NCBI RefSeq assembly: GCF_000264905.1
Contig: NW_006763134.1
Coordinates: 1,879,626-1,943,625 of the forward strand
Direction: 5' to 3'
Length of the DNA stretch: 64,000 nt
Origin: Stereum hirsutum FP-91666 SS1
Lineage: Eukaryota; Basidiomycota; Agaricomycetes; Russulales; Stereaceae
A program made the position numbers and the translations under genes. The notes beneath the pieces were generated by a model. The model was not told the DNA's origin, did not search any database, and saw only the letters and a program-made list of their open reading frames with translations. Below, piece by piece: positions 1 to 64,000 of the stretch; the stretch's first letter is position 1, and each line of letters opens with the position of its first letter.

Positions 1-1074
1 TACGAGATCGCGCTTCGTAAACACCACAATACGCTCACATACTCGAGCGGCGGCCGTTGGCGAGACGACAGATGCCTGTGTAGAAAGCCGTACACGTTCT
101 GTGCGCCACTTCTGAAGAGCACCTATAGAATGTGGACAGAGCGACGGTCAGTACGGGTACAACCGTCGAAAGAAAAAGAATGGAAGACAGTGGAAACCAG
201 GAACAACAGTTGCGTTTCTGGGGAATGGAGGTACCAAATTATGAAGCGGGCAAACGCCGCAAGGGGGAATGGAGGTGGCGGGTGGCATAACCCGTTGTAA
301 CGCGTCTGGATTAGCTCCATACGAATGATCCTAGGTGGCGGACCACTGATGACATGTGCGAGAACTAGTGTGCACGATGAGAAACAGTGGCAGTGGCAGT
401 GGCAGGAAAGACAAAGCCTAAGTAGGACGAATATGGTCCACGCCACCCAGTTCGACACTATATTGCGAATCTCCCGGGTAAGAATGGAATGACGTCGGTT
501 GAGTGGCAGTTGCCTTTGCTCCTTTGCTCTGCGGAGTGACTTGACACCATTACAAGTTAGATGAACGATCGTAGTGCGCAGACGTCCAAGGCATTCATGA
601 CACTCTTCGATCACAGACTTGGTACGGGAATGGAATGTCTTCCAGCCAAAGACAATAGAGCGGTGGCGTGGTAACTATTCAGCAGCCACGGAGCTGCGCT
701 AAACGATCTACACAACACTTAAAGTCTAGTGGCTGGCGTGGCGACTAGCATGGTGCCTGCATTTCGATCGTCATTTGACGAAAGAGGCCAAAGACTATGA
801 CCTTCAGTGGCAAAGAACGCGAGTCCAAAGACCAAAACAAGCCGAAGCACGAAAGCAACGCCACCACAAAAACCAACCAAACAAAAAACCAACCTTCAAA
901 CGTCCTATTAATACTCGTAAGCGGCAACCTCGCATCGCGCAGCTCAAGCACGATGTCCGTGCTCGACAACAGCGTGGGCAGCATATTCTGGAACTGGGCC
1001 ATGTGGCCCGGGTACCACGATGGCGGTGTAGGTAGCGCGGGGAATGCAAAACGCGCTGCGGTGCTGAGGGCCAT
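1..1074 (-). CDS. MTG1: Mitochondrial ribosome-assembly GTPase MTG1 (5' part, truncated at window edge)
   Basis: The start codon is at 1072-1074. The first exon (about 1074-894) encodes the circularly permuted GTPase N-terminus, with WYPGHMAQFQNML followed by LELRDARLPL. This corresponds to the W(F/Y)PGHM and EVHDARIPL signatures of the RbgA/YlqF/Mtg1 family. The G4 segment ERIVVFTKRDLV (NKRD-type guanine specificity) is read on the minus strand from about 41 to the window start. MTG1 GTPases help assemble the mitochondrial large ribosomal subunit, so a mitochondrial location is expected. The two parts are separated by roughly 820-850 nt with no coding match, against 45-100 nt for most introns here. 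The donor is clear (GT at 893-892). Two acceptors are possible, before 75 or before 41, and the second keeps phase. G1, G3 and the rest lie outside the window. The family call is firm. Whether this copy is functional or interrupted is open. Confidence 0.85.
385..402. repeat. CAGTGG hexamer, three copies
   Basis: CAGTGG is repeated three times in tandem inside the presumed long MTG1 intron. No function is inferred. Confidence 0.7.
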
Positions 1075-3038
1075 CGCCTTTAGTGAAGAATACCTTGAAC
1101 AGCCTGCTCAATAGGAGCGCTTGGCTGTGAGCTGGCCGGCACTAGGAGAAAGCCGTCGGACGGGAAGGCAATACTAGAGCGAGTCAAGAAGCCTGCCGGA
1201 AGACGAGCTGAACGGACAAGAACAGCTGGACGACTTGAAGAGTCCGTAGCAGTCAATTGCGAAGATTTCCTGGTTGTTGAGATGATTTGGGGTCTAGATC
1301 CTGTGACCTGTGTGAACAGAAACAATCACGCAGCCAATCAGTTACCGCTATTTCACTCCTCAACCGTGCGGTGCTGGCAAACAAGTACGTGGCCAAATGA
1401 CCCGAACACAAATAGAGCAGTTAGGAGTTTACCGCGCAGTGCGGTGCAAAGCGCGGGTTTTTCCCCAGCTCTCCGTGTGTGAGGCAATTCCAAAAACAGG
1501 GAACAGAAGGCTTGCTTACCCGTGTGAGAAAAATCCAAGCCTGAGATTACGAATACGAAGCGCGTTCGTCCTGAGTCCTAATCGTTCTCGCGAAAAAGGT
1601 TCGCAGACTGATTGCCTCAAGAACTGCAGCAGAGCTCCGTGTGGCGAAAGGAACGAAGAAGACAAGGTTCGGTGGCACAATCAACCTCGACTGGTTGCGA
1701 TGGACGCGGTTGGAAACAGAGATTTTGCGCCCGGTGTGCTCCGAGCGTCGGCTCGCAGCCACTCGGAAACACGCACGGAAAAACACGGAAACGAAAAAAC
1801 GCGCTGAGTTCCAAACTGAATTCTGACCCCGCAGGCCGCTCATTTGACATTTCGGGAAAGCGTGGGCCGAGAGCCAGTCCGGTGGCGCCGTTGACATAAC
1901 CCACAAATACACACGACGCGCCACGGAAGCTTTCGTTGGGTGCTGGCACCCACAGGCTGAGGTTGGTGACAACGCACGCTGACAGTGAACGCAGTGTGAA
2001 TCCGGGTGGAGTTTCTTCTTTCCTGCTTCGTTCGTGATCATCATCCATCGTGCACGCAGCAGCACAACGGTCCAGTCTGGTTGTCCATCCATAAACCCAT
2101 CCTGGATACGTTGGACCCTGGCCTGGTAGCTACGCGATGACAAATGGTCGTTTGGTTCGATTGTTCTGCGACCTTCCAGTCAGTTCGAGATTCGACGTCC
2201 GCCCTGGTGGTGTGACTTTTTGCGAATCCCATCGTATCGCATCATCATCGCGGTAGGGACCGGTTCCTGGATGCAACTCCATCTTGACACCAGAACATTC
2301 GAGAAGAAGGCTCCAAAGATTGTGACACAACGCATGATTGGAGATGATTGAGGGGGAAGGTGTCAGCGGCAATTTTGACATGTTCGATTCAACGTATACG
2401 GTATTCAACTATCTCCATCTGATAGCGTTATGCATGTAAGTATCTGAAAAATCATATTGTAGTAACTCTACTCGTAGGGATAGGGATAGGGATAGGACTC
2501 GGGGATAGGTGGAGGTTGGGATATAGCCACTGGAAACTTCAGGCTCTTTAGTAGACGGTTAGCAAAGCAAGAGATATAGAGGCAAGCATGAGTAGATAAA
2601 ACTGGACGGGATAGAGGACAAGAGAAGGATCGAGTGTGAATCAGGGATTTTTGGGTCCGCATCGAAACGGGTGCTCGAGGCGAGGTGTAAAGGATGGTAA
2701 AGGGTTGGGTGAATCGCGAATCAAGAAAGCAAGGTGAAAGTACACGGGAGGAGATAGAAAAAGCAAGGCGAGATAGAATAGCGAGAACCAATAAATGTTG
2801 CGGAGAAAAGGAGAAGAACAACGGTGTCTGACATATAGCCCCATTACCCTAAACGCAAGAAATCGAGAACACGACAGAAGAGAATTGCATACAGTCGAGC
2901 AAGATAGTGTGAAGCAACGCTCGGCAGAGATGAGAGCGTCGAGGGAGCGTGGTGCACCCTCGGTGTTCTGATAGACGTGGAGATATGAGTGGCCGACAAC
3001 AACTATGACAACGGGAGAGAACACACCGTCAAGGTTTC
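1075..3038. other. No supportable gene
   Basis: The stretch lies upstream of MTG1 and downstream of the 3039-3815 gene. Open frames of 100-200 codons exist on both strands (for example 1547-2143 minus), but they overlap each other, lack recognisable motifs and have odd composition. The right part probably includes the 3' UTR of the 3039-3815 gene. Confidence 0.6.
2475..2496. repeat. TAGGGA short tandem repeat
   Basis: TAGGGA is repeated three times and then starts a fourth copy; a related GGGATAGG follows at about 2502. It resembles telomere-like sequence by composition, but the unit is not TTAGGG. It probably lies beyond the 3' end of the 3039-3815 gene. Confidence 0.7.
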
Positions 3039-3815
3039 CTAGATCCACTGGTCCTGACCGACACCGATAGCGTCAAAGCTCTTTCCACTCCTCGTCCTTC
3101 TTTCACGTAGGAGAGGAACGTCGTCTAGGTTGATCAACTTGTCGGAAGGCGGAGGAGAGCCCTCGACCCAGCCCTTCCAGCCCTTCTTGGCCGCGACGCG
3201 CTTCTTCCTCGGTCGGTCACGGGCAGAGGCTGAGGCAGTAGGTGTGTGGGCATCATACGAGCGGTCATCGTCCCACTCGTCGTCTGGGGTATGTGGTCTC
3301 TTGGACGAGGTGCGGGAGGTGCTCGAGGAGATGGATGGACCAGGGGTGGTGGGTGGAGAAGAGAGATGCATCGGTGGAGGAGTAATAGAGACAGACCGTT
3401 GAGGTTCAGGCAGCCGGATAGCAGGGCGTGCGCCCCAGAAGGACGAAGGACTGGTAGCGAGAGACTGTTGGGCAATGGCAGGCCAGATAGTAGAGGACTT
3501 GCGCTGGGACGCGGCTTCAGGGGTCGCAGTGCGCTTGGTGACGCTGGGCACGGGCTTCGGCTTGGACTGCGCGACGGCCTGTGCCTTCTTCCTCTCTCGT
3601 TCCCTCTCCCTCTCGCGTTCGCGCTCCCTCTCCTTCCTCTCTCGCCGCCTCTCCCGCTTCTCTTCCTCAGTCTTCTCGACCGCGCGATAGATGGGGACAC
3701 CGTTGAGAACGCTTGTCAGGACGTCACGACGAGGCCGGGCGTCGAAATCCCCAGCGAAGACAGAAGTAGCGGTTCGACGCTGCCGTTTGTGAGGTGGGAT
3801 GGTGTAGGAAGGCAT
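3039..3815 (-). CDS. Charged, disordered, probably nuclear protein of unknown function (258 aa)
   Basis: A single-exon frame from ATG at 3815. The N-terminus MPSYTIPPHKRQRRTATSVF carries a basic cluster (HKRQRR) that could be a nuclear localisation signal. Residues about 48-82 form an almost pure Glu/Arg tract (alternating ER), predicted as a single charged helix or coiled coil. A Ser/Thr/Pro-rich low-complexity middle follows (about 95-185). The C-terminal block KKGWKGWVEGSPPPSDKLI (residues about 210-228), with the following LINLDDVPLLRERRTRSGKS, is the least repetitive part and looks conserved. I do not recognise a named family. A TATA box lies about 100 nt upstream. The frame stays open through low-complexity coding sequence and the start has a matching promoter element, so I regard it as real. 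Function is unknown. Confidence 0.7.
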   Translation of the reverse strand: MPSYTIPPHKRQRRTATSVFAGDFDARPRRDVLTSVLNGVPIYRAVEKTEEEKRERRRERKERERERERERERERKKAQAVAQSKPKPVPSVTKRTATPEAASQRKSSTIWPAIAQQSLATSPSSFWGARPAIRLPEPQRSVSITPPPMHLSSPPTTPGPSISSSTSRTSSKRPHTPDDEWDDDRSYDAHTPTASASARDRPRKKRVAAKKGWKGWVEGSPPPSDKLINLDDVPLLRERRTRSGKSFDAIGVGQDQWI

Positions 3816-3912
3816 GATGTGGATAGCGGCCGCGATTGCGGGGGAATGTGCGCGCAGTGGGGTGGCGGAGCGGTGAGGGGAGTGGGCGTGGAGGAGGGCG
3901 AGCCCGCGCGTT

Positions 3913-3920
3913 CTTTTATA
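3913..3920 (-). promoter_or_regulatory. TATA box upstream of the 3039-3815 gene
   Basis: The minus strand reads TATAAAAG, 98 nt upstream of the ATG at 3815, the usual distance for a fungal TATA element. A second TATATA lies about 15 nt further upstream. Confidence 0.55.
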
Positions 3921-6900
3921 GGAATCTGTATATAGGCTTCGGCTGTCAACAGAGCCACGTGCCCGTCTTCGTCAAGTTGTTTGTTCTTCGTAAACACGGC
4001 CGAATATCAGAATTCGATGCTTCCGCGGCTCCCACGCTAGCCCGCGTTCCTGCTTTCGCCTCTCCATTCTTCCCTCTTTCGTCCGCTACATTGTGTCCTC
4101 CGCCGTCCCTTCTTGCCCTAGAAGGCCTGTGCTCGGAAAAATAATAGAGCGATATGAGCTTGCCTTCACGACAGTCATTCTCTGTCTGAGTCGAGGACAG
4201 CATGGCACCGGCGCTTTTGGCAGGGACGACCTGATTTCTGAATGGAGATATCCATCTAGCCCACCTTCCGAGCTAGTCCCGTTTAGGCAGTTGGTCTACG
4301 CCTGCCGAAAGCGGGGCACGCCCCTACTTTCCTCCATATAGCACGCGTTGTTCCCCCACCGCTTTTCTCTCCGCCGGGAAATCAATCCAATCGATTTCTC
4401 ATCATCCGTTCTTCCCACAGCTTCATATCCCTTTGTCTTCCCTGAAATCCTTTGTCCCCCTCATGCGCAATATTCTTTTTCACAGACGGAACTCGGAACT
4501 CGCCGTCGCTCTTTTCTGCGCGGTTTCAGGGCTTTTACGGCGAGCAGTGCCCTAATTCTCACACTGAACGTGGGGCCTCGTCACCACAAGGGTTCCCGAG
4601 TCACGAAAGTAAATCCTAGTAACCCCTATCCTCGCCCTCTGGCGCACGCGCAGGAGCCACTCCATTCTTAGCCCTGATACTCCCTGATGTCCTATCCTCC
4701 AATCGCACCCCTTTGTTCTCCAGTATCTCGTATTCGGCAGTAGCCAGGGAGCCCTTTGTCCTTCCTACGCCTTGACGACCCAATCGTATTCCATCGGTGG
4801 GCTCATGTTTGTGCGCCACCGTGCACATGCTTGCTTTGTTCCGCGCCTGGGCTGGCTATTCACTAATTCAGTGCTTACTTCTTCCTTTCTTCGGACGGAA
4901 AGATCCATAATACTCTCAGTGTTCATTCTCATAACACTTCTATTCGGCAAAGACGGCAGTTGATCATGCGGACACGATCCTGCCTTCTGCCCCGCCGTGT
5001 CCCTGTAGATCGTCCTTCTGACACCGAACGAGGAGTGGACGTGGCCCCCACCGTCCTAGATCGGTGGAGCCACCTCACCTGGGCCGCCTTGGCTCGTTTA
5101 ACACAAAACGTCTCAACTCTATCACGCTCGTCGCTCAATCGAGAGCCAGAGACAAAATGTGTACCTGGGACGGTTGATCTGCATGATGCTGCAACGGGCC
5201 TCAAGGATCAATGACTGTCGTTATCGTCCGACCGGCGCAAGTGAGTCGTTCCTTCGCTTTTTACGTCTCCACACATGTATTAAGTTAACATGCGCCCAAC
5301 ATCCCTTATGCGGTCTTTCCGAGTCCCATCACGATCAGACAGTGATCAGACACTACCCTCCGGGCCTTCGCGTCGGACCTCGCCTGTATGTGCCTTTTCT
5401 GTCCCGCATCTCAAGAGTTTGAGTCTGTGTAAGAGCGCGTGCATGATGTGCGTTTTCTCTCTCACGTTCCCATCTCGGCGCCTCACCCCATAACTTCTAT
5501 GCTCCCAAAAATAGGCCTACGCTCGAACCTCAAAACCTTCTGCTCAATGCATGATGGCGTGGTATGGAATCTAGGTCGAACGAACATCTATTTATTACCG
5601 CTTGTGCTCTCCGAGGACCGACAGCAGCCCGCGTTCTCCGCTTTGTCTCCCGTCCGTGCGCTGATCTATGATCAGGAGCAGATAAGTTACATGGGTTCCA
5701 GTCATGCATACAGTACTTACCCATCATGCACATGCGAGGCCGGCGCAGCGGCATGCACGCACACTAAAAAACGTGTCAGGCCATGAGAAGGCCTGTTCTT
5801 TGCTACTTAGGTTCGATCTCATGTGGTTGGTGTGTGGTTCGTGGTTCTTCATTACCTCACAGCGCATACCGAATGACTCTTCAAAACTCGACTTCGCGGC
5901 GCGTTTACGCACTTTGCTAGTCAATGCGTCTGCGCTTTGAGTTTCATGCATCTATTTTGCGTGCGGTGGGTCGCAGGGTGCTGTTTTATGTTGTTCATTA
6001 TCATGATCATGATGACGGATGCTGGTTATCATGCACGCCAGTGATCCTTGGCGATTACACCCTTTTGTGTACTTATCCTTCCAAACCTTCTCTCGCCCGC
6101 CTCTATTTCCGATCCCAGAACGCGCGAGAATGGTATAGCCGATATCTACGATCTACGGTCTCGGTCGCGCTTATGTCTTCCTGCGACGACCCTTGTTCGT
6201 TCTTTGTCGGCAACTTGGCTTGAGCAGAAGATGCCACTCGATGCGTATGCGTACAGCCTGCCGAGTCGGTGATCCTTCGTATATTGGATAGAACATATTC
6301 GGCTACGAGCTGTGTCGTGCCGAATATCGGGCGCAGATGGGTGCATATGCATGTTTGAATGTACTTATGGGTGGGTGGCGTAGTAATGGTTTCTGGGTGA
6401 CGTGCCCCAATTGAGATCGAGCATGGGTCCGTTCATATGTTATGTGAAGCGAACGGTCTGGTTAGTTGAGCCTCGCTTTCCATTGTTGAAATCAGAGCGT
6501 TTTCATTTTCAGGGGTACGGCATACGATCGTTAATCGTTAATGGTTGCGAAAACTAGTCTGCACCTGCGCCTGCACAAGACTCTGCCACTCTGCCACTCG
6601 ACGCCACGCCACTCGTTATTTGTCTTGGACAATGATGATGATCGGAAGACTATAGAACCCCTTTCTCGACAGTATGACGCCACTCGTTCATTCATGTCTC
6701 TTCTCAATAGTCTTACATTAGAGGCGACCACGAAGGCCGAGCATGATCTCATTTGCGGGGTTTAATACTGCGACCGCACGGATGACGCGCATCATCTACA
6801 AACTACAATTTCCATGCATCATCGCCTTCTGAATCCTCTTCGTGATCTCACCACCGCGCACTACACTGGCATGTGGTAGCCTGCTCGGCGTTCAAAGCAT

Positions 6901-7608
6901 CCCCCGTTCACGAAGACATGTCTAGAGTTGGTCTGTGTTTCAGAACCACGAGCGCAATCTGAAATCTGAACCTTCGAAGTTCGAAGGCTGAGAATGGAAC
7001 GGTGTGGGGTGTGGCTGTTCTTGGGATGTTCGTTCGTTGGGCGCTTGCGATGATGATGATGATGTAGTACTGCAGTATAGGTACTCAATATCGAGTGACC
7101 GCTTCATTGATTGTTGTTTGCCGGCGTCCTTGTGGAGGCGGGAGTATCGTTTGTAGCCTCAAGTGTTGACTCACTTGACATTCTTCTGCGTACCCGCCGT
7201 CAGTGCGACTGCGGATCTTGGAGGATGTATATAGGTAGTATGGAATGTTGAAAGTGTCGAGAGCGCCGGAGGGCGCTTGGGTTCTTCTTTTCTAGATGTC
7301 TATGCATATTGTGTTTGTAAAAGGTGAGAGGTTCCGTGTCGACCATGTAGTTTGGTGGCGTACTGCGATACATGGACGTAGCTCGCTTGCCCCTCTTCTG
7401 ATAAGTGACACCTCGAGTTTGTTTTCCCTGATCTCTTCTAACATTTATGTGGTCGTCCCAGGTAAGCATAGCAGAATGGTGGACGACAAGCTATGTACGG
7501 ATCTGTTGACACAAGTGTTGGTGATCTTCAGGGGCCGACTGGTATAGCTCGAACGAGCCATTTTTGAATGAATCATCCGAGAGAATGGAGACCCGTATAA
7601 CAGAACCT

Positions 7609-8175
7609 GTTTCACGTCTCTGGGCACGGCCACGACCGGTCAAACACATTCGTGGCTCCTTTACCAGCGTTTTCAATAGTAAGTGTCCTTGGTCGGGCAT
7701 GCGAGGCTGTTATTAATCTTCGTCTTTCTGTTTCACGACTCTGTCTCTGGATACAGTCGGTCAACATATTTTTGCACGGACGCTCAAGCCTTGCATTTGA
7801 GTGGCCCCCTTGATAGGCGACACTCTGGATCGTGGCTTCTTTGCCAGCGTGCGACAAGGTGACTCAGAGCCTCCCGCGTCGGGCATGTGCGGCTACTCAA
7901 TCTTCTGTTCCTTTTGCTTGTCGGCTAGGTCTCGCTTCTCAAGGTTTCACTAGTCGAAAAACTCGACCTCGATGAACCTGCTACGCCATACCATTCGCGA
8001 CATGTTCATAAGGATCTAGGTCGGCCATGTGCGATTACTGAATCTTCAGCTCCTTTTCCTGCTATCTAATTCGTCTCTCAAGGTTTCAGCAGTCGCTAAT
8101 GTCGCCTCGTAGAGCCTGGTGCGTTACACCGTTCGCTACATAGTCATAAGGATCTGCACGATGGACGATGAAGTT
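7609..8175. repeat. Degenerate tandem array, about four units of 120-215 bp
   Basis: Ordered landmarks recur. GTTTCA is at 7609, 7730, 7944 and 8083. TCGG(G/C)CATG(C/T)G is at 7693, 7879 and 8021. CATAAGGATCT is at 8007 and 8145. A 20-mer beginning CGTGGCT and ending CCAGCGT is at 7651-7670 and 7831-7850, with 18 of 20 positions identical. The last two units are about 139-142 bp apart and the first two about 180-187 bp. The units are diverged and contain no shared open frame. Confidence 0.65.
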
Positions 8176-8194
8176 CGCCATGTTTCATCGCCGG

Positions 8195-8479
8195 TCAATA
8201 CAGGACCCTGGTCACGGTTCCCTGGGCTATAGTCAACTCATAGACATGATCACACCCTACTTTCTTACCCAAGCAGGTCTCGACCTGTTGTAGCCTGTCT
8301 CGGATCAACCTTACCTCTTTGTGCTTATATAGGTCTTCACCTCGGCGACCCACATACCCACTCGTCGACTTGTGGATGATCCCCAAAATATCCCGTTTGT
8401 GTACGTTTTTTATGCTCTTCCATTCTCGACGATCAAACATTGGTTCCCTGACCCTTCCGGTCACCTTTCCAGGACCCAT
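8195..8479 (-). CDS. Possible small unknown protein or gene fragment (94 aa)
   Basis: An open frame right beside the tandem array. Its composition looks protein-like, with a charged middle (YKHKEVRLIRDRLQQVE) likely to be helical. There is no recognisable domain, no clear splice sites and no homolog known to me. It may be chance or a relic. Confidence 0.15.
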   Translation of the reverse strand: MGPGKVTGRVREPMFDRREWKSIKNVHKRDILGIIHKSTSGYVGRRGEDLYKHKEVRLIRDRLQQVETCLGKKVGCDHVYELTIAQGTVTRVLY

Positions 8480-10071
8480 CTCGGTCGGTGTTCACAGATG
8501 CAAGTGTTTAGCTACGCACCTGAAACTACGGCAAGGGTGGCTCCTGCAGCAGGGTTCCAACGACGTTTGAAAGATAAACATAGCACACCGGATGTTCCGT
8601 CTACCCAAAACAAGGCGATCTACGCTTCACGGCCAGGTGGGGAAGCTACTCTTCAAGGGTGTACGTCCCCGCACTTACTCCGTTAGGGGAGGACGGCGAC
8701 TCAGCTACACTGACCCACTTAGGGCTACTACCCTGTTGGGTCCATCCGATGACGACTTGGCTGCGAGTATAGCCGTGAATTTAGCGACCAATCGGCAAAG
8801 GGAAGGAGCAAAGCATCAGAAAACTCTATAATTAAAAACCGCTTACTGGGGCTTGGGGTCACGCTTGGAATGCCTGCGTGAGTAGATCTCCTTGGATCAC
8901 GAGCCGGGATCTTCGGCGTCGCAGGGAGGATTATGACGATGACTCAGCGAACGCCGCTCGCCTCCGTGCATGAGACAGAGACAGTCCAGTTTGCTTTCCA
9001 AGAACCCGTCGTATTGCGCATGGTTGTTGCCAAATGCATATGTCGAGTGTAATTCTGCTAAGATGTTTCTATTCCGGATCCGGCGTGACATGGTCTCAAC
9101 GGGTGCCAGAACCTCATGCTTCCATCCCTGGTTCCTACGTCTCTGTTGCGCCCTCCGATTGTGGCGTTATGTTGGTGGTGTTATCAACAGTAGAAGACAG
9201 AGATGGTGATGGAACTCCCCACTTCAGTCGATCTACTAGCTCCATAGCGTTAGATGTGAGTTGTATTCGGATAGTCCTGGTTAGTGTTTCCTAATGCGAT
9301 TTATCTCCTTTGGATGCTGCTCATGCCGACTGCTGTCACGACCTGATGGTACTTCAATGTTTCTGATAAGCTCTCGTGTGATGCCAGACGAAAAGGGGCT
9401 ACCAGAAATGCACAACCGGAGCATAATATATTGCAATAGCTGCGCTTTCAAGATTATTGTCCAACTTCACAACCATGGTCAACATTGGGTCAACATCAAG
9501 GCACACATAACCACTTTCTTGGTTCAATCTTGTATGAGAGTAAATTGTTGGTGTCCATGACCGTACTGTACGGATGGATATCAGTGCGCCTTCAAGTTAG
9601 GTATCACCAATGCAAGTCATTGCCAAGTTATTTTGAGGAGTGACCGCGCAGTCAGGGGCCTCCGATGTCCATCGTCCTTACTGAGCTATAAATCACGTTC
9701 TAGCTCGCCAGACTTTGTATGCCCCTGGAGTTATCTATTCTGATTTGATGGCCAATAGTCGAAGGAGCAACCAGGCTTCAAGCATCGGGTCTCTACGACG
9801 GAGGGGAGCGCCACACTCAGTGCCACACGCGAGAAGTTCGAACTATCCGGCAGGGGCCGGGCGGAGGTAAGAACGAAAGTCTTCCGGCAAAGTGGCGCTC
9901 GCAGCTCCGTGGCAGCTGACGGCCTCGTCACCGCTATGGGATCCGAACATCGATGTCTTGTGCTTCTTGACTTTCACCTTTCTTTCTGCTTCTGACCGGC
10001 AAGGACGCCACTTGTCTTACCTGAAGATACTACTGCTTTCATACACACTGCACTGCGTGACCTGAAATCTG

Positions 10072-11111
10072 ATGTCTGCCTCCGACCGGATGTTGGGGTC
10101 GCGCGGAGAGCTTGACCTGTCGAAACCGATCAGTGTGGCTTACCAGCTCAAGCTATCTCACACGAGCGTCCTCGACTCTACATTCATCGATGCGAAATCA
10201 CGCAGGGCCATCTACATGACTGCAACTCACGAGGGTGCGACCAGCCTGATACGACTGAGTGAGCATGGAGAGGAAACGGTCGTCGGAGAGGTTTGGTGGC
10301 AAGGTGGCCGAGGAAATCATGGCGGGACGGGGCACGGACTAGTGGTCGTGCACGAGCAGACAATGCGGTTCGAGGGCTTTCTAAAGAGGTCAAATGGCTT
10401 TCTCAAGAACAAGTATAGCTCCTTTCGCCTCAACACTTTCCAGCAGACGCTGACCACGTTCTTTCGAACAGATGCAAGGTCTTTCAGGCCGATGGCATGC
10501 ATTGCCGATGGCGGCGTGGAGCGAACTCCAGCCTAGTTTATCCTGCCATGCGCACCTTCTTCTGTCAGCTCACGTCTTACACCCGACCGCCCACTTCATC
10601 TACATCACGAAACGCGTCTTCCACCTCCGTTACGGTATCTCCCGAGCGTATGGTTGCGCTCTTTACCTCGCCGGATCCAGGCAGCGTCAATCCAGAAATC
10701 TTGGTATACGATGTCGGTGCAAACATTATGGATGAGGTGATCCTGACCTGTATCATGGTATGCGCCGGGAAGCTCGAGTGGCGAGAGATTGACACGGCTG
10801 GGAGACTGAGTCGCGAAGGATACCCAGGGCTATCAGGTCGTTACTCCGCGTCTCATCCTCAGCTCGGGCTCGGTCGATCAATTTCCATAACGAGCTCTGC
10901 TTTTTCCCGTATGTATGCCACCACGGCAGTCACCGAGTCTGAAGACGACGACGAAAGACTACCGCCAGCGTATCTTCGTTCGGTACCGGCTGGAGAGCAG
11001 ACAGTGCATATTATTCACGGAGAGACGGACAATACTGACATTGAGGATGATGTGGTGGCGTTAGACTCCCTGGATAATCGTCGAGAAGCAGCCCCGAGCT
11101 ATGATACCTAA
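10072..11111 (+). CDS. DUF6593-family protein (326 aa, two exons)
   Basis: Exons are 10072-10412 and 10472-11111, with a 59-nt GT-AG intron. Joining them restores the family core VFQADGMHCRWRR, which is out of frame in the unspliced reading. The N-terminal half is the typical beta-rich DUF6593 region: SVLDSTFIDAKSRRAIYMTA, then ETVVGEVWWQGG, then MRFEGFLKRSNGFLK. The conserved end NIMDEVILTCIMVCAGKLEW covers about residues 205-225. About 100 further residues are acidic and disordered (SEDDDERLPPAY). DUF6593 is a basidiomycete-expanded family with no known biochemical role. There is no signal peptide or membrane segment, so a cytosolic location is likely. Neighbours on both sides are gene-poor. 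The exon structure is well supported; function is unknown. Confidence 0.85.
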
Positions 11112-13418
11112 CGAACCATGTTCTCCCTTCCGTCCAGTTGTTCCCATCTGTACCACCCTCCACTCATATACCAGTCATGTTGTGTCCGTGCGAGTTATGC
11201 ATGTTGTAACGCTGTTCACGCCCTTTTCTAGCGCATCATATTTCTGGATTTATGTCGTATTTTCGAAGCTCTGGACAATATACACCGTATTGCCCTCTCC
11301 GTTGTCCGTGTTATATACCGTTGTAGTAAGCAGTCACCTTGACTTCCTTATTGTTCAGCTACTGACCAGATTTTCCCACATCTTCATTCACGACAGATTT
11401 CTGGACAGCCATCCTACTTACTTGAAGGGTGATCAAACAGAATGCACGGCGAACGACACAATGCGGTTCCTCATGCTCTGGCGCAGCTACCGGGTCATTC
11501 CGTATCGTCATTGTCACCAGATATTAGGGGACGCAAACCCAATTCCTATCCAGCCACTCGGGATCCTTCAACGTATCCGCCGCCATTAGTCTAATCCTCG
11601 ATCATAATTCGCTGAAGCCTGGGGGCGCAGTGGCCCATTGGCGCCACTCGTCGAGTGCTTTCCAACTCGCGGAAGCACCTTCAACCCGTAGGCAGTTGTA
11701 TGCCCGGATTGATGACCGTGTCTTTCCCGACCATAATTACCGGCGAGTCTGGTCGATGGGGCCGCTATTACGGCGACCATCCAGGGTTTGAGCTCTTCCC
11801 ACTGCTCTCTCGGTTCGACATGTCAATGACACCGCTCAACGTTTGAAGTCGTCGAGCATAGAGATGCAGGCAGTGCTCGAGATCGGCCTGATCTCACTCG
11901 GATGGTTTTGCCCTAGGTCCCAGTCCGTCATGTTTTCAGCCTATCTGGTGTCTCGTGCATTCGTGCGCGGTTTCGCGGCGGTGCACGTTCTTTAGGGTGC
12001 TCTCTCTGTCGGTGAGGTCGAGACTTGCGAATCAGTGTTAGATCCAAATCCATGAGGTTCACTCGTTTGTTTATCATGTTTGTTTCTCTGCTCTAAAATG
12101 TCCTGGAAGCATGCTCTACACTATATCTAAAAGTCTTCTGTTATGTGGGAGCAAACGTTCAAATGCCTCAGGTCAAGTATATTTTTGGATCAAAAACACC
12201 ACCCGACTCGATAGGCAGATCCCTTGGTGCAATCAACACTCGCCACCGCCTTCTTGACCATCAGTTTAGCGCCCTGCGGTACCACGCCCTTAGCACCTCC
12301 GACAAGCTCCGTAAAATCCTTCACACGCCGCATATCGTCCTCTGGAGAACGAAGCAGAATCATAGTGTTCGTGTCGTTTGTGGCGCCGTCAACGAAGAAG
12401 AAAGCAGGACAGCAAAGGAGTTCAAGGAAGTAGAAGAGAAAGTATCTTCCTGACCCTCCCGAAATATATTGTCGTAGCCGTAATAACTGGCCTCTGGATC
12501 ACCGTATATACCGGCGTCAAAATCGGAGACAGAGGAGCCACGGCGGCCTGGTCAGTCTACCGGCCACGTCGCGAGTCAAGATCGTGGTCAACAGCCTGAG
12601 GTGCGGTACACATCGGCGGGGCAGTCTAATTGGGTTCGCTCATGTGACAGTGAAGGATCTCTACTAGTTTTTATAAAGAAACCCGAGGGTGTCAGGCACA
12701 GAGGAGCAAGTTACGCGGATGCGGACTACCAACTTTGTGTTAACATAGGTGCTGAGCAAACAATAAGCACAAACTCTGACTAATACCTAGTGAAGACAGA
12801 TGTTGAGTCCGCGCTACCTGAAGTCTGAGCGACCCGCTGAGCATAAGTATTGCCGTCACAAGATGGTTCAGTGTCTGCGGGGCAACGGGAGCGAGTATGA
12901 CGGCTGAGGGGTCCTTATAATCGTAGAAGGGAAATGTCAAGACGAGAAATATGCATAAAGTGGTTCGGAATGTTGGAAGAGAAAGTTGAAGCCGCCTCAG
13001 GCCAATGTAAGCGCCTTGGACGCGTGGCACAACCCTAACCCTGGCCGTCGAGGATACCCGAACCGCGAAGTCGCCGCGGAGTGACTCGGACGTCGTAACG
13101 GTCAACTCCCAATCAACTACCACCTTCTCTGTCTTTCCTCGACATCATACACGCGAGAGAATACTTCACACATGAAACTCTACCGGAAGAGTCTACAGTA
13201 AAGCAGAAGATTTGCAGAGCTCTCGCGGAATTCATCCAAAGTTCATCATCATGATTGCCTTCTCCGACGACGATCCGTCACATCAGCAAAATGGCTCAGA
13301 TTTTATAATCGGGTTATATAAGGACATAATGTGAATGCAAAGAGAAAGACCAGTCACAACCGATAGAAATTGGATGTAAATGGAAACATGCCGATCTCAT
13401 TGATTTTATCTGGAATGC

Positions 13419-13464
13419 AACCCGGATGCAACCAGAGTAGAACCATATGAAACCTACTGCAACC
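13419..13464. repeat. AACC cluster with 10-11 bp spacing (left)
   Basis: AACC starts at 13419, 13430, 13441, 13451 and 13461. The spacings are 11, 11, 10 and 10 bp, which puts every copy on the same face of the helix. Three of the five copies are in the longer word TGCAACC. Confidence 0.75.
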
Positions 13465-13612
13465 TCGAGCCCCCTGCTAGGCTTTCGTTCGGCCAAAACT
13501 TTTCCTCGGTGCTTATGCTGTCGGCTCTCTCGGGTAGCCCCACCGCTTCCGCCGATCCTCCCGGTCTTCCGGGTTTCTTATCATATTTCTGATCTTCGAG
13601 TTTGCTCATAAC

Positions 13613-13752
13613 GGGAATCGAACTCACGACCTATCACATTATCTTATTCATTTGGTACACATACAGGCGAGGGCTACTACGACTACACTAAGAGACTTTC
13701 CGTGTTATGGGCGTGCTTGCTACATGAGCCATAGCGTACACCCAACGGGCTA
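13613..13752 (-). other. tRNA-promoter-like boxes (possible SINE or tRNA relic)
   Basis: The minus strand has a B-box-like word GAGTTCGATTCCC at 13625-13613 and, upstream of it, an A-box-like TAGCCCGTTGGG at 13752-13741. The distance (about 115-130 bp) is larger than in a normal tRNA gene. The T arm has mismatches and I cannot close an acceptor stem. It is therefore not an intact tRNA gene. A tRNA-derived short interspersed element is one reading; chance is another. Confidence 0.25.
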
Positions 13753-13887
13753 GCACCCCTCTCTATTTCGACTTCTTTGCTCCTGAATTTTGTGCTACAA
13801 CATACATCACCTGTATCTTGACAAGGTAAATCATGAAAATGCGCTGTCTTACTACACCTGGGCCTAGTACACAACTGCTATGATCCC

Positions 13888-13972
13888 AACCCGACTGCAA
13901 CCCCTATGTAACCAAAGGAAATCAATGCAACCAATCGCGTGAAGTCACAACCAGATATAACTTTGCATAACC
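13888..13972. repeat. AACC cluster with 11 and 20 bp spacing (right)
   Basis: AACC starts at 13888, 13899, 13910, 13929, 13949 and 13969. The spacings are 11, 11, 19, 20 and 20 bp, again whole helical turns. It lies about 420 bp right of the left cluster. Confidence 0.75.
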
Positions 13973-15048
13973 ATTTCATCGGGTTACAAACTCCGCATCC
14001 GATTGCAACTCTCCGGGCATTTTGCTGATGCACTCGACTTCAAGTTGCTAGTGGAAAGGGTAGGTGCACGTGGACGTTGTGTGTCTTTTGCCGTCATGAG
14101 GTATCTCTCTCTTGTTGCCTGTTCGTAACTTTGCGGTGCTCTCCCTGGTGTGGCCCGTCGAGGAGACACTGAATGAAACCCCGGGACATTTTCTGACCCC
14201 ACTATTCGCTGTCCTTGGACGATAAGATCTGATCGCAGCTTCTCCGCACTCACACCTAACCGAATTACTCCTAGGACGAATGTCGGCCGTTCTCGTGAGC
14301 AGGCAGTAGGGTTGCTTGAACTCATCGGACAATGCGATTTAATGGCGCTTCCTGTTTCCTTTTCGCATCCGTGGCATCGGTCGCTCCGAGTCGCCGCGTC
14401 AGTGCCATTCTGCCAGGGACCCTGTCGTTTGTGACAGTATCACAGAACGATGTTCTCCACTGTTCGGGTACCATCTTTCGTAATAGTCTTACGGCAAAGC
14501 CTCCTGATATATTGGTTCATCGTGAACGTCATCATACGACTACTTTGAAGGGGCATGATCCAAAAAGACGGGGAACACGAGGAAAGATCTGCTCTGCACA
14601 AAAACTTCACCCTCTCACAGTACGCCCAGCACTGGCACTTTCCTTCACTTGGCTTCTCTCTTCATCAGGTTTGATTGTTTGTCACGGTACAGCCCCAGAA
14701 AATCGTCCTTGGGAAGACTCTTTGACAGTCCTGGGAGCGTGGAATGGGCGTATCGTTTCATTGCCTTTTGAAGCCAGAAAGGTGTTCTCAATGTGCTCGC
14801 CTTGTTCTTTACATCTTTGAATTGTGGCTGAGTAACTTCACTGCTCGCAGGCACCTGAGCCGAAGTACCTCTTTGCTGCCGTGATCTTGTGGCAGAACCG
14901 AGCTCAGAATAAATACAGAAGTTCGTATCTCATAGAACATCTGTCATGGTGCATGCTCACGGAACACCGTTTGACAGACAGTGGGGAAGGCCATCTTGCC
15001 ATTTCATATACTAGTGTTCTTGTGTCTTTTGGGAGCATGAACAAAGGA

Positions 15049-15055
15049 TATATAA
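15049..15055 (+). promoter_or_regulatory. TATA box of paralog A
   Basis: TATATAA 52 nt before the ATG at 15107. Paralogs B and C have a TATA-like element at nearly the same distance. Confidence 0.6.
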
Positions 15056-15106
15056 CCCGTCTTCATTGACTATTCGGCCGCTATATTTTCTTTGAGCTCT
15101 TCGAAT

Positions 15107-17095
15107 ATGTCAGGTCCCGCTCTTGCACTTTCTGAAGTCGTACTCCAAGACAAGCTTTGGTAAGAATCGGCCGCACTGTACCCATCTAGTCTTAGCGTTC
15201 TAAATTCCACCTCACCTTACAGGGTCATCGAGAATTATACGGAGGTTTCGTCCACCGGTGCGTTGATTTTACCTTCACACATTCTGTCCTTCCGTCATGG
15301 CTCTCATCCTGTCCAAACAAGCTCTATGGATCATCGATTTCCTTCAGACCTTACCGATGGAGATTGAAGCTGTGTGGTCGAGAACGCTAACAGGAACCAA
15401 AATACTGTTTCTTTTGAATCGATACTCCTTCGCGCTTTATCTTTTTGGGACGCTGCGCATCATCCTACCCGGAGACGTATCCAATGACGGGTGAGTGTCT
15501 TCTTCAAATAATTGGGAACCACCACGTACGATTAACGTGTGTTTATATAAGGTGTGCTGTGTTAAGCGATTGGACCATAGCGTTCAGATATGTCGCGTTA
15601 GTCACGACGAATGGTCAGCTCTCTTTTATGATCAAGTTCTTCGTGTGGGAGGCTCACTCAGTGGTTATCCGTCTTCAGCCCTCTTCGGACTCCGTGTCTA
15701 CGCCATTTGCGGTCGCATGAGGATTATTCTTCTTCTAGCGGTCGCATTAACGGGTGCGAGAATCGGCATCAACATCTGGGTGCGAACATTATGTTTGTTA
15801 TAATGACCACTTACTCATGTCGTGTACAGAGAGCCCTCATCTCCACGGGCGCGTCGACGGAAGGGACGCAGTTTGTCACATTCTCCGCTTGCAGGTCCAC
15901 ATCCACGCCTGGGCATGATCTCGAGTTGTTTCAGTGGTAAGCACCGGATCGCAACCGATTTTTTTCAATGCTTGATATCTACTACACATCGATGTACAAT
16001 CTAGGTGTACGTGCAGACAGTCTACTCCCTCACACAAACCCTTATATTGTTTGATGAACTTCCAGCCAACGTCATCACGAGCGTGCTAGCCTTGACCTTC
16101 GATGCATTCACCTTCTTTGTCACACTTATTAGGACGTACCAACATGTAATGGAAATGCGACGATTGGGACAGAAGGGCATAACGGAGTTGATTCTCCGGG
16201 ACGGTACGCAGCTCACCATAAAGTTGTCACGTGGAACTTACATGGTATATTAGGTATCATGTATTTTCTGTACGTCTTGAGACATCTTCGTCCCTATGTC
16301 TCTCCCCAAAATAATGCATGTTCTGACGGACATATAGCGCTGTATCTGTCATTCAAGGCGCCAACACTGCCCTATCATTGGTAGGGGTACTCTAGCTTCA
16401 TTCATGAACATCCTGCGCTGACACTTAGACAACAGCAGGCCATAGTTTTGGTAAGAGCGCCAACGACGTTGCGGTCACATTCAGCATAGACACGCTAAGC
16501 CTTCACGTAGGGCAGTACCGAAACATCCCTGACGATCGCCAACATCGTAACACCCTTCAATGCTTTGTAATTACAAAACCATTCGCATGCACTGCTTTCA
16601 CTCGAGAGAATCGTCTGACAATCTACGCTATTTAGGCTACCGAATCTATTCGTCAACCGTCTCGTCCTCAACCTCCGACTCTACAGTCAACAGCAAGAAT
16701 CAAGCGAATCATCCTCGCTACCGGGCATAGCCTTTGTCCAGAACCGTTTCTTAGGAAACATAGGAGCACCGTTGGATCACGACCAGTGGGATTCCATTCT
16801 TGACGATGTATTCGAGGACGCCGCAGGTGATGGTGGCGCTGACGCCAGCGGTCACGGTGTGTATGGCGAGGGCTGGGCGACGAGACCTAATGCGAACACA
16901 ACGCTTGTACCTGTGGTGGGCATGTTTCCAGCTTTCTGATTTTGGCGTGGACTGATTCTGGGATATTTTCGAAAGATCTACGACGAAGAGAACAGTGGAG
17001 CCATCGAGATGGTGGGTATCGAAAGGCGCCTGAGCACCGTCGCTATTCCATCAAGCACCATCGCCATACCGTCCAGTATCGTCGCAACCCCATGA
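15107..17095 (+). CDS. DUF6533-type multi-span membrane protein, paralog A (398 aa, 14 exons)
   Basis: Exons: 15107-15159, 15223-15257, 15322-15490, 15552-15613, 15679-15779, 15830-15936, 16005-16006, 16066-16203, 16254-16269, 16338-16380, 16436-16450, 16511-16566, 16636-16915, 16976-17095. All introns are GT-AG and phase is kept throughout. The DUF6533 core is LWIIDFLQTLPMEIEAVW then KILFLLNRY (residues about 31-60). Further hydrophobic segments include ALFGLRVYAICGRMR, SVLALTFDAFTFFVTL and YFLAVSVIQGANTALSL, consistent with a 7-TM receptor-like topology. The family motif GITELILRDG precedes the late spans. The cytosolic tail holds FLGNIGAPLDHDQWDS and ends near AIEMVGIERR; both motifs recur in paralogs B and C. 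Such proteins are expanded in Agaricomycetes; no ligand or partner is known. It is convergent with the downstream transcription factor gene. Confidence 0.85.
16005..16006 (+). other. 2-nt exon (GT) of paralog A
   Basis: The flanking introns are 15937-16004 and 16007-16065. The junctions read TG|GT|CC, giving Trp-Ser. Without these two bases the downstream conserved SVLALTFDAF frame cannot be reached from the upstream exon, which ends in phase 2. Confidence 0.6.
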
Positions 17096-17683
17096 ATCTC
17101 TCTGACTGTCTGCTCAAGTGACCTGCGAAGGTATGTTTACTCTCAAGCACACTCGCTGTATTTTCTTGTTTAATGTATGAATGGACCAATATAGCCTCCT
17201 ATTTTTAGCCATAAACACCAGTGCGGGAGTAAACTGCTGGACATGCCGAGGTGTCCTCAAGTGGAAAGGGGCTCGTCTGGGTATATCCGATTCCTCGCCT
17301 TACGAAGTACAATGAAACCAAATCCGTCTCTTTCTCATGTCGCCAGCTTACCCCATCAGTGGTACAGTAGGCTGGTAGCAGGAGAATAGCAAGTCTATCC
17401 TCGTCGAAGCGGAGCACCGTTTGTTCCTTTCTTGTCCAAGAATTTGTTATTCGCGTTGTATCACGATCTGTCACTTGCGAACAGTCGACGATCTGCGACC
17501 TCAACATACATCTTCGAGAACACCAATGAACAGTGCCCCATGTTCATGTCAGCGGTAATCGCAGTGACATTGGCTATGCGTACTGGGGAGAGACAGTGGA
17601 GAATGTATGCTCAGTACAGTCCGGTAAGATGCTGCGTAGCGATAATAAATAAAAGTGATGTGTCAAGTCCACCGATCTCGCAA
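17096..17683. other. Convergent intergenic region
   Basis: Holds the 3' ends of paralog A (plus) and the transcription factor (minus). No gene seen. Confidence 0.6.
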
Positions 17684-20600
17684 TCAGATCGCCGCATCGT
17701 CCGTGTAAAGGCCCTCTGACCCTCCATATCCGCCACCAGCCCCCGGCACCTGGTTCATCCCCAACATATTCGAGATATAAGCGTCCCAGTCTTCGCCCCT
17801 ATTGTGTCAATGTCATCATCGACAAAGGTCATGTCAGTCATTATTTGACGATCGAGTGGACCAGTACGGGTAAGGGGCACAGAAGAAAAAACTCACTCGA
17901 ATCCAGAAGGCACATTCGTCCACATACTCATGAAATCGTTCCCATCCACCTCACCCATCCTCATCGGCATCCCTGCATCCGAATCCAAAGGCATACCCGC
18001 CGTCGCATAAGCATGTCCTTGACCCTGCATCCCTACGGCAGCATTGTTACTGACCTGAGGACCATGGCGGTCCTGGTGCTGAGACTGAGGCTGTGACGAC
18101 GAGGAAACGCTGTTCCCTAAGATCGTATCCAAATTGAACAAATCGTTCATATCGAATCCGCTCCCCGTCTCTCCTATTCCGACCCGCCTTGTAAACTGTG
18201 CCCCTTCTTCGTTTGCAGGAATCGCTGGCAGAGTCCCCCAACCAGAGCCGGGAGGAACAAAGGGAGAAGTAAAGTCGAAAGAAATTCGAGGCTCGGTGTC
18301 CGTGTGTGAATACCGCTGGCGATCATGGTAGTTCGGCAGCCGCGCGAGATCATCGCTGTGCATGGGCAGGGTTGGCGGTTGACGTGACTCCGGGGTGAGC
18401 GACAGCGACGAGAAAGACGACGGGTCGTGAATGTCTGTGTTGTACGGCGGTGGAATGTTGAACGAGGACGATGCGGACTGATGAGGAGAGTAACGTTGCC
18501 GACCTATGTTGGATCCGTTCTGCGATGACGAGGATGAAGCTACGGCATTCTGAGGCTTTTGCTGAGCACGTCTTGTACCGGCATATTGTCGCGGACCATC
18601 TTTCGGCGAAACAGATGAATCGAGCGGATAACTCCCGGGTGAGCTGGAGATCAGCGGTTCGGGGGGAGAACCAGAGTCATCGATATCTCTGCTTCGCTTG
18701 GAGGAGGGCGGTGGGGGCGGTAGAGGCAGATCTCCAACGGAGACGAGCTCATACAAGACATCCCTAAAAACATCCACGTGGCAATTTGATGTCAGATTTG
18801 AGAGTTGACACACAAAAAAGTTACGTATTACCAGAGTTTTCCGGCGACAAAAAACCTTATCATCAGAGCAAAAAAAGTCAGATGGGAAGACGGGCTTGTA
18901 GAGACGAATAGAAGGGGTGTACCTATCCTCGTACGACTTGATGGCCTGCATGGCCTTGTGAACATCTCCGATCTCCTTCGTCAGGTCGAAAGAGAATCCG
19001 GCAAGCTTGGCACTCCATATGTTCAGCAGCAGCACCAAGGCAGCCGCAAACGCAGGGACCTGCACATGGAATCGAGCGAGTCGGTCATTTTGATTCGGAT
19101 ATGAACGGAGAGCAGGGGTAAGTTCAACGCTTACCGGGAAGAATGCACTCATGGTAGATATGTCTTTCCGACGAGCAGAGTCCATGATCCGGATACACGA
19201 CCTTGCAGCGCTGGTACACACTGCGAGGGAGGAGGACGACAGAGGCGACGCGCCACGAATGGACGTTATGAAAGGGCGGTGTATGGTGATCTGCAAGTTG
19301 TAGAAGTTCAAGTAGAGCATTGCTGACTGAGTGAGAAAGGTAGTATCCTCTCGGGTAGGATCCCATCGCACTGCACATATTGGGGAACGGTTTTGAAAGC
19401 CACCGTCAGAAAACTCTGGACATAGAGCTGAGATTCGAGGGGCACGTACGAAAGTCAGGCACAGAGTCCAGCCATTTATTGAGAGCTGAGTCTAGCTGAG
19501 AAACAGTATGCTGTTCCCATTGCGGACCTACGAAACCTAGTTGAGTCTTTGATCTGTTGATCAAATACTACAAACACAATCAACGTGAATATTGAAGTTG
19601 GGCCCATGTCTTGACAAATAACTCACGATTGTCCTCAGCGCGTAGGCATGAATTTGGACGAGTTTCAAGTACAATGTCAAATAGCAAACGGTCGACGGCT
19701 TCCCGGCAGGTTGCTGAAAAACCTTGTCAGGATCAGGCGAAGTCCAGTATTCATCGTCGCATTCTACCGGCATGTCGAGGTCGAAACTAAAGTATAGTTT
19801 AGCAGGAGCATAGGCCAAGGCAACAACAAACACCGCTCACTCCTCTTCCTGATGGATGCGAACGGTTTACAACAATGAGGATACTACGGGAAGAAAGAGG
19901 CAAGCGCACTCACGTGTAACGCGCAAGGTCGACCCAGACCAGAGCTTGTAAGTCGATCAAGAGCGACCAGATTCCTAAAGGGACCTGGCCATGAGGGACT
20001 ACAAATACAACAAGAATGTGTATGAGTCGTACCAGAACGCACGCTTCCACAATTCATCCTCGATAGTCGGGTGTGTATGATAGACTTTGCGACGGTGAGC
20101 ACCAACGTCCAGAGCCATCCGAACGGCAGTACCGACTAGAGCCCAGCATGTTTGCGGTATCGAGCTGCACTGCAAGAACATAATTGCTAACTGAGATATA
20201 TGATCAGTGTTAGAGTACTCATCTGCGTGCCAGAGTTTTCAGAGAACTTACACAATGAACTTGTAGGTCATACAAGTTCGCGGCGACAAGAAGAGGAAGG
20301 CGCGTTAGGTCGACTTGACGGAACCATCTCCATCCAGCCGAATGCCAGTCGTCAACGCCATCAAGGAGAACGGCGGGATCGTTTGAGTACCGAGAGGCGG
20401 TGGCGCAAACGAGAAGGAGAACCTGACGGAAGCCACCATCGCTTAGATGGAGACCGTCAGCGAGAGCCTGACTAAATGTTGGACGATGCAGGAGAGCAGT
20501 GAATATGTTGATGTTATCGAAATAGAGATTGACGAGCGAATCGAGCAGGTCCGGAGAGGGAAAGTCCCATGGATGCAGCCAAGGATCAAACGCGGAGCGT

Positions 20601-21634
20601 TCCCACTGTCCGATATTAACACCGGTCCATCGTGAACGAGGAGCGCGGATACTCACTGAAATTTGTTCCCAGTATTTTTGCCGTCTCATCCCGCTTCCTT
20701 TTCCTTGGGGTTGCGGTCCAGTATGCCGAGCTTTCAGGATGTAAGTAGTACGAACTAAGCTGGCGCCACTGGACTTTCCTAAGAACCGATGAAATATCTC
20801 AGGGTTGAGTCGCATGTCGTTCAACCGCTCTGTGAGAAGCCTTTCGTCGGAATTCTCCTCATCACTAATATCATCTTGGACCTTGACGGCCTCCGGGTCT
20901 ACAGGACTATTAGAAGTAGAGCCGGACGCGGGAGACATTTGGTGGAGGGCTGTCTTAGCCAAGCTAGCTACATCTGACGCAGACCGTGTGCGAGAGGGAC
21001 CGGAGACGGTCAGATTATTCAAGTCTTGTGCTTGCGAAGGATCGCCATCGGAAGGCAGGAGCTGGTCGACGTCCACACAGAACCTATCAGCGACGAACAA
21101 GCGCTAGACCATTAAAACGACTAACGCGTCCTAACAGCCCTTCCATCTTTTCCAACCGGCTCTCCAGAGTGTCAACATAGCTGTTATGATGAGCGTAAGC
21201 AAGTGCCTGGCTGTCCAGATAATCAGGACTGCGCATACGCTTTAAGCGGCCCACGTCTCTGGGTACACGGTCAGCACTTGCTTCAACACAAGTCGTCTAC
21301 AAACGTACCTTGACGGCTAACACATACGTGCATTCTAAGTTGTTAGTTGCACAATTTGAACACCTCGTTTCATTCTGCGGGCCGGCACGGTTGCCTAGAA
21401 ATAAGTGGTAGGGAATTAGGGGGCGCTTTGTAAACGAGAGTAGCTCGCCACAAACATCTGGCTGGATATTGGAAGCAGGTCAGTTGCCCATGAGACATTT
21501 TATAAAATCGTGACCGTACTCTTTCTTTTCCTGCAAGCATCACAGGCGCGGCTTATTCGCCTCCTCTTTGGCCCGCCTGACTCCTGGCGGAAGTTGACTG
21601 CAGTATCTGATTCAGAGCCTGAGTCCGACGACAT
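17684..21634 (-). CDS. Zn2Cys6 fungal-specific transcription factor (987 aa, 16 exons)
   Basis: Exons (minus): 21634-21520, 21461-21456, 21394-21328, 21258-21126, 21061-20657, 20605-20252, 20190-20033, 19974-19914, 19848-19841, 19786-19627, 19567-19450, 19370-19135, 19059-18923, 18855-18832, 18763-17897, 17798-17684. Phase holds throughout. The binuclear zinc cluster spans residues 31-62: CDACRKRKTRC, ten residues, C, two, C, six, C. The third cysteine depends on a 6-nt exon. A short coiled coil (VDTLESRLEKMEGLL) follows at about residues 90-105. The fungal_trans regulatory domain shows LLHRPTFSQAL, VALDRLTSSGLGRPCALH, FDLDMPVECDDEYW and ITIHRPFITSIRG. The closing region is VAGKLWDVLYELVSVGDLPL, then a disordered Ser/Pro/Gln-rich tail with WDAYISNMLGMN near the end. 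It is a nuclear DNA-binding regulator; the target pathway is unknown. Two same-strand genes follow upstream. Confidence 0.92.
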
Positions 21635-22931
21635 AGCTCGACCAAGTTGCTCAGCACTGTCTATAGCAGCAAACCAAGATGAGCTAAGAGCTAGCAGGGG
21701 ACACGAGTGCTGGACAAGGGTCAGTAGTGACAAGAAAGCAAAAAGCGAGAGGGGCAGATTGTAGGAGGTCGGATGTATCGCCACAAATATCCGGGTGCAT
21801 CGCAATTGCATTCTTCTCACTTGGCGCGCCACACTGCTTTGCACCGCATCCACCACCACGGGCTCGACCTGCTCGACCCCAACTCGACCCCCATGGGCAG
21901 TACATAACGACTCAAGCACAGTCTCAACGACGAGGGTGTTGAGCTAGGTGGACAGCGCGCGACTGAGAACCTTTGTTCGGTACATCTTGCATCATTCTCT
22001 ATGAATTCACCATTGACTCCCCTACGCACCGTCAACAAACCGGTACCCCTCTTTCTCCTCTCGAGAAATAGAAAGGTTATGGAGAGTTTGTACCAGTACG
22101 AGAGCAAGACGTAGGTGCTCTGAAATACACTGTGATACTTGTCGACTGAAGGTGCTCTAGGTTTGAGATGAACAATGGCGAAGGAGGTTGCACGGTGCGT
22201 TTAAATTCGCAGGCGGATTCTCTGCGGACTACTTCAACACGCTTGGGTCAAAGGAAGGTACGTATGCCGTATATCTGCAGTCTTAGGGAACAACCACATC
22301 GACCATATCGCAGGATAAGCTCCCCAAACATTCGTGTCCTCTCGAAGCGATCGCACGAAGAAGAAGGTTGCACGGCCATGGATGAGGAGGACCTTGATGA
22401 GCTTCGAGAGAATCAGGTCAAGGCTACATCCGGGTGAAGATGGATCTCCTCGGTGGTACACAGGCCGAACTTGATCGACTGGGTGGTACGGCGCAATAAC
22501 ACATCATCTTTCACGTGTCTCATACTGATTTTGTGCCCCGGGAATATCTTAGTTTTATGACCTGGCTCATCGAGCACACATCACTTCCACCGACAAATTA
22601 CTCTCCTGGTGCTTGAATACTCAGAAAGATGGGATGACGTCCAGGCCATGGAGTTGGGCCACGGGTTTTCTGGCGGCAACTGGAAATCCAGGATCTTCAT
22701 GCGCAGGGAAAGTCACTTGAGGGCGTTGACAGAATCAGGGTTCTGGTAAGCGTGAAGGTTAGAAGAAGCAGTCGGGGTTACAACTATCAGGTGCGCCGTT
22801 TTGTACCACAAATGTTCTCGATGCAGACGGCAGTATATCATACACGATCAAAGCGATACGAATGAGAAGAATCAGGTGTCAAAACGGTAGCAGACAATAC
22901 GCGTCTCCTATTTCCATTGATCCCAGAACTT
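21635..22931. other. Intergenic, promoter of the transcription factor
   Basis: Upstream of the Zn2Cys6 gene and downstream of the 22932-23783 gene. Short open frames on both strands have no recognisable motif. No gene supported. Confidence 0.5.
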
Positions 22932-23783
22932 TCAATCATGGAAGAGGTTGAAAGTTTCGGGAACATATCCTTCGTAGACAGGCTCGGGGACAGGGGTCGG
23001 GACAGTCGCAATGCGTAAACGCGGTCCATCGGAACATTGATGATAAAAGTATAACTGGGACCCATGTGGAACCAAATAACGCTCTTCACCTGTTCCCTCA
23101 AGCTCCTGCCCATCATGAGCTCGACGAGTCTCCTCCTCGATTGTGCGCAGCGTATCACCAGTAAACATGTACTTGTATGCAACCACCAGGTTGGGTAGGT
23201 CTTTTCTGAGGGACAGCAGCCTTCTATTAGGAACGTCCACGAGATCGAAGTAGTATCCCAGATCTCCTCCGGACCACCATCGAATTGTGAACCAGACGGT
23301 GCCACCGCGTATTTTCTCGAAATGTGTCCAGCGAACGGAGCGATCATCCGAGTCCGGGTGAGCCTAAGGCTGTGTGTGAGACAGTGGAATAGAGAAAATA
23401 GAAGACTACTTATACTCACCCCGTACACCTTCGTGTCCATGGCTAAAACATTGTTCTCGATCTCTTTCCACCTCTCCTCCCTTCCTCGATCATTGGGGAG
23501 AGAGAGCATCGTCAACTTGGTGTTCGGGTCATTCCTGATATCCTCGAGGCACTGTCTACGATCCAGGTAGTTCGTCTCAGGACTGCCGAAGGTCCACCCC
23601 ATAGGATCTCCAAAGAGCCCGGCATTGAGATTGGCTACTGTTGGCTGAATGTAGAAGTTGGTCAGAGTGAATATATATGGGGACAATGAACAGACCAACC
23701 TCAGGTCTAGCGCCTTCGCTCCTAGGAGCTTGAACTTGCGCAGTGACAGTGGAAGGCTTTGGGTGCGCGGATGTGTTCGACAT
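22932..23783 (-). CDS. Unknown protein (246 aa, three exons)
   Basis: Exons 23783-23700, 23644-23420 and 23363-22932, joined by GT-AG introns of 55-56 nt with phase 0 at both joints. The first 28 residues are Pro/Ser-rich. The body reads GLFGDPMGWTFGSPETNY, then WTHFEKIRGGTVWFTIRWW, GDLGYYFDLVDVPNRR and VVAYKYMFTGD. It ends EGYVPETFNLFHD. The mix of Trp and beta-strand-like segments suggests a folded domain, but I do not recognise the family. No signal peptide or membrane span is seen. It sits between the transcription factor and the 7-TM gene on the same strand, which could mean co-regulation, though in fungi neighbour order alone is weak evidence. Confidence 0.75.
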
Positions 23784-24146
23784 ATATCAGTAATCTGCGC
23801 GTGGCGTTTCGAGGATGTGAGGGTGATACAGACGAATTTTTTTGATACTCAGCCGGCTTTGACGAGGCAATTTCTCACACGTACCTTTCCACGCACCGTC
23901 AATCCGAACTTCGAAGACGTGTACGGGGCAGTTGGGTGAGTATTACGTTGAACTCTATATCCATCTACATCATATCATCGATGAGTGTTGTCTAGCTGAC
24001 GCAAGGCAGTGCGATTTTGTAGTTGATTGTCTTGTCTCCCGAAAACGTCTTCTACGCACACGACATGAGTGGTTCTGAAATAATGCAGGTTGTTCTCAGC
24101 AGCGCTGCGAAGCCACCCAATGATGGTCAAGTAATCCCAATATATA
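23784..24146. other. Short intergenic gap
   Basis: Between two minus-strand genes. Presumably the promoter of the 22932-23783 gene and the 3' UTR of the 7-TM gene. Nothing else seen. Confidence 0.6.
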
Positions 24147-25842
24147 TTATGCAAACCTGGGTACCCCACTGTCCCCATCACGCGAACTACTGCTCACTTT
24201 CCCACCCACCTCCATATCCCTCTCATCATACAACCTGTCACTGTCCACGGTCAGATTCCTGTCTCCCGATCGTACTATCCCCGTAGGCGTTGACCTCGTC
24301 GCAAACGACATCGACTGCGGGAATGAAATAGATTGTGGTGGCGGGCGAAGACCTGATCGCCCCCCAGCTTGAAAAGTTGATAGGTCGGGTTCGGTGAGGA
24401 GGATGTCGGCGACGGATTTACGCAAAGCGACCAGAACTATGATTGTTATTGGGTATATCCCCTATAGGTAAAATCGAAGAGAGTTCAGACAGTGTCGAAG
24501 AAAGGCTCGAACCAGTGCGAATCAGTGCACCGAGGAAGGGAGGGCGGGCATCATCCAAGAACACGTGTGATGGTTTGAAGAAAAGACTTACGGAGAGTTG
24601 AACAGAGGCATCCTGCAGGATGCTTCCTGTAAACCTCACATTCAAGTTCATAGTCACCTCGGTAGCGAAGCTGACGTTCATCCCGATCAGGAGCATCTAC
24701 TCAGCATGAAGGGAATCGTCGACATTTTGTTCATAAGCTCCAAGTAGGTAGACAGTGATACTGGTAGAACTAAGACGCACCCAGAAAAGACAATAGAGTA
24801 CACCAGACTCTATCAAGAGCAACATGATCTTTGGTGCCGATGTCCTACTATGAACACTCGTATCACCGAGGTTGACTTTGATTGTGCGTCGATATCGCCT
24901 GCGATGTACACACATACTTAGTTTACAAGCCCAATCATATAATGGAATCGAAGTTCACGAACCAAGCTTTGAAACCTATCAACCCTGTCGCTACCAGGTT
25001 CGTGGAGAGCGATAAAACCCAGGCGGAGAAGATGCTTCGGTCTCGAATCTCCATTCTGCTTAGGAGGTTCAGGCCGGGATTGAGTGCAGCTCCAATACTA
25101 AGAAACATGGAAGCTAGATGGCGATGTGAACCATGTTGAGTTGATGACGAGATACGTAAGAATGTACTTAGAGGGAAGGAGAGGTGGGAAAGAGCTTGCC
25201 GAGGGAGCCACAGAGGAGAGCGATGGGCAGAATAAGGATCTTGACGTTCTGGCGCCACAGAACGTACGCTCGCCAAATGAGGATTCCGTCGCTACAGATA
25301 TACTGATCGTGCGGAGTCAGACATATAAATATACTCGCAGAGGAATGCTATCGTCATCCATCAGCGCTCAGCTCTGATCCACTCACGTTTATATTCGGCA
25401 ACAGCTCCAAGGCCAGCTCGAACGGCGTCAGCCCCCACGATGATGCATAGACGCCATCTGCCGGGGTGAGCAGCTTGACCGCCCAATCGAGGGAAAGTGC
25501 GACATATATCGTTGCTGTTATGATAGTGATCAACGTCGTGAGAAGCAGAGGAGCTCTGGTCCATGTTTTAAATCCTGCAGAGCTGTACGTGCCCTGTTAA
25601 CGAGAGATACGACTCAAAGAATACGGGCGATGTGCACTCACCCGAGAACGTAAACGGTGAACGCAGCGAGAATAAGATGCATGCCTGTACATGAAAAAAA
25701 AATAGCATTTTGGCTCGGTTGATTTGAAGTTGAGCCCACCATAGAGTATGCACTGGATAGCGACAGAAGCTATGCCGATCGACGGAGAGAGTTCGTCCGA
25801 TAGTGCGAACCTCTTCCACAACATCATATGGTCCGCCTCCAT
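24147..25842 (-). CDS. Seven-span receptor-like membrane protein of Agaricomycetes (377 aa, eight exons)
   Basis: Exons (minus): 25842-25740, 25684-25642, 25582-25387, 25302-25200, 25113-24963, 24898-24781, 24696-24592, 24461-24147; phase agrees at every joint. Spans and motifs in order: VAIQCILYGMHLILAAFTVY; LLLTTLITIITATIYVAL; YICSDGILIWRAYVLW (residues 115-130, the family signature); KILILPIALLCGSLASMFL; FSAWVLSLSTNLVATGLIGF; KIMLLLIESGVLYCLFW; and DASVQLS joined to GIYPITIIVLVALRKS. A Ser-rich, charged cytosolic tail of about 85 residues ends SSSRDGDSGVPRFA. The fourth intron (25199-25114) starts with GC rather than GT. The start could instead be 25881, 13 codons upstream in frame. Its place is the plasma or an internal membrane; the ligand is unknown. 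This family is common in mushroom genomes and not functionally described. Confidence 0.85.
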
Positions 25843-27090
25843 TCGTGCGCTGCCAAAGTACGATATGGAAGTGGTGCGCATTGAAGACAGGCGGAGGGGA
25901 AGAGGAATGAGGAATGATACGAGGCAAGGCCGTACATTTATATATCGCGACGACTAAGTCCCTCGTTTCCCAAGGTTTCATATACAGTATAAATAGTTGC
26001 GAATCCATGGCCGTAGTAGGAAAAGGGGCGTTCCGATCTCAACAAGAACCGTAGTAGAAGAACACAGATAAGTGGAGTGTATCATCTCTACACCACCAAG
26101 CATCAACCAGCTGATGATGCTTTGCCTTGATATAGCGAAAGAGTCCGACTCAAGGAAACCAAGATTCGAGGGGACCATGATCATCAAGGCAAAATTGCAG
26201 CAGGTCCCGGAGGTAGTACAAACCACTGTAGTATTGGACCATATCTTCCATCTTTACACGGCGGCGGTCAAGCGGCGGTACCGAGAAGAGATGGAAGTTT
26301 ATCATCAAGTTCTACCAGCAGTATTCTGTAATTGAAGTTCAACTGTGGACCAGTGTGGACCTGTCTGGTCTAAGAACGCCGTCGTGTAGAAGTAGCACAA
26401 CAATCATTTAGAGTCGGGACACAAGTCGGAATGAGGGCCCGGGTGGCACCAAAAGGACACGCGGGACGACTCGGAATCGTTCCGGAATAAAGGCTTTCCG
26501 GCTATTTCCGGGCGCGCAAGTTGAACTGAATGACGCCACACCGCCCGCCACATCCGCGTCTTCCCTCTCAGTACGTTGACCTCAAGATCGCAACCAGCAC
26601 ACCCTGAAAATCTTAGAGAGAGAGAGAGAGAGAGAGAGAAAATCGCATACGTATAAGTACATACAAATCCATCACAATCACAATCACAGTCACAGACACA
26701 GAGGGAAGAGACGATCAATCCGAAAGACGAGTTGGCAGTGAGTACAGTCACACGAAAGGAGCAAGGAGCCAAGATAACGTAGCAAAACCAAAACCAAGAA
26801 AAAACTATCCGCGAACGATGAACGATGAACGAAGCACAAGAAAGAATCAAGAGAACCCGTTTGCATCCGATCCAGGTAGGTAGGTATACGTTGGTGGAAA
26901 GGCCTCAGACACGGGGAGAGAGGTAGAACGGAAGATCGCGCAAAAGTGCAATGTAACAAATCAATCAAGAGACGCGCCGAAACACAAGGGTGTGGAAAAA
27001 CACCCAATCATCGTACAACACATACTTATCACCGTTCTAAACTTCGGCCAAGATAAATGTATGCCTCGGCGCGGCCTCCCGACCTCACCT
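25843..27090. other. Intergenic
   Basis: Promoter of the 7-TM gene at the left and 3' UTR of the RING gene at the right. A minus-strand frame at 25978-26226 and a plus-strand frame at 26072-26335 overlap. Neither has a convincing domain. Confidence 0.5.
26615..26639. repeat. (AG)n microsatellite
   Basis: About 12.5 uninterrupted AG units, followed about 30 bp later by a CACAAT/CACAGT-type repeat (about 26670-26700). Possibly in the 3' region of the RING gene. Confidence 0.9.
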
Positions 27091-29329
27091 TCAAACCGCA
27101 TTCGCACCCGTCTGCGCATCCGGCCTTCCCCTCGACAAGCCCCTCAAAAATCCAGGTCTGCCAAGGCCGGCCAACAGACCTCCTCCACCACCTCCAGTAG
27201 CCGTCTCACCCGTACCTTCGCCACTATTAACTGTCGTGACCGGCGGAGCAGGAGCAGCTCCGAGCGGGTCGCCACCATGCTGGTGTTGATGATCCCGGTC
27301 GGTATCGAGCGAGGTGGAAGTGCGCTTGACGTGCGCGGGTGGGGTGGTGGTGATGCGAAGGAGGGAAGTATAAGCTATAGGCGAAAGTAACACGAGAACG
27401 TCAGAAAAAAAGATGAAAGTGGTAGTGCAAAACCCGCAAAGACGCACGTTGCCTGCAAACAGGACAGAACCACCCCTTCGCCCTCCTCTTCCTCCTCGTC
27501 GCTGGCCTCTCTGGCACGGCACTCGGTGCCGTCGGCGCCGCCGTGCCATCCGCACCACCACTCGCACCCGCCGCTCCCTCACCCGCTCCCTCACCTACTG
27601 CACCATCACCACCAGCCGTCGGTTCCTCCGAATGCACGATATTCCCACCGGCGCCGAACTCTACCATGTTTACCGCACATTCTTTGCATGCGACGAGATG
27701 ACGACAGGGGAGGAGGACGACCTCGCGTGGAGAGGAAAGACAGAGGAGACATTCGGATGAGGGCTCGTCTTCGGCGGGCGGTGCGACGCCGGGGATTGCG
27801 CCGGGGACCGAGCCGGGAGGGGCGGGTGGAGGTGGGTAGGTGTGTGTGGTTGGAGATTTGGGTGAGGTTGGTGCGATGGTTGGGGAGTTGGGGGCTGGAG
27901 GGGCGGAAGGGGCAGGAGCGGAAGATGAGGAAGAGGTGAGACCGTAGATCTCGTGAAGGTGGAAAGTGTGAGGACCAATCTAGCATATAGAAATGAGGAT
28001 CAGAAGCCGTAGACGGATGAAGCACAAGTAAAGAAAATTCACCGTAGCCTCCCTCTTCACAACCTTCACGACCCAGGGTCTCCCATCTTCCTCACTCTCC
28101 TTGGAGCTCTCCACAACTGGCGGCTCCGGCCCAAACCTGACCACATGCAAATACGTCCCCTGTTCATTCCTCTCCCCACCCTCAAACTCCTTACCGTCCT
28201 CATCACACGCCGCCAACCTAATAACCACCTTCACACCCTCGTCCTCCTTCGCGTCCTTCGCGTCCTTACCCGCCACATCAGCGCCAGCATTTCCAGCAGC
28301 ACCAGCCTGCGTCTGATCGTGGTCGCCGGAGGCGGTCCCAGCCTCGGCATCCATGACAGCGAGCGCGGGTCCCGAAATAGACGTGTTGTGGTTGTGCGAA
28401 TGGTTGTTCCTCTTCCGGAAATGCGAGAGAGCCGTGAACCGTTTCTTGCGCTCACGATGCTGCGCCCCGTCAGCTATCGTATTCCCATTGGCGGGTGGAT
28501 TTGGCGTGGCGGTTCCAGACGAGGAGTTGGAGCCTGGCGCTTGGAGTTCGGGGATGGTGGCGGGAGGGGCGAGATCGAGGTTGTCTTTCGAGTCGTTGGC
28601 TTTACCGTCTGCGAAGGAAATGCTCGGCCTGCGAGGTTTGGGCTTCCCATGCTCGAAAAGGCTAAGCTCGAGAGAAGCTCCGTCTTCGTGCTTCAAGGTC
28701 TTGCCGAACCCCCCATCAAAGACAGCTTCGTAGACAACAGTCCTGTGAGAGTCGGAAGGTACGGCGGACGGGTTAGTGCCAAGGGGGTGAACGATGGAGA
28801 CAGAGATGGCGCATTTGGGGGCGTCACAGTCATATTCGAATTCTAATGCGTGAAGTTCATGGTGTTCTGCAGAAGGGTCTTCGGTTTCATCGTGCGTAAG
28901 GGGAGACAGCTTGAGAGTCGGTCGTTTGAGATTGACAAGGGCTTGCAGCGTAGTTGTAGGTTGCACGGACTAACACACGCGGTACACGAAGAGGGTATCA
29001 TGTGAGCACAATTCTCCCAACGACGACCACTCCCGACAGGGCGTGAGAATAGAGATGGGAACAGAGTAACGACAGACCTCTTTACTCCTCTCGACCCATT
29101 CCTTCACGATGTCCGGTGTCAATTCATCCTTGCCCGCATTACCAGTCCCAACACCCCTTAACGTTTCCTCACTAGCAGCCCAATCAGGCCCCGCGCTCAC
29201 AATCCCGATATTCGGACCAAAAAGCGTATCGGTCTTCTTCTCCTTCTTACCATCGCCGTTGAGGCTAGCCATATTGATGACTACATCGCCCTGCGCTGGG
29301 GCGGCGTTGTTGGTGTTGTTAGCAGACAT
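27091..29329 (-). CDS. MGRN1/RNF157-type RING E3 ubiquitin ligase (664 aa from the chosen start)
   Basis: Exons (minus): 29329-29078, 28969-28043, 27979-27448, 27374-27091; all joints keep phase. The core domain begins LQALVNLKRPTLKLSPL and ends VKREAT then IGPHTFHLHEIYGL, matching the domain upstream of the RING in Mahogunin/RNF157 and plant LOG2 proteins. The RING reads ECLLCLSSPREVVLLPCRHL, VACKECAV, then GWFCPVCRQ joined across an intron to PYTSLLRI. Between CKEC and CPVC there are 70 Ala/Gly/Pro-rich residues, where animal homologs have about ten. The C-terminus is Gly-rich. The expected role is ubiquitin transfer to membrane or trafficking cargo. The true start may lie upstream: an in-frame reading continues (RRLRVAPYVATEQ) without ATG and may be fed by an exon ending near 29499. 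Confidence 0.85.
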
Positions 29330-30868
29330 CGAGCTAGAGCGAGCGCGTGCGAGAGCGGTTGTGTTTTGTTCTGTAGCAACGTAGGGCGCGACACGGAGCC
29401 TTCTCAAGCGACTCCAAGATGAATACCCCTGTGAATCTGACCCAGGAAAGCGCGTCTAGCTATAGCTCGGTCATCATGCACAAAGATGAAGGGGACTTAC
29501 ACCAGGCAGTCGTGCTCGTGCACCGACAATGTCAGCAACGTCGGGGAACGAGTGTGATGGTTGAGAGCAAGAGGGGGAGACGGCTGTGCGAGACGGGCAG
29601 TGGGTACATTTTGTCATGCCCGGCTTCACCATCGTGATTCCGTTCCGCGTTACGCCGCCAGCCACTCGGATCCCCTCTTGGCTTTCCGCCACCTCCTTCA
29701 AGCACGCGTCCTCCCACAAGCACTCCAGGCATCGCACGGGCCCTGCGCACTCCTAATCACGAATAATATAGCATACGTGAGCACCGAAATGGCTTTCAAA
29801 GGTATACACAGCTTCATCAATAAGTGTTCGTTCCTGTGTTGTGTATAATTAGACGTTGGCCCAAACTGGACAGTAACGAGCGGTAGAATACGTCTACAAG
29901 ACTGTTTTACAGTAATTCTCTTATCGAGGTCAGAGACTGTTCTCGGTGGACCTTGGTATTGGTGGTTTGAGTGTCTAGATATTCTCTGAATTTCGCGATG
30001 GTCCAAGTTCTTTGTGGCGGCAGACGTTAGGTGTAATACCATGCTGTACGAAACAACATCCTTGTCGTCTATTCGACCTATAGATAGAGTACCTTGCTTT
30101 CATTCTACCTCACTTCTTCACCCATAGCACAGCAATCAACAAATCTGAACCCCATGTGCTATCGCAACACCGGTGTCTTCTTCTTCGTTCCATTTAGATG
30201 CCTTGCGGTAGAAGGCCTACAGCAACAAGGTCTCCTTCAGCCTTCTCGAGAATAAGACGCACAGATTCGTGTGAGGTATCGCCAGAGTCGAACATACTAG
30301 GTAGGCCGAGGGAAGACCCATGAAGAGCATGAAGGGTGGCGTGATGGTAGGGAGAGACAGGGTGATGGTGGTGACGGCGGCGGTTGTGGTGCATAGATTG
30401 ATTTTGAGCAGGTGGACGGCGTCCAGGTGAAACGAAGCGAACCAACCGTCGAACTTCTCGTTATTGTGCTGATGGATTATATCAAGTAGTCATTGGGGCG
30501 AGCAGAGCGAAAGCGTAGGTTCTTAGCCTACGCCATCGCTACCAAAAGCATCTCAGAGGGGAACAGCCAACTTTTCGCAAAATTGTGTCCACCTCATTGC
30601 GCAAGGCGCAAGCCAGTCACCAGCGTAGATATCAGCTTTGAGCAGATTAGACTTCATCCTCGGATATGATTCTTTGCCGGATCGCCAAAGCTTTTGCCTG
30701 AATAAAATCGAGCGTCCTTGTGTTGTCCGTCACACGCGCAATTCGAGGTTTGAAACGTGCATAGTGGAGTGCATATACATATGGTGCAGCAACGCTTCAT
30801 ATCGATATCATGGTAGAGCGAGCGAAAAAAATGACAAGGTAGACCGACAGCGAAAAGAAAGGATCCGT
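29330..30868. other. Intergenic, including possible 5' exon of the RING gene
   Basis: The left 200 bp probably contains 5' UTR or an upstream coding exon of the RING gene. A strong donor GTGTAAGT lies near 29499 on the minus strand. The remainder shows no supportable gene apart from a short frame at 30194-30445. Confidence 0.45.
30194..30445 (-). CDS. Possible small unknown protein or 3' exon (83 aa)
   Basis: The open frame ends DTSHESVRLILEKAEGDLVA then VGLLPQGI, which looks like a folded C-terminus. The first half is His/Arg-rich and less convincing. No upstream exon could be joined with confidence. It may be the last exon of an undetected gene or chance. Confidence 0.25.
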   Translation of the reverse strand: MVRFVSPGRRPPAQNQSMHHNRRRHHHHPVSPYHHATLHALHGSSLGLPSMFDSGDTSHESVRLILEKAEGDLVAVGLLPQGI

Positions 30869-31523
30869 TCAGGCAACCAACTTAACGACACCGCCGGCAG
30901 CCTTGATTTTAGCCCTGAGAGCAAGCGCGTCAGATGCAGGAAGACATTCTGGGAGAGGGAATACGCACTCAGCCCGTGCAGACACAAAGCGTGCCTTGAC
31001 GATCAGAGGAATCTGGGGCACCCTGTAGACGAAGATAAAATGTTAGCAAATTCATCTCAATCGCATCGTTACACAACGTAGGCTCTATAGGAACGAAACA
31101 GAATAAAGATACGCACTGTCCGTTACCGAGGACCTTCGAGTACCCAAGGCGGACCAAATCCAACACCGGCACGACCTCAGAGTCAGCCGTCAACTCCTTC
31201 TTGTGCTCCTCTGGTACGAGTGTCCAGAGCTTGTCGACGTTGATGGTAGGGTTGTGGTGCATGTTGCGAGTATAGTGGAAGTGGCGCATACCGACCTTAC
31301 CGAAGTAACCAGGATGGTACTTGTCGAAGTTGGTACTGTTGGATTTATGAAGTCATCAGTATTGCCCGACTGAGATTTTGGGATGTGTTGAGACGCACCG
31401 GTGATGGTGCTGACCACCAGCAAGACCACGACCTCCAGGATGCTTGCGGTGCTTGCCCACACGTCCGTGACCGGCCGAGACGTGGCCGCGGTGCTTACGG
31501 GTCTTCGACAAATGAGTGGGCAT
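30869..31523 (-). CDS. RPL28: 60S ribosomal protein uL15 (yeast RPL28 / human RPL27A), 147 aa
   Basis: Exons (minus): 31523-31399, 31335-31117, 31022-30969, 30914-30869; phases 2, 2 and 2 agree. The protein begins [20 protein letters not shown], continues [20 protein letters not shown] and [20 protein letters not shown], and ends AGGVVKLVA. This is nearly textbook for eukaryotic uL15; the yeast and human proteins are 148-149 residues. It is a cytosolic large-subunit protein with a long basic extension threading rRNA. A 270-nt intron lies in the 5' UTR just before the ATG, as in many ribosomal protein genes. It is divergent from RPB11. Confidence 0.97.
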
Positions 31524-31526
31524 TTT

Positions 31527-31796
31527 CTACAGCAATCTGAACGTTAGTGGGGAGTTCTCGTCGAGACAGAGCGATCCAAGCAGGCAATAGATTGTGTCGG
31601 AGTCGTCTTCGTGCCCAAACGCATCCCTCCCAAGTCTCTCGAATCAAATCCAACCCAGTGTCATCCGTCCTCCTTCCAGCCGATCCATCCTTTCCATCTA
31701 TCCAGATCCTTTCCTTCCTTTCCATCTGGGCACGAAAGACGACTCCTCTGCTCTCTAACACATTGAATCGTAGGAAAATGGGGCATAGTTACTCAC
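31527..31796 (-). promoter_or_regulatory. Probable 5' UTR intron of uL15
   Basis: The minus strand has CTCAAG|GTGAGT at 31797/31796 and TGCTGTAG|AAAATG ending at 31527, three bases before the ATG. Both sites are strong. Long leader introns are common in fungal ribosomal protein genes and often affect expression. Confidence 0.65.
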
Positions 31797-32528
31797 CTTG
31801 AGGACTTGGGGTTTGTCGGTGGTGTTTTCGGGCCTGGCGCAAAGATACACTCAACGCGAGGGCCGAGCGGAGTTTGAATGTTATGGCCCGATTAGGAAGG
31901 CACGCGTCGCTCTTGTCTCGTCGCGCCGTCGACTTTTTTCTTCATCTTTTCCTCTTCCTTATCCCCTCGCATCTTTCATTTTTGGGCCCACTAGTCCTTG
32001 ACGCGAGAGGTAAGCATCTTGGCTATTCACTTTTCTGTCGAATGATGCGGCTATGAGCCGATATTTATTGTCAATGAACCGTTCTTCCACGGAAGTGACG
32101 GTGTTGATATCAAACTGTGTCCTGAACCCTTTCCTTCTTTATACCTTCACCATCGTCAGGGTTTCTGGATCTCGTGCTGAATGAATCCTTTTTCTTGTAG
32201 GTATTTACGTGCAGACTTAACATCAGCAGCACTCGCCTCTGTTTCGCACCTCCACAAAGGTGAGCACGCGACTCCTTATTGGTCGGCTCCATGTACCTAT
32301 GTAGCACTCCTCCTCGTTGAAGAGCGAATGATTAAACAAATTTACCATATCTGTCAATCCGCCGAAGGCTCAGCCTGATGGTGACAAACAAAATAATATC
32401 AGTTCTGCTTATGACTCTTCCTCTTCTCGTCGTCTTGTTTGTGTCCTTTCGAGTTGATGCTGACTCATCTTTTTGCTCGACACGTTGACTTAGATACCCA
32501 TTCAACTATTTGGATTGACGTTTGAGCC
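31797..32528. promoter_or_regulatory. Divergent promoter region of uL15 (left) and RPB11 (right)
   Basis: About 730 bp between a ribosomal protein leader exon and an RNA polymerase subunit start. No coding gene is seen. A shared promoter is plausible but I found no diagnostic element beyond pyrimidine-rich tracts. Confidence 0.5.
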
Positions 32529-33220
32529 ATGAATGCACCAAGTCGTTATGAGCTTTTCGTCCTCGATGAAGGGGAGAAACCGTGCGTCTCTTGTTCGTCT
32601 TGTTTACTTGCCTTCTCCACGACTCCCCGCCTCCATTCTATCATCATCGCCCTTCCAAATGCTTTGTCGCATCACTATCGATTACTGACGGTCTTCCTTA
32701 CTTCGTTTGTAGAGTTGAGATCGTCGAAGACACTAAGATCCCCAATGCCGCCACCATCAAGGTCCTCAAGCAGGACCACACCCTCGGCAATATGATTCGC
32801 GCGTACGTTCTTCTCCAACTTCATCCTACCTTCTCCGTCTCACCCATTCACCTCTCCTACAGCCAACTCCTCCAATCCCCACAAGTCCTCTTCGCGGGCT
32901 ACAAGGTCCCTCACCCTCTCCACCCCTACTTCCTCATCAAGCTTCAAACAGACGGCACCATCACCCCCGCCTACGCCCTCGAACAAGCATGCACAAAGCT
33001 CATCGGTACCCTCGCCTCCCTCGAGACACAATTCAAACGAGAGTTCTCGTATAAGGATGTCCAGGGCGGTGCGGACGGTGCAGCGGCGGGTGGTGCTGGT
33101 GGGTTCGGCGGAGGCTTGGGAGGGTACGGCATGGGCGAGGAGGTGGATGCGTATGGTGGAGGTGCGGGAGGAGGGCAGGGACAGGGATGGGCTTCGGGGA
33201 GGGATTATTTGGATATTTAG
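32529..33220 (+). CDS. RPB11: RNA polymerase II subunit RPB11 (166 aa) with Gly-rich tail
   Basis: Exons 32529-32581, 32713-32802 and 32863-33220. The start MNAPSRYELFVLDEGEKP is typical of RPB11. The alpha-like dimerisation motif DHTLGNMIRAQLLQSPQVLF is restored by splicing, followed by AGYKVPHPLHPYFLIKLQT and TPAYALEQACTKLIGTLASL. The RPB3-RPB11 heterodimer starts polymerase assembly in the nucleus. The family is about 115-125 residues, and the fold ends here near residue 120. The extra 45 or so residues are almost all Gly, with Ala, Gln and Tyr, ending GRDYLDI. The in-frame alternative that reads through the first intron is excluded by family alignment. Confidence 0.96.
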
Positions 33221-33459
33221 GTGGTGGATGGGAGTTCGATACATTGTTTTCGTTTGTTTTTGCTGTGTAAGTTATGGTGTGAGACCTTGTAATAAATGTA
33301 TTTCTACGTTCTGCTGCTGTTACATCCGCCGCAAGGCTATCTTAGCGCAATCATCTTCTATACCTATGGAATTTGGTCGAGACGGGTGGCGACACCATTG
33401 CTATGGTCATTGCGCCACACGGGTCGAGGGTTGATCGAACGTTGATCCCTGCTGATCCC

Positions 33460-35440
33460 TTAGTTTCGTGTTCGTCCCGTGGATACTAACGACAGTCGAT
33501 TGGGTGGTATTAGTGATCCACGCCGACGAGGCACCATCTCAATGTCGTCTTGGCTAGATTCATTACATTCCTTCGCTGTAAGATTAGCACGGTGATCGCT
33601 CGAATAACAACATATACGACGGCTTACAGTGGGTGGCGATTCAGCATCGGTGAGCCTATCTGTTGGCGTCATGGGCATCGTAGAACTACCGCGGATATCG
33701 CCCCTTTCATCATCCAGGGGGTTGTCATCCGAACTCATGTCCAGCCAGAGACTGTCCAGCGGCTCCCCTATATTCCCGAGAAACCGACTACGAGCGGGAG
33801 CGGCCTCGAAAGGACGAGTTTCGAGCGCAGAAGAGTGGGTGGATCGGTTTTGGTCGACGTTTCGTAGGTTCAGAACCAGGCGGTTGGTCAGGATGTTGGG
33901 TAGTCTGATTGCATAATGAGTCGGGAATCGAAGGACTGATTGAAGGAGAAGGCTCACACTGAAAAGAAAGGTGCCATGATTTCTGACATGACATTGAAAG
34001 CCTGCGAAGAGCCCTATGTGGAAGTTTGCGGTCAATATTATCTCTGATCTATCTTCAACGACGGACACAAACCTGCGATATAGATAACTGTGGGTGTAGT
34101 GCCAGGATCAGCCACAGAGGTCGGCTAGGCGATGCAGGGAAGAGCGACCTACCAGGTTTAAGATAGTCGCAGCCACCGCGAGGAGGACGATAGTGCTGGT
34201 ACAGAGATGCTCTGTCGATAATCTCAAACTTATCTGAGTACGGGACATGCTCACATGAAATAGAGCGTCCCTACGCAAAGTTAGTCAAGAATAATAACAA
34301 AACAACCCTGAACATCCTGAGGAAGATTGCTCACCGTCTCGAAGAACCACCTCAGCTATGCTTCGATGCCCGAATTTCCGCATCGCTATGACTTGGTGGA
34401 CAGTCTTGAAGAGCGTTACCGCAAATACGAACACGTCGAAAGCCAAGGCTAGTAAGACCGCAATGACACTGGCTAGAAGGTGTATGTGAATGTCAGCTGC
34501 TTATAGCATTTCGATCTAACGGATGGTCCGACTTACACCTGCCATAAACGAAATATGCATGAATTTTTAGTCGAAATCAAAGGGACTTTACTAATAAATG
34601 ATCCTAGTCCACTCACTGCTCGTAAACGTCACCATGTGGTGCATAGGACAGACATAATGACAGAGATTCGTATTGCGATCCTCTGGTCGAGATACCTGTC
34701 GACAAACCGGCTTGCTATACCAATCAAGTTGCAGCTCCAAGTCGTGAGTTGACATTGCCCTAAAACACGAAGAGTGAACTTACCCAGATATCCACCGCAA
34801 ATCGTGAGAAGATCAAGATGGACGCCACGCATAATATTAGTTTACTCCGTCCACAGATAGCGTAGATTCTGAGTGCGAAGAGAACTGCAGTGAGGTTATA
34901 TGGTGAGCCTCTGCTGAGATCCAATATCGATGAGAATTCAGACTCACGATTCGTGGCTAGAATCGAGGGTAAGAAAAAAACAGTGCTCATGAGGTTGAGC
35001 ACATTACAGCTAAGTGTCACATTCAGGATTTTGAAAACGATGAAATGATCTAGTAATGGGTGCTCTACCCCTTGTCGCTGCCTGACCCGGGTACATTGTA
35101 CGCCAGTTCTAATAGCCTGGCTCCTCCGAACCCATAGCGATCCACGAAGAATATTGCCGCTGTGATGGTGAGTTTCTTCGACCACATAGCCTCGATCTCC
35201 GCTGGCAAGGTCTGGAAGAAGTCATATAACCATAATACTACGGACAAACACGAAGTTTCTCTGTAAGCATGACCGCCTCGGTAAAAGGCACTCAACCTAC
35301 TTGTGGCAGAGACGATTGTATAGTTCGCGATCGTCCTGGGAGACAAAATCAGCAGTACGAAGCAATGTCGAGACATCAAGAGCTCCTCACCAGATTTGGT
35401 CTTCGAATGCAACCTCTTGGATGGCAGAAGGGTTTGTCAT
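33460..35440 (-). CDS. DUF6533-type multi-span membrane protein, paralog B (about 375-389 aa)
   Basis: Exons (minus): 35440-35391, 35335-35301, 35237-35069, 35009-34948, 34884-34784, 34682-34633, 34538-34537, 34472-34335, 34270-34255, 34195-34153, 34087-34073, 34001-33958, 33904-33460. Exon lengths match paralogs A and C at most positions. The core is LWLYDFFQTLPAEIEAMW, then LFALRIYAICGRSK, SVIAVLLALAFDVFVFAVTL, YFITIVLLAVAATILNL and LPNILTNRLVLNLR. The tail has FLGNIGEPLD and DDIEMVPRRR. Exon 6 is only 50 nt, against 104-107 in A and C, so this copy has lost about 18 residues of an extracytosolic loop. The last exon may hide a 42-nt intron before KECNESSQDD; both readings stay in frame. The remainder looks intact. 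Confidence 0.82.
34537..34538 (-). other. 2-nt exon (GT) of paralog B
   Basis: The minus strand reads TATGGCAG|GT|GTAAGT. The flanking introns are 34632-34539 and 34536-34473. The joined codons are TGG TCC, as in paralog A. Confidence 0.6.
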
Positions 35441-36933
35441 TTTATGTGAAGAGTCGAAAAGACTTGATGCTGAAAACTGCGACCAGAAACCTCACCTTGC
35501 TCTTATAGACCTGGCATCGTAGTCCCCAAGCAAAGGACTGGGACAATGACATCAGCTCGAAAGTTTTTCGACGAAGAGCAATCAGGAGCGGGATGGATGA
35601 GATCCCTCGATAGCCCCCTGTCCCTGTGAGGCTCTGTATAAGGCCCATGCTCGACGTGATACCATGCTGTGAGTAATGCACCGCAGGGACTTGAAAGGTC
35701 CTTTGGCGAGGCTGGAAGGCTGAATTCCCGCTATGCCACACGTTCAATTTGACTTCATTGATGCCACGGCCGAGTGCGAATGCGTAAATCTGCAACTTTA
35801 CAATGCATGAGACATATTTCGGACCGCGCACAGGAGTACGTTCATCAGTGGAAATAGCTTGAAAAAAAATCGAGTAGAACGCTTTTCGGAGGGCTACGCG
35901 TATTGAACGCAATTTGACTGTGAGCACAAGTGAGAAATTGAGCCGCATTGGCCTGCATACCAGTGAAAAGACTTCAAGTTTCAAGCCATCCCAGTGAATA
36001 AAGGTACCCAAGTTGTAGTAAAGAATCCGATCAGCTTCATTGAAGTTTGAACACAAGGCACATGCATCCGCATCAAATCCGAAGAATGTTGCTCGTCAGT
36101 GTCAAATCGTCTTTCCGCACAGGCCCAAAGGCAAAATTATTGCAGTGCTAGCGCTACTCGCGATCGGACCCGACCACCCTCTAAGAAAAGCCTGCAGGTT
36201 CGATATGCAAGGCCAAGAATGGAGCATCCCGAACTCGTCATCTACGGAACGCGTGATTTGAGGCATTGCAGAGTGGCCTCCTTCGGGCGACAAAGGCCAG
36301 CACAAGCACCCGCTATGCTGGTAAGCCGCGGACTTGCGGTAAACTGGACGACTGAAGTTTTCAATGTCCACCCAGCAGCTCTGCTATAATTGTCCGGGAT
36401 CCAAATGCTGAAGAAACCCCCATATACGCTTCATGGGTCATTTGATAACATCATCAGATAGGAACTACCTGTCTGAGAAGATGTATATGCTGCTCTTTGG
36501 AAGCCACGATACTGGCATGCAAATGTGTGCGCGAGAGAAAGGTTGACAATGCACGACAACGAGGCATAGTGCAAGTGATACTTTGTTCAAGGCCCAGAGA
36601 ACAGCGCCGATCGTGCGAAATACAGGAGACCCGCTGAATCATCAAGTTCACATGTATGCTCCACGCGTAGCGTTTCCACATACTGAGTGCGGGCCAGCAA
36701 GAATAGGCCGCTCCATAAGATGCTAGACGGACCTTCGGCGAAGTAGACATTGACGGCCAAAGATCGCAAAATTCAAACACCGGAGTAGCTCTGAATGTCC
36801 CGAAGCAGTGCGAAATGAGGCCTCAATGTTCAAATAGAGAATTGCTGCCGACCCACAGCGCGGAAATGATTGTCAGATCTTTGCGAAACACGAGGGATAC
36901 AACGAGGGAAAGGGGAGAAAATACACAAAACAT
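35441..36933. other. Intergenic
   Basis: Upstream of paralog B and downstream of NMD3. A 204-codon minus frame (35442-36056) overlaps the paralog B promoter and has no family match. No gene supported. Confidence 0.5.
35500..35507 (-). promoter_or_regulatory. TATA-like element of paralog B
   Basis: TATAAGAG on the minus strand, 60 nt before the ATG at 35440, at a position like that in paralogs A and C. Confidence 0.5.
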
Positions 36934-39019
36934 TTACTCCTCTTCGTGAACATCATCTCCAAGGGTCAACTCGTCGAAGTGGTCCAACAGCTCGTCCAAT
37001 TTCACCTCCGGGAAGTCAGGCTCCTCCTCCACATCATCGTCCGTCTCCTCGCCACCAGCCGCAGCCTCGACCGGTCCGCTCTCATCCTGCTCCATCCCCT
37101 CGCCCTCGCCCATCTGCGCATCCCCACCACTGTCCACCTCCATCGCGAACTGCGCCTTCTTCCTCGACTTCCCTCCAGCCAGGCCACTCCCCTCTTTGCC
37201 CGTCTTCATCGCTTGCTCCGCCTTGTACAAGTTCACCGCGCTCCTCATCTCAGGATCCTCCTCTAGGTCCCTCAAGAACAGCTCATAGTCTTGCTCGACC
37301 TTCTTCTGATCTCTCCCACCCATACGTCCGATAACACCCCTACCGCCGCCCGTCTCGCCCTCCTCTCCGGCCTCCTTCCCAATACTCCTCAATTTCCAGT
37401 TCCTCGTCTTCGTCTTCTTCCTCCTGTTCGGATACGCCTTCTTCACCAATATGATATCCGGAATGCGATCCTGCGGCAGTTTGGTGAACTCTTCGGAGTT
37501 GAAATTCGTGTGGCTGAGGAAATAACCCATGACGCTATCACCAGGTTGCAAAATCGCACCAAGATGAGTCCGAGTATGAAAGATCTGGTTCGCCGAGGCG
37601 GAAGTCTCATAGTCCATCATCCCGTCGTCCTCATAAGTCCCGGTACTCTTGAATGCCCCACTCAACGCCACCTGCGCATCCGCCAAAACCCATTTCCCCT
37701 TCACAGCTCCGGCACCATGCATCGGTTCCACATCCAGCACCGTGAACTCCTTCAGCTCACTGATGCCGGCGAGGCTGTCGAACGGTGTGCGCCAGTATAC
37801 GGGCGACGTGATTTCGGAAGATTGGAGGGTGTTAGGGTCGATGACGTGAAGGGAATTGCCCACGCGGGTGCAGATGGTGAGAGGGTTGATGTTGCCCATT
37901 TGACGGGCTTGTTTGAGAGGGATGCAGACGAGATCATCTTTGCAGATGGGGACAATTTCGACGGAGTAGGTGAATTTGTAGTTGGCGGTGCTGGTGTGCG
38001 TGTCTGTGGAGAGGAGGCGTTCGGACGACTTAGTTCTAATAGAGAGAGAAAATATGTGTTAGATGTGTAAGTCTATGAGGAGGGATTGAGGAGATGAATC
38101 AGAGACGAACCGGATGGGAACAACGCTACCCAGGAACTCGACCATCTTCAACGCATGACTCCGCTGACTATAGTAGAAATCCAGCCCATCCTTCACCTCC
38201 TTCACCGAAATCGTATCCTTTTGTGCTCCGTGCTTCAGGATGAGCTGTTCGAGGTACAAGAACGTCCGTTTGTGAGGGACTTTCTGTCGGACCTGAACGA
38301 GCGCCTTCCAGGTGTTCTTCGCTGCGAGCTTCGTGCAGTCGGGACATTGGCCGTACTGGACGAGGTACTCGATTTCGAAGATTTGTTCGAGGATCGTGTT
38401 TGTCAGGACCTATTTTAACCGGTCAGTAATCTGATTTGTAATATGGGTAGGACATGGTGAAGTTGAAGGCGGCACGATGGAGGAAGCGCGCACCTCTTTT
38501 TGGATAGTTAATGATACACGTAGTCGTTTCGAGTGAGGCTCTGTCCAGATGAAGTGTGCTTCGGTTAATCGGACCTTGCTAAGACCCTTGAGCTTTTTGA
38601 GACAAATAGCAAGGAGTTCTTGCGATTCAGGCCGTGCGATAACCCATTGGGCTGGAGGTGCGAGATGGCGTTCACAATTTCGGCAGTACGAGATAGAGGC
38701 TGATAGCGAGATATGAAAAAGTGAGATGTTTCCTTCAGAAATTGAGCAAGCAAAGCACACCTTGTTTTGGGATGCCTTCAGTAATATCGACGCTACGGCA
38801 TGCAGAAATCAGCTGAAAATTCCGATTGAGATCGGAGCATCGGAACGTACGTATTTCGCAGGCATGCAACACAAAGATTGGCCGAATTTGGTACGATGGG
38901 AGTACCTATCCCCCCAAAAAAATATCAGTACTTCACTCGACCTTGCAAACTCATGCGATCTGCGTACCGCAATCAGCGCACAATACACGGTGGACCGCGG
39001 GTCCTGGTACAAACTCCAT
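36934..39019 (-). CDS. NMD3: 60S ribosomal subunit nuclear export adaptor NMD3 (581 aa, six exons)
   Basis: Exons (minus): 39019-38968, 38905-38851, 38792-38761, 38699-38494, 38409-38111, 38035-36934, with phase kept. Four CxxC pairs form the N-terminal zinc-binding part: VLCADCG, NLCVACLRN, SYCRNCERHL and GQCPDC. The next blocks are diagnostic: VDITEGIPKQ, FIWTEPHSKRLRVSLTIQKE, LYLEQLILKHGAQKDTIS, DFYYSQRSHALKMVEFLGSV and LGAILQPGDSVMGYFLSHTN. The C-terminus is long, acidic and disordered (DDDVEEEPDFPEVKLDELLD), where the Crm1 export signal of NMD3 proteins lies. It is longer than yeast NMD3 (518), mainly through this tail. NMD3 shuttles between nucleus and cytosol and binds the 60S joining face. 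The start is chosen at MEFVPGPAVH because the first CxxC follows directly. Confidence 0.96.
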
Positions 39020-41675
39020 AACCGACGCCCTTTTTATATTTTCGTCCTGGATAGTTTGGTAGTACAAGCAGCTAATCGATACAGCACCAGAGAACGAGAG
39101 AGAGAGCAGTTATGGACGTCAAGAGCAAGTGTAAGCAAGGAAAAGTTTAGAATTTGAAGTCGGCGGTAAGCAAGATCTTAGTCACCACGGAGCCGCACGC
39201 ACGCGAATGCCACGCGATCCGATGGCGTGGGCGCTTGTTTCTCGTCCACGGTCTGAATCAACAGCTTGAAGGTCCAACACCCCTTGGCAGCACCCTCTGC
39301 AATCGCATTTCCTGCTCTTCCTCTGCGTTTGCCCAGGATACTTCCATGTCGGTTCAACGAAAAATTGAACCTGCTCTGTGTGTCTTCGGCTCTGAACGGC
39401 CGTCGAAAACAATTGCTGGGCATTCATCACACTCTTGCAGGCCACTGGCAACCAAGCCGTCTGGGCGTCCTGTTAGTCGAACAGTCGGACAAGGGATATC
39501 TTCCGAAGAACCTGTGGGAGCTTGGGAATCATTGGTTCCCTCGAACCTCGTTCCGCGGCAATATAGCGCGGAAAATGCTGATCTAGTTGTCAGACAGCGT
39601 TACACTTGACCTGAATATCTGCGAGATTTCAGGATACATCTGTGCCCGTCGTTCTGCTGGAAAGACATTTTATGTTAGGGTGAGCCTCGCTTCTATGGTC
39701 GGGAGCAGCTCTTCTGAAATGCTACCCTCGAGAGTGGACGACCGGAAGTCCCGCATTTTGTCGTCGGATGCCTCTATGGGCGTTATACCTGGGACGTTCA
39801 TCAGCCCCATGGTTTGAAGCACTGTCAGAACCTCTACGAGTCCAATCGGTGCACAAGGCGCATCTCGAGATGATACGCAGCATCACAGCTCACGAACATC
39901 ATATGCTCTTCCTTCTTGACCGTACTCATATCGGTCTGCGATTCGGGTGCGCTTTAACCCATTTTATACCCTCCCTATTCCACATGCAACCGCCGAGACT
40001 GAACGGTCCGTGTTCCAAACAGCGTCCTCGAGATGCAAAACTCTCCTCTATACACTCATCAAAAGCTTCCAGTCCACCCACCCTAACCAGAACATGAGGA
40101 TCTTGAGGAAGCCGGCGGTCATTATTATATGGCACCTATCGCCCAAGAACGCCCGGCGCGTGGAACATGGATGTCAGGGTTGAAGATGTCCTTCGTGCGG
40201 TGAAAATACAGTTTGAAGGAATGATTAATGATCAGTGTAATCGATCGGGAGGAGTAAATCTTTTTGCTCGGATCGAATCGGTTTCTTTCGCTAGACCAAG
40301 AGACGGCTCGAATCTGCCTTCAGCGTTCGGCCTCGTCTTGTATGCAGGGAATGTAGAGAGAGACTGCGAACCTCTGGTTGTACGCCCTCTATGCATCGGT
40401 ATCTTTATGACTTCTAGCTCCGAAACTGGCCGCTGCTTGGTCCTTAATTTCGAAGTTCGAACCGTCCCAGTCAAGCTCGAGTCAAAGCTTCCGTTCGCGC
40501 CACAAAGCAACCTTAACGCCACAACGTGCGCCACACGACCTGAGCTTCCCCAAATCGGAAAGGGCGCTTGTTCCCTAAAGCGTCCGAGTCGACGCGTCCG
40601 ACACACGATCTCAAGCTCGTTTTCCCACACTTTCAGGCCTGAGCAACTTGCAGACACGAGTCGTGTTGGAATGGGTGCGCCTTGACGGCAAAGAAAGGAC
40701 CTGCATATTGATGTGATCTGTGCATACAGAGCGTAGGACGGGATGGAAGGTGGAAAGGTAGGTAGGGCGTAGGTAGAAGGAAGATGATGGGGGTCGGAGG
40801 CGTAGTCGAGAGAATGATGGGGGATGAGGGAAGCGGGAAGGGAGGAAGGGAGCACAAGTTTCCATAATGGCAGTCGTAAATCATCGTATCGTACCATATA
40901 AGGTGTAGGAGCACAAACCAAAACAGTGACGATACGACATAGAGATAGCAGTAGTAGATATATACGTTTATTCGCAAAACACACCAGTGCGCCGCCCTAA
41001 ACCGCTACACCCGACTTCCTCGAGAGGAATGGGGAGCATAGGATAGAGAGCGCTGCGCCGTGAATGCGAATGCTGTTGGGGGCCTGGCCGAACCAACTTG
41101 GAGAGCAGAAGAGGAAGGGGGAGGCAGTTAACTTATACAACTACAACTGTCAAGGAAGAGAGAACTGGGGTTTAGGAATCATGGGAATGGAAGGCCTAAG
41201 GGGTTGAGGACGGGCAGTAAAGTATGGGAGGGTGGAAGGGAAGTAATACAGTTATGGCCCAGGGTTGATCGGCGCAAAAATGGAAAACTGGGTTTAGTGG
41301 GTGTAGAGCAGTAAGACGGTGGAAGAGAGTTAGTTGGAAACGGAGTCCACGGGCTCAGTTGATGGCGTAGGTTTGCATGAGGTTGGGTGGTGGTACAAGT
41401 CAGGATGGGGTTTGCATAGATCCGGATCCAAGATCGCAAGAAAATCTCGTCCGCTGTAGTGTGCTCTAGGCGCACTCGAACTCTCGGCCCTCGGCCTCCA
41501 CTGTCATATCGTGTCTGCAAGGAAGAAGAGGAACAACAGGCAACGTGAGTGCAACTGAGACGGAGTGAAAGATGCGATGGGGCGCACCTGGTAATGATGA
41601 TCCTTAGACTCATCGGTTGTGAGCTATCTTGTAGCGGCTCTGTATTGGTGCATGACGCAATGGGGCTTGTCTCAT
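39020..41675. other. Gene-poor 2.7 kb
   Basis: Overlapping frames of 130-250 codons occur on both strands (largest 40232-40984 minus). None shows a domain, conserved splice pattern or sensible composition. A purine-rich run at about 40735-40860 accounts for long frames on the opposite strand. Confidence 0.5.
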
Positions 41676-42703
41676 TCAGAGGGAAGGAGGAGCGGACCAT
41701 GGTCTGGGTATGTCAACGACATCCGTAACCCGACCGGTAGAAAAGCTCGGTACCGAGCGTGTGTTCCATGGATGGAAGTGATGGTGGGATTGAGACACCG
41801 AGGAGCCAGCCGTGCTAGGCTGGGCAGAGGCGGACGGGAGCGCGATGAAGCGCTCACGCGGTGGGGCCGTACGCAGCGGTGCTATGTCCAAGTAAGAGTC
41901 TTTGGACAAGCGCCGGCGCTTGGTTGCCGGCTCCTACGAGCAATAACAGTACATTTGGAAAACGTTGACTTAGTATGCTGCAGGCAATCCGAGATATGAT
42001 ACGGACCTCGGGATACTCTTCGGGAAACCCTTCTCTCTCTAACTCAGCAGCTGTGTCTGTGACAGTGCAGCGATGCACATCGTTACGCCACAAGACAACG
42101 GACTCTTCAGGATGAGCGGGCGAAAAGGCGAGGGAGGTCGGACGACGATCAGCGATTCCATGATCGGAAGTCAAGCTGTAGTCGAAGCTGCCGAGGCCAG
42201 TTCCATCAGAAAAGGAGTCGAGGTCCTTAGGAGCGGGTGCTGGCGGCAGCGGAGGCTCCCCTGCGGGGTCTTCCGGAATGACGGGATCGTCGAACAGACC
42301 TGATCCCTCGAGAAACACATCGAAGTCGCTGTAATGATGATGGAAGTAACGAGAGGTCAGCAATGACCGAAGCAATCACGATGAACAAGAAACCAGTAGG
42401 ATAGCGCACTTTCGTCGGACGTCAGCCCCCACATCCGGATCAGGCGTGGGAAGCTGAAAGTCTACGCTCGTGGGGGTTTCTTCGTAGAGCCCAAGGGAAG
42501 ATGCCGGCGGTACCGCGCCCGGTGCACTAACAACGAATAGCAATGGTATAAGCAAGCAACAAGCACTCCTACATGAGCACGTACAAGTTAGAGTATACAA
42601 CGCCGGCATCAAAGGGAGGGTCCATGGGAATGTTAAGAGCTTCGAGGTATGTGGCGAAGTAGTAAGACGCCTGCTCATCGTTCCCGAAAGATGAGTGCTG
42701 CAT
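41676..42703 (-). CDS. Unknown acidic/Pro-rich protein (266 aa, four exons)
   Basis: Exons (minus): 42703-42585, 42526-42410, 42328-42007, 41918-41676, with GT-AG introns and phase kept at all joints. The product starts MQHSSFGNDEQASYYFATYL, then EALNIPMDPPFDAGVVYSN. The middle is acidic and Pro-rich (FLEGSGLFDDPVIPEDPAG). A conserved-looking block is VVLWRNDVHRCTVTDTAAEL. The C-terminal exon has RRRLSKDSYLDIAPL (a possible basophilic kinase site) and a His-rich patch, ending PRPWSAPPSL. No signal peptide or membrane span is seen. I do not recognise the family. The last joint (acceptor ending at 41919) is the least certain. Confidence 0.55.
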
Positions 42704-44632
42704 CGTTATATTGGTCCGTCGTGGTTGCACGGAGTAGCAATCTATCGAACACGATGCGCTGCCCAATGAAATTCCAAAGAATATCCGTAATGGCCGTGGT
42801 TAGAGAGAGGGGGGAGGAATCGAAACGGGTAGAACAAGTGTTCGAACGCGACAAGCAATTGGAGGAGGTAAGGCTCCAGTAAGAAAGCGAAGAAAGAAGA
42901 AGGAAAGGGGGAGGAGAGGGAGGGGGTGGGCTTTCGCCCAAGAACAGAGCTGGACACTAGAGTTGAAAGCGAGCAGTGGTGGGGGGAAGGAAAAGGGCGT
43001 GAGTAGCCGATGGGTGAAGCGCCGTGTACTTATACCCCCGATGTTGGGCGCTTAAGGCCCCGGAAGGTATCGCTGACTCTGCCCCCGGGGCCGGCTTTGG
43101 CAGACACCCACAAACATACACAGTTAGAATATATCCCGACGCATGCTTTGTTTATGTCGATATCGCCTTTCTTGCCCAGGAACTACGACTTCTCCTCCTG
43201 CTCTAAAGCAGCTCTAAAGTGGGCTACAAGACGCATTCTTCAAAGCGACACGCATTTCCCGTCGGCATCTAAGTTTAGAATCGGCGAAGAGCCGCATTGA
43301 TGGTAGTTTTGGGCGAAAGATGACGGTTGGAAAACAAAATCGCGTGCATATTCCCCTGTTGAAGAGGCAGTGATCGAGATTTAGCACGGATCTGCACACA
43401 ACCCAACAAAACGGCGCGCATTCGCAGCTCGGCGAGTCACACCCGCGCAGCCCATGATCTGTTCTTGTCCGAGTTGTTCATCTTGGTTCCATTCTGACTC
43501 CGGGCTCGCCAAGTTCGACACTCATATCCATAGATCGCAGCGTCGTTGTTCGCGAATGTGGAATGATCTTGGGTACTGCTTTAAACAGGGCGCGACTTCG
43601 AAAACTCTCTTTAGCGATAAACTTCCACGTACGCATATTTTATATCCAAGTTTCTCCCCCAAACTGGACACAACAGTGATCAATATACGTGTCTTCTGCG
43701 GCCAAATATGATCTCTTACAAAGTAGACTGGGGTTGGAAGGTCCCTGAGATAGCGCATACGTCGTTCCAAATAGAATGGCCACAAAATGAGGCTGTTCTG
43801 GCCGGCGCCTACCGTCATCGAGACGTCCACCATACCCAGTATTCGACCATCCTCAGATGTAACAAAGGAACTGACATACAACCCGGGTGTCTAACGAGTC
43901 TTAGCGGACAGCGGGCGCAGTGTGTCCAGTATACTGAGACCAACTGCGCTACACGCAGCACAGTTTCGGCTCAGTTCACCTAACGGCGACTGGTAAAAAG
44001 CACAAATGTCAGTACTTGAAACATCCAAGCACGACCGCGGAAAAGGGAATTGCATGTTCACAAGAATACGATCGGATGGGTGGTACATACAGGCACAAAC
44101 GTTTCATCTTGTCGGGCAAGGTGACGGATCAGAGACTTTGTGGGGCTCCACACATGTGTGTTTGCCGGAGGTGGAGTCAGTTCGCTCCGATGTTCTCCGT
44201 GCTCTGAGCAAAAGACTACGCCGTGGATACTCGGAGGGTGGAGTGAGCACGATATACGTGCCCAAAGATGTTATCGGAAGATTAGGAAAGATTTCACGCG
44301 AACGACGGGTGCACCTCTCCTCAATGGAGAGAGAGATGCATTCGTTCCGTAAGAGTCCTTCAACCTGCTGTACTCGTACTTTCCAAGTCACAACAAAGAA
44401 TTGGGAACGAGATTGGAACGAGACGGCGGTTCTGACATACTTAATGAGGACAAATCTCTTCCAAACAAGGGCGAATGACACCCACAAACGACGCGACGCA
44501 TGACCCAAAGTGCGACCACACAAAGGAGAGCGAAAGAGGTATTTGAGCGCTGACGCCTTGCTCGTATTCAACATACCGTACTCGTCTTCGGCCAGGTACC
44601 ATACGTAAAGACAACTCCCTCAACATACCAAA

Positions 44633-46910
44633 TCACACCAAGCAATTGTGATTATTTTGAACAAGCAAGGAGAACGGCCTGAGGATTCCCAATACGTACC
44701 ACGGAGGGAAGAGACCGATCATTCGCAGAATTCGCGCGTCCAAATTTAGATGGAAAACCCAATGATCCTGATACGGACAGGCATCGAACGATGGCGAACA
44801 TCGTCGAAGGGTCAGGAAACGATGTAAAACCGTGGCATCGTTCGATGAGATCATGCGGTGAAGGTTGAGTGGGAGCGCTAAAAAGCTTCGGACCATACGA
44901 GGACATGATAAGAGTATTGACATGTACGGCAGCAATCTAAATTGTTAGACATCGTACGGTTCTTGAGTACTGTAGTAGCGTTCGACGATACAAGCATGTT
45001 GTGACGCCGGATGAACAATGACACAGCGTATGTGTGCTATGACCATTTGGAGAAGTTGAGCATTTGTAAAATCGATCCTAGGATTCTGGTGTTTCAAATT
45101 TATCTCAGATATTGAACAGCATGAGGTGACGGGATGGTAATGGCACTGACTTACACGGACATGTCTTTCGGGTTTCATGGTCGTAATCCTAGGACAATAT
45201 GGCTCAGCAGTTCGTTCTATGTAGCGTATTCGATGAATATCGAACTGTGTATGGCATGAAACACAAGATGGTCTCGTGTTTTACTCCTATTCCACACAGA
45301 GTGTAGAATTGGAGTACCATATTTCCATGCTCACCACCTCAGCACATATGCACCTTGTGTCGGTTCCTGAACATGTCGTCTTTTCTGCTCAAAACTGCAT
45401 GGCCGGATATGAGCATGGGCGGGAAGGTCGGAGACGTACACAAGTGGTATGTACTGGGTCATACATACCAAGTGCAGCTTCAACAAGCTATAGCAGTGGT
45501 ACGAGTAACCGAAGGGGATGTGTTCGTCCTAAGGGCTCATGTTTCGCGAGGTACCCGCTCCTACCTCGAGGCGAGTGTCACTGCTCCACAAACCGTGGCA
45601 TATACACGAGCCTACCTAAACGGAAGGTGGGCGTAGAGGTCCGCAAAAAGAATCAATGTTATCCGACGGAGTGGAGGAAACCTTGAGGGAGAGCTTGGCG
45701 GATGACAGGGACGGCAGGGGATGCATCCGTCCTTGTCTTCCGTTCCGCGTCATCGTGGTAGTGTCGCTTCCGAGACGAGCGCTCCGGACTAAACAGAACC
45801 TCGGAGAAACGGAAGAGTTGTAGGAATCGGAGAAGAGCGCGGGGAGAGAACACATGCACGAGATGAGCTCGGACGTCAGCCAGATGAGCATTAGTGAGCA
45901 TTGCAGGTATGAAGCTGAGAGTCATGGCTAACGGATCAGATAATTGACGATCTTTGTCAAGGGTGAGCCGGAGGTATGGTCATATCGCTCCACATCACCA
46001 ACGTTAACCTACGGAGCGATCAGGAGGACGGGGCAGTCAGCACGAGGATGCCTGAGTATATTGTGTATGCTTACCTCCGAGGTCCCATTCAGATGTCCTG
46101 CTCCGACGGCAGATAAGAATACACTTGTTATTAGACGTTGCATCTTGACATACGAAGAGACAAATTGATCTTTAGGGCTTTTCAGTGAGAATAACGAATA
46201 AACGAAGATGATGTCTTTGAAAGACACATCGAATATGCGTTTCCGTTCAATGCAAAACAAGAAATGGAGTGAAATTGCGCTGCTCTCATTTCTCGAAACT
46301 CGAACCATGAAATATGAGGCGCGTCTTCCTTCCCTTGAGTCAATGACGTGGATAAAGTAAGGCACTTCGGTGCGGAACGGGAGGAGGATCGTGGCATTGA
46401 AGTGTAGGTGCGAAGGCGTACTCGTGTCTTCCCACTCGAAACGCTCGTGTTTCAATACCATCTTGATAAAAGAAGACAAGAATCGGAAGATTTACGATGC
46501 AATGAGGGTGTCAGACAGGTGAAGTCAGATAGGATAATTCGGAGGTAGAGCCATGAGCATGAGAGCCGCAATCAACGGATCAACATACTCGGCACTATGG
46601 ACAAATCTACCTGACTTCGCTCCACAATCGATGCTGTATCACTTGATCACAGTGAGTTCGCATACCTTATGGTAGAAGAGATAGACATAGGGCCGCATGT
46701 AGATTCAGGCTTGCCGGGTTGAACTGACACTACAGTGTAATCCGCGGACTTAGACGATCGAGTCACGTAGGATTGTTCTCTATAAAACGCTATGGCAGAA
46801 GATCTGTGAAAATTTGGTTGGGAAGCTAGAGCACACATAGACAGATTCAGACGGCGGTGAGGTGAGCGCTGTATGGTGCCGATTGAGCGGATACGACTGG
46901 AAACATACAA
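44633..46910 (-). pseudogene. Gene-like fragments, possibly duplicated relics
   Basis: Several protein-like minus-strand segments are seen: 44633-44935 (includes YQDHWVFHLNLDARILRM), 45659-45925 (LADVRAHLVHVFSPRALL), 46300-46480 (LPFRTEVPYFIHVIDSREG) and 46910-46666 joined by a 71-nt intron to 46594-46525 (YVDPLIAALMLMALPPNYPI, then stop). I could not join them into one frame. The pieces around 46.57 and 45.93 kb begin alike (GATCCGTT then a hydrophobic stretch), hinting at an internal duplication. Function is unknown. They could also be exons of a real gene that I failed to assemble. Confidence 0.3.
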
Positions 46911-47846
46911 GGGTTGAACAGGTGAGACTTCAAAGAGCCAAGAGGATCTGTCGAACCAATGTCGAACAGTGGATAGCTAAGAGACACACCTGTGACACAC
47001 GCGAGCATAGTATCTCCAGCTCGTGCAGGTTTAAACAGATACTAAGTCATAAGACTATGACTGCATATCCGCCTCCGACAACAAGATGTGTGAGTTGCAT
47101 ACTAGGTCGCGAAGTGAGGTTTAGTGGATGCTGTTCTTCATGCGTATTCCTTCGGACACTACGGACGGCCTCATAGGTGAGTAGACGTGCTCCAAAGTTC
47201 TCACCGCGATGAGCTCGTGTGTTGAACAAGCGCAGGATAAGTAGTGAGAGTTAGGATGCAGAGCTGGAGTTTGGAGTTCAAGTGCCCCAGCGACCACGTG
47301 GCTCTCGCGTGGTGCGGGTCCGGTGGCCTCAGCGGGCCGGCTGCTAACAGCTGCCGAGTCAAGACGTCAACCAACGACAACTTGAACTTGAACAAGGTCT
47401 CTTTTCGCAATTGACACCGTGCAGCCTAGTAACGTGCATGGGCATCAACCGCCTCAGGGATGTTGCAACTTGTTGACTGCACACTCTGTTGTTGAAGCAA
47501 ATATGACAGCACACTGGACTGGCCTGGCGCGGCCGTGACACCCGTTTTAACCTTTCGTTTGTCCAAACTCCCTCTTCCATGCATGAGCAATGACATAAAT
47601 GTTGATCATTCTTTAGTTAGATCATCTTGCATTGGTTATGTACCTCACTACCTGCTCAAAGCATATATTCCGCCTTGCCTTCGCCAAATAATGGTCCACG
47701 ACGTCTGCGCGGTGCGCAGGCTACCAGAAGAGCCATGGTCATGAATGGATAAATCAAGGTATGTTCCCTGCCTTGATGAAAGGCAGCCCTTAATTAAATA
47801 GGACTAATTCGGTGCGTTCTTTGATTCCGCATCTCATGTTCCGCAG

Positions 47847-48703
47847 GTCGAACCTAAATCGCAATCTTCCGTTCACAACCGTGCAGGGTATATTCCAAAC
47901 AATGTTTGGCCGGGTCTTTCTCTGGAGAACCATGTCATTCTATCCCGTACGGACGAATGGCCCACGATTGATGATGTCTGGGACCGATTACTCACAGGTA
48001 AGCTGATCTGCGACTTGCTGGCTGATATCGTCGAACTGTCGTAAGATGGACAAGACCGATATTCAGTGAGTGCCCGCGCGTTAAGCTAGTCGCAGTCACG
48101 ATAATCCTGATAATGATATACCTGTGTAGTCTCTCCGCCAGCGCAGTCAGGAGCTGGTCCACTCACTTCAGGTCAAAGAGGCGCGTTATATTCCATTCTG
48201 CTTAGCTTCAAGGTGACTGCATTCCTGCGAGCACACTCCTCGATTTCACTTCCTCTTTCATGTCAAGGTGTATGGCAGGGATAGGTCAGAAACTGTTTCT
48301 ACTGGACCAGTGGGATCACAGGGTGAGTGCATAGACCTCGGTCTGAACCCTAATCTATTCCGAACGTGTACGAGTCTTCTAGCCCGCAAATATCCGTTAC
48401 CCGTTAGGTGCGCCATCACTGTCTATTGGTCTACGTGTGCACCTTGGCGATTGCCGTGATATTCTTGATCTATCGCCTCTACTTCTGCGTGCCAGTATCA
48501 CTCTTTCCACTGGCCCTAGAGTTCCACTTTTCTCCCGTCATTACTTCCAACGATGTCTTCTCTGGCTTAATCATCCCGTGCACTTCTTAGTGGTGATGCA
48601 CTATCGGGCTGAGGCTGATTGCTTGGGGGTACACAACCATATTAATGGACGGGACGCGATAATGATAGAGCAAGAGTGTCGCAGAGGGATTTGGCGCCGG
48701 TAG
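47847..48703 (+). pseudogene. Exon-like segments of an unidentified gene
   Basis: Segment one, 47847-47997, has a good acceptor (CCGCAG) and donor (GTAAGC) and encodes AGYIPNNVWPGLSLENHVIL followed by TDEWPTIDDVWDRLL. Segment two, about 48267-48322, encodes VYGRDRSETVSTGPVGSQ before a GTGAGT donor. Segment three, about 48400-48703, is open for roughly 100 codons (LRVHLGDCRDILDLSPLLLR, ending CRRGIWRR and stop). Frames between them could not be joined cleanly. No family is recognised. Confidence 0.3.
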
Positions 48704-50280
48704 CGCGGTCACAATCTGTGTAAGACCTTGTTTCGTTTCCGGAAGCCTGCTCCGTCGGCGAGGTAGGGAGGAATGAAAGGACGAGATCAATGATAAGTCG
48801 AGGTCATTGGCATTGGGGAGGCGCTTCATTGGATTACCTTATTGTTTGAGCACGATATACAGTACCTCTCAGCGAAGTACTGAACGCCTCAGCTTTGCCT
48901 GAAAATGCGAGCATGAGCCCAAATCGACACTCAGCGTACCAAAGGCTTGGGACAGGCGGCGAGGTCAGTGCGATAAACCATCCATAATATATACGAATGC
49001 GCTGATACCCCGGGAATAGAAAGAGCGGTGGAGATAGGTGTGCCTTTACTGCAATTGATTGGCCTGACTAAAATTATAGGCCCTACCCCTAAACGTTATT
49101 CGAGTCACTTCCACGAATACTTCTTCAACCTTGCTGCAGAACTTTGCCGCACCCGCCGCCGCGTGTCGTCCACAAGCTCTGTACGTGTTCCGCCTCCTGT
49201 ATCGTCGTTTCTGTGTTCCGTGCCCCCAGTAACCCGTGCTTCTACTTCCAATGTCCATTGAACGAGCCATCAACACATGGAGTCAGAGTGATGCGGGGAG
49301 CATAAGGAAGATTTATGATCATCCGTTACATACGAAGTCTCCCCTGTCTCACAGACGTGGTTACTCACAAGTATTATGGTCGCCGACTGCTCTTCGGGTA
49401 TTGACCTGACATCTAGGCGAGCGTATAAGACAAGGCATCCATTCAAGGTTGAGAACCTTACACTCTTGTTTACGCGCTCAGATACAGGTGCTCATACATG
49501 GCTCCGAGCCGCGACACGAATGAAGGAGAGTTAAGGCGGTATTAATTGGTCCTGAGCAGACCCGCACTGCCAATATGCATGATGAACTGGCGGGTGGTCG
49601 ATTAAACCATCATTACCCTCTTTCTGCGAAGTGAACGTACCTGTCCCTCATCGCGCACGCAATCCATTGGTTGGCGGAATAATTGTCGGGCAAGAGCTCG
49701 TGCGTTTTAGACGGTATGGAGACTGATTGCCAAGGGCACTGTCAACGGTAGATGGAGGGAAACATCCAACGTTCATATCACGCATCGGTCGCGACGATAC
49801 TTTGGTTTTCTCGTGTTCCACCTATTCTCTGTGCCCTGCAGGAAGCGCCCAGCGATATACACCAAAATTAGGGCCAATAAAGTGCTACTTACTCCATTGT
49901 GAAACAACATATTGACTGAACGAGCACTGCGATACTGCTAAATTTCGCAAAGGGAACAGCCAGAATCCTACGGGGCACATGACGAGCATGCGGAATTGGA
50001 CTGCGCTTGAACTATCCGGGGATCACCCCCAGTGAGTCTCAACCTACAGCTCCTATGCATGAAATTGTTCTCTGATTGACCAAACTCTCCGCGCAGCGCT
50101 CTGTGTACATGACTTCTTCCATGGAGGACGGCGGGAACCTGCATGCCTCCACACAACTCCTTTTGAACAAGTGATTTCAAGATAATTTCGGTAGGTGCAG
50201 GGTTTTTTTTCTCTCTCGTTATTTCATACGTTTCGCGGGACCAAGGAGACCGTGATGTCGTACCCGTGAATTTCTGGGCA

Positions 50281-50287
50281 TATATAA
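50281..50287 (+). promoter_or_regulatory. TATA box of paralog C
   Basis: TATATAA 56 nt before the ATG at 50337. Confidence 0.6.
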
Positions 50288-50336
50288 GCTAGCAAGAGAA
50301 TGGCTGCTCCGGTATCCTCAGACCAGCATCTCCAGC

Positions 50337-52306
50337 ATGTCTGACTCCGACGCTTCTGCAGTGTCTGCTGAGATATATTCCGATATCATCTGGTGCGTTT
50401 GGTCTGCTTGTCACATTTATTCGAAATTCTCACCAATGACTGTAGGTTGTTAGAGACTTACACTTCAGCGTCCTCCTCGTGTTTGCATATTTCCTCCGTC
50501 TATGTAGCCACCGATACTGACGGTTTTTTCCGTGGCCCTCTGTATCTTGAAGGTATCTGGGTCATGAGCTTCATACAGACTTTACCAATGGAGGTCGAGG
50601 TCGTTTGGAATAGCAAGATTACTTTGCCTACCATACTTTTCCTCCTCAATCGCTATGGCTTCAGCCTTGGTATGATTATTAATATGGCGCCTAGCTTTCC
50701 AGGAACTGAGACAGATGTGGAGTGAGTGATGCATTTCACTACCCCGACTATATGTTTACTAAGCAGTGGGTACCATATAGGTGCAACATGTCAAACGTCC
50801 TAGGAACGATCCTAACGATCGGTCCTCTTCTATGCACTAACTGTAGGTCAAGTTCGGATTTATCTCCCAAGTTGTGTTTAACACTGTGAATTGACAGTGT
50901 TCTTCACATTGAGGGTGTACGCCACCAGCAATCATAGCAAGTCGGTTCTATTCGTCTCCCTGGCCCTAATTCTGGCCAGACTAGTCGTTGATAGCTGGGT
51001 AAGCACTCACACAGATCGCTGGGCCGCACAAGTTTGACGGTCGCAAATGGTTTTACAGCAAGCAGCTCTCTCAGTGGGCGCATCCACTGCAAGAGATCCT
51101 GGTATTCATCTTGCCGCCTGCGAAGATGATATCACCGTAGCTAATCCGGCCCTTGTTAGCTGGTGAGTACTCCGCAGTGATAGTTATTTTTTCTCCAATG
51201 CTGAATCGTAAAATTGCCTTTCCCAGGTGTGAGTGTCAGAACAATGGTCATCTATGCGTCATGCCGCCATGTGTTTACAGTCCACACATGCATAGCTTAT
51301 GTCGCCTCCGGAGGCCTGGCTCTTACTTTCGATGGGTTCATCTTCGCCGTGACCGTCGTAAAGTTGTTTGGTCATCTTATGGAAATGCGGAAAATGACCA
51401 ACAAAGGTGGCATAACTGCACTCCTTCTACGCGATGGTTCGATCTTTCTTTCACATTGTATTCAATCCAGGCGGTCCTGATATCGATGGTTCTACTAGGA
51501 ATAATATATTTTATGTCAGTACTTATGTGGACCCTGTCCCAAAAACGCATCATCTCATTGAACGACGACGGTCATTTCTGCGATATTCAGCATCATGTTT
51601 CTGGTTGCGGCCACTCAGGCCGGTCTAGCTCTAGTAAGTCTCATCCCGATGTTCCCGATACTAACAAGTATATTGACATATGCATATGATGTTCAGGTCT
51701 CCGCCGTCAATGTACGTTCTCGTTCTCGTTCTCGTTCTCATTCTCATTCTCGACCTTGAACGTGGGCTACTGTCTCATCTTGCATCAGCCGGAGGCAGAC
51801 ATTCTATCAAACATCATGGATCCGTATTTTCAGGCGTAAGTCTTGATTCGAAACTAGTAATTGAGTTGGACATCTATAACAGCCATAACTCTGCAGTGTC
51901 CCAAATATTCTCGTTAATCATCTTTATCTCAACTTGCGAAGGGTGAATAGACCGCTGCCAGACTCTATGGCCGTTCCAGCGCAACCTCCCCAGAACAGAT
52001 TTCTTGGACATATCGGAGAGCCTTTGGACCACGATCAATGGGACAGTCAATTCGATTCTGAAGACTTCCCGGTGGACGACTCCGGCGTGGATGAAGATAC
52101 CATTAGGGACAATGCCGCCACGACGCTTGTACCGGTCGTGAGTGAGAACTCATATCAGTGAAAGCTATAACTATGCTAATATTGTGCGATCTCCAAAGAT
52201 TTATGATAATCGTGGGGCCGTGAGCAACGCGGACATCGAAATGGTGCCTATCGAGAGAGATTCACCTGGAGCAGGTCCCTCTCGCACGTCTGGATTGACG
52301 GCGTAA
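50337..52306 (+). CDS. DUF6533-type multi-span membrane protein, paralog C (384 aa, 14 exons)
   Basis: Exons: 50337-50392, 50446-50480, 50553-50721, 50781-50842, 50898-50998, 51059-51162, 51227-51228, 51281-51436, 51499-51514, 51591-51633, 51697-51711, 51789-51835, 51897-52137, 52199-52306. All introns are GT-AG with phase kept, and most exon lengths equal those of paralog A. The core is IWVMSFIQTLPMEVEVVW then TILFLLNRYGF. Later motifs: FFTLRVYATSNHSKSVLF, LALTFDGFIFAVTVVKLF, GITALLLRDG and NIMDPYFQAVPNILVNHLYL. The tail has FLGHIGEPLDHDQWDS and ADIEMVPIERD, shared with A. In C the usual CGR after the RVYA motif is replaced by SNH. It looks intact. Function is unknown; a receptor-like role is only suggested by topology. 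Confidence 0.85.
51227..51228 (+). other. 2-nt exon (GT) of paralog C
   Basis: TTTCCCAG|GT|GTGAGT; the flanking introns are 51163-51226 and 51229-51280. The joined codons are TGG TTC (Trp-Phe). Confidence 0.6.
51715..51752 (+). repeat. TTCTCG/TTCTCA hexamer repeat in an intron of paralog C
   Basis: About six hexamers in tandem, lying wholly within intron 51712-51788. They form a long pyrimidine-rich tract on the transcribed sense strand. Confidence 0.8.
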
Positions 52307-52887
52307 CTCAGAAGTGGACAGTGGCCCTCGTATATATTTACGGTGTGGCCTTATTTGCCACAATTTCCCCATCCATTGCCACCACTTCTATGTCGTTTTT
52401 CCGGGCTCTATGATTTTACGAAGTTCAAGTTCTTGCCCGCGTCTCAGATGAATATTCTTTTCTTTGCTCCTGTGCCTTACTATATTCGCAACAGAGGTTC
52501 AATTTTGCCACCCGTTGACTCCAGTTTTCAGGAATGTTATAAAGCCGCCGTACCCATCGAGCAGTTCACAATTCGCAAAAGGACCGACAGACTCTGCGCC
52601 ACAGGTGTGGCGTCCGTGTCATGATCGTAATTTGAAATTGACTCTGGACACACGGTGGGATCGCACTGACACGTGCCCATTGTGATCAAACATCTGAGGA
52701 AGGAGACAAGCCAAGCAATCGCAAGTGATCAAATTACACCGGTACATATCAGCACACCAGTGCAGCGTACATACACCCAAACCCATTGAATCCATCCCAA
52801 TAAATACCGATAGATAGACTCAAGACAGTGGATCACATAAATAAGTCGGAGAAGGTGATTGTTTCTGAGCGCTGGCTCGGTGCCAGA
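52307..52887. other. Convergent intergenic region
   Basis: 3' flanks of paralog C (plus) and the secreted barrel protein (minus). No gene seen. Confidence 0.6.
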
Positions 52888-53571
52888 TCAGTCGATGAAC
52901 TGCCAGGTGATGGGAATGCGGCCGACCGACTCGGCAGCGAGCTGCGTGAAGGCGGCGGGGGAGAAGTCGAGGTCGTATTCCGCGCAGGCGTAGCATTTGT
53001 CCTTGACGGCGGCGGTGACGCTCCTTCCGTTGTCTATGAGCGATTCAGCTGGGATGAGTCACTGTACAAACGAGGAAGAGGGGTTTTATAGAGAAGGACG
53101 TACAGGTGGCGGTGATGAGCCTTCCACAGATGGGGTTGCTAGATGTAGAGAGGGGGATACTGGTAAGTAATAGGTCAGGGTAGTGACTACTGTGCCACGC
53201 AAACTGACAGGTTGGGGTTAGCCGTCGCGCCGCTGTGAAGGTTATCCGTCAGCGACAAGAGATGGGTAGACAGCAGTGTCTGACTGGCTCACGGGTAGGA
53301 GTTGTAGAGATCAACGGAAACGGCGATGATGTAGTCCGTGTCGACGTTTGTCACGCCGCAGGCCCCCAAACCTGTATTGTAGTACGTTCCTACAGACATA
53401 TTCGTAAGATTAATGGGACCGAGAAGTGAGGGAAAGTGGGTACAACGCACCGTCACCGCTGTAGCTTCGTTTCTCGAGGAGAGTGCCGTTTCCCGTGGGA
53501 ACAGCACTCGCAGGAGCAAGCGAGAAGAGGGCAACGGAGGCCACAGCGAGCATATTGGTGAAGGAGAACAT
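52888..53571 (-). CDS. Secreted RlpA-like double-psi beta-barrel protein (140 aa, five exons)
   Basis: Exons (minus): 53571-53451, 53389-53293, 53232-53209, 53138-53104, 53033-52888, with phase kept. Residues 1 to about 23 (MFSFTNMLAVASVALFSLAP) form a signal peptide. A Kex2-type site LEKR at 34-37 suggests removal of a propeptide. The mature domain reads GTYYNTGLGACGVTNVDTDY, PICGRLITATYNGRSV, VKDKCYACAEYDLDFSPAAF and IPITWQFID. This is the small DPBB (barwin/expansin-like) family abundant in basidiomycetes. Cysteine pairing and the Asp of the barrel are present. Proteins of this type are cell-wall or apoplast associated; no enzyme activity is established for the short forms. A TATA box lies 117 nt upstream. 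Confidence 0.93.
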
Positions 53572-56143
53572 CGTTGGAAGCAGAATAGTTCAAGTGGAGT
53601 CACTGAAGAGGGTGTGGTGTTTGAGGTGGGTAGAAGAAGAGAGGGCTCGAGTGAACTGAAGAACAAGAGGACAGGAAAAGATGCCCGCTTTTATATCCGT
53701 CAGAGCTATGGTCTAGTTCAATCATAACCAGTATTGCTGCTGCAGCCGCTCAAGGCCGCCAGCAACTCTCCAGGGGCAGGCCCAAGGTTAACGCGTGCAT
53801 TATGGCGAATATCTGGCACTGGATCAGTGTTGGGACCCAGTTCAGTTGCGCCCCACATGCGCGTATTGCAAAAAGGAAAGAGGAAAAGGCAATGTAGCCC
53901 ATGATGTCTTGAGACGCCCTTGTCGGTGCATGCGTATGTGCGTCGATGGCGGAATTTCGACATGTGCGACCGCATCAGTAGTTGACTGGGCCACAGACGC
54001 CACTCGTCAGCACCGTAAGTACCGGAGTTAAAGATCGGTCCCCATTATAACGAAAGACTACTCGAACGGTTCCAAGAGACGCCATCCGAAGGCAGTCATT
54101 CGAGGGCCATACCGTTCTGCAGACCGGCTTGTGGGGGGTAAAAAGACGGAGTACTTTGACTCTGATGGACTAGGCACGCTAGTCTCCGAGTGCAGACCTC
54201 ACACGAGACGATCATTATTAGGCACGGCTTGGCAGGGCATTCAAGTACTTGCACGACGAGAGTCATACACACCTGGCAAGCACGTTCGAATAAATCCATC
54301 AAAAAATCTCGACCCGAATTTGCACAAGATTGAAAAGCGCTCACCTGCATGCTGAGAGGAGGCACAAGCGCTTACCAATATAAAGTGCACGGTCCAAATG
54401 CTCAAACTAGAAACCTAAGAGGAATTAAAAGGCCAATGATACAGCGGACGCACGCGCATTGCAAGGCCTAGGGACGCGCAACATTGATGGACCAGACTAC
54501 AGGAAATCCGACCGTCCAAAACCACGCGGACGCAATATCTTTGATGATGCTTTTCAGACGGCCACGGCCAGCGAGACGCTTGCCAGCAGTCAGGTACAGA
54601 GTCCAGACTGACCAAGAAGAATAAGAAAGGAAAATAACCAAGACGAGCCAGAGGAGGGCGCGATTGCTTGTCAACGAAGCACGGCGTCTTCAAGCTTTAA
54701 GTTCGACGTTGACGTGAGCGAGTTCGGAGGCGGTTGTGCGACTTTTGAATGGGCTCGGGTGATCCCGGGCGCTTGGGGCAGGTCCGCCGGCGTGCCGATC
54801 CGACTGATTGGCTCTTGGAATCAAACTCGGGTATGTCATTGTTCGTGTCACGGTTCCGCCAAACTCGGCCTTGAACTCGGAAGAAATATCTGCTCCTTAT
54901 CCAACCTTCATCACACCACTAGCTCGAGTGCCACATGAGCGTCAACTACAAACGCTCACGCATGTCAGAGGCAGACGCCTGTGACTACCGCATCTTATTC
55001 AAGTTGAGTTGTTTGCATACTGCAATCGATTGCTGGAAGCGGGAAGCGTGAACTGAAACTGAAACTTAAACTAAGAGGAGTGGAACGTAGAGACCTTTGA
55101 CGTAGAGACGTGAATGCTGAAATCGAAGAATCTTGAAGGCAAGGAAAGGAAGAGTACAACGAAGTTGAAGCTGAGGGGGGAAAAGAGGAAAATAGAAGCA
55201 ATAAACGAACAAAAAAGACGAATCGAGAAAGCGATAAAAGAAGAGAAAGAAATAACCAGGCTTGAAAGTTGACTGCAATTGCAACTGCGAGACATGGAGG
55301 AGGCATAGACTTGGACTATAGGGGAGTAATGATATTTGTAGTCAGTCATGATGATGAAGTTGGATGGATGAAGATTGGTGTTAGTGTCTCCGGCCGTAGA
55401 ATATGTATCGCCGAGAGACTGGTCGTTTGAATCGGAAGGGTTTGAAAGGCTTGAAAAGGTCTTGAAGGCGGAAGGAAGTGTGGCGCCGTGCGTCGAGGTG
55501 CGTAAAGCGTAGGGGTGGGGCCCGGGGGTGGTGACGGCGTCAGAAAGGGGCGTCAACAAATGAGGACAAGGACGTGTGTAAACTATGTGAACGACGAACA
55601 GCCTCAACGACGGCGCGAAGAAGAGTGAATACGAATATGAATGTAGGGTATCGTACACGTTCAACATCGAGCTGTCAGGATCAGGCGAGTCAAAATACGT
55701 GAAAGCTTGAAATGGAAATGTGAATAGAGACAGCGATATCGATCAATCAAAAAGAAAAAGAATAACAGGACGAAAAGAACGGACTATTCACGCCGTGAAT
55801 TGGGTTGCTGGCCATGGAACTGGAACGCTAGAACGGAATGACAAAGAAAGTAGAAAGAAAGCTAAAGTGCAAACGAAAGGTGAAGGGAAGGGAGTCCGAG
55901 GCTCAGAACTGAAAAAAAAAAAAAGAAATATGAGAATATGCAATGAACGTAGTAATAGCAGTAAGTAAGTAGTAGAAAGGCGCAAGTAAACTAACTGTCC
56001 CTCGGCTCGTCGGATATGGTATGGTATACAAGGACAACGACAACTTTTTGAGCGATAGCGTCCGTCGCCACCACCACCACCTCCCTCCTCCCCCTCTCCC
56101 TCCCTGTTCCACACGCACACCCAAGCGCACACGAATCCCCCAC
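53572..56143. other. Intergenic 2.6 kb
   Basis: No gene supported. A purine-rich tract (about 55000-55990), including a run of A at about 55911-55924, gives long frames on the opposite strand and may include the 3' UTR of the 56144-58046 gene. Confidence 0.5.
53688..53695 (-). promoter_or_regulatory. TATA box of the barrel protein gene
   Basis: The minus strand reads TATAAAAG about 117 nt before the ATG at 53571. Confidence 0.55.
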
Positions 56144-58046
56144 CTACTTTCTAATATTCGTATACGCAGGCGGCAACTCGATCGTCTCGTTCTCCCCAGC
56201 CCCCTCCTCCCCAGGCACGCTCGGCCCCGCATCATCATGCTGTATAATATTCACCGGCCTCATACTAGGCGGCAACGGGCTCTTCCTCATCATCCTCCCT
56301 CCCCCATCCGTCCCTCCAAACGAACTCGTCCCCGGCGTTCCAGGCCTCAGCGGATCCGTCTCCGTAAAACTGCTCGGCCTCGAACTCGCCGCCCTCCCAG
56401 CAGCAGCCGCACCCGCACCGGCTCCAACACCATACCCGTATCGTGATGTTCCATCGGTTGAGGATCGGCCTCCGTCTGTGGTTGTACCGGCGAGCGTCGG
56501 ATCCGGAACGAGGAACGGTTCCGGCGCATAATAATGCGGCACTTGCGCATTCCCGTCGTCCCCATCCGCATCATCCGTAAGATCGACGGGCCGTTCCTTC
56601 GTATGTTGATGGAACCTCCGCCTCCTCACAAAAAACAGACAAACGAGCAATATCGCAATCAGACCCGCCACACCCCCCACCACACCCCCCACAATCGCGC
56701 CCACATCGCTCCCTCCACCTCCCCCACTCCCACTCCCACTACCGCTTCCACTGCTGCCACTCCCGCCACCGGTGCTGGCGCCGTCGGTACTAGTGGGATA
56801 AGTACCACCAGCCGGATCACCCGTGGTCGAGGTGGGGCTGTCCGAGTTTAAGCAGGAGCTGTCGCTGGAGTAGCCGACGGTGAAGGTACCGCTGCCGCCG
56901 GCGCCGGCACCAGAGTCGTCACCGGCGACGATGAAGAAATTGGTGCCGGCGGCGATGTTGACGGTCCAGTTGAAGCCGGTGCCGGTTGCGGTGTTGGTGG
57001 AGGTGGTGCCGTTGGGGATGGAGAAGGAGTCACCGTGGGGGATTACGCCGAGGAAGTTTGTTGAGCTGTGTGAAGTGGAAGTGGGGGGCGGGGGTGGAGG
57101 TGGCGATGGGGAGAAGGGGAACATGTGATCAGTTAATTTGCGACGGAGATGTGAGTTAGGGGTGGATATCGATCAAGGATGATTCTCGGAACGGAAGAGC
57201 ATGGTGCGTGCTCTTGGACTTTTGTTTTGTGCTCACGAACGGCGGGACAGGTATGGTTGGGAAGGAAGCACGGGCATGCGAGACCGGACGCTCAGGAGCT
57301 ACCTCGCGTAGCGCGGGACGCACACGGAGGTATGCATGGAGGTTCTCGGACGGCGTTTCGAGTCCATACTATCCACATCCAGCTCACTCTCGAGCGCAAA
57401 ATGACCACAGGAAAAGAAGAAAATGCAGACGGAGGAACATTCGAGACGAAAAGGCGATCGGAGAGAAATGAGACATACCCATTGATATTCTCCTGCTCCC
57501 ACCATAATCGCACCGTGTCACACTGATTTGTCGTGCCGTCGGTACTGAACGTCCATGCTCCCTTGACGGCAGTCGTAGAGTCGTAACAACTGGAGTCGCT
57601 CGAGGAAGCGACCGCGACGGGCGCACTGGTGCCACCCGATCCGAACCCCGACGCATCACTCACCTGTCAAACGACGTCGCAACCCATTCATCAGTAAATA
57701 GCACATATAACACACACAAAAAAGAAAATAAGAGACGCACGACAGCAATGAACTCTGAATTCTCCGGATAATTGACATCGAATGTGAGACTCGTGCCGTC
57801 AAATGTAAACTGCTGAATTCTCCTGGCTTCGATGGACAGCGGACTCGGACCGCTCGGGACCATGAGCATGGTGTAGGGCGCTGTGCCGCCCGAGCCTGTG
57901 ATGCTGAGGGACACATTCGAGCACTGGGTGGGTGTGCCGTCGAACTGCCATGAGTAGGCTCTGACGAGTCTGGGCCCGAGGGCGGAGAGGGAGAGAGTGA
58001 GTGCGAACGCGAGCCGGAGGGGATGGTGTGCTGGCGGCGATGGCAT
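56144..58046 (-). CDS. Single-pass cell-surface protein with Ser/Gly stalk (470 aa, three exons)
   Basis: Exons (minus): 58046-57741, 57663-57479, 57065-56144. A signal peptide lies at residues 1 to about 31 (hydrophobic LRLAFALTLSLSAL). Two similar extracellular modules follow: YSWQFDGTPTQCSNVSLSIT and GAWTFSTDGTTNQCDTVRLW, each W-F-xn-QC. A third beta-rich stretch starts FLGVIPHGDSFSIPNGT. Then come a Gly/Ser-rich stalk, a membrane span at about 287-310 (AIVGGVVGGVAGLIAILLVC) and an RRRR stop-transfer. The cytosolic tail ends TIELPPAYTNIRK, with PPAY as a possible WW/Nedd4 ligand. The second intron is 413 nt, far longer than its neighbours. The architecture resembles basidiomycete surface sensor or wall-associated proteins; function is unknown. 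Confidence 0.82.
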
Positions 58047-59535
58047 GAACGTCGTTGAAGAGCGTCCGACACTCGTGCGCTTGATTGAAGTTGGGGATAC
58101 AGAAAGAAAAGGAAAAGGGAAGATGGTGGAGAGAAGGAAGGGGAGGCGGAGTGGCAAGCTTCGATGACGGCCAGCACTCCGCGGTACCAATTCGGCTGTC
58201 AGTGGCGTGGCGTGACCTCGCAAGCCACAGCACGCGTGCCACATTCGCTCTCACCAGCCGCTCCAACTTGTACATGCACCCTGCTCGTGCTCTCTGCTGC
58301 AGATCCCCCACCGTCTCAGCTGCTGCGCCTCTGGGGTAGACGTCGACGAGCCTCGTTCATCTCCCGATCGTTTCAAATGTCTGCGCTCTCACTCGAGGAC
58401 GACTGCGAAACGTGGACTGGCTGTGCCGGGCCTCGACAGCTTCAACTACGATTTGCATGATGTGAACATTGGAGCAGGCTAGTGGCGTTCTTGTCGTATT
58501 TCCGTCTATCCAATGCTACTGCAGAGGCTCCAAGATAAGACCTCCTTAAGCTTCAAGGTCCGTCCTCTCGTTCTCTCGAAATTTATGGCCACTCAACTAA
58601 CATATTCAGGTTCCGTGCCGTCTAGCTGGTAACTTTTCGACATGGTGATACCACCACAAGCGCCGGCGATGCCAGCACATCGATCCGTCCAAGTTAGGTC
58701 GCCCGACTCCCCAACTTGATCGTGCTCAGCTGTCACTAAGGCTCCTGCCGGGGTGTCTCATGAAACCAACATGAAACGGATGTCGCAACCAGAGTCAGCT
58801 TCTGTACTAGGTGATGGTGAGGACAGCTGAGGCAATGTTTTCTAGTGGTACTAGAGGATGGTGCCTACGATTGAGGAAAATATAACAGCTCGCGTGGCTA
58901 AGAGAGAAGCTTAGTCTCTATAGAATCACCTGAGCACGGATCTGGACTGTCATATGTTTTACCCTGTTCTTGCGCTGGCACACTCAATCTTTTGTGATAA
59001 ATCTTGTCTGTCTCCCTCGTGGCGGAACTCCCTGTGTACACAAATCTCGCATCTGTCATCCGTTTCTACACTGTGTCTCTGTACTATTTCTCCCCTTGCG
59101 GTGCTCTTTGCCACCTCGCTCGCTTGGTCCTCGTTCCATGCCTCCTATCGAGAGTTCTAGGCAGAGTCGAACCTCGCGATGCATCCGCCTTGGTTCAACC
59201 TTGGTTCGAATCGAGGAATCAGAATGACATCGCTCCGGCGGCACCCGGGCATCGGACCCCGAAGTTGAACCACCGGAACGCGACCACGTGGCCCGTTCCG
59301 TCGAACCACTTGAACGCGCGGCGGCGTGTTGTGGCGTCCAACCGCCTCTTCAAGACCGACCACCATCTGCTCTATCCCCTCAGCCCAGCCTCGCCAACGC
59401 TAGTCGTTCGCCTCGCTCGCGCCTACTACTCCGCTTTCTCTTCTTACTTTCGTTTTTTCTATTTTCTAATCACGCTACGTTCTCATTTTCCTACTCATAC
59501 TCATCCACATACCCATACCAACTATTACCGCCGCC
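58047..59535. promoter_or_regulatory. Divergent intergenic region
   Basis: Promoters of the surface protein (left) and the kinase (right). The 3' end is pyrimidine-rich, as expected for a leader. Frames of 70-290 codons here (for example 59004-59879) run into the kinase in another frame and are not genes. Confidence 0.5.
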
Positions 59536-62500
59536 ATGCCCTCCGTCGCCGACCGCTCCCCCGCCGTCTCTGGCAGCCCACCCCGCGCACCCCCAATCAA
59601 ATACGAAGCCCGCCACGGCACCCGCTGGCAGAAAGAAAAGGCCGCCGCTGGCGCCGGCGCGTTCGAGTACCCCGAAGACGCGAAATACGTCGGACCGTGG
59701 ATCATCGGCGAATGCGTCGGGAAGGGCGCCTCTGGGCACGTCAAGATCGCGAAACACCGCAAGACGGGCCAGCTCGCGGCCGTGAAGATCCTCCCGCTCG
59801 ATTTCGTCTTCAGCTCGCGCACGTCGCTCCGCACGCAGCAGGCCAAGTCGGACAAGCAAAGACTCGGAATCGATCGTGAGATTATCATGATGAAGCTCAT
59901 GAATCATCCGAATATTATGCGCATTTATGATGTGTATGAGGGCGAGAATGAGCTTTATTTGATTTTGGAGTATGTTGAGGGAGGGGAGTTGTTTGATTTT
60001 TTGGTCAATAGGGGCAGGTTGGCGAGCGCCGAGGCGTTGGCTTATTTCAAGCAGATTATCTATGGGTTGAACTACGCCCATGCGTTCTCCATCATCCACC
60101 GCGACCTCAAGCCGGAGAACATCCTCATCCACTCGCTCAACCCGCCGCTCGTCAAGATCGCGGATTGGGGCATGGCCGCGTTCGCCCCGCCGAGTCTCGA
60201 GCTCGAGACGAGCTGTGGGAGTCCGCATTATGCGAGTCCTGAGATCGTGCACGGACATAAGTACGAGGGCACGGCAACGGATATCTGGAGTTGTGGGGTC
60301 ATTTTATTCGCGCTTCTTACGGGCAGGCTCCCGTTTGACGATAAGAACGTGAGGACGTTGTTGAGCAAGGTCAAGGCGGGCAAGTACGACCTTCCGATCT
60401 GGGTCGACGCTCAGGCTCGCGACCTCGTCAACCGCATGCTCGTCGTCGACGTCCACAAGCGTATCACCGTACGTGGCCTCTTCCCCGCGTCACACTATCC
60501 TTTCTTATGACTCTAACCTTCTTGACCTCCCAGATTCCCGAGATTCTCGCTCATCCCTGGTTCGCCAACCCCACCCCGGGCATCAACTACGTCCCCGCGC
60601 CTTCCGTCACCGAACTCGCTCGTCCCCTTCGTTCCTTCGCCCACGTCGACATCGACGTCTTTTCCTCCCTCTGCATCATCTGGGGCCGCCACGCCGACTC
60701 CGACGCCATCAAACGCGACCTCCTCTCTCCCGCCGGCCAGGGCACCCTCGCCAAGGCATTCTATTTCCTCCTCCTTAAGCATCGCGAGCAGACGCTCCAG
60801 GATAGTGGAATCATTATGGACGTCGATGAGGCGTTCTATGACGTTATGGCGAATGTCGGAGGTGCGATGGGTGAGGGGAGGAGGAGAGGGCCGAAGAAGA
60901 TCACGAAGCTTTATATCACGCCGTTATCGGCGAAGAAAGTTCGACCGTTGACGATGGATGTCGGTGGCGCGCCGAAGACGTTGGCGCCTCCACCTTTGAT
61001 ACGAAACAACACTGCTCCTGCGCCATCCACTACCTCCCGTGCTTCAACGAACGCTCCTACGCCAGAGTCACCCAGACGTTCGAGAGGCCCGTCTCCTTCT
61101 GGTCCGAGGACGCATCGCACACGTCCGACGTCCTCACCCGTTCAACCTCTCGGCCAGCCTCTGAGCTTACACCCGCACGGGACTCGTGGACGCTCGGGCA
61201 CGGAGTCTGCGTCGAGGTCCCCGGCCGGCGCGCGATCGATGTTTGGCGCCGTTCCTCTTTCCAACGGCTCCTCCAACGCCAACGCCAACTCGAACGCCGC
61301 CACAGCTACCACGACCACGCACGGCCTATTCCCCGTCGGCTTCGGGCTCAATAACGCGGCCAACAACCCCTTCGTTCCGTCTCCTCGACAGAACGCCAAT
61401 CCGCCTGCTGTTGCTGCCGCACCGATCACCGCGCCGAGAGTGGGCGATGCGACCTTCCAGCGGACGATTGACGATATCGCGGGGAGAATGAATTTCTTGC
61501 ACGCGGAGTTTGCGAGGTCGCAGGTCGAGGCTCAGCAGGGCCAGGGTCAGGTTACTATGAGCAGGCAGGCGAACGCGTTGCAGAGTCCGGTGTTGCCTTA
61601 TCATCCGACGCAGAGGAATGCGTATCATCATCCGGTTCAAGTCCAGCAGGCACAGCAGATTCAGTGGCAGCACGCGCCTGCACATACGGCCCCGATGTAC
61701 GCAGAGCCGAGTGCGAATGTCGCTGTTGCTGTTCCGCCGGCGGTGTATGCGCCGGAGCAACGCAGGCAGCTTTCGCATAGGGAGCAACGGGAGCAGCATA
61801 ATATGCAGGTGGATGAGAACGAGCCTCCGACGCGCGGTTCGGGTGCCAATGGTGGGGGCGATAAGGAGAATGCGGGGATTCAATACGATGGTGCCAGTGG
61901 GAAGGGCAGTCACGGTGGGTGCGCCAAGATGGACTCGAGCTTCGATAGCGAGGAGATGGAGATCATTGATGGGTTGGGGTTTAAGGAGGTGGGGAATATG
62001 GGGGCCGTGTATGCGGGGATGCCGCAGGGGCAATGGGCGGCTAAGGGGAGGAAGGCGAAACGTGCGTTTTCCCTCTCTTTCTCTCCGTTATGGCGGTCTG
62101 AACATCTGTACTGACTTCTTCTTGCGTTCGTTTTCAGCCACGCCTCTCGACCTGCACACGACCAACATCAACCTCACCCCCCGCTCCGCTTTCTCCGACA
62201 TGCTCGGTTCTCCTCCTCTCACCGGTACCGCCGCCGCCTCACTCCTCAACTCCCCCGTCGGCGAATTCAAAGGCTGGTTCTCCAACCTCTTCAACTGGAA
62301 GACCCAATCCGTCTCCCTGCCCTCGTCACTCTCGCCCTCCGCAACACGAGCCGAAGTCAAACGTCTGCTTGAGAGCTTCGGGATCCCCGTCGAGCTCGTC
62401 CTCGGCGACTCTGGGACCAGTTCCGGCGGGATTCAGGGTGGTGTGGGTGGAGGAGGGGGTGGATGGTTGAAGTGCAGGATCGAGGACGCGTACGATTCGA

Positions 62501-62964
62501 ATTCGGGGGGTTTGGTGAGGAAATACGTGAAGTTTAGAGTTGAGTTCCATAGACCTGGCTATGGCCCGATCTCGTCCTCTTCGAACGCTCCGACGCCCAA
62601 CCCGAACCACCACCACGCTTTTACTAGCTTGCGAGGCAGCGGCAGCGGCGGCGATAGTCCGATGATGAGCCCGCCGCTTTCTGCGTCTTCTGCTTCTGGG
62701 TATTCCAGCAGGAGCGGCTATACCAGTGGAGGGAGTGGGATGCAGGGTGGAGGGGGAGGGGGAGGGGAGTGTCAGTGCGCGATCGTGTTGGTGCATGAGA
62801 AGGGGGCGGCGTCGACGTTTAGGCTCGTGTTTCAGAAGGTGAGGGAGGAGTGGATGGGCGGTGTTGGTGGGTATGGTGCGGGAGGCGAAGGAGGGATGTA
62901 TTCGCCTGGGCCGCAGACGATGTCGTTGGGGGTTGGGGCGGATGGGGTTAGGGCTTGGGCGTAG
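59536..62964 (+). CDS. Nim1-related septin/morphogenesis kinase, Gin4/Hsl1/Cdr2 type (1095 aa)
   Basis: Exons 59536-60468, 60534-62061 and 62138-62964. The kinase domain spans about residues 54-330: G-loop VGKGASGHVKIA, catalytic lysine in AAVKILP, EYVEGGELFDFL, IIHRDLKPENIL, metal-binding loop IADWGMAAF (DWG instead of DFG), CGSPHYASPEIV and ATDIWSCGVILFALLTG. An associated segment (GPKKITKLYITP) is followed by a long disordered Ser/Pro/Gln-rich region. The C-terminal part has DLHTTNINLTPRSAFSDML, FKGWFSNLFNWK and a KA1-like end (LKCRIEDAYD, VKFRVEFHRPG, STFRLVFQKVREEW). In yeasts this group links septins or cell size to Swe1/Wee1. The bud-neck or cortical role here is inferred from family. 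I do not assign Gin4, Hsl1 or Cdr2 specifically. Confidence 0.92.
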
Positions 62965-63561
62965 GGAGGAGCCGCTCGTTCGCTCTCTCGTCTATGTCTC
63001 CTTGGACCTCATTTTGACTCATTCAATGCCGCTGGGAGTCGCGGTCGTCGCATCGTACCGACCTGGCAGATGCCCCCATCCCTCACATGTATACTAGACT
63101 GTACGTACGGCCGTCACACCGTCATGATCATATCTCTAGACTTAGATTCAGTTATATGTACTCAGGCTGCGACGTGGCATTATTGTATTACCCCCCATTC
63201 ATTTTCTTGAAGCTATGTCCACATTCATACATTCAATCTATGGTTGATGAGGAAACAGTGTGTTGTGCCAATAGTGTCACGTCAGTGTCTGTCGGGATAT
63301 CGCATGGGCTTGCCCGTGTTAGATAATTATAGGTAATAGTGTTTGGTCCGCGCGAACTCGACCGAGTCAACGTCACAGTTATGGAGCAAAGCTATGTCGT
63401 GCGAAATTTATATTTTCAGTCGTTGAAGAGATTGAGTTAAAGACAGGTTGCGACAGACGTCAGTAATATAATGTAGTAAGGAGTGTGTAAGTAAATCGTC
63501 AGGATTCGAGCGCCGCTGCTCAATCAAATCAAATCAAAAGAAAAACTGCCCATCATTTTCA
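62965..63561. other. Convergent intergenic region
   Basis: 3' flanks of the kinase (plus) and the truncated gene at the edge (minus). Nothing else seen. Confidence 0.6.
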
Positions 63562-64000
63562 TCAGCTCACGTCGACCATGACGTTACTTCCCGCATTCCC
63601 ACCAGGCCCGGAAGGTAATGCGACAGCGAAGGTCCGGCTCCATTCTTCGTCTGCATCCGAACGTCTACCAGAGGATTTTGTGTCCTTGGAACAGACCTCG
63701 AGAGTGAGTCGTAGGTTATTCAGGGTCTGGGAGGGATCCGAGACGGCTATTTCACGTTTACTGACGGCGTAGACAAGGACGGAGTTTGCATCGGACGAGA
63801 TACTGAACTCCTCGTTTCTCCGCCGTTGGGCGTCCCCGGACTCAGAGCGTGTTTCCTCGGAGGAATCGGGGACAAAGGCAGAGAGACAGGGAATTCCTAG
63901 GTCTTCCGCCGAGACTACAAGCGTCCCACCGTCTGCATCCCAAAATACCACGAACAGCGTCGCTGCTTCCTGATCCCATACTGCCATCACCTCACCGTCG
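63562..64000 (-). CDS. 3' end of an unknown protein (truncated at window edge)
   Basis: Open on the minus strand from the window edge to TGA at 63562-63564, about 145 codons. Readable blocks are VWDQEAATLFVVFWDADGG, TLVVSAEDLGIPCLSAFVPD and VLVYAVSKREIAVSDPSQTL, ending GNAGSNVMVDVS. The alternating hydrophobic strands look like a folded beta-rich C-terminus, possibly of a repeat or beta-propeller protein, but I do not recognise the family. The start lies outside the window. Confidence 0.7.
   Translation of the reverse strand, partial: DGEVMAVWDQEAATLFVVFWDADGGTLVVSAEDLGIPCLSAFVPDSSEETRSESGDAQRRRNEEFSISSDANSVLVYAVSKREIAVSDPSQTLNNLRLTLEVCSKDTKSSGRRSDADEEWSRTFAVALPSGPGGNAGSNVMVDVS

What the first reader, a model, noticed from the sequence alone, without database searches (positions are those of the whole stretch)
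15937..16065. A conserved 2-nucleotide exon in three dispersed DUF6533-type paralogs
In paralog A (16005-16006), B (34538-34537) and C (51227-51228) the upstream exon ends TG in phase 2, while the downstream exon (SVLALTFDAF or equivalent) needs phase 1. Exactly two bases are missing. In all three, a good acceptor is followed by GT and then at once by a donor: AG|GT|GTACGT in A, AG|GT|GTAAGT in B and AG|GT|GTGAGT in C. Taking GT as an exon gives TGG TCC, TGG TCC and TGG TTC. Retaining the second intron instead would need different phases in A and C (its length is 59, 64 and 52 nt), so the paralogs themselves reject that. Exons this short are below the usual limit for exon definition, so the spliceosome would have to use nearly overlapping acceptor and donor, perhaps sequentially as in recursive splicing.
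Basis: partly seen in the sequence, partly recalled or inferred. Interest (0 to 1): 0.88.

Follow-up and report, generated by a model that had tools for sequence, protein, structure and literature searches.

The report
A two-base exon in fifty genes
In the fungus Stereum hirsutum, 53 of 85 readable genes of one family of predicted seven-helix membrane proteins carry, at one and the same place, a predicted exon of only two bases whose length is kept but whose letters are not, so splicing there would have to rely on the neighbouring introns alone.

Summary
The 2-nt exon holds up and reaches far beyond three genes. The window lies in Stereum hirsutum FP-91666 SS1, whose genome has 131 DUF6533 matches; I read 111 of these loci. 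The exon after the site is recognisable in 85. With exon length left free (1-20 nt), the best model has 2 nt in 53 of 85, 8 nt in 11, another length in 8, none in 13. Fifteen of 16 dinucleotides occur: length is conserved, not "GT". A, B and C give matching 14-exon models with open frames of 398, 390 and 379 aa. Three similar paralogs have a [D1,2] stwintron-like layout instead, so the spacing of the paired splice sites is 8, 2 or -1 nt, always 2 mod 3. Skipping the exon shifts the frame before predicted TM5. Public S. hirsutum models carry the exact 2-nt junction in 3 of 10; gene A's loses a predicted helix. Best reading: two short introns, each paired by intron definition, removed in turn. 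No S. hirsutum transcript was seen. One-nt exons are known; this is a new, family-wide variant.

The parts
15107..17095 (+). Gene A (public model STEHIDRAFT_154884 = P0001): predicted 14-exon DUF6533 gene, 398 aa
   Evidence: Exon chain with open frame; PF20151 4e-12; P0001 91% identical over 74% of the query
15830..15936 (+). A exon 6 (ends phase 2, ..TTTCAGTG)
15937..16004 (+). A intron 6, 68 nt, gtaagc..atctag
16005..16006 (+). A exon 7, the predicted 2-nt exon GT (TG|GT|CC = Trp-Ser)
16007..16065 (+). A intron 7, 59 nt, gtacgt..ttccag
16066..16203 (+). A exon 8, 138 nt (SNVITSVLALTFDAF.., predicted TM5)
   Evidence: TM5 by homology to the model of P0002
33460..35440 (-). Gene B: predicted 14-exon DUF6533 gene, 390 aa
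34617..34714 (-). B exon 6, ends ..GAGCA|gtgagt (corrected donor)
   Evidence: frame of the conserved STRGSQYESLSLC segment
34539..34616 (-). B intron 6, 78 nt
34537..34538 (-). B exon 7, the predicted 2-nt exon GT (CA|GT|CC = Gln-Ser)
34473..34536 (-). B intron 7, 64 nt, gtaagt..ttctag
34335..34472 (-). B exon 8, 138 nt
50337..52306 (+). Gene C (public model STEHIDRAFT_154893 = P0004): predicted 14-exon DUF6533 gene, 379 aa
   Evidence: the donors of introns 2 (gtttgc) and 8 (gttcga) are weak, and the public model keeps intron 2 as exon
51059..51162 (+). C exon 6, ends ..GTTAGCTG|gtgagt
51163..51226 (+). C intron 6, 64 nt
51227..51228 (+). C exon 7, the predicted 2-nt exon GT (TG|GT|CT = Trp-Ser)
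51229..51295 (+). C intron 7, 67 nt, gtgagt..gcatag (corrected acceptor)
   Evidence: the peptide of P0004 implies the same acceptor
51296..51436 (+). C exon 8, 141 nt

Best explanation
At this place 53 of 85 readable DUF6533 paralogs of Stereum hirsutum have a predicted 2-nt exon between two short introns of about 60 nt, and it is likely made by ordinary intron definition, each intron pairing its own ends and the two being removed one after the other. The first base would complete one codon (most often Arg, Ser or Ile; Trp, Gln and Trp in A, B and C) and the second would open the next, so leaving the exon out shifts the frame just before the predicted fifth membrane helix. Shown from sequence: the length-2 spacing across paralogs, the freedom of its letters, the open frames of A, B and C, a branch-point-like motif enriched in both introns, and a predicted 8-nt exon in another clade. 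Inferred: that the RNA is really spliced this way, the order of the two steps, and that acceptor and next donor cannot be held at the same time because they overlap. Three similar paralogs carry the same intron pair as a [D1,2] stwintron-like nest, in which the upstream intron would have to leave first; a 3-base change would be enough to pass between the two forms in frame.
For: Scoring with exon length 0-30 and no frame condition on that exon: 2 nt best in 39, 8 nt in 10, other 5, no model 31 of 85 loci. Relaxed scoring, 1-20 nt, each length in its own frame: 2 nt in 53, 8 nt in 11, other 8, none 13 of 85. AG offset spike at -2 (37 of 53, 3.6 expected) and -8 (12 of 53, 2.5 expected), with no AG at -3, -4 and -9 to -14. 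The same method recovers other exon lengths as controls: exon 4 at 62 nt in 40 of 48; exon 12 at 53 nt in 17 and 56 nt in 7 of 36. A, B and C: 14 exons each, exons 2-11 being 35, 169, 62, 101, 98-107, 2, 138-141, 16, 43 and 15 nt, introns 50-78 nt, no stops. A single intron across the site would be 129, 144 or 133 nt, longer than any other intron of these models. 15 of 16 dinucleotides used; median pairwise identity of exon 8 is 39%. CTRAY in 29 of 53 introns 6 (9.3 expected from shuffles) and 18 of 53 introns 7 (8.8 expected). Public models P0002, P0006 and P0019 hold exactly the predicted junction peptides of L095, L032 and L086. Own-genome search with A's spliced 77-aa junction peptide: of 75 matches, 63 start at residue 29 or later (junction at 30/31), 9 reach 2-9 residues further, 1 is exon 6 itself and 2 run across. 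The 8-nt loci form one side of a branch, 100/100. Stwintron reading in frame in L060, L081 and L109, external intron 52 nt in each.
Against: No cDNA, EST or RNA-seq of S. hirsutum was available, so splicing itself is not shown. 7 of 10 public S. hirsutum models covering the site do not have the 2-nt exon; C's model uses an 8-nt exon GTGTGAGT there. 21 of 85 loci gave neither 2 nor 8 nt; some are decayed or divergent, and two (L060, L081) are the stwintron-like ones. Of the 53, the weakest score 6.9-9.9 against a median of 14.3, so single members may be wrong. 26 of the 111 loci read had no recognisable exon 8, and 20 of 131 loci were not fetched (a 361-base part of one came). In the exon-5 control 10 of 48 loci also show AG at -2, so one AGNNGT is weak evidence for any one gene. 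Paralogs are related, so counts are not independent events. Full open frames were built only for A, B and C. No intron-free copy of the junction was found to prove the two bases.
Confidence: 0.85

Rival explanations
1. There is one long intron: exon 6 is joined straight to exon 8, the two bases are never exonic, and the genes are frameshifted or use another frame.
For: AG|GT can look like a zero-length recursive site in A, B and C; an intron of 129-144 nt is not impossible.
Against: The join shifts the frame and stops at codon 197 of 398 (A), 211 of 390 (B), 269 of 379 (C). A length of 2 or 8 nt is best in 64 of 85 loci. Other introns of the A, B and C models are 50-78 nt. Only 5 of 53 paralogs have GT.
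Confidence: 0.04
2. The small exon is real but not 2 nt: another donor or acceptor gives a longer in-frame exon, such as 8 nt in gene C's public model.
For: P0004 carries VSWCESYVA, which needs GTGTGAGT as an 8-nt exon; a predicted 8-nt exon exists in another clade.
Against: In C the longer form needs the weak donor gtcaga in place of gtgagt (9.4 against 14.4). The clade's 8-nt exon has its extra six bases on the other side of the conserved codon. For most of the 53 loci the next-best length scored clearly lower or there was none.
Confidence: 0.05
3. The whole site is a nested intron (stwintron) in every paralog and no exon bases lie between.
For: Three similar paralogs fit [D1,2] best; L089 and L104, with AA between, can be read both ways.
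Against: The stwintron model outscores the exon models in only 4 of 86 loci tested (L060, L081, L109 and, by 0.2, L104).
Confidence: 0.03
4. The copies are decaying pseudogenes in which splice sites happen to lie close together.
For: A few copies look decayed (in L027 the stretch in place of intron 7 is 26 nt); several public models are truncated.
Against: A, B and C have full open frames over 14 exons; the spacing is kept among paralogs with a median of 39% identity.
Confidence: 0.03

Closest known systems
Single-nucleotide exons of plant APC11 (Guo and Liu 2015, PMC4674806; passages read) and VPS55 (PMC8831610; passages read)
   Same: Ultra-short, conserved, missed by annotation; for APC11 the authors favour intron definition plus successive removal and report that the kind of base does not affect splicing.
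   Different: One base, one or two genes per genome, in plants, with RNA proof. Here two bases, about fifty paralogs, a basidiomycete; no RNA proof.
Single-nucleotide exon of Fusarium CYP621A (Nelson and Syed 2026, PMC12940212; abstract, passages and Discussion read)
   Same: Fungal ultra-short exon found by phase mismatch in an over-long intron.
   Different: One base, the same in all 24 genes (AGGGT), one P450 subfamily, RNA reads shown. Here length 2, variable letters, large paralog family.
Microexons of Phanerochaete P450 genes (PMC1184071; passages read) and of Trichoderma Xlr2 (PMC11121469; abstract and passages read)
   Same: Small exons in fungal genes.
   Different: Shortest P450 exon given as 6 bp; Xlr2 is a regulated cassette. 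No 2-nt exon in the passages seen.
[D1,2] spliceosomal twin introns (stwintrons) of ascomycetes (PMC5639578, passages read; PMC12403724 and PMC6616335, search listing and a term search without hits)
   Same: Two short nested introns, consecutive splicing by intron definition; the L060/L081/L109 layout G|internal|TGAG matches.
   Different: In 53 paralogs here two bases would stay in the mRNA. The words 'microexon' and 'basidiomycet' do not occur in the main text of these three papers.
Single-nucleotide exon between two group II introns in fungal mitochondrial rnl (PMC12308204; passages read)
   Same: Ultra-short exon in fungi.
   Different: Mitochondrial group II introns, not spliceosomal ones.
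SNB1 (snowball) of Coprinopsis cinerea, a DUF6533 protein needed for fruiting-body patterning (PMC10949477; passages read)
   Same: DUF6533, seven predicted membrane helices.
   Different: Whether it belongs to the same subfamily was not tested; the word 'intron' does not occur in its main text.

Membership tests
Ultra-short constitutive microexon | Exon of a few nt flanked by two complete introns with canonical sites | tested here: met
   GT and AG at both introns were required by the model in all 53 loci; not required: +5G in 96% (intron 6) and 92% (intron 7), branch-point-like motif enriched in both
Ultra-short constitutive microexon | Inclusion needed for the reading frame | tested here: met
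   Skipping gives early stops in A, B, C
Ultra-short constitutive microexon | Conserved across related genes or species | tested here: met
   53 of 85 paralogs of one genome.
Ultra-short constitutive microexon | Transcript reads with the exon included | not testable with these tools
   No S. hirsutum RNA reads; public models only (3 of 10 match)
[D1,2] stwintron (A, B, C and the other 2-nt loci) | External donor split between nt 1 and 2, no exon bases between the introns | tested here: not met
   Scores below the 2-nt model, or no such model, in 52 of the 53; L104 is the exception, by 0.2
[D1,2] stwintron (L060, L081, L109) | G|internal intron|TRNG external donor, in frame after both excisions | tested here: met
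   internal 76-81 nt, external 52 nt; exon 8 of the three 71-86% identical
[D1,2] stwintron (L060, L081, L109) | Splicing intermediate lacking only the internal intron | not testable with these tools
   Needs RT-PCR
Zero-nt recursive splice site | AG|GT regenerating a donor, no bases left in mRNA | tested here: not met
   GT in only 5 of 53; frame broken without the two bases in A, B, C
DUF6533 (PF20151) | Pfam match above the curated cut-off | tested here: met
   A 46.5, B 38.2, C 36.1 bits, cut-off 24.1

The most novel reading that the evidence does not exclude
Microexon and stwintron are two states of one evolving intron pair: the distance between the first intron's acceptor and the second intron's donor steps through 8, 2 and -1 nt in units of whole codons, so an exon can shrink through two bases to 'minus one' and the locus slides into a nested intron without losing frame. 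The family would then show that exons need carry no splicing information at all, and would offer an origin for ultra-short exons and for stwintrons.
Probability: 0.45. Interest if true: 0.85.

Novelty: new variant of a known kind. Interest (0 to 1): 0.74.

Why it matters
One genome holds some fifty natural variants of a predicted 2-nt exon, with nearly every dinucleotide and with alternative 8-nt and 'minus one' versions, in front of the same protein helix. That makes three questions directly testable: how short an exon may be, whether its letters matter, and in what order two introns with overlapping sites leave. It also points to an annotation fault: gene A's public model drops a predicted membrane helix at this place, and 15 of 26 homologous models from other sources are gapped there.

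Tried and rejected
Looked for an intron-free copy of the junction in the same genome. Of 75 matches to A's spliced peptide only two ran clearly across: C18:277537 turned out to be the stwintron-like L109; C5:432588 (three stops inside) was not fetched. L024 first looked like a loss of intron 6; rejected, because the implied frame has a stop, and a CTAAC with an AAG acceptor fits a normal intron (read by eye; the scoring agrees). L061, L063, L074 and L091 gave no 2-nt or 8-nt model; L093, L094, L103, L106 and L107 look like a divergent group. L027 is decayed. The gap count in other species' proteins is only a hint: positions 204 and 81 are gapped more often than the junction. P0007 (probably L072) differs from my model by KF against NL; not resolved. 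The tree rests on 45 columns: only the 2/8 split is solid, and it is unrooted, so which length is older is open. Rfam found nothing in the window.

Literature: searches for 1- or 2-nt exons and microexons, stwintrons, DUF6533 (22), Stereum with short exons (79). In the 9-20 titles and abstract beginnings listed per search for the microexon searches (capped lists) I saw no 2-nt exon of a nuclear fungal gene; DUF6533 gave two papers. Only open-licence PMC papers are held. Volfovsky 2003 (exons of 2-5 bp in Arabidopsis, Drosophila and human) is known to me through PMC12940212 and was not readable. That U1 and 3' splice site factors would collide on AG|NN|GT, and the order names Polyporales, Russulales and Agaricales, are recalled.

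Full report
What is there. The window belongs to Stereum hirsutum FP-91666 SS1: the best database match of gene A is STEHIDRAFT_154884, on a contig of 2,758,430 bases, the length of G000:C4. Six-frame search of the genome gives 131 matches to DUF6533, PF20151. Three of these are the finding's A, B and C.

Gene models. Read exon by exon, A (15107-17095), B (35440-33460) and C (50337-52306) each have 14 exons and an open frame of 398, 390 and 379 aa. Exons 2-5 are 35, 169, 62 and 101 nt in all three, exon 6 is 107, 98 or 104, exon 7 is 2 nt, exon 8 is 138, 138 or 141, exons 9-11 are 16, 43 and 15 nt. Introns are 50-78 nt. Each protein matches PF20151 above its cut-off. Leaving out exon 7 gives stops at codons 197, 211 and 269. 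The models were fitted by hand; a few donors in B and C are weak.

The family. A profile of exon 8 found it in 85 of 111. I then let the length of the exon before intron 7 vary. With no frame condition on that exon (0-30 nt), the best score gives 2 nt in 39 loci, 8 nt in 10, other lengths in 5, nothing in 31. With laxer site scores, lengths 1-20, each length tested in the frame it implies, 2 nt wins in 53, 8 nt in 11, other lengths in 8, nothing in 13. Among the 53 the scores run from 6.9 to 19.2, median 14.3.

Control. Independently of any gene model, the strongest donor upstream of exon 8's acceptor was taken in 53 loci and AG counted at each distance before it: 37 at distance 2 (3.6 expected from 2050 other donor-like sites), 12 at distance 8 (2.5 expected), none at 3, 4 and 9-14. 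Repeating this with a rebuilt profile gave 32 and 10 of 43. The same procedure at exon 5 finds exon 4's 62 nt in 40 of 48 (and AG at 2 in 10 of 48, at 8 in 3); at exon 13 it finds 53 nt in 17 and 56 nt in 7 of 36 (and 2 in 2, 8 in none). So the method measures exon lengths, and the excess at 2 in one control warns against trusting a single gene.

What is conserved. 15 of the 16 dinucleotides occur among 53 loci; GT in 5. G just before donor 7 is 23%, against 45% before donor 6. Intron medians are 60 and 58 nt. CTRAY, a branch-point-like motif, is present in 29 of 53 introns 6 (9.3 expected from shuffles) and 18 of 53 introns 7 (8.8 expected). Exon 8 is 39% identical at the median, so the layout is probably old. 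The 11 loci with 8 nt form one side of a branch with full support. Their exon has the same phase, with six extra bases on the upstream side.

A nested form. L060, L081 and L109 (exon 8 71-86% identical to each other) have no GT after the two bases. They read exon 6..|G, internal intron of 76-81 nt, TGAG.., acceptor, exon 8. Excision of the internal intron followed by the external one (52 nt in each, donor G+TGAG) restores the frame with canonical sites; a single intron does not. Keeping TG as a 2-nt exon would also be in frame, but the next intron would then start with AG. In a scan of all 85 loci plus L109 the nested layout beats the exon models in these three and, by 0.2, in L104. It is what the literature calls a [D1,2] stwintron (PMC5639578, passages). 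The spacing of the two splice sites is therefore 8, 2 or -1 nt, always 2 mod 3, and one 3-base deletion would turn a 2-nt exon TG before GTGAG into the nested form. That path is inference.

Public models. Of 10 S. hirsutum models that cover the place (P0001-P0004, P0006, P0007, P0013, P0019, P0028, P0042), three (P0002, P0006, P0019) contain the predicted 2-nt junction exactly. The others skip, alter or replace it. A's model joins FQW to TYQHVMEM and so loses SNVITSVLALTFDAFTFFVTLIR. In 26 homologs from other sources, aligned to P0047 (which I chose because its junction is in register), the junction is in register in 11 and gapped in 15. Four in-register ones (P0056, P0067-P0069) come from unnamed short contigs (986-2144 bases) and may be spliced transcripts; their nature was not checked.

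Protein. AlphaFold2 of P0002 (371 aa, mean pLDDT 79.7) shows seven long helices with a hairpin before the fifth; the split codons (T175, S176) fall near the start of that helix, 170-208. Foldseek lists 36 PDB chains at E <= 0.001, all G-protein-coupled receptors, Ste2 included, at modest TM-scores (0.32-0.49 by query length). SNB1 of Coprinopsis is a DUF6533 protein with seven predicted helices, needed for fruiting (PMC10949477).

Mechanism. Short introns, ordinary-looking sites, and free exon letters fit intron definition: each intron is found as a unit and the exon is what is left. Because acceptor and donor overlap, the two introns are probably removed in turn. For APC11 of Arabidopsis the authors report that the kind of base has no effect on splicing, and they propose intron definition with successive removal (PMC4674806, passages). 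In plants the downstream intron tends to leave first (PMC8831610, passages); the nested S. hirsutum copies would need the upstream one first. No RNA was seen here, so both inclusion and order remain predictions.

Noticed in passing
window 16254-16269, 16436-16450; 34255-34270, 34073-34087; 51499-51514, 51697-51711: Two further tiny predicted exons (16 and 15 nt) are conserved in length in A, B and C.
   Followed up: partly
window 15107-17095: Public model STEHIDRAFT_154884 also lacks exons 3-4 (with the DUF6533 segment) besides the predicted TM5 segment; it carries no Pfam label.
   Followed up: yes
L016, L007, L037, L105, L048, L004, L065, L040, L019, L045, L052: Another clade has a predicted 8-nt exon at the homologous place.
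   Followed up: yes
L089, L104: With AA between acceptor and donor, ag|AA|gta can also be read as a nested intron using AAG as acceptor; the two products would differ by one codon.
   Followed up: no
L027: Decayed-looking copy in which the stretch corresponding to intron 7 is only 26 nt.
   Followed up: no
L072 / P0007: Public model reads HSKFKLGD where the 2-nt model gives HSNLKLGD; not explained.
   Followed up: no
L093, L094, L103, L106, L107: A divergent-looking group; in L094 and by eye in L107 a 28-nt exon seems to precede the downstream intron, in another phase.
   Followed up: no
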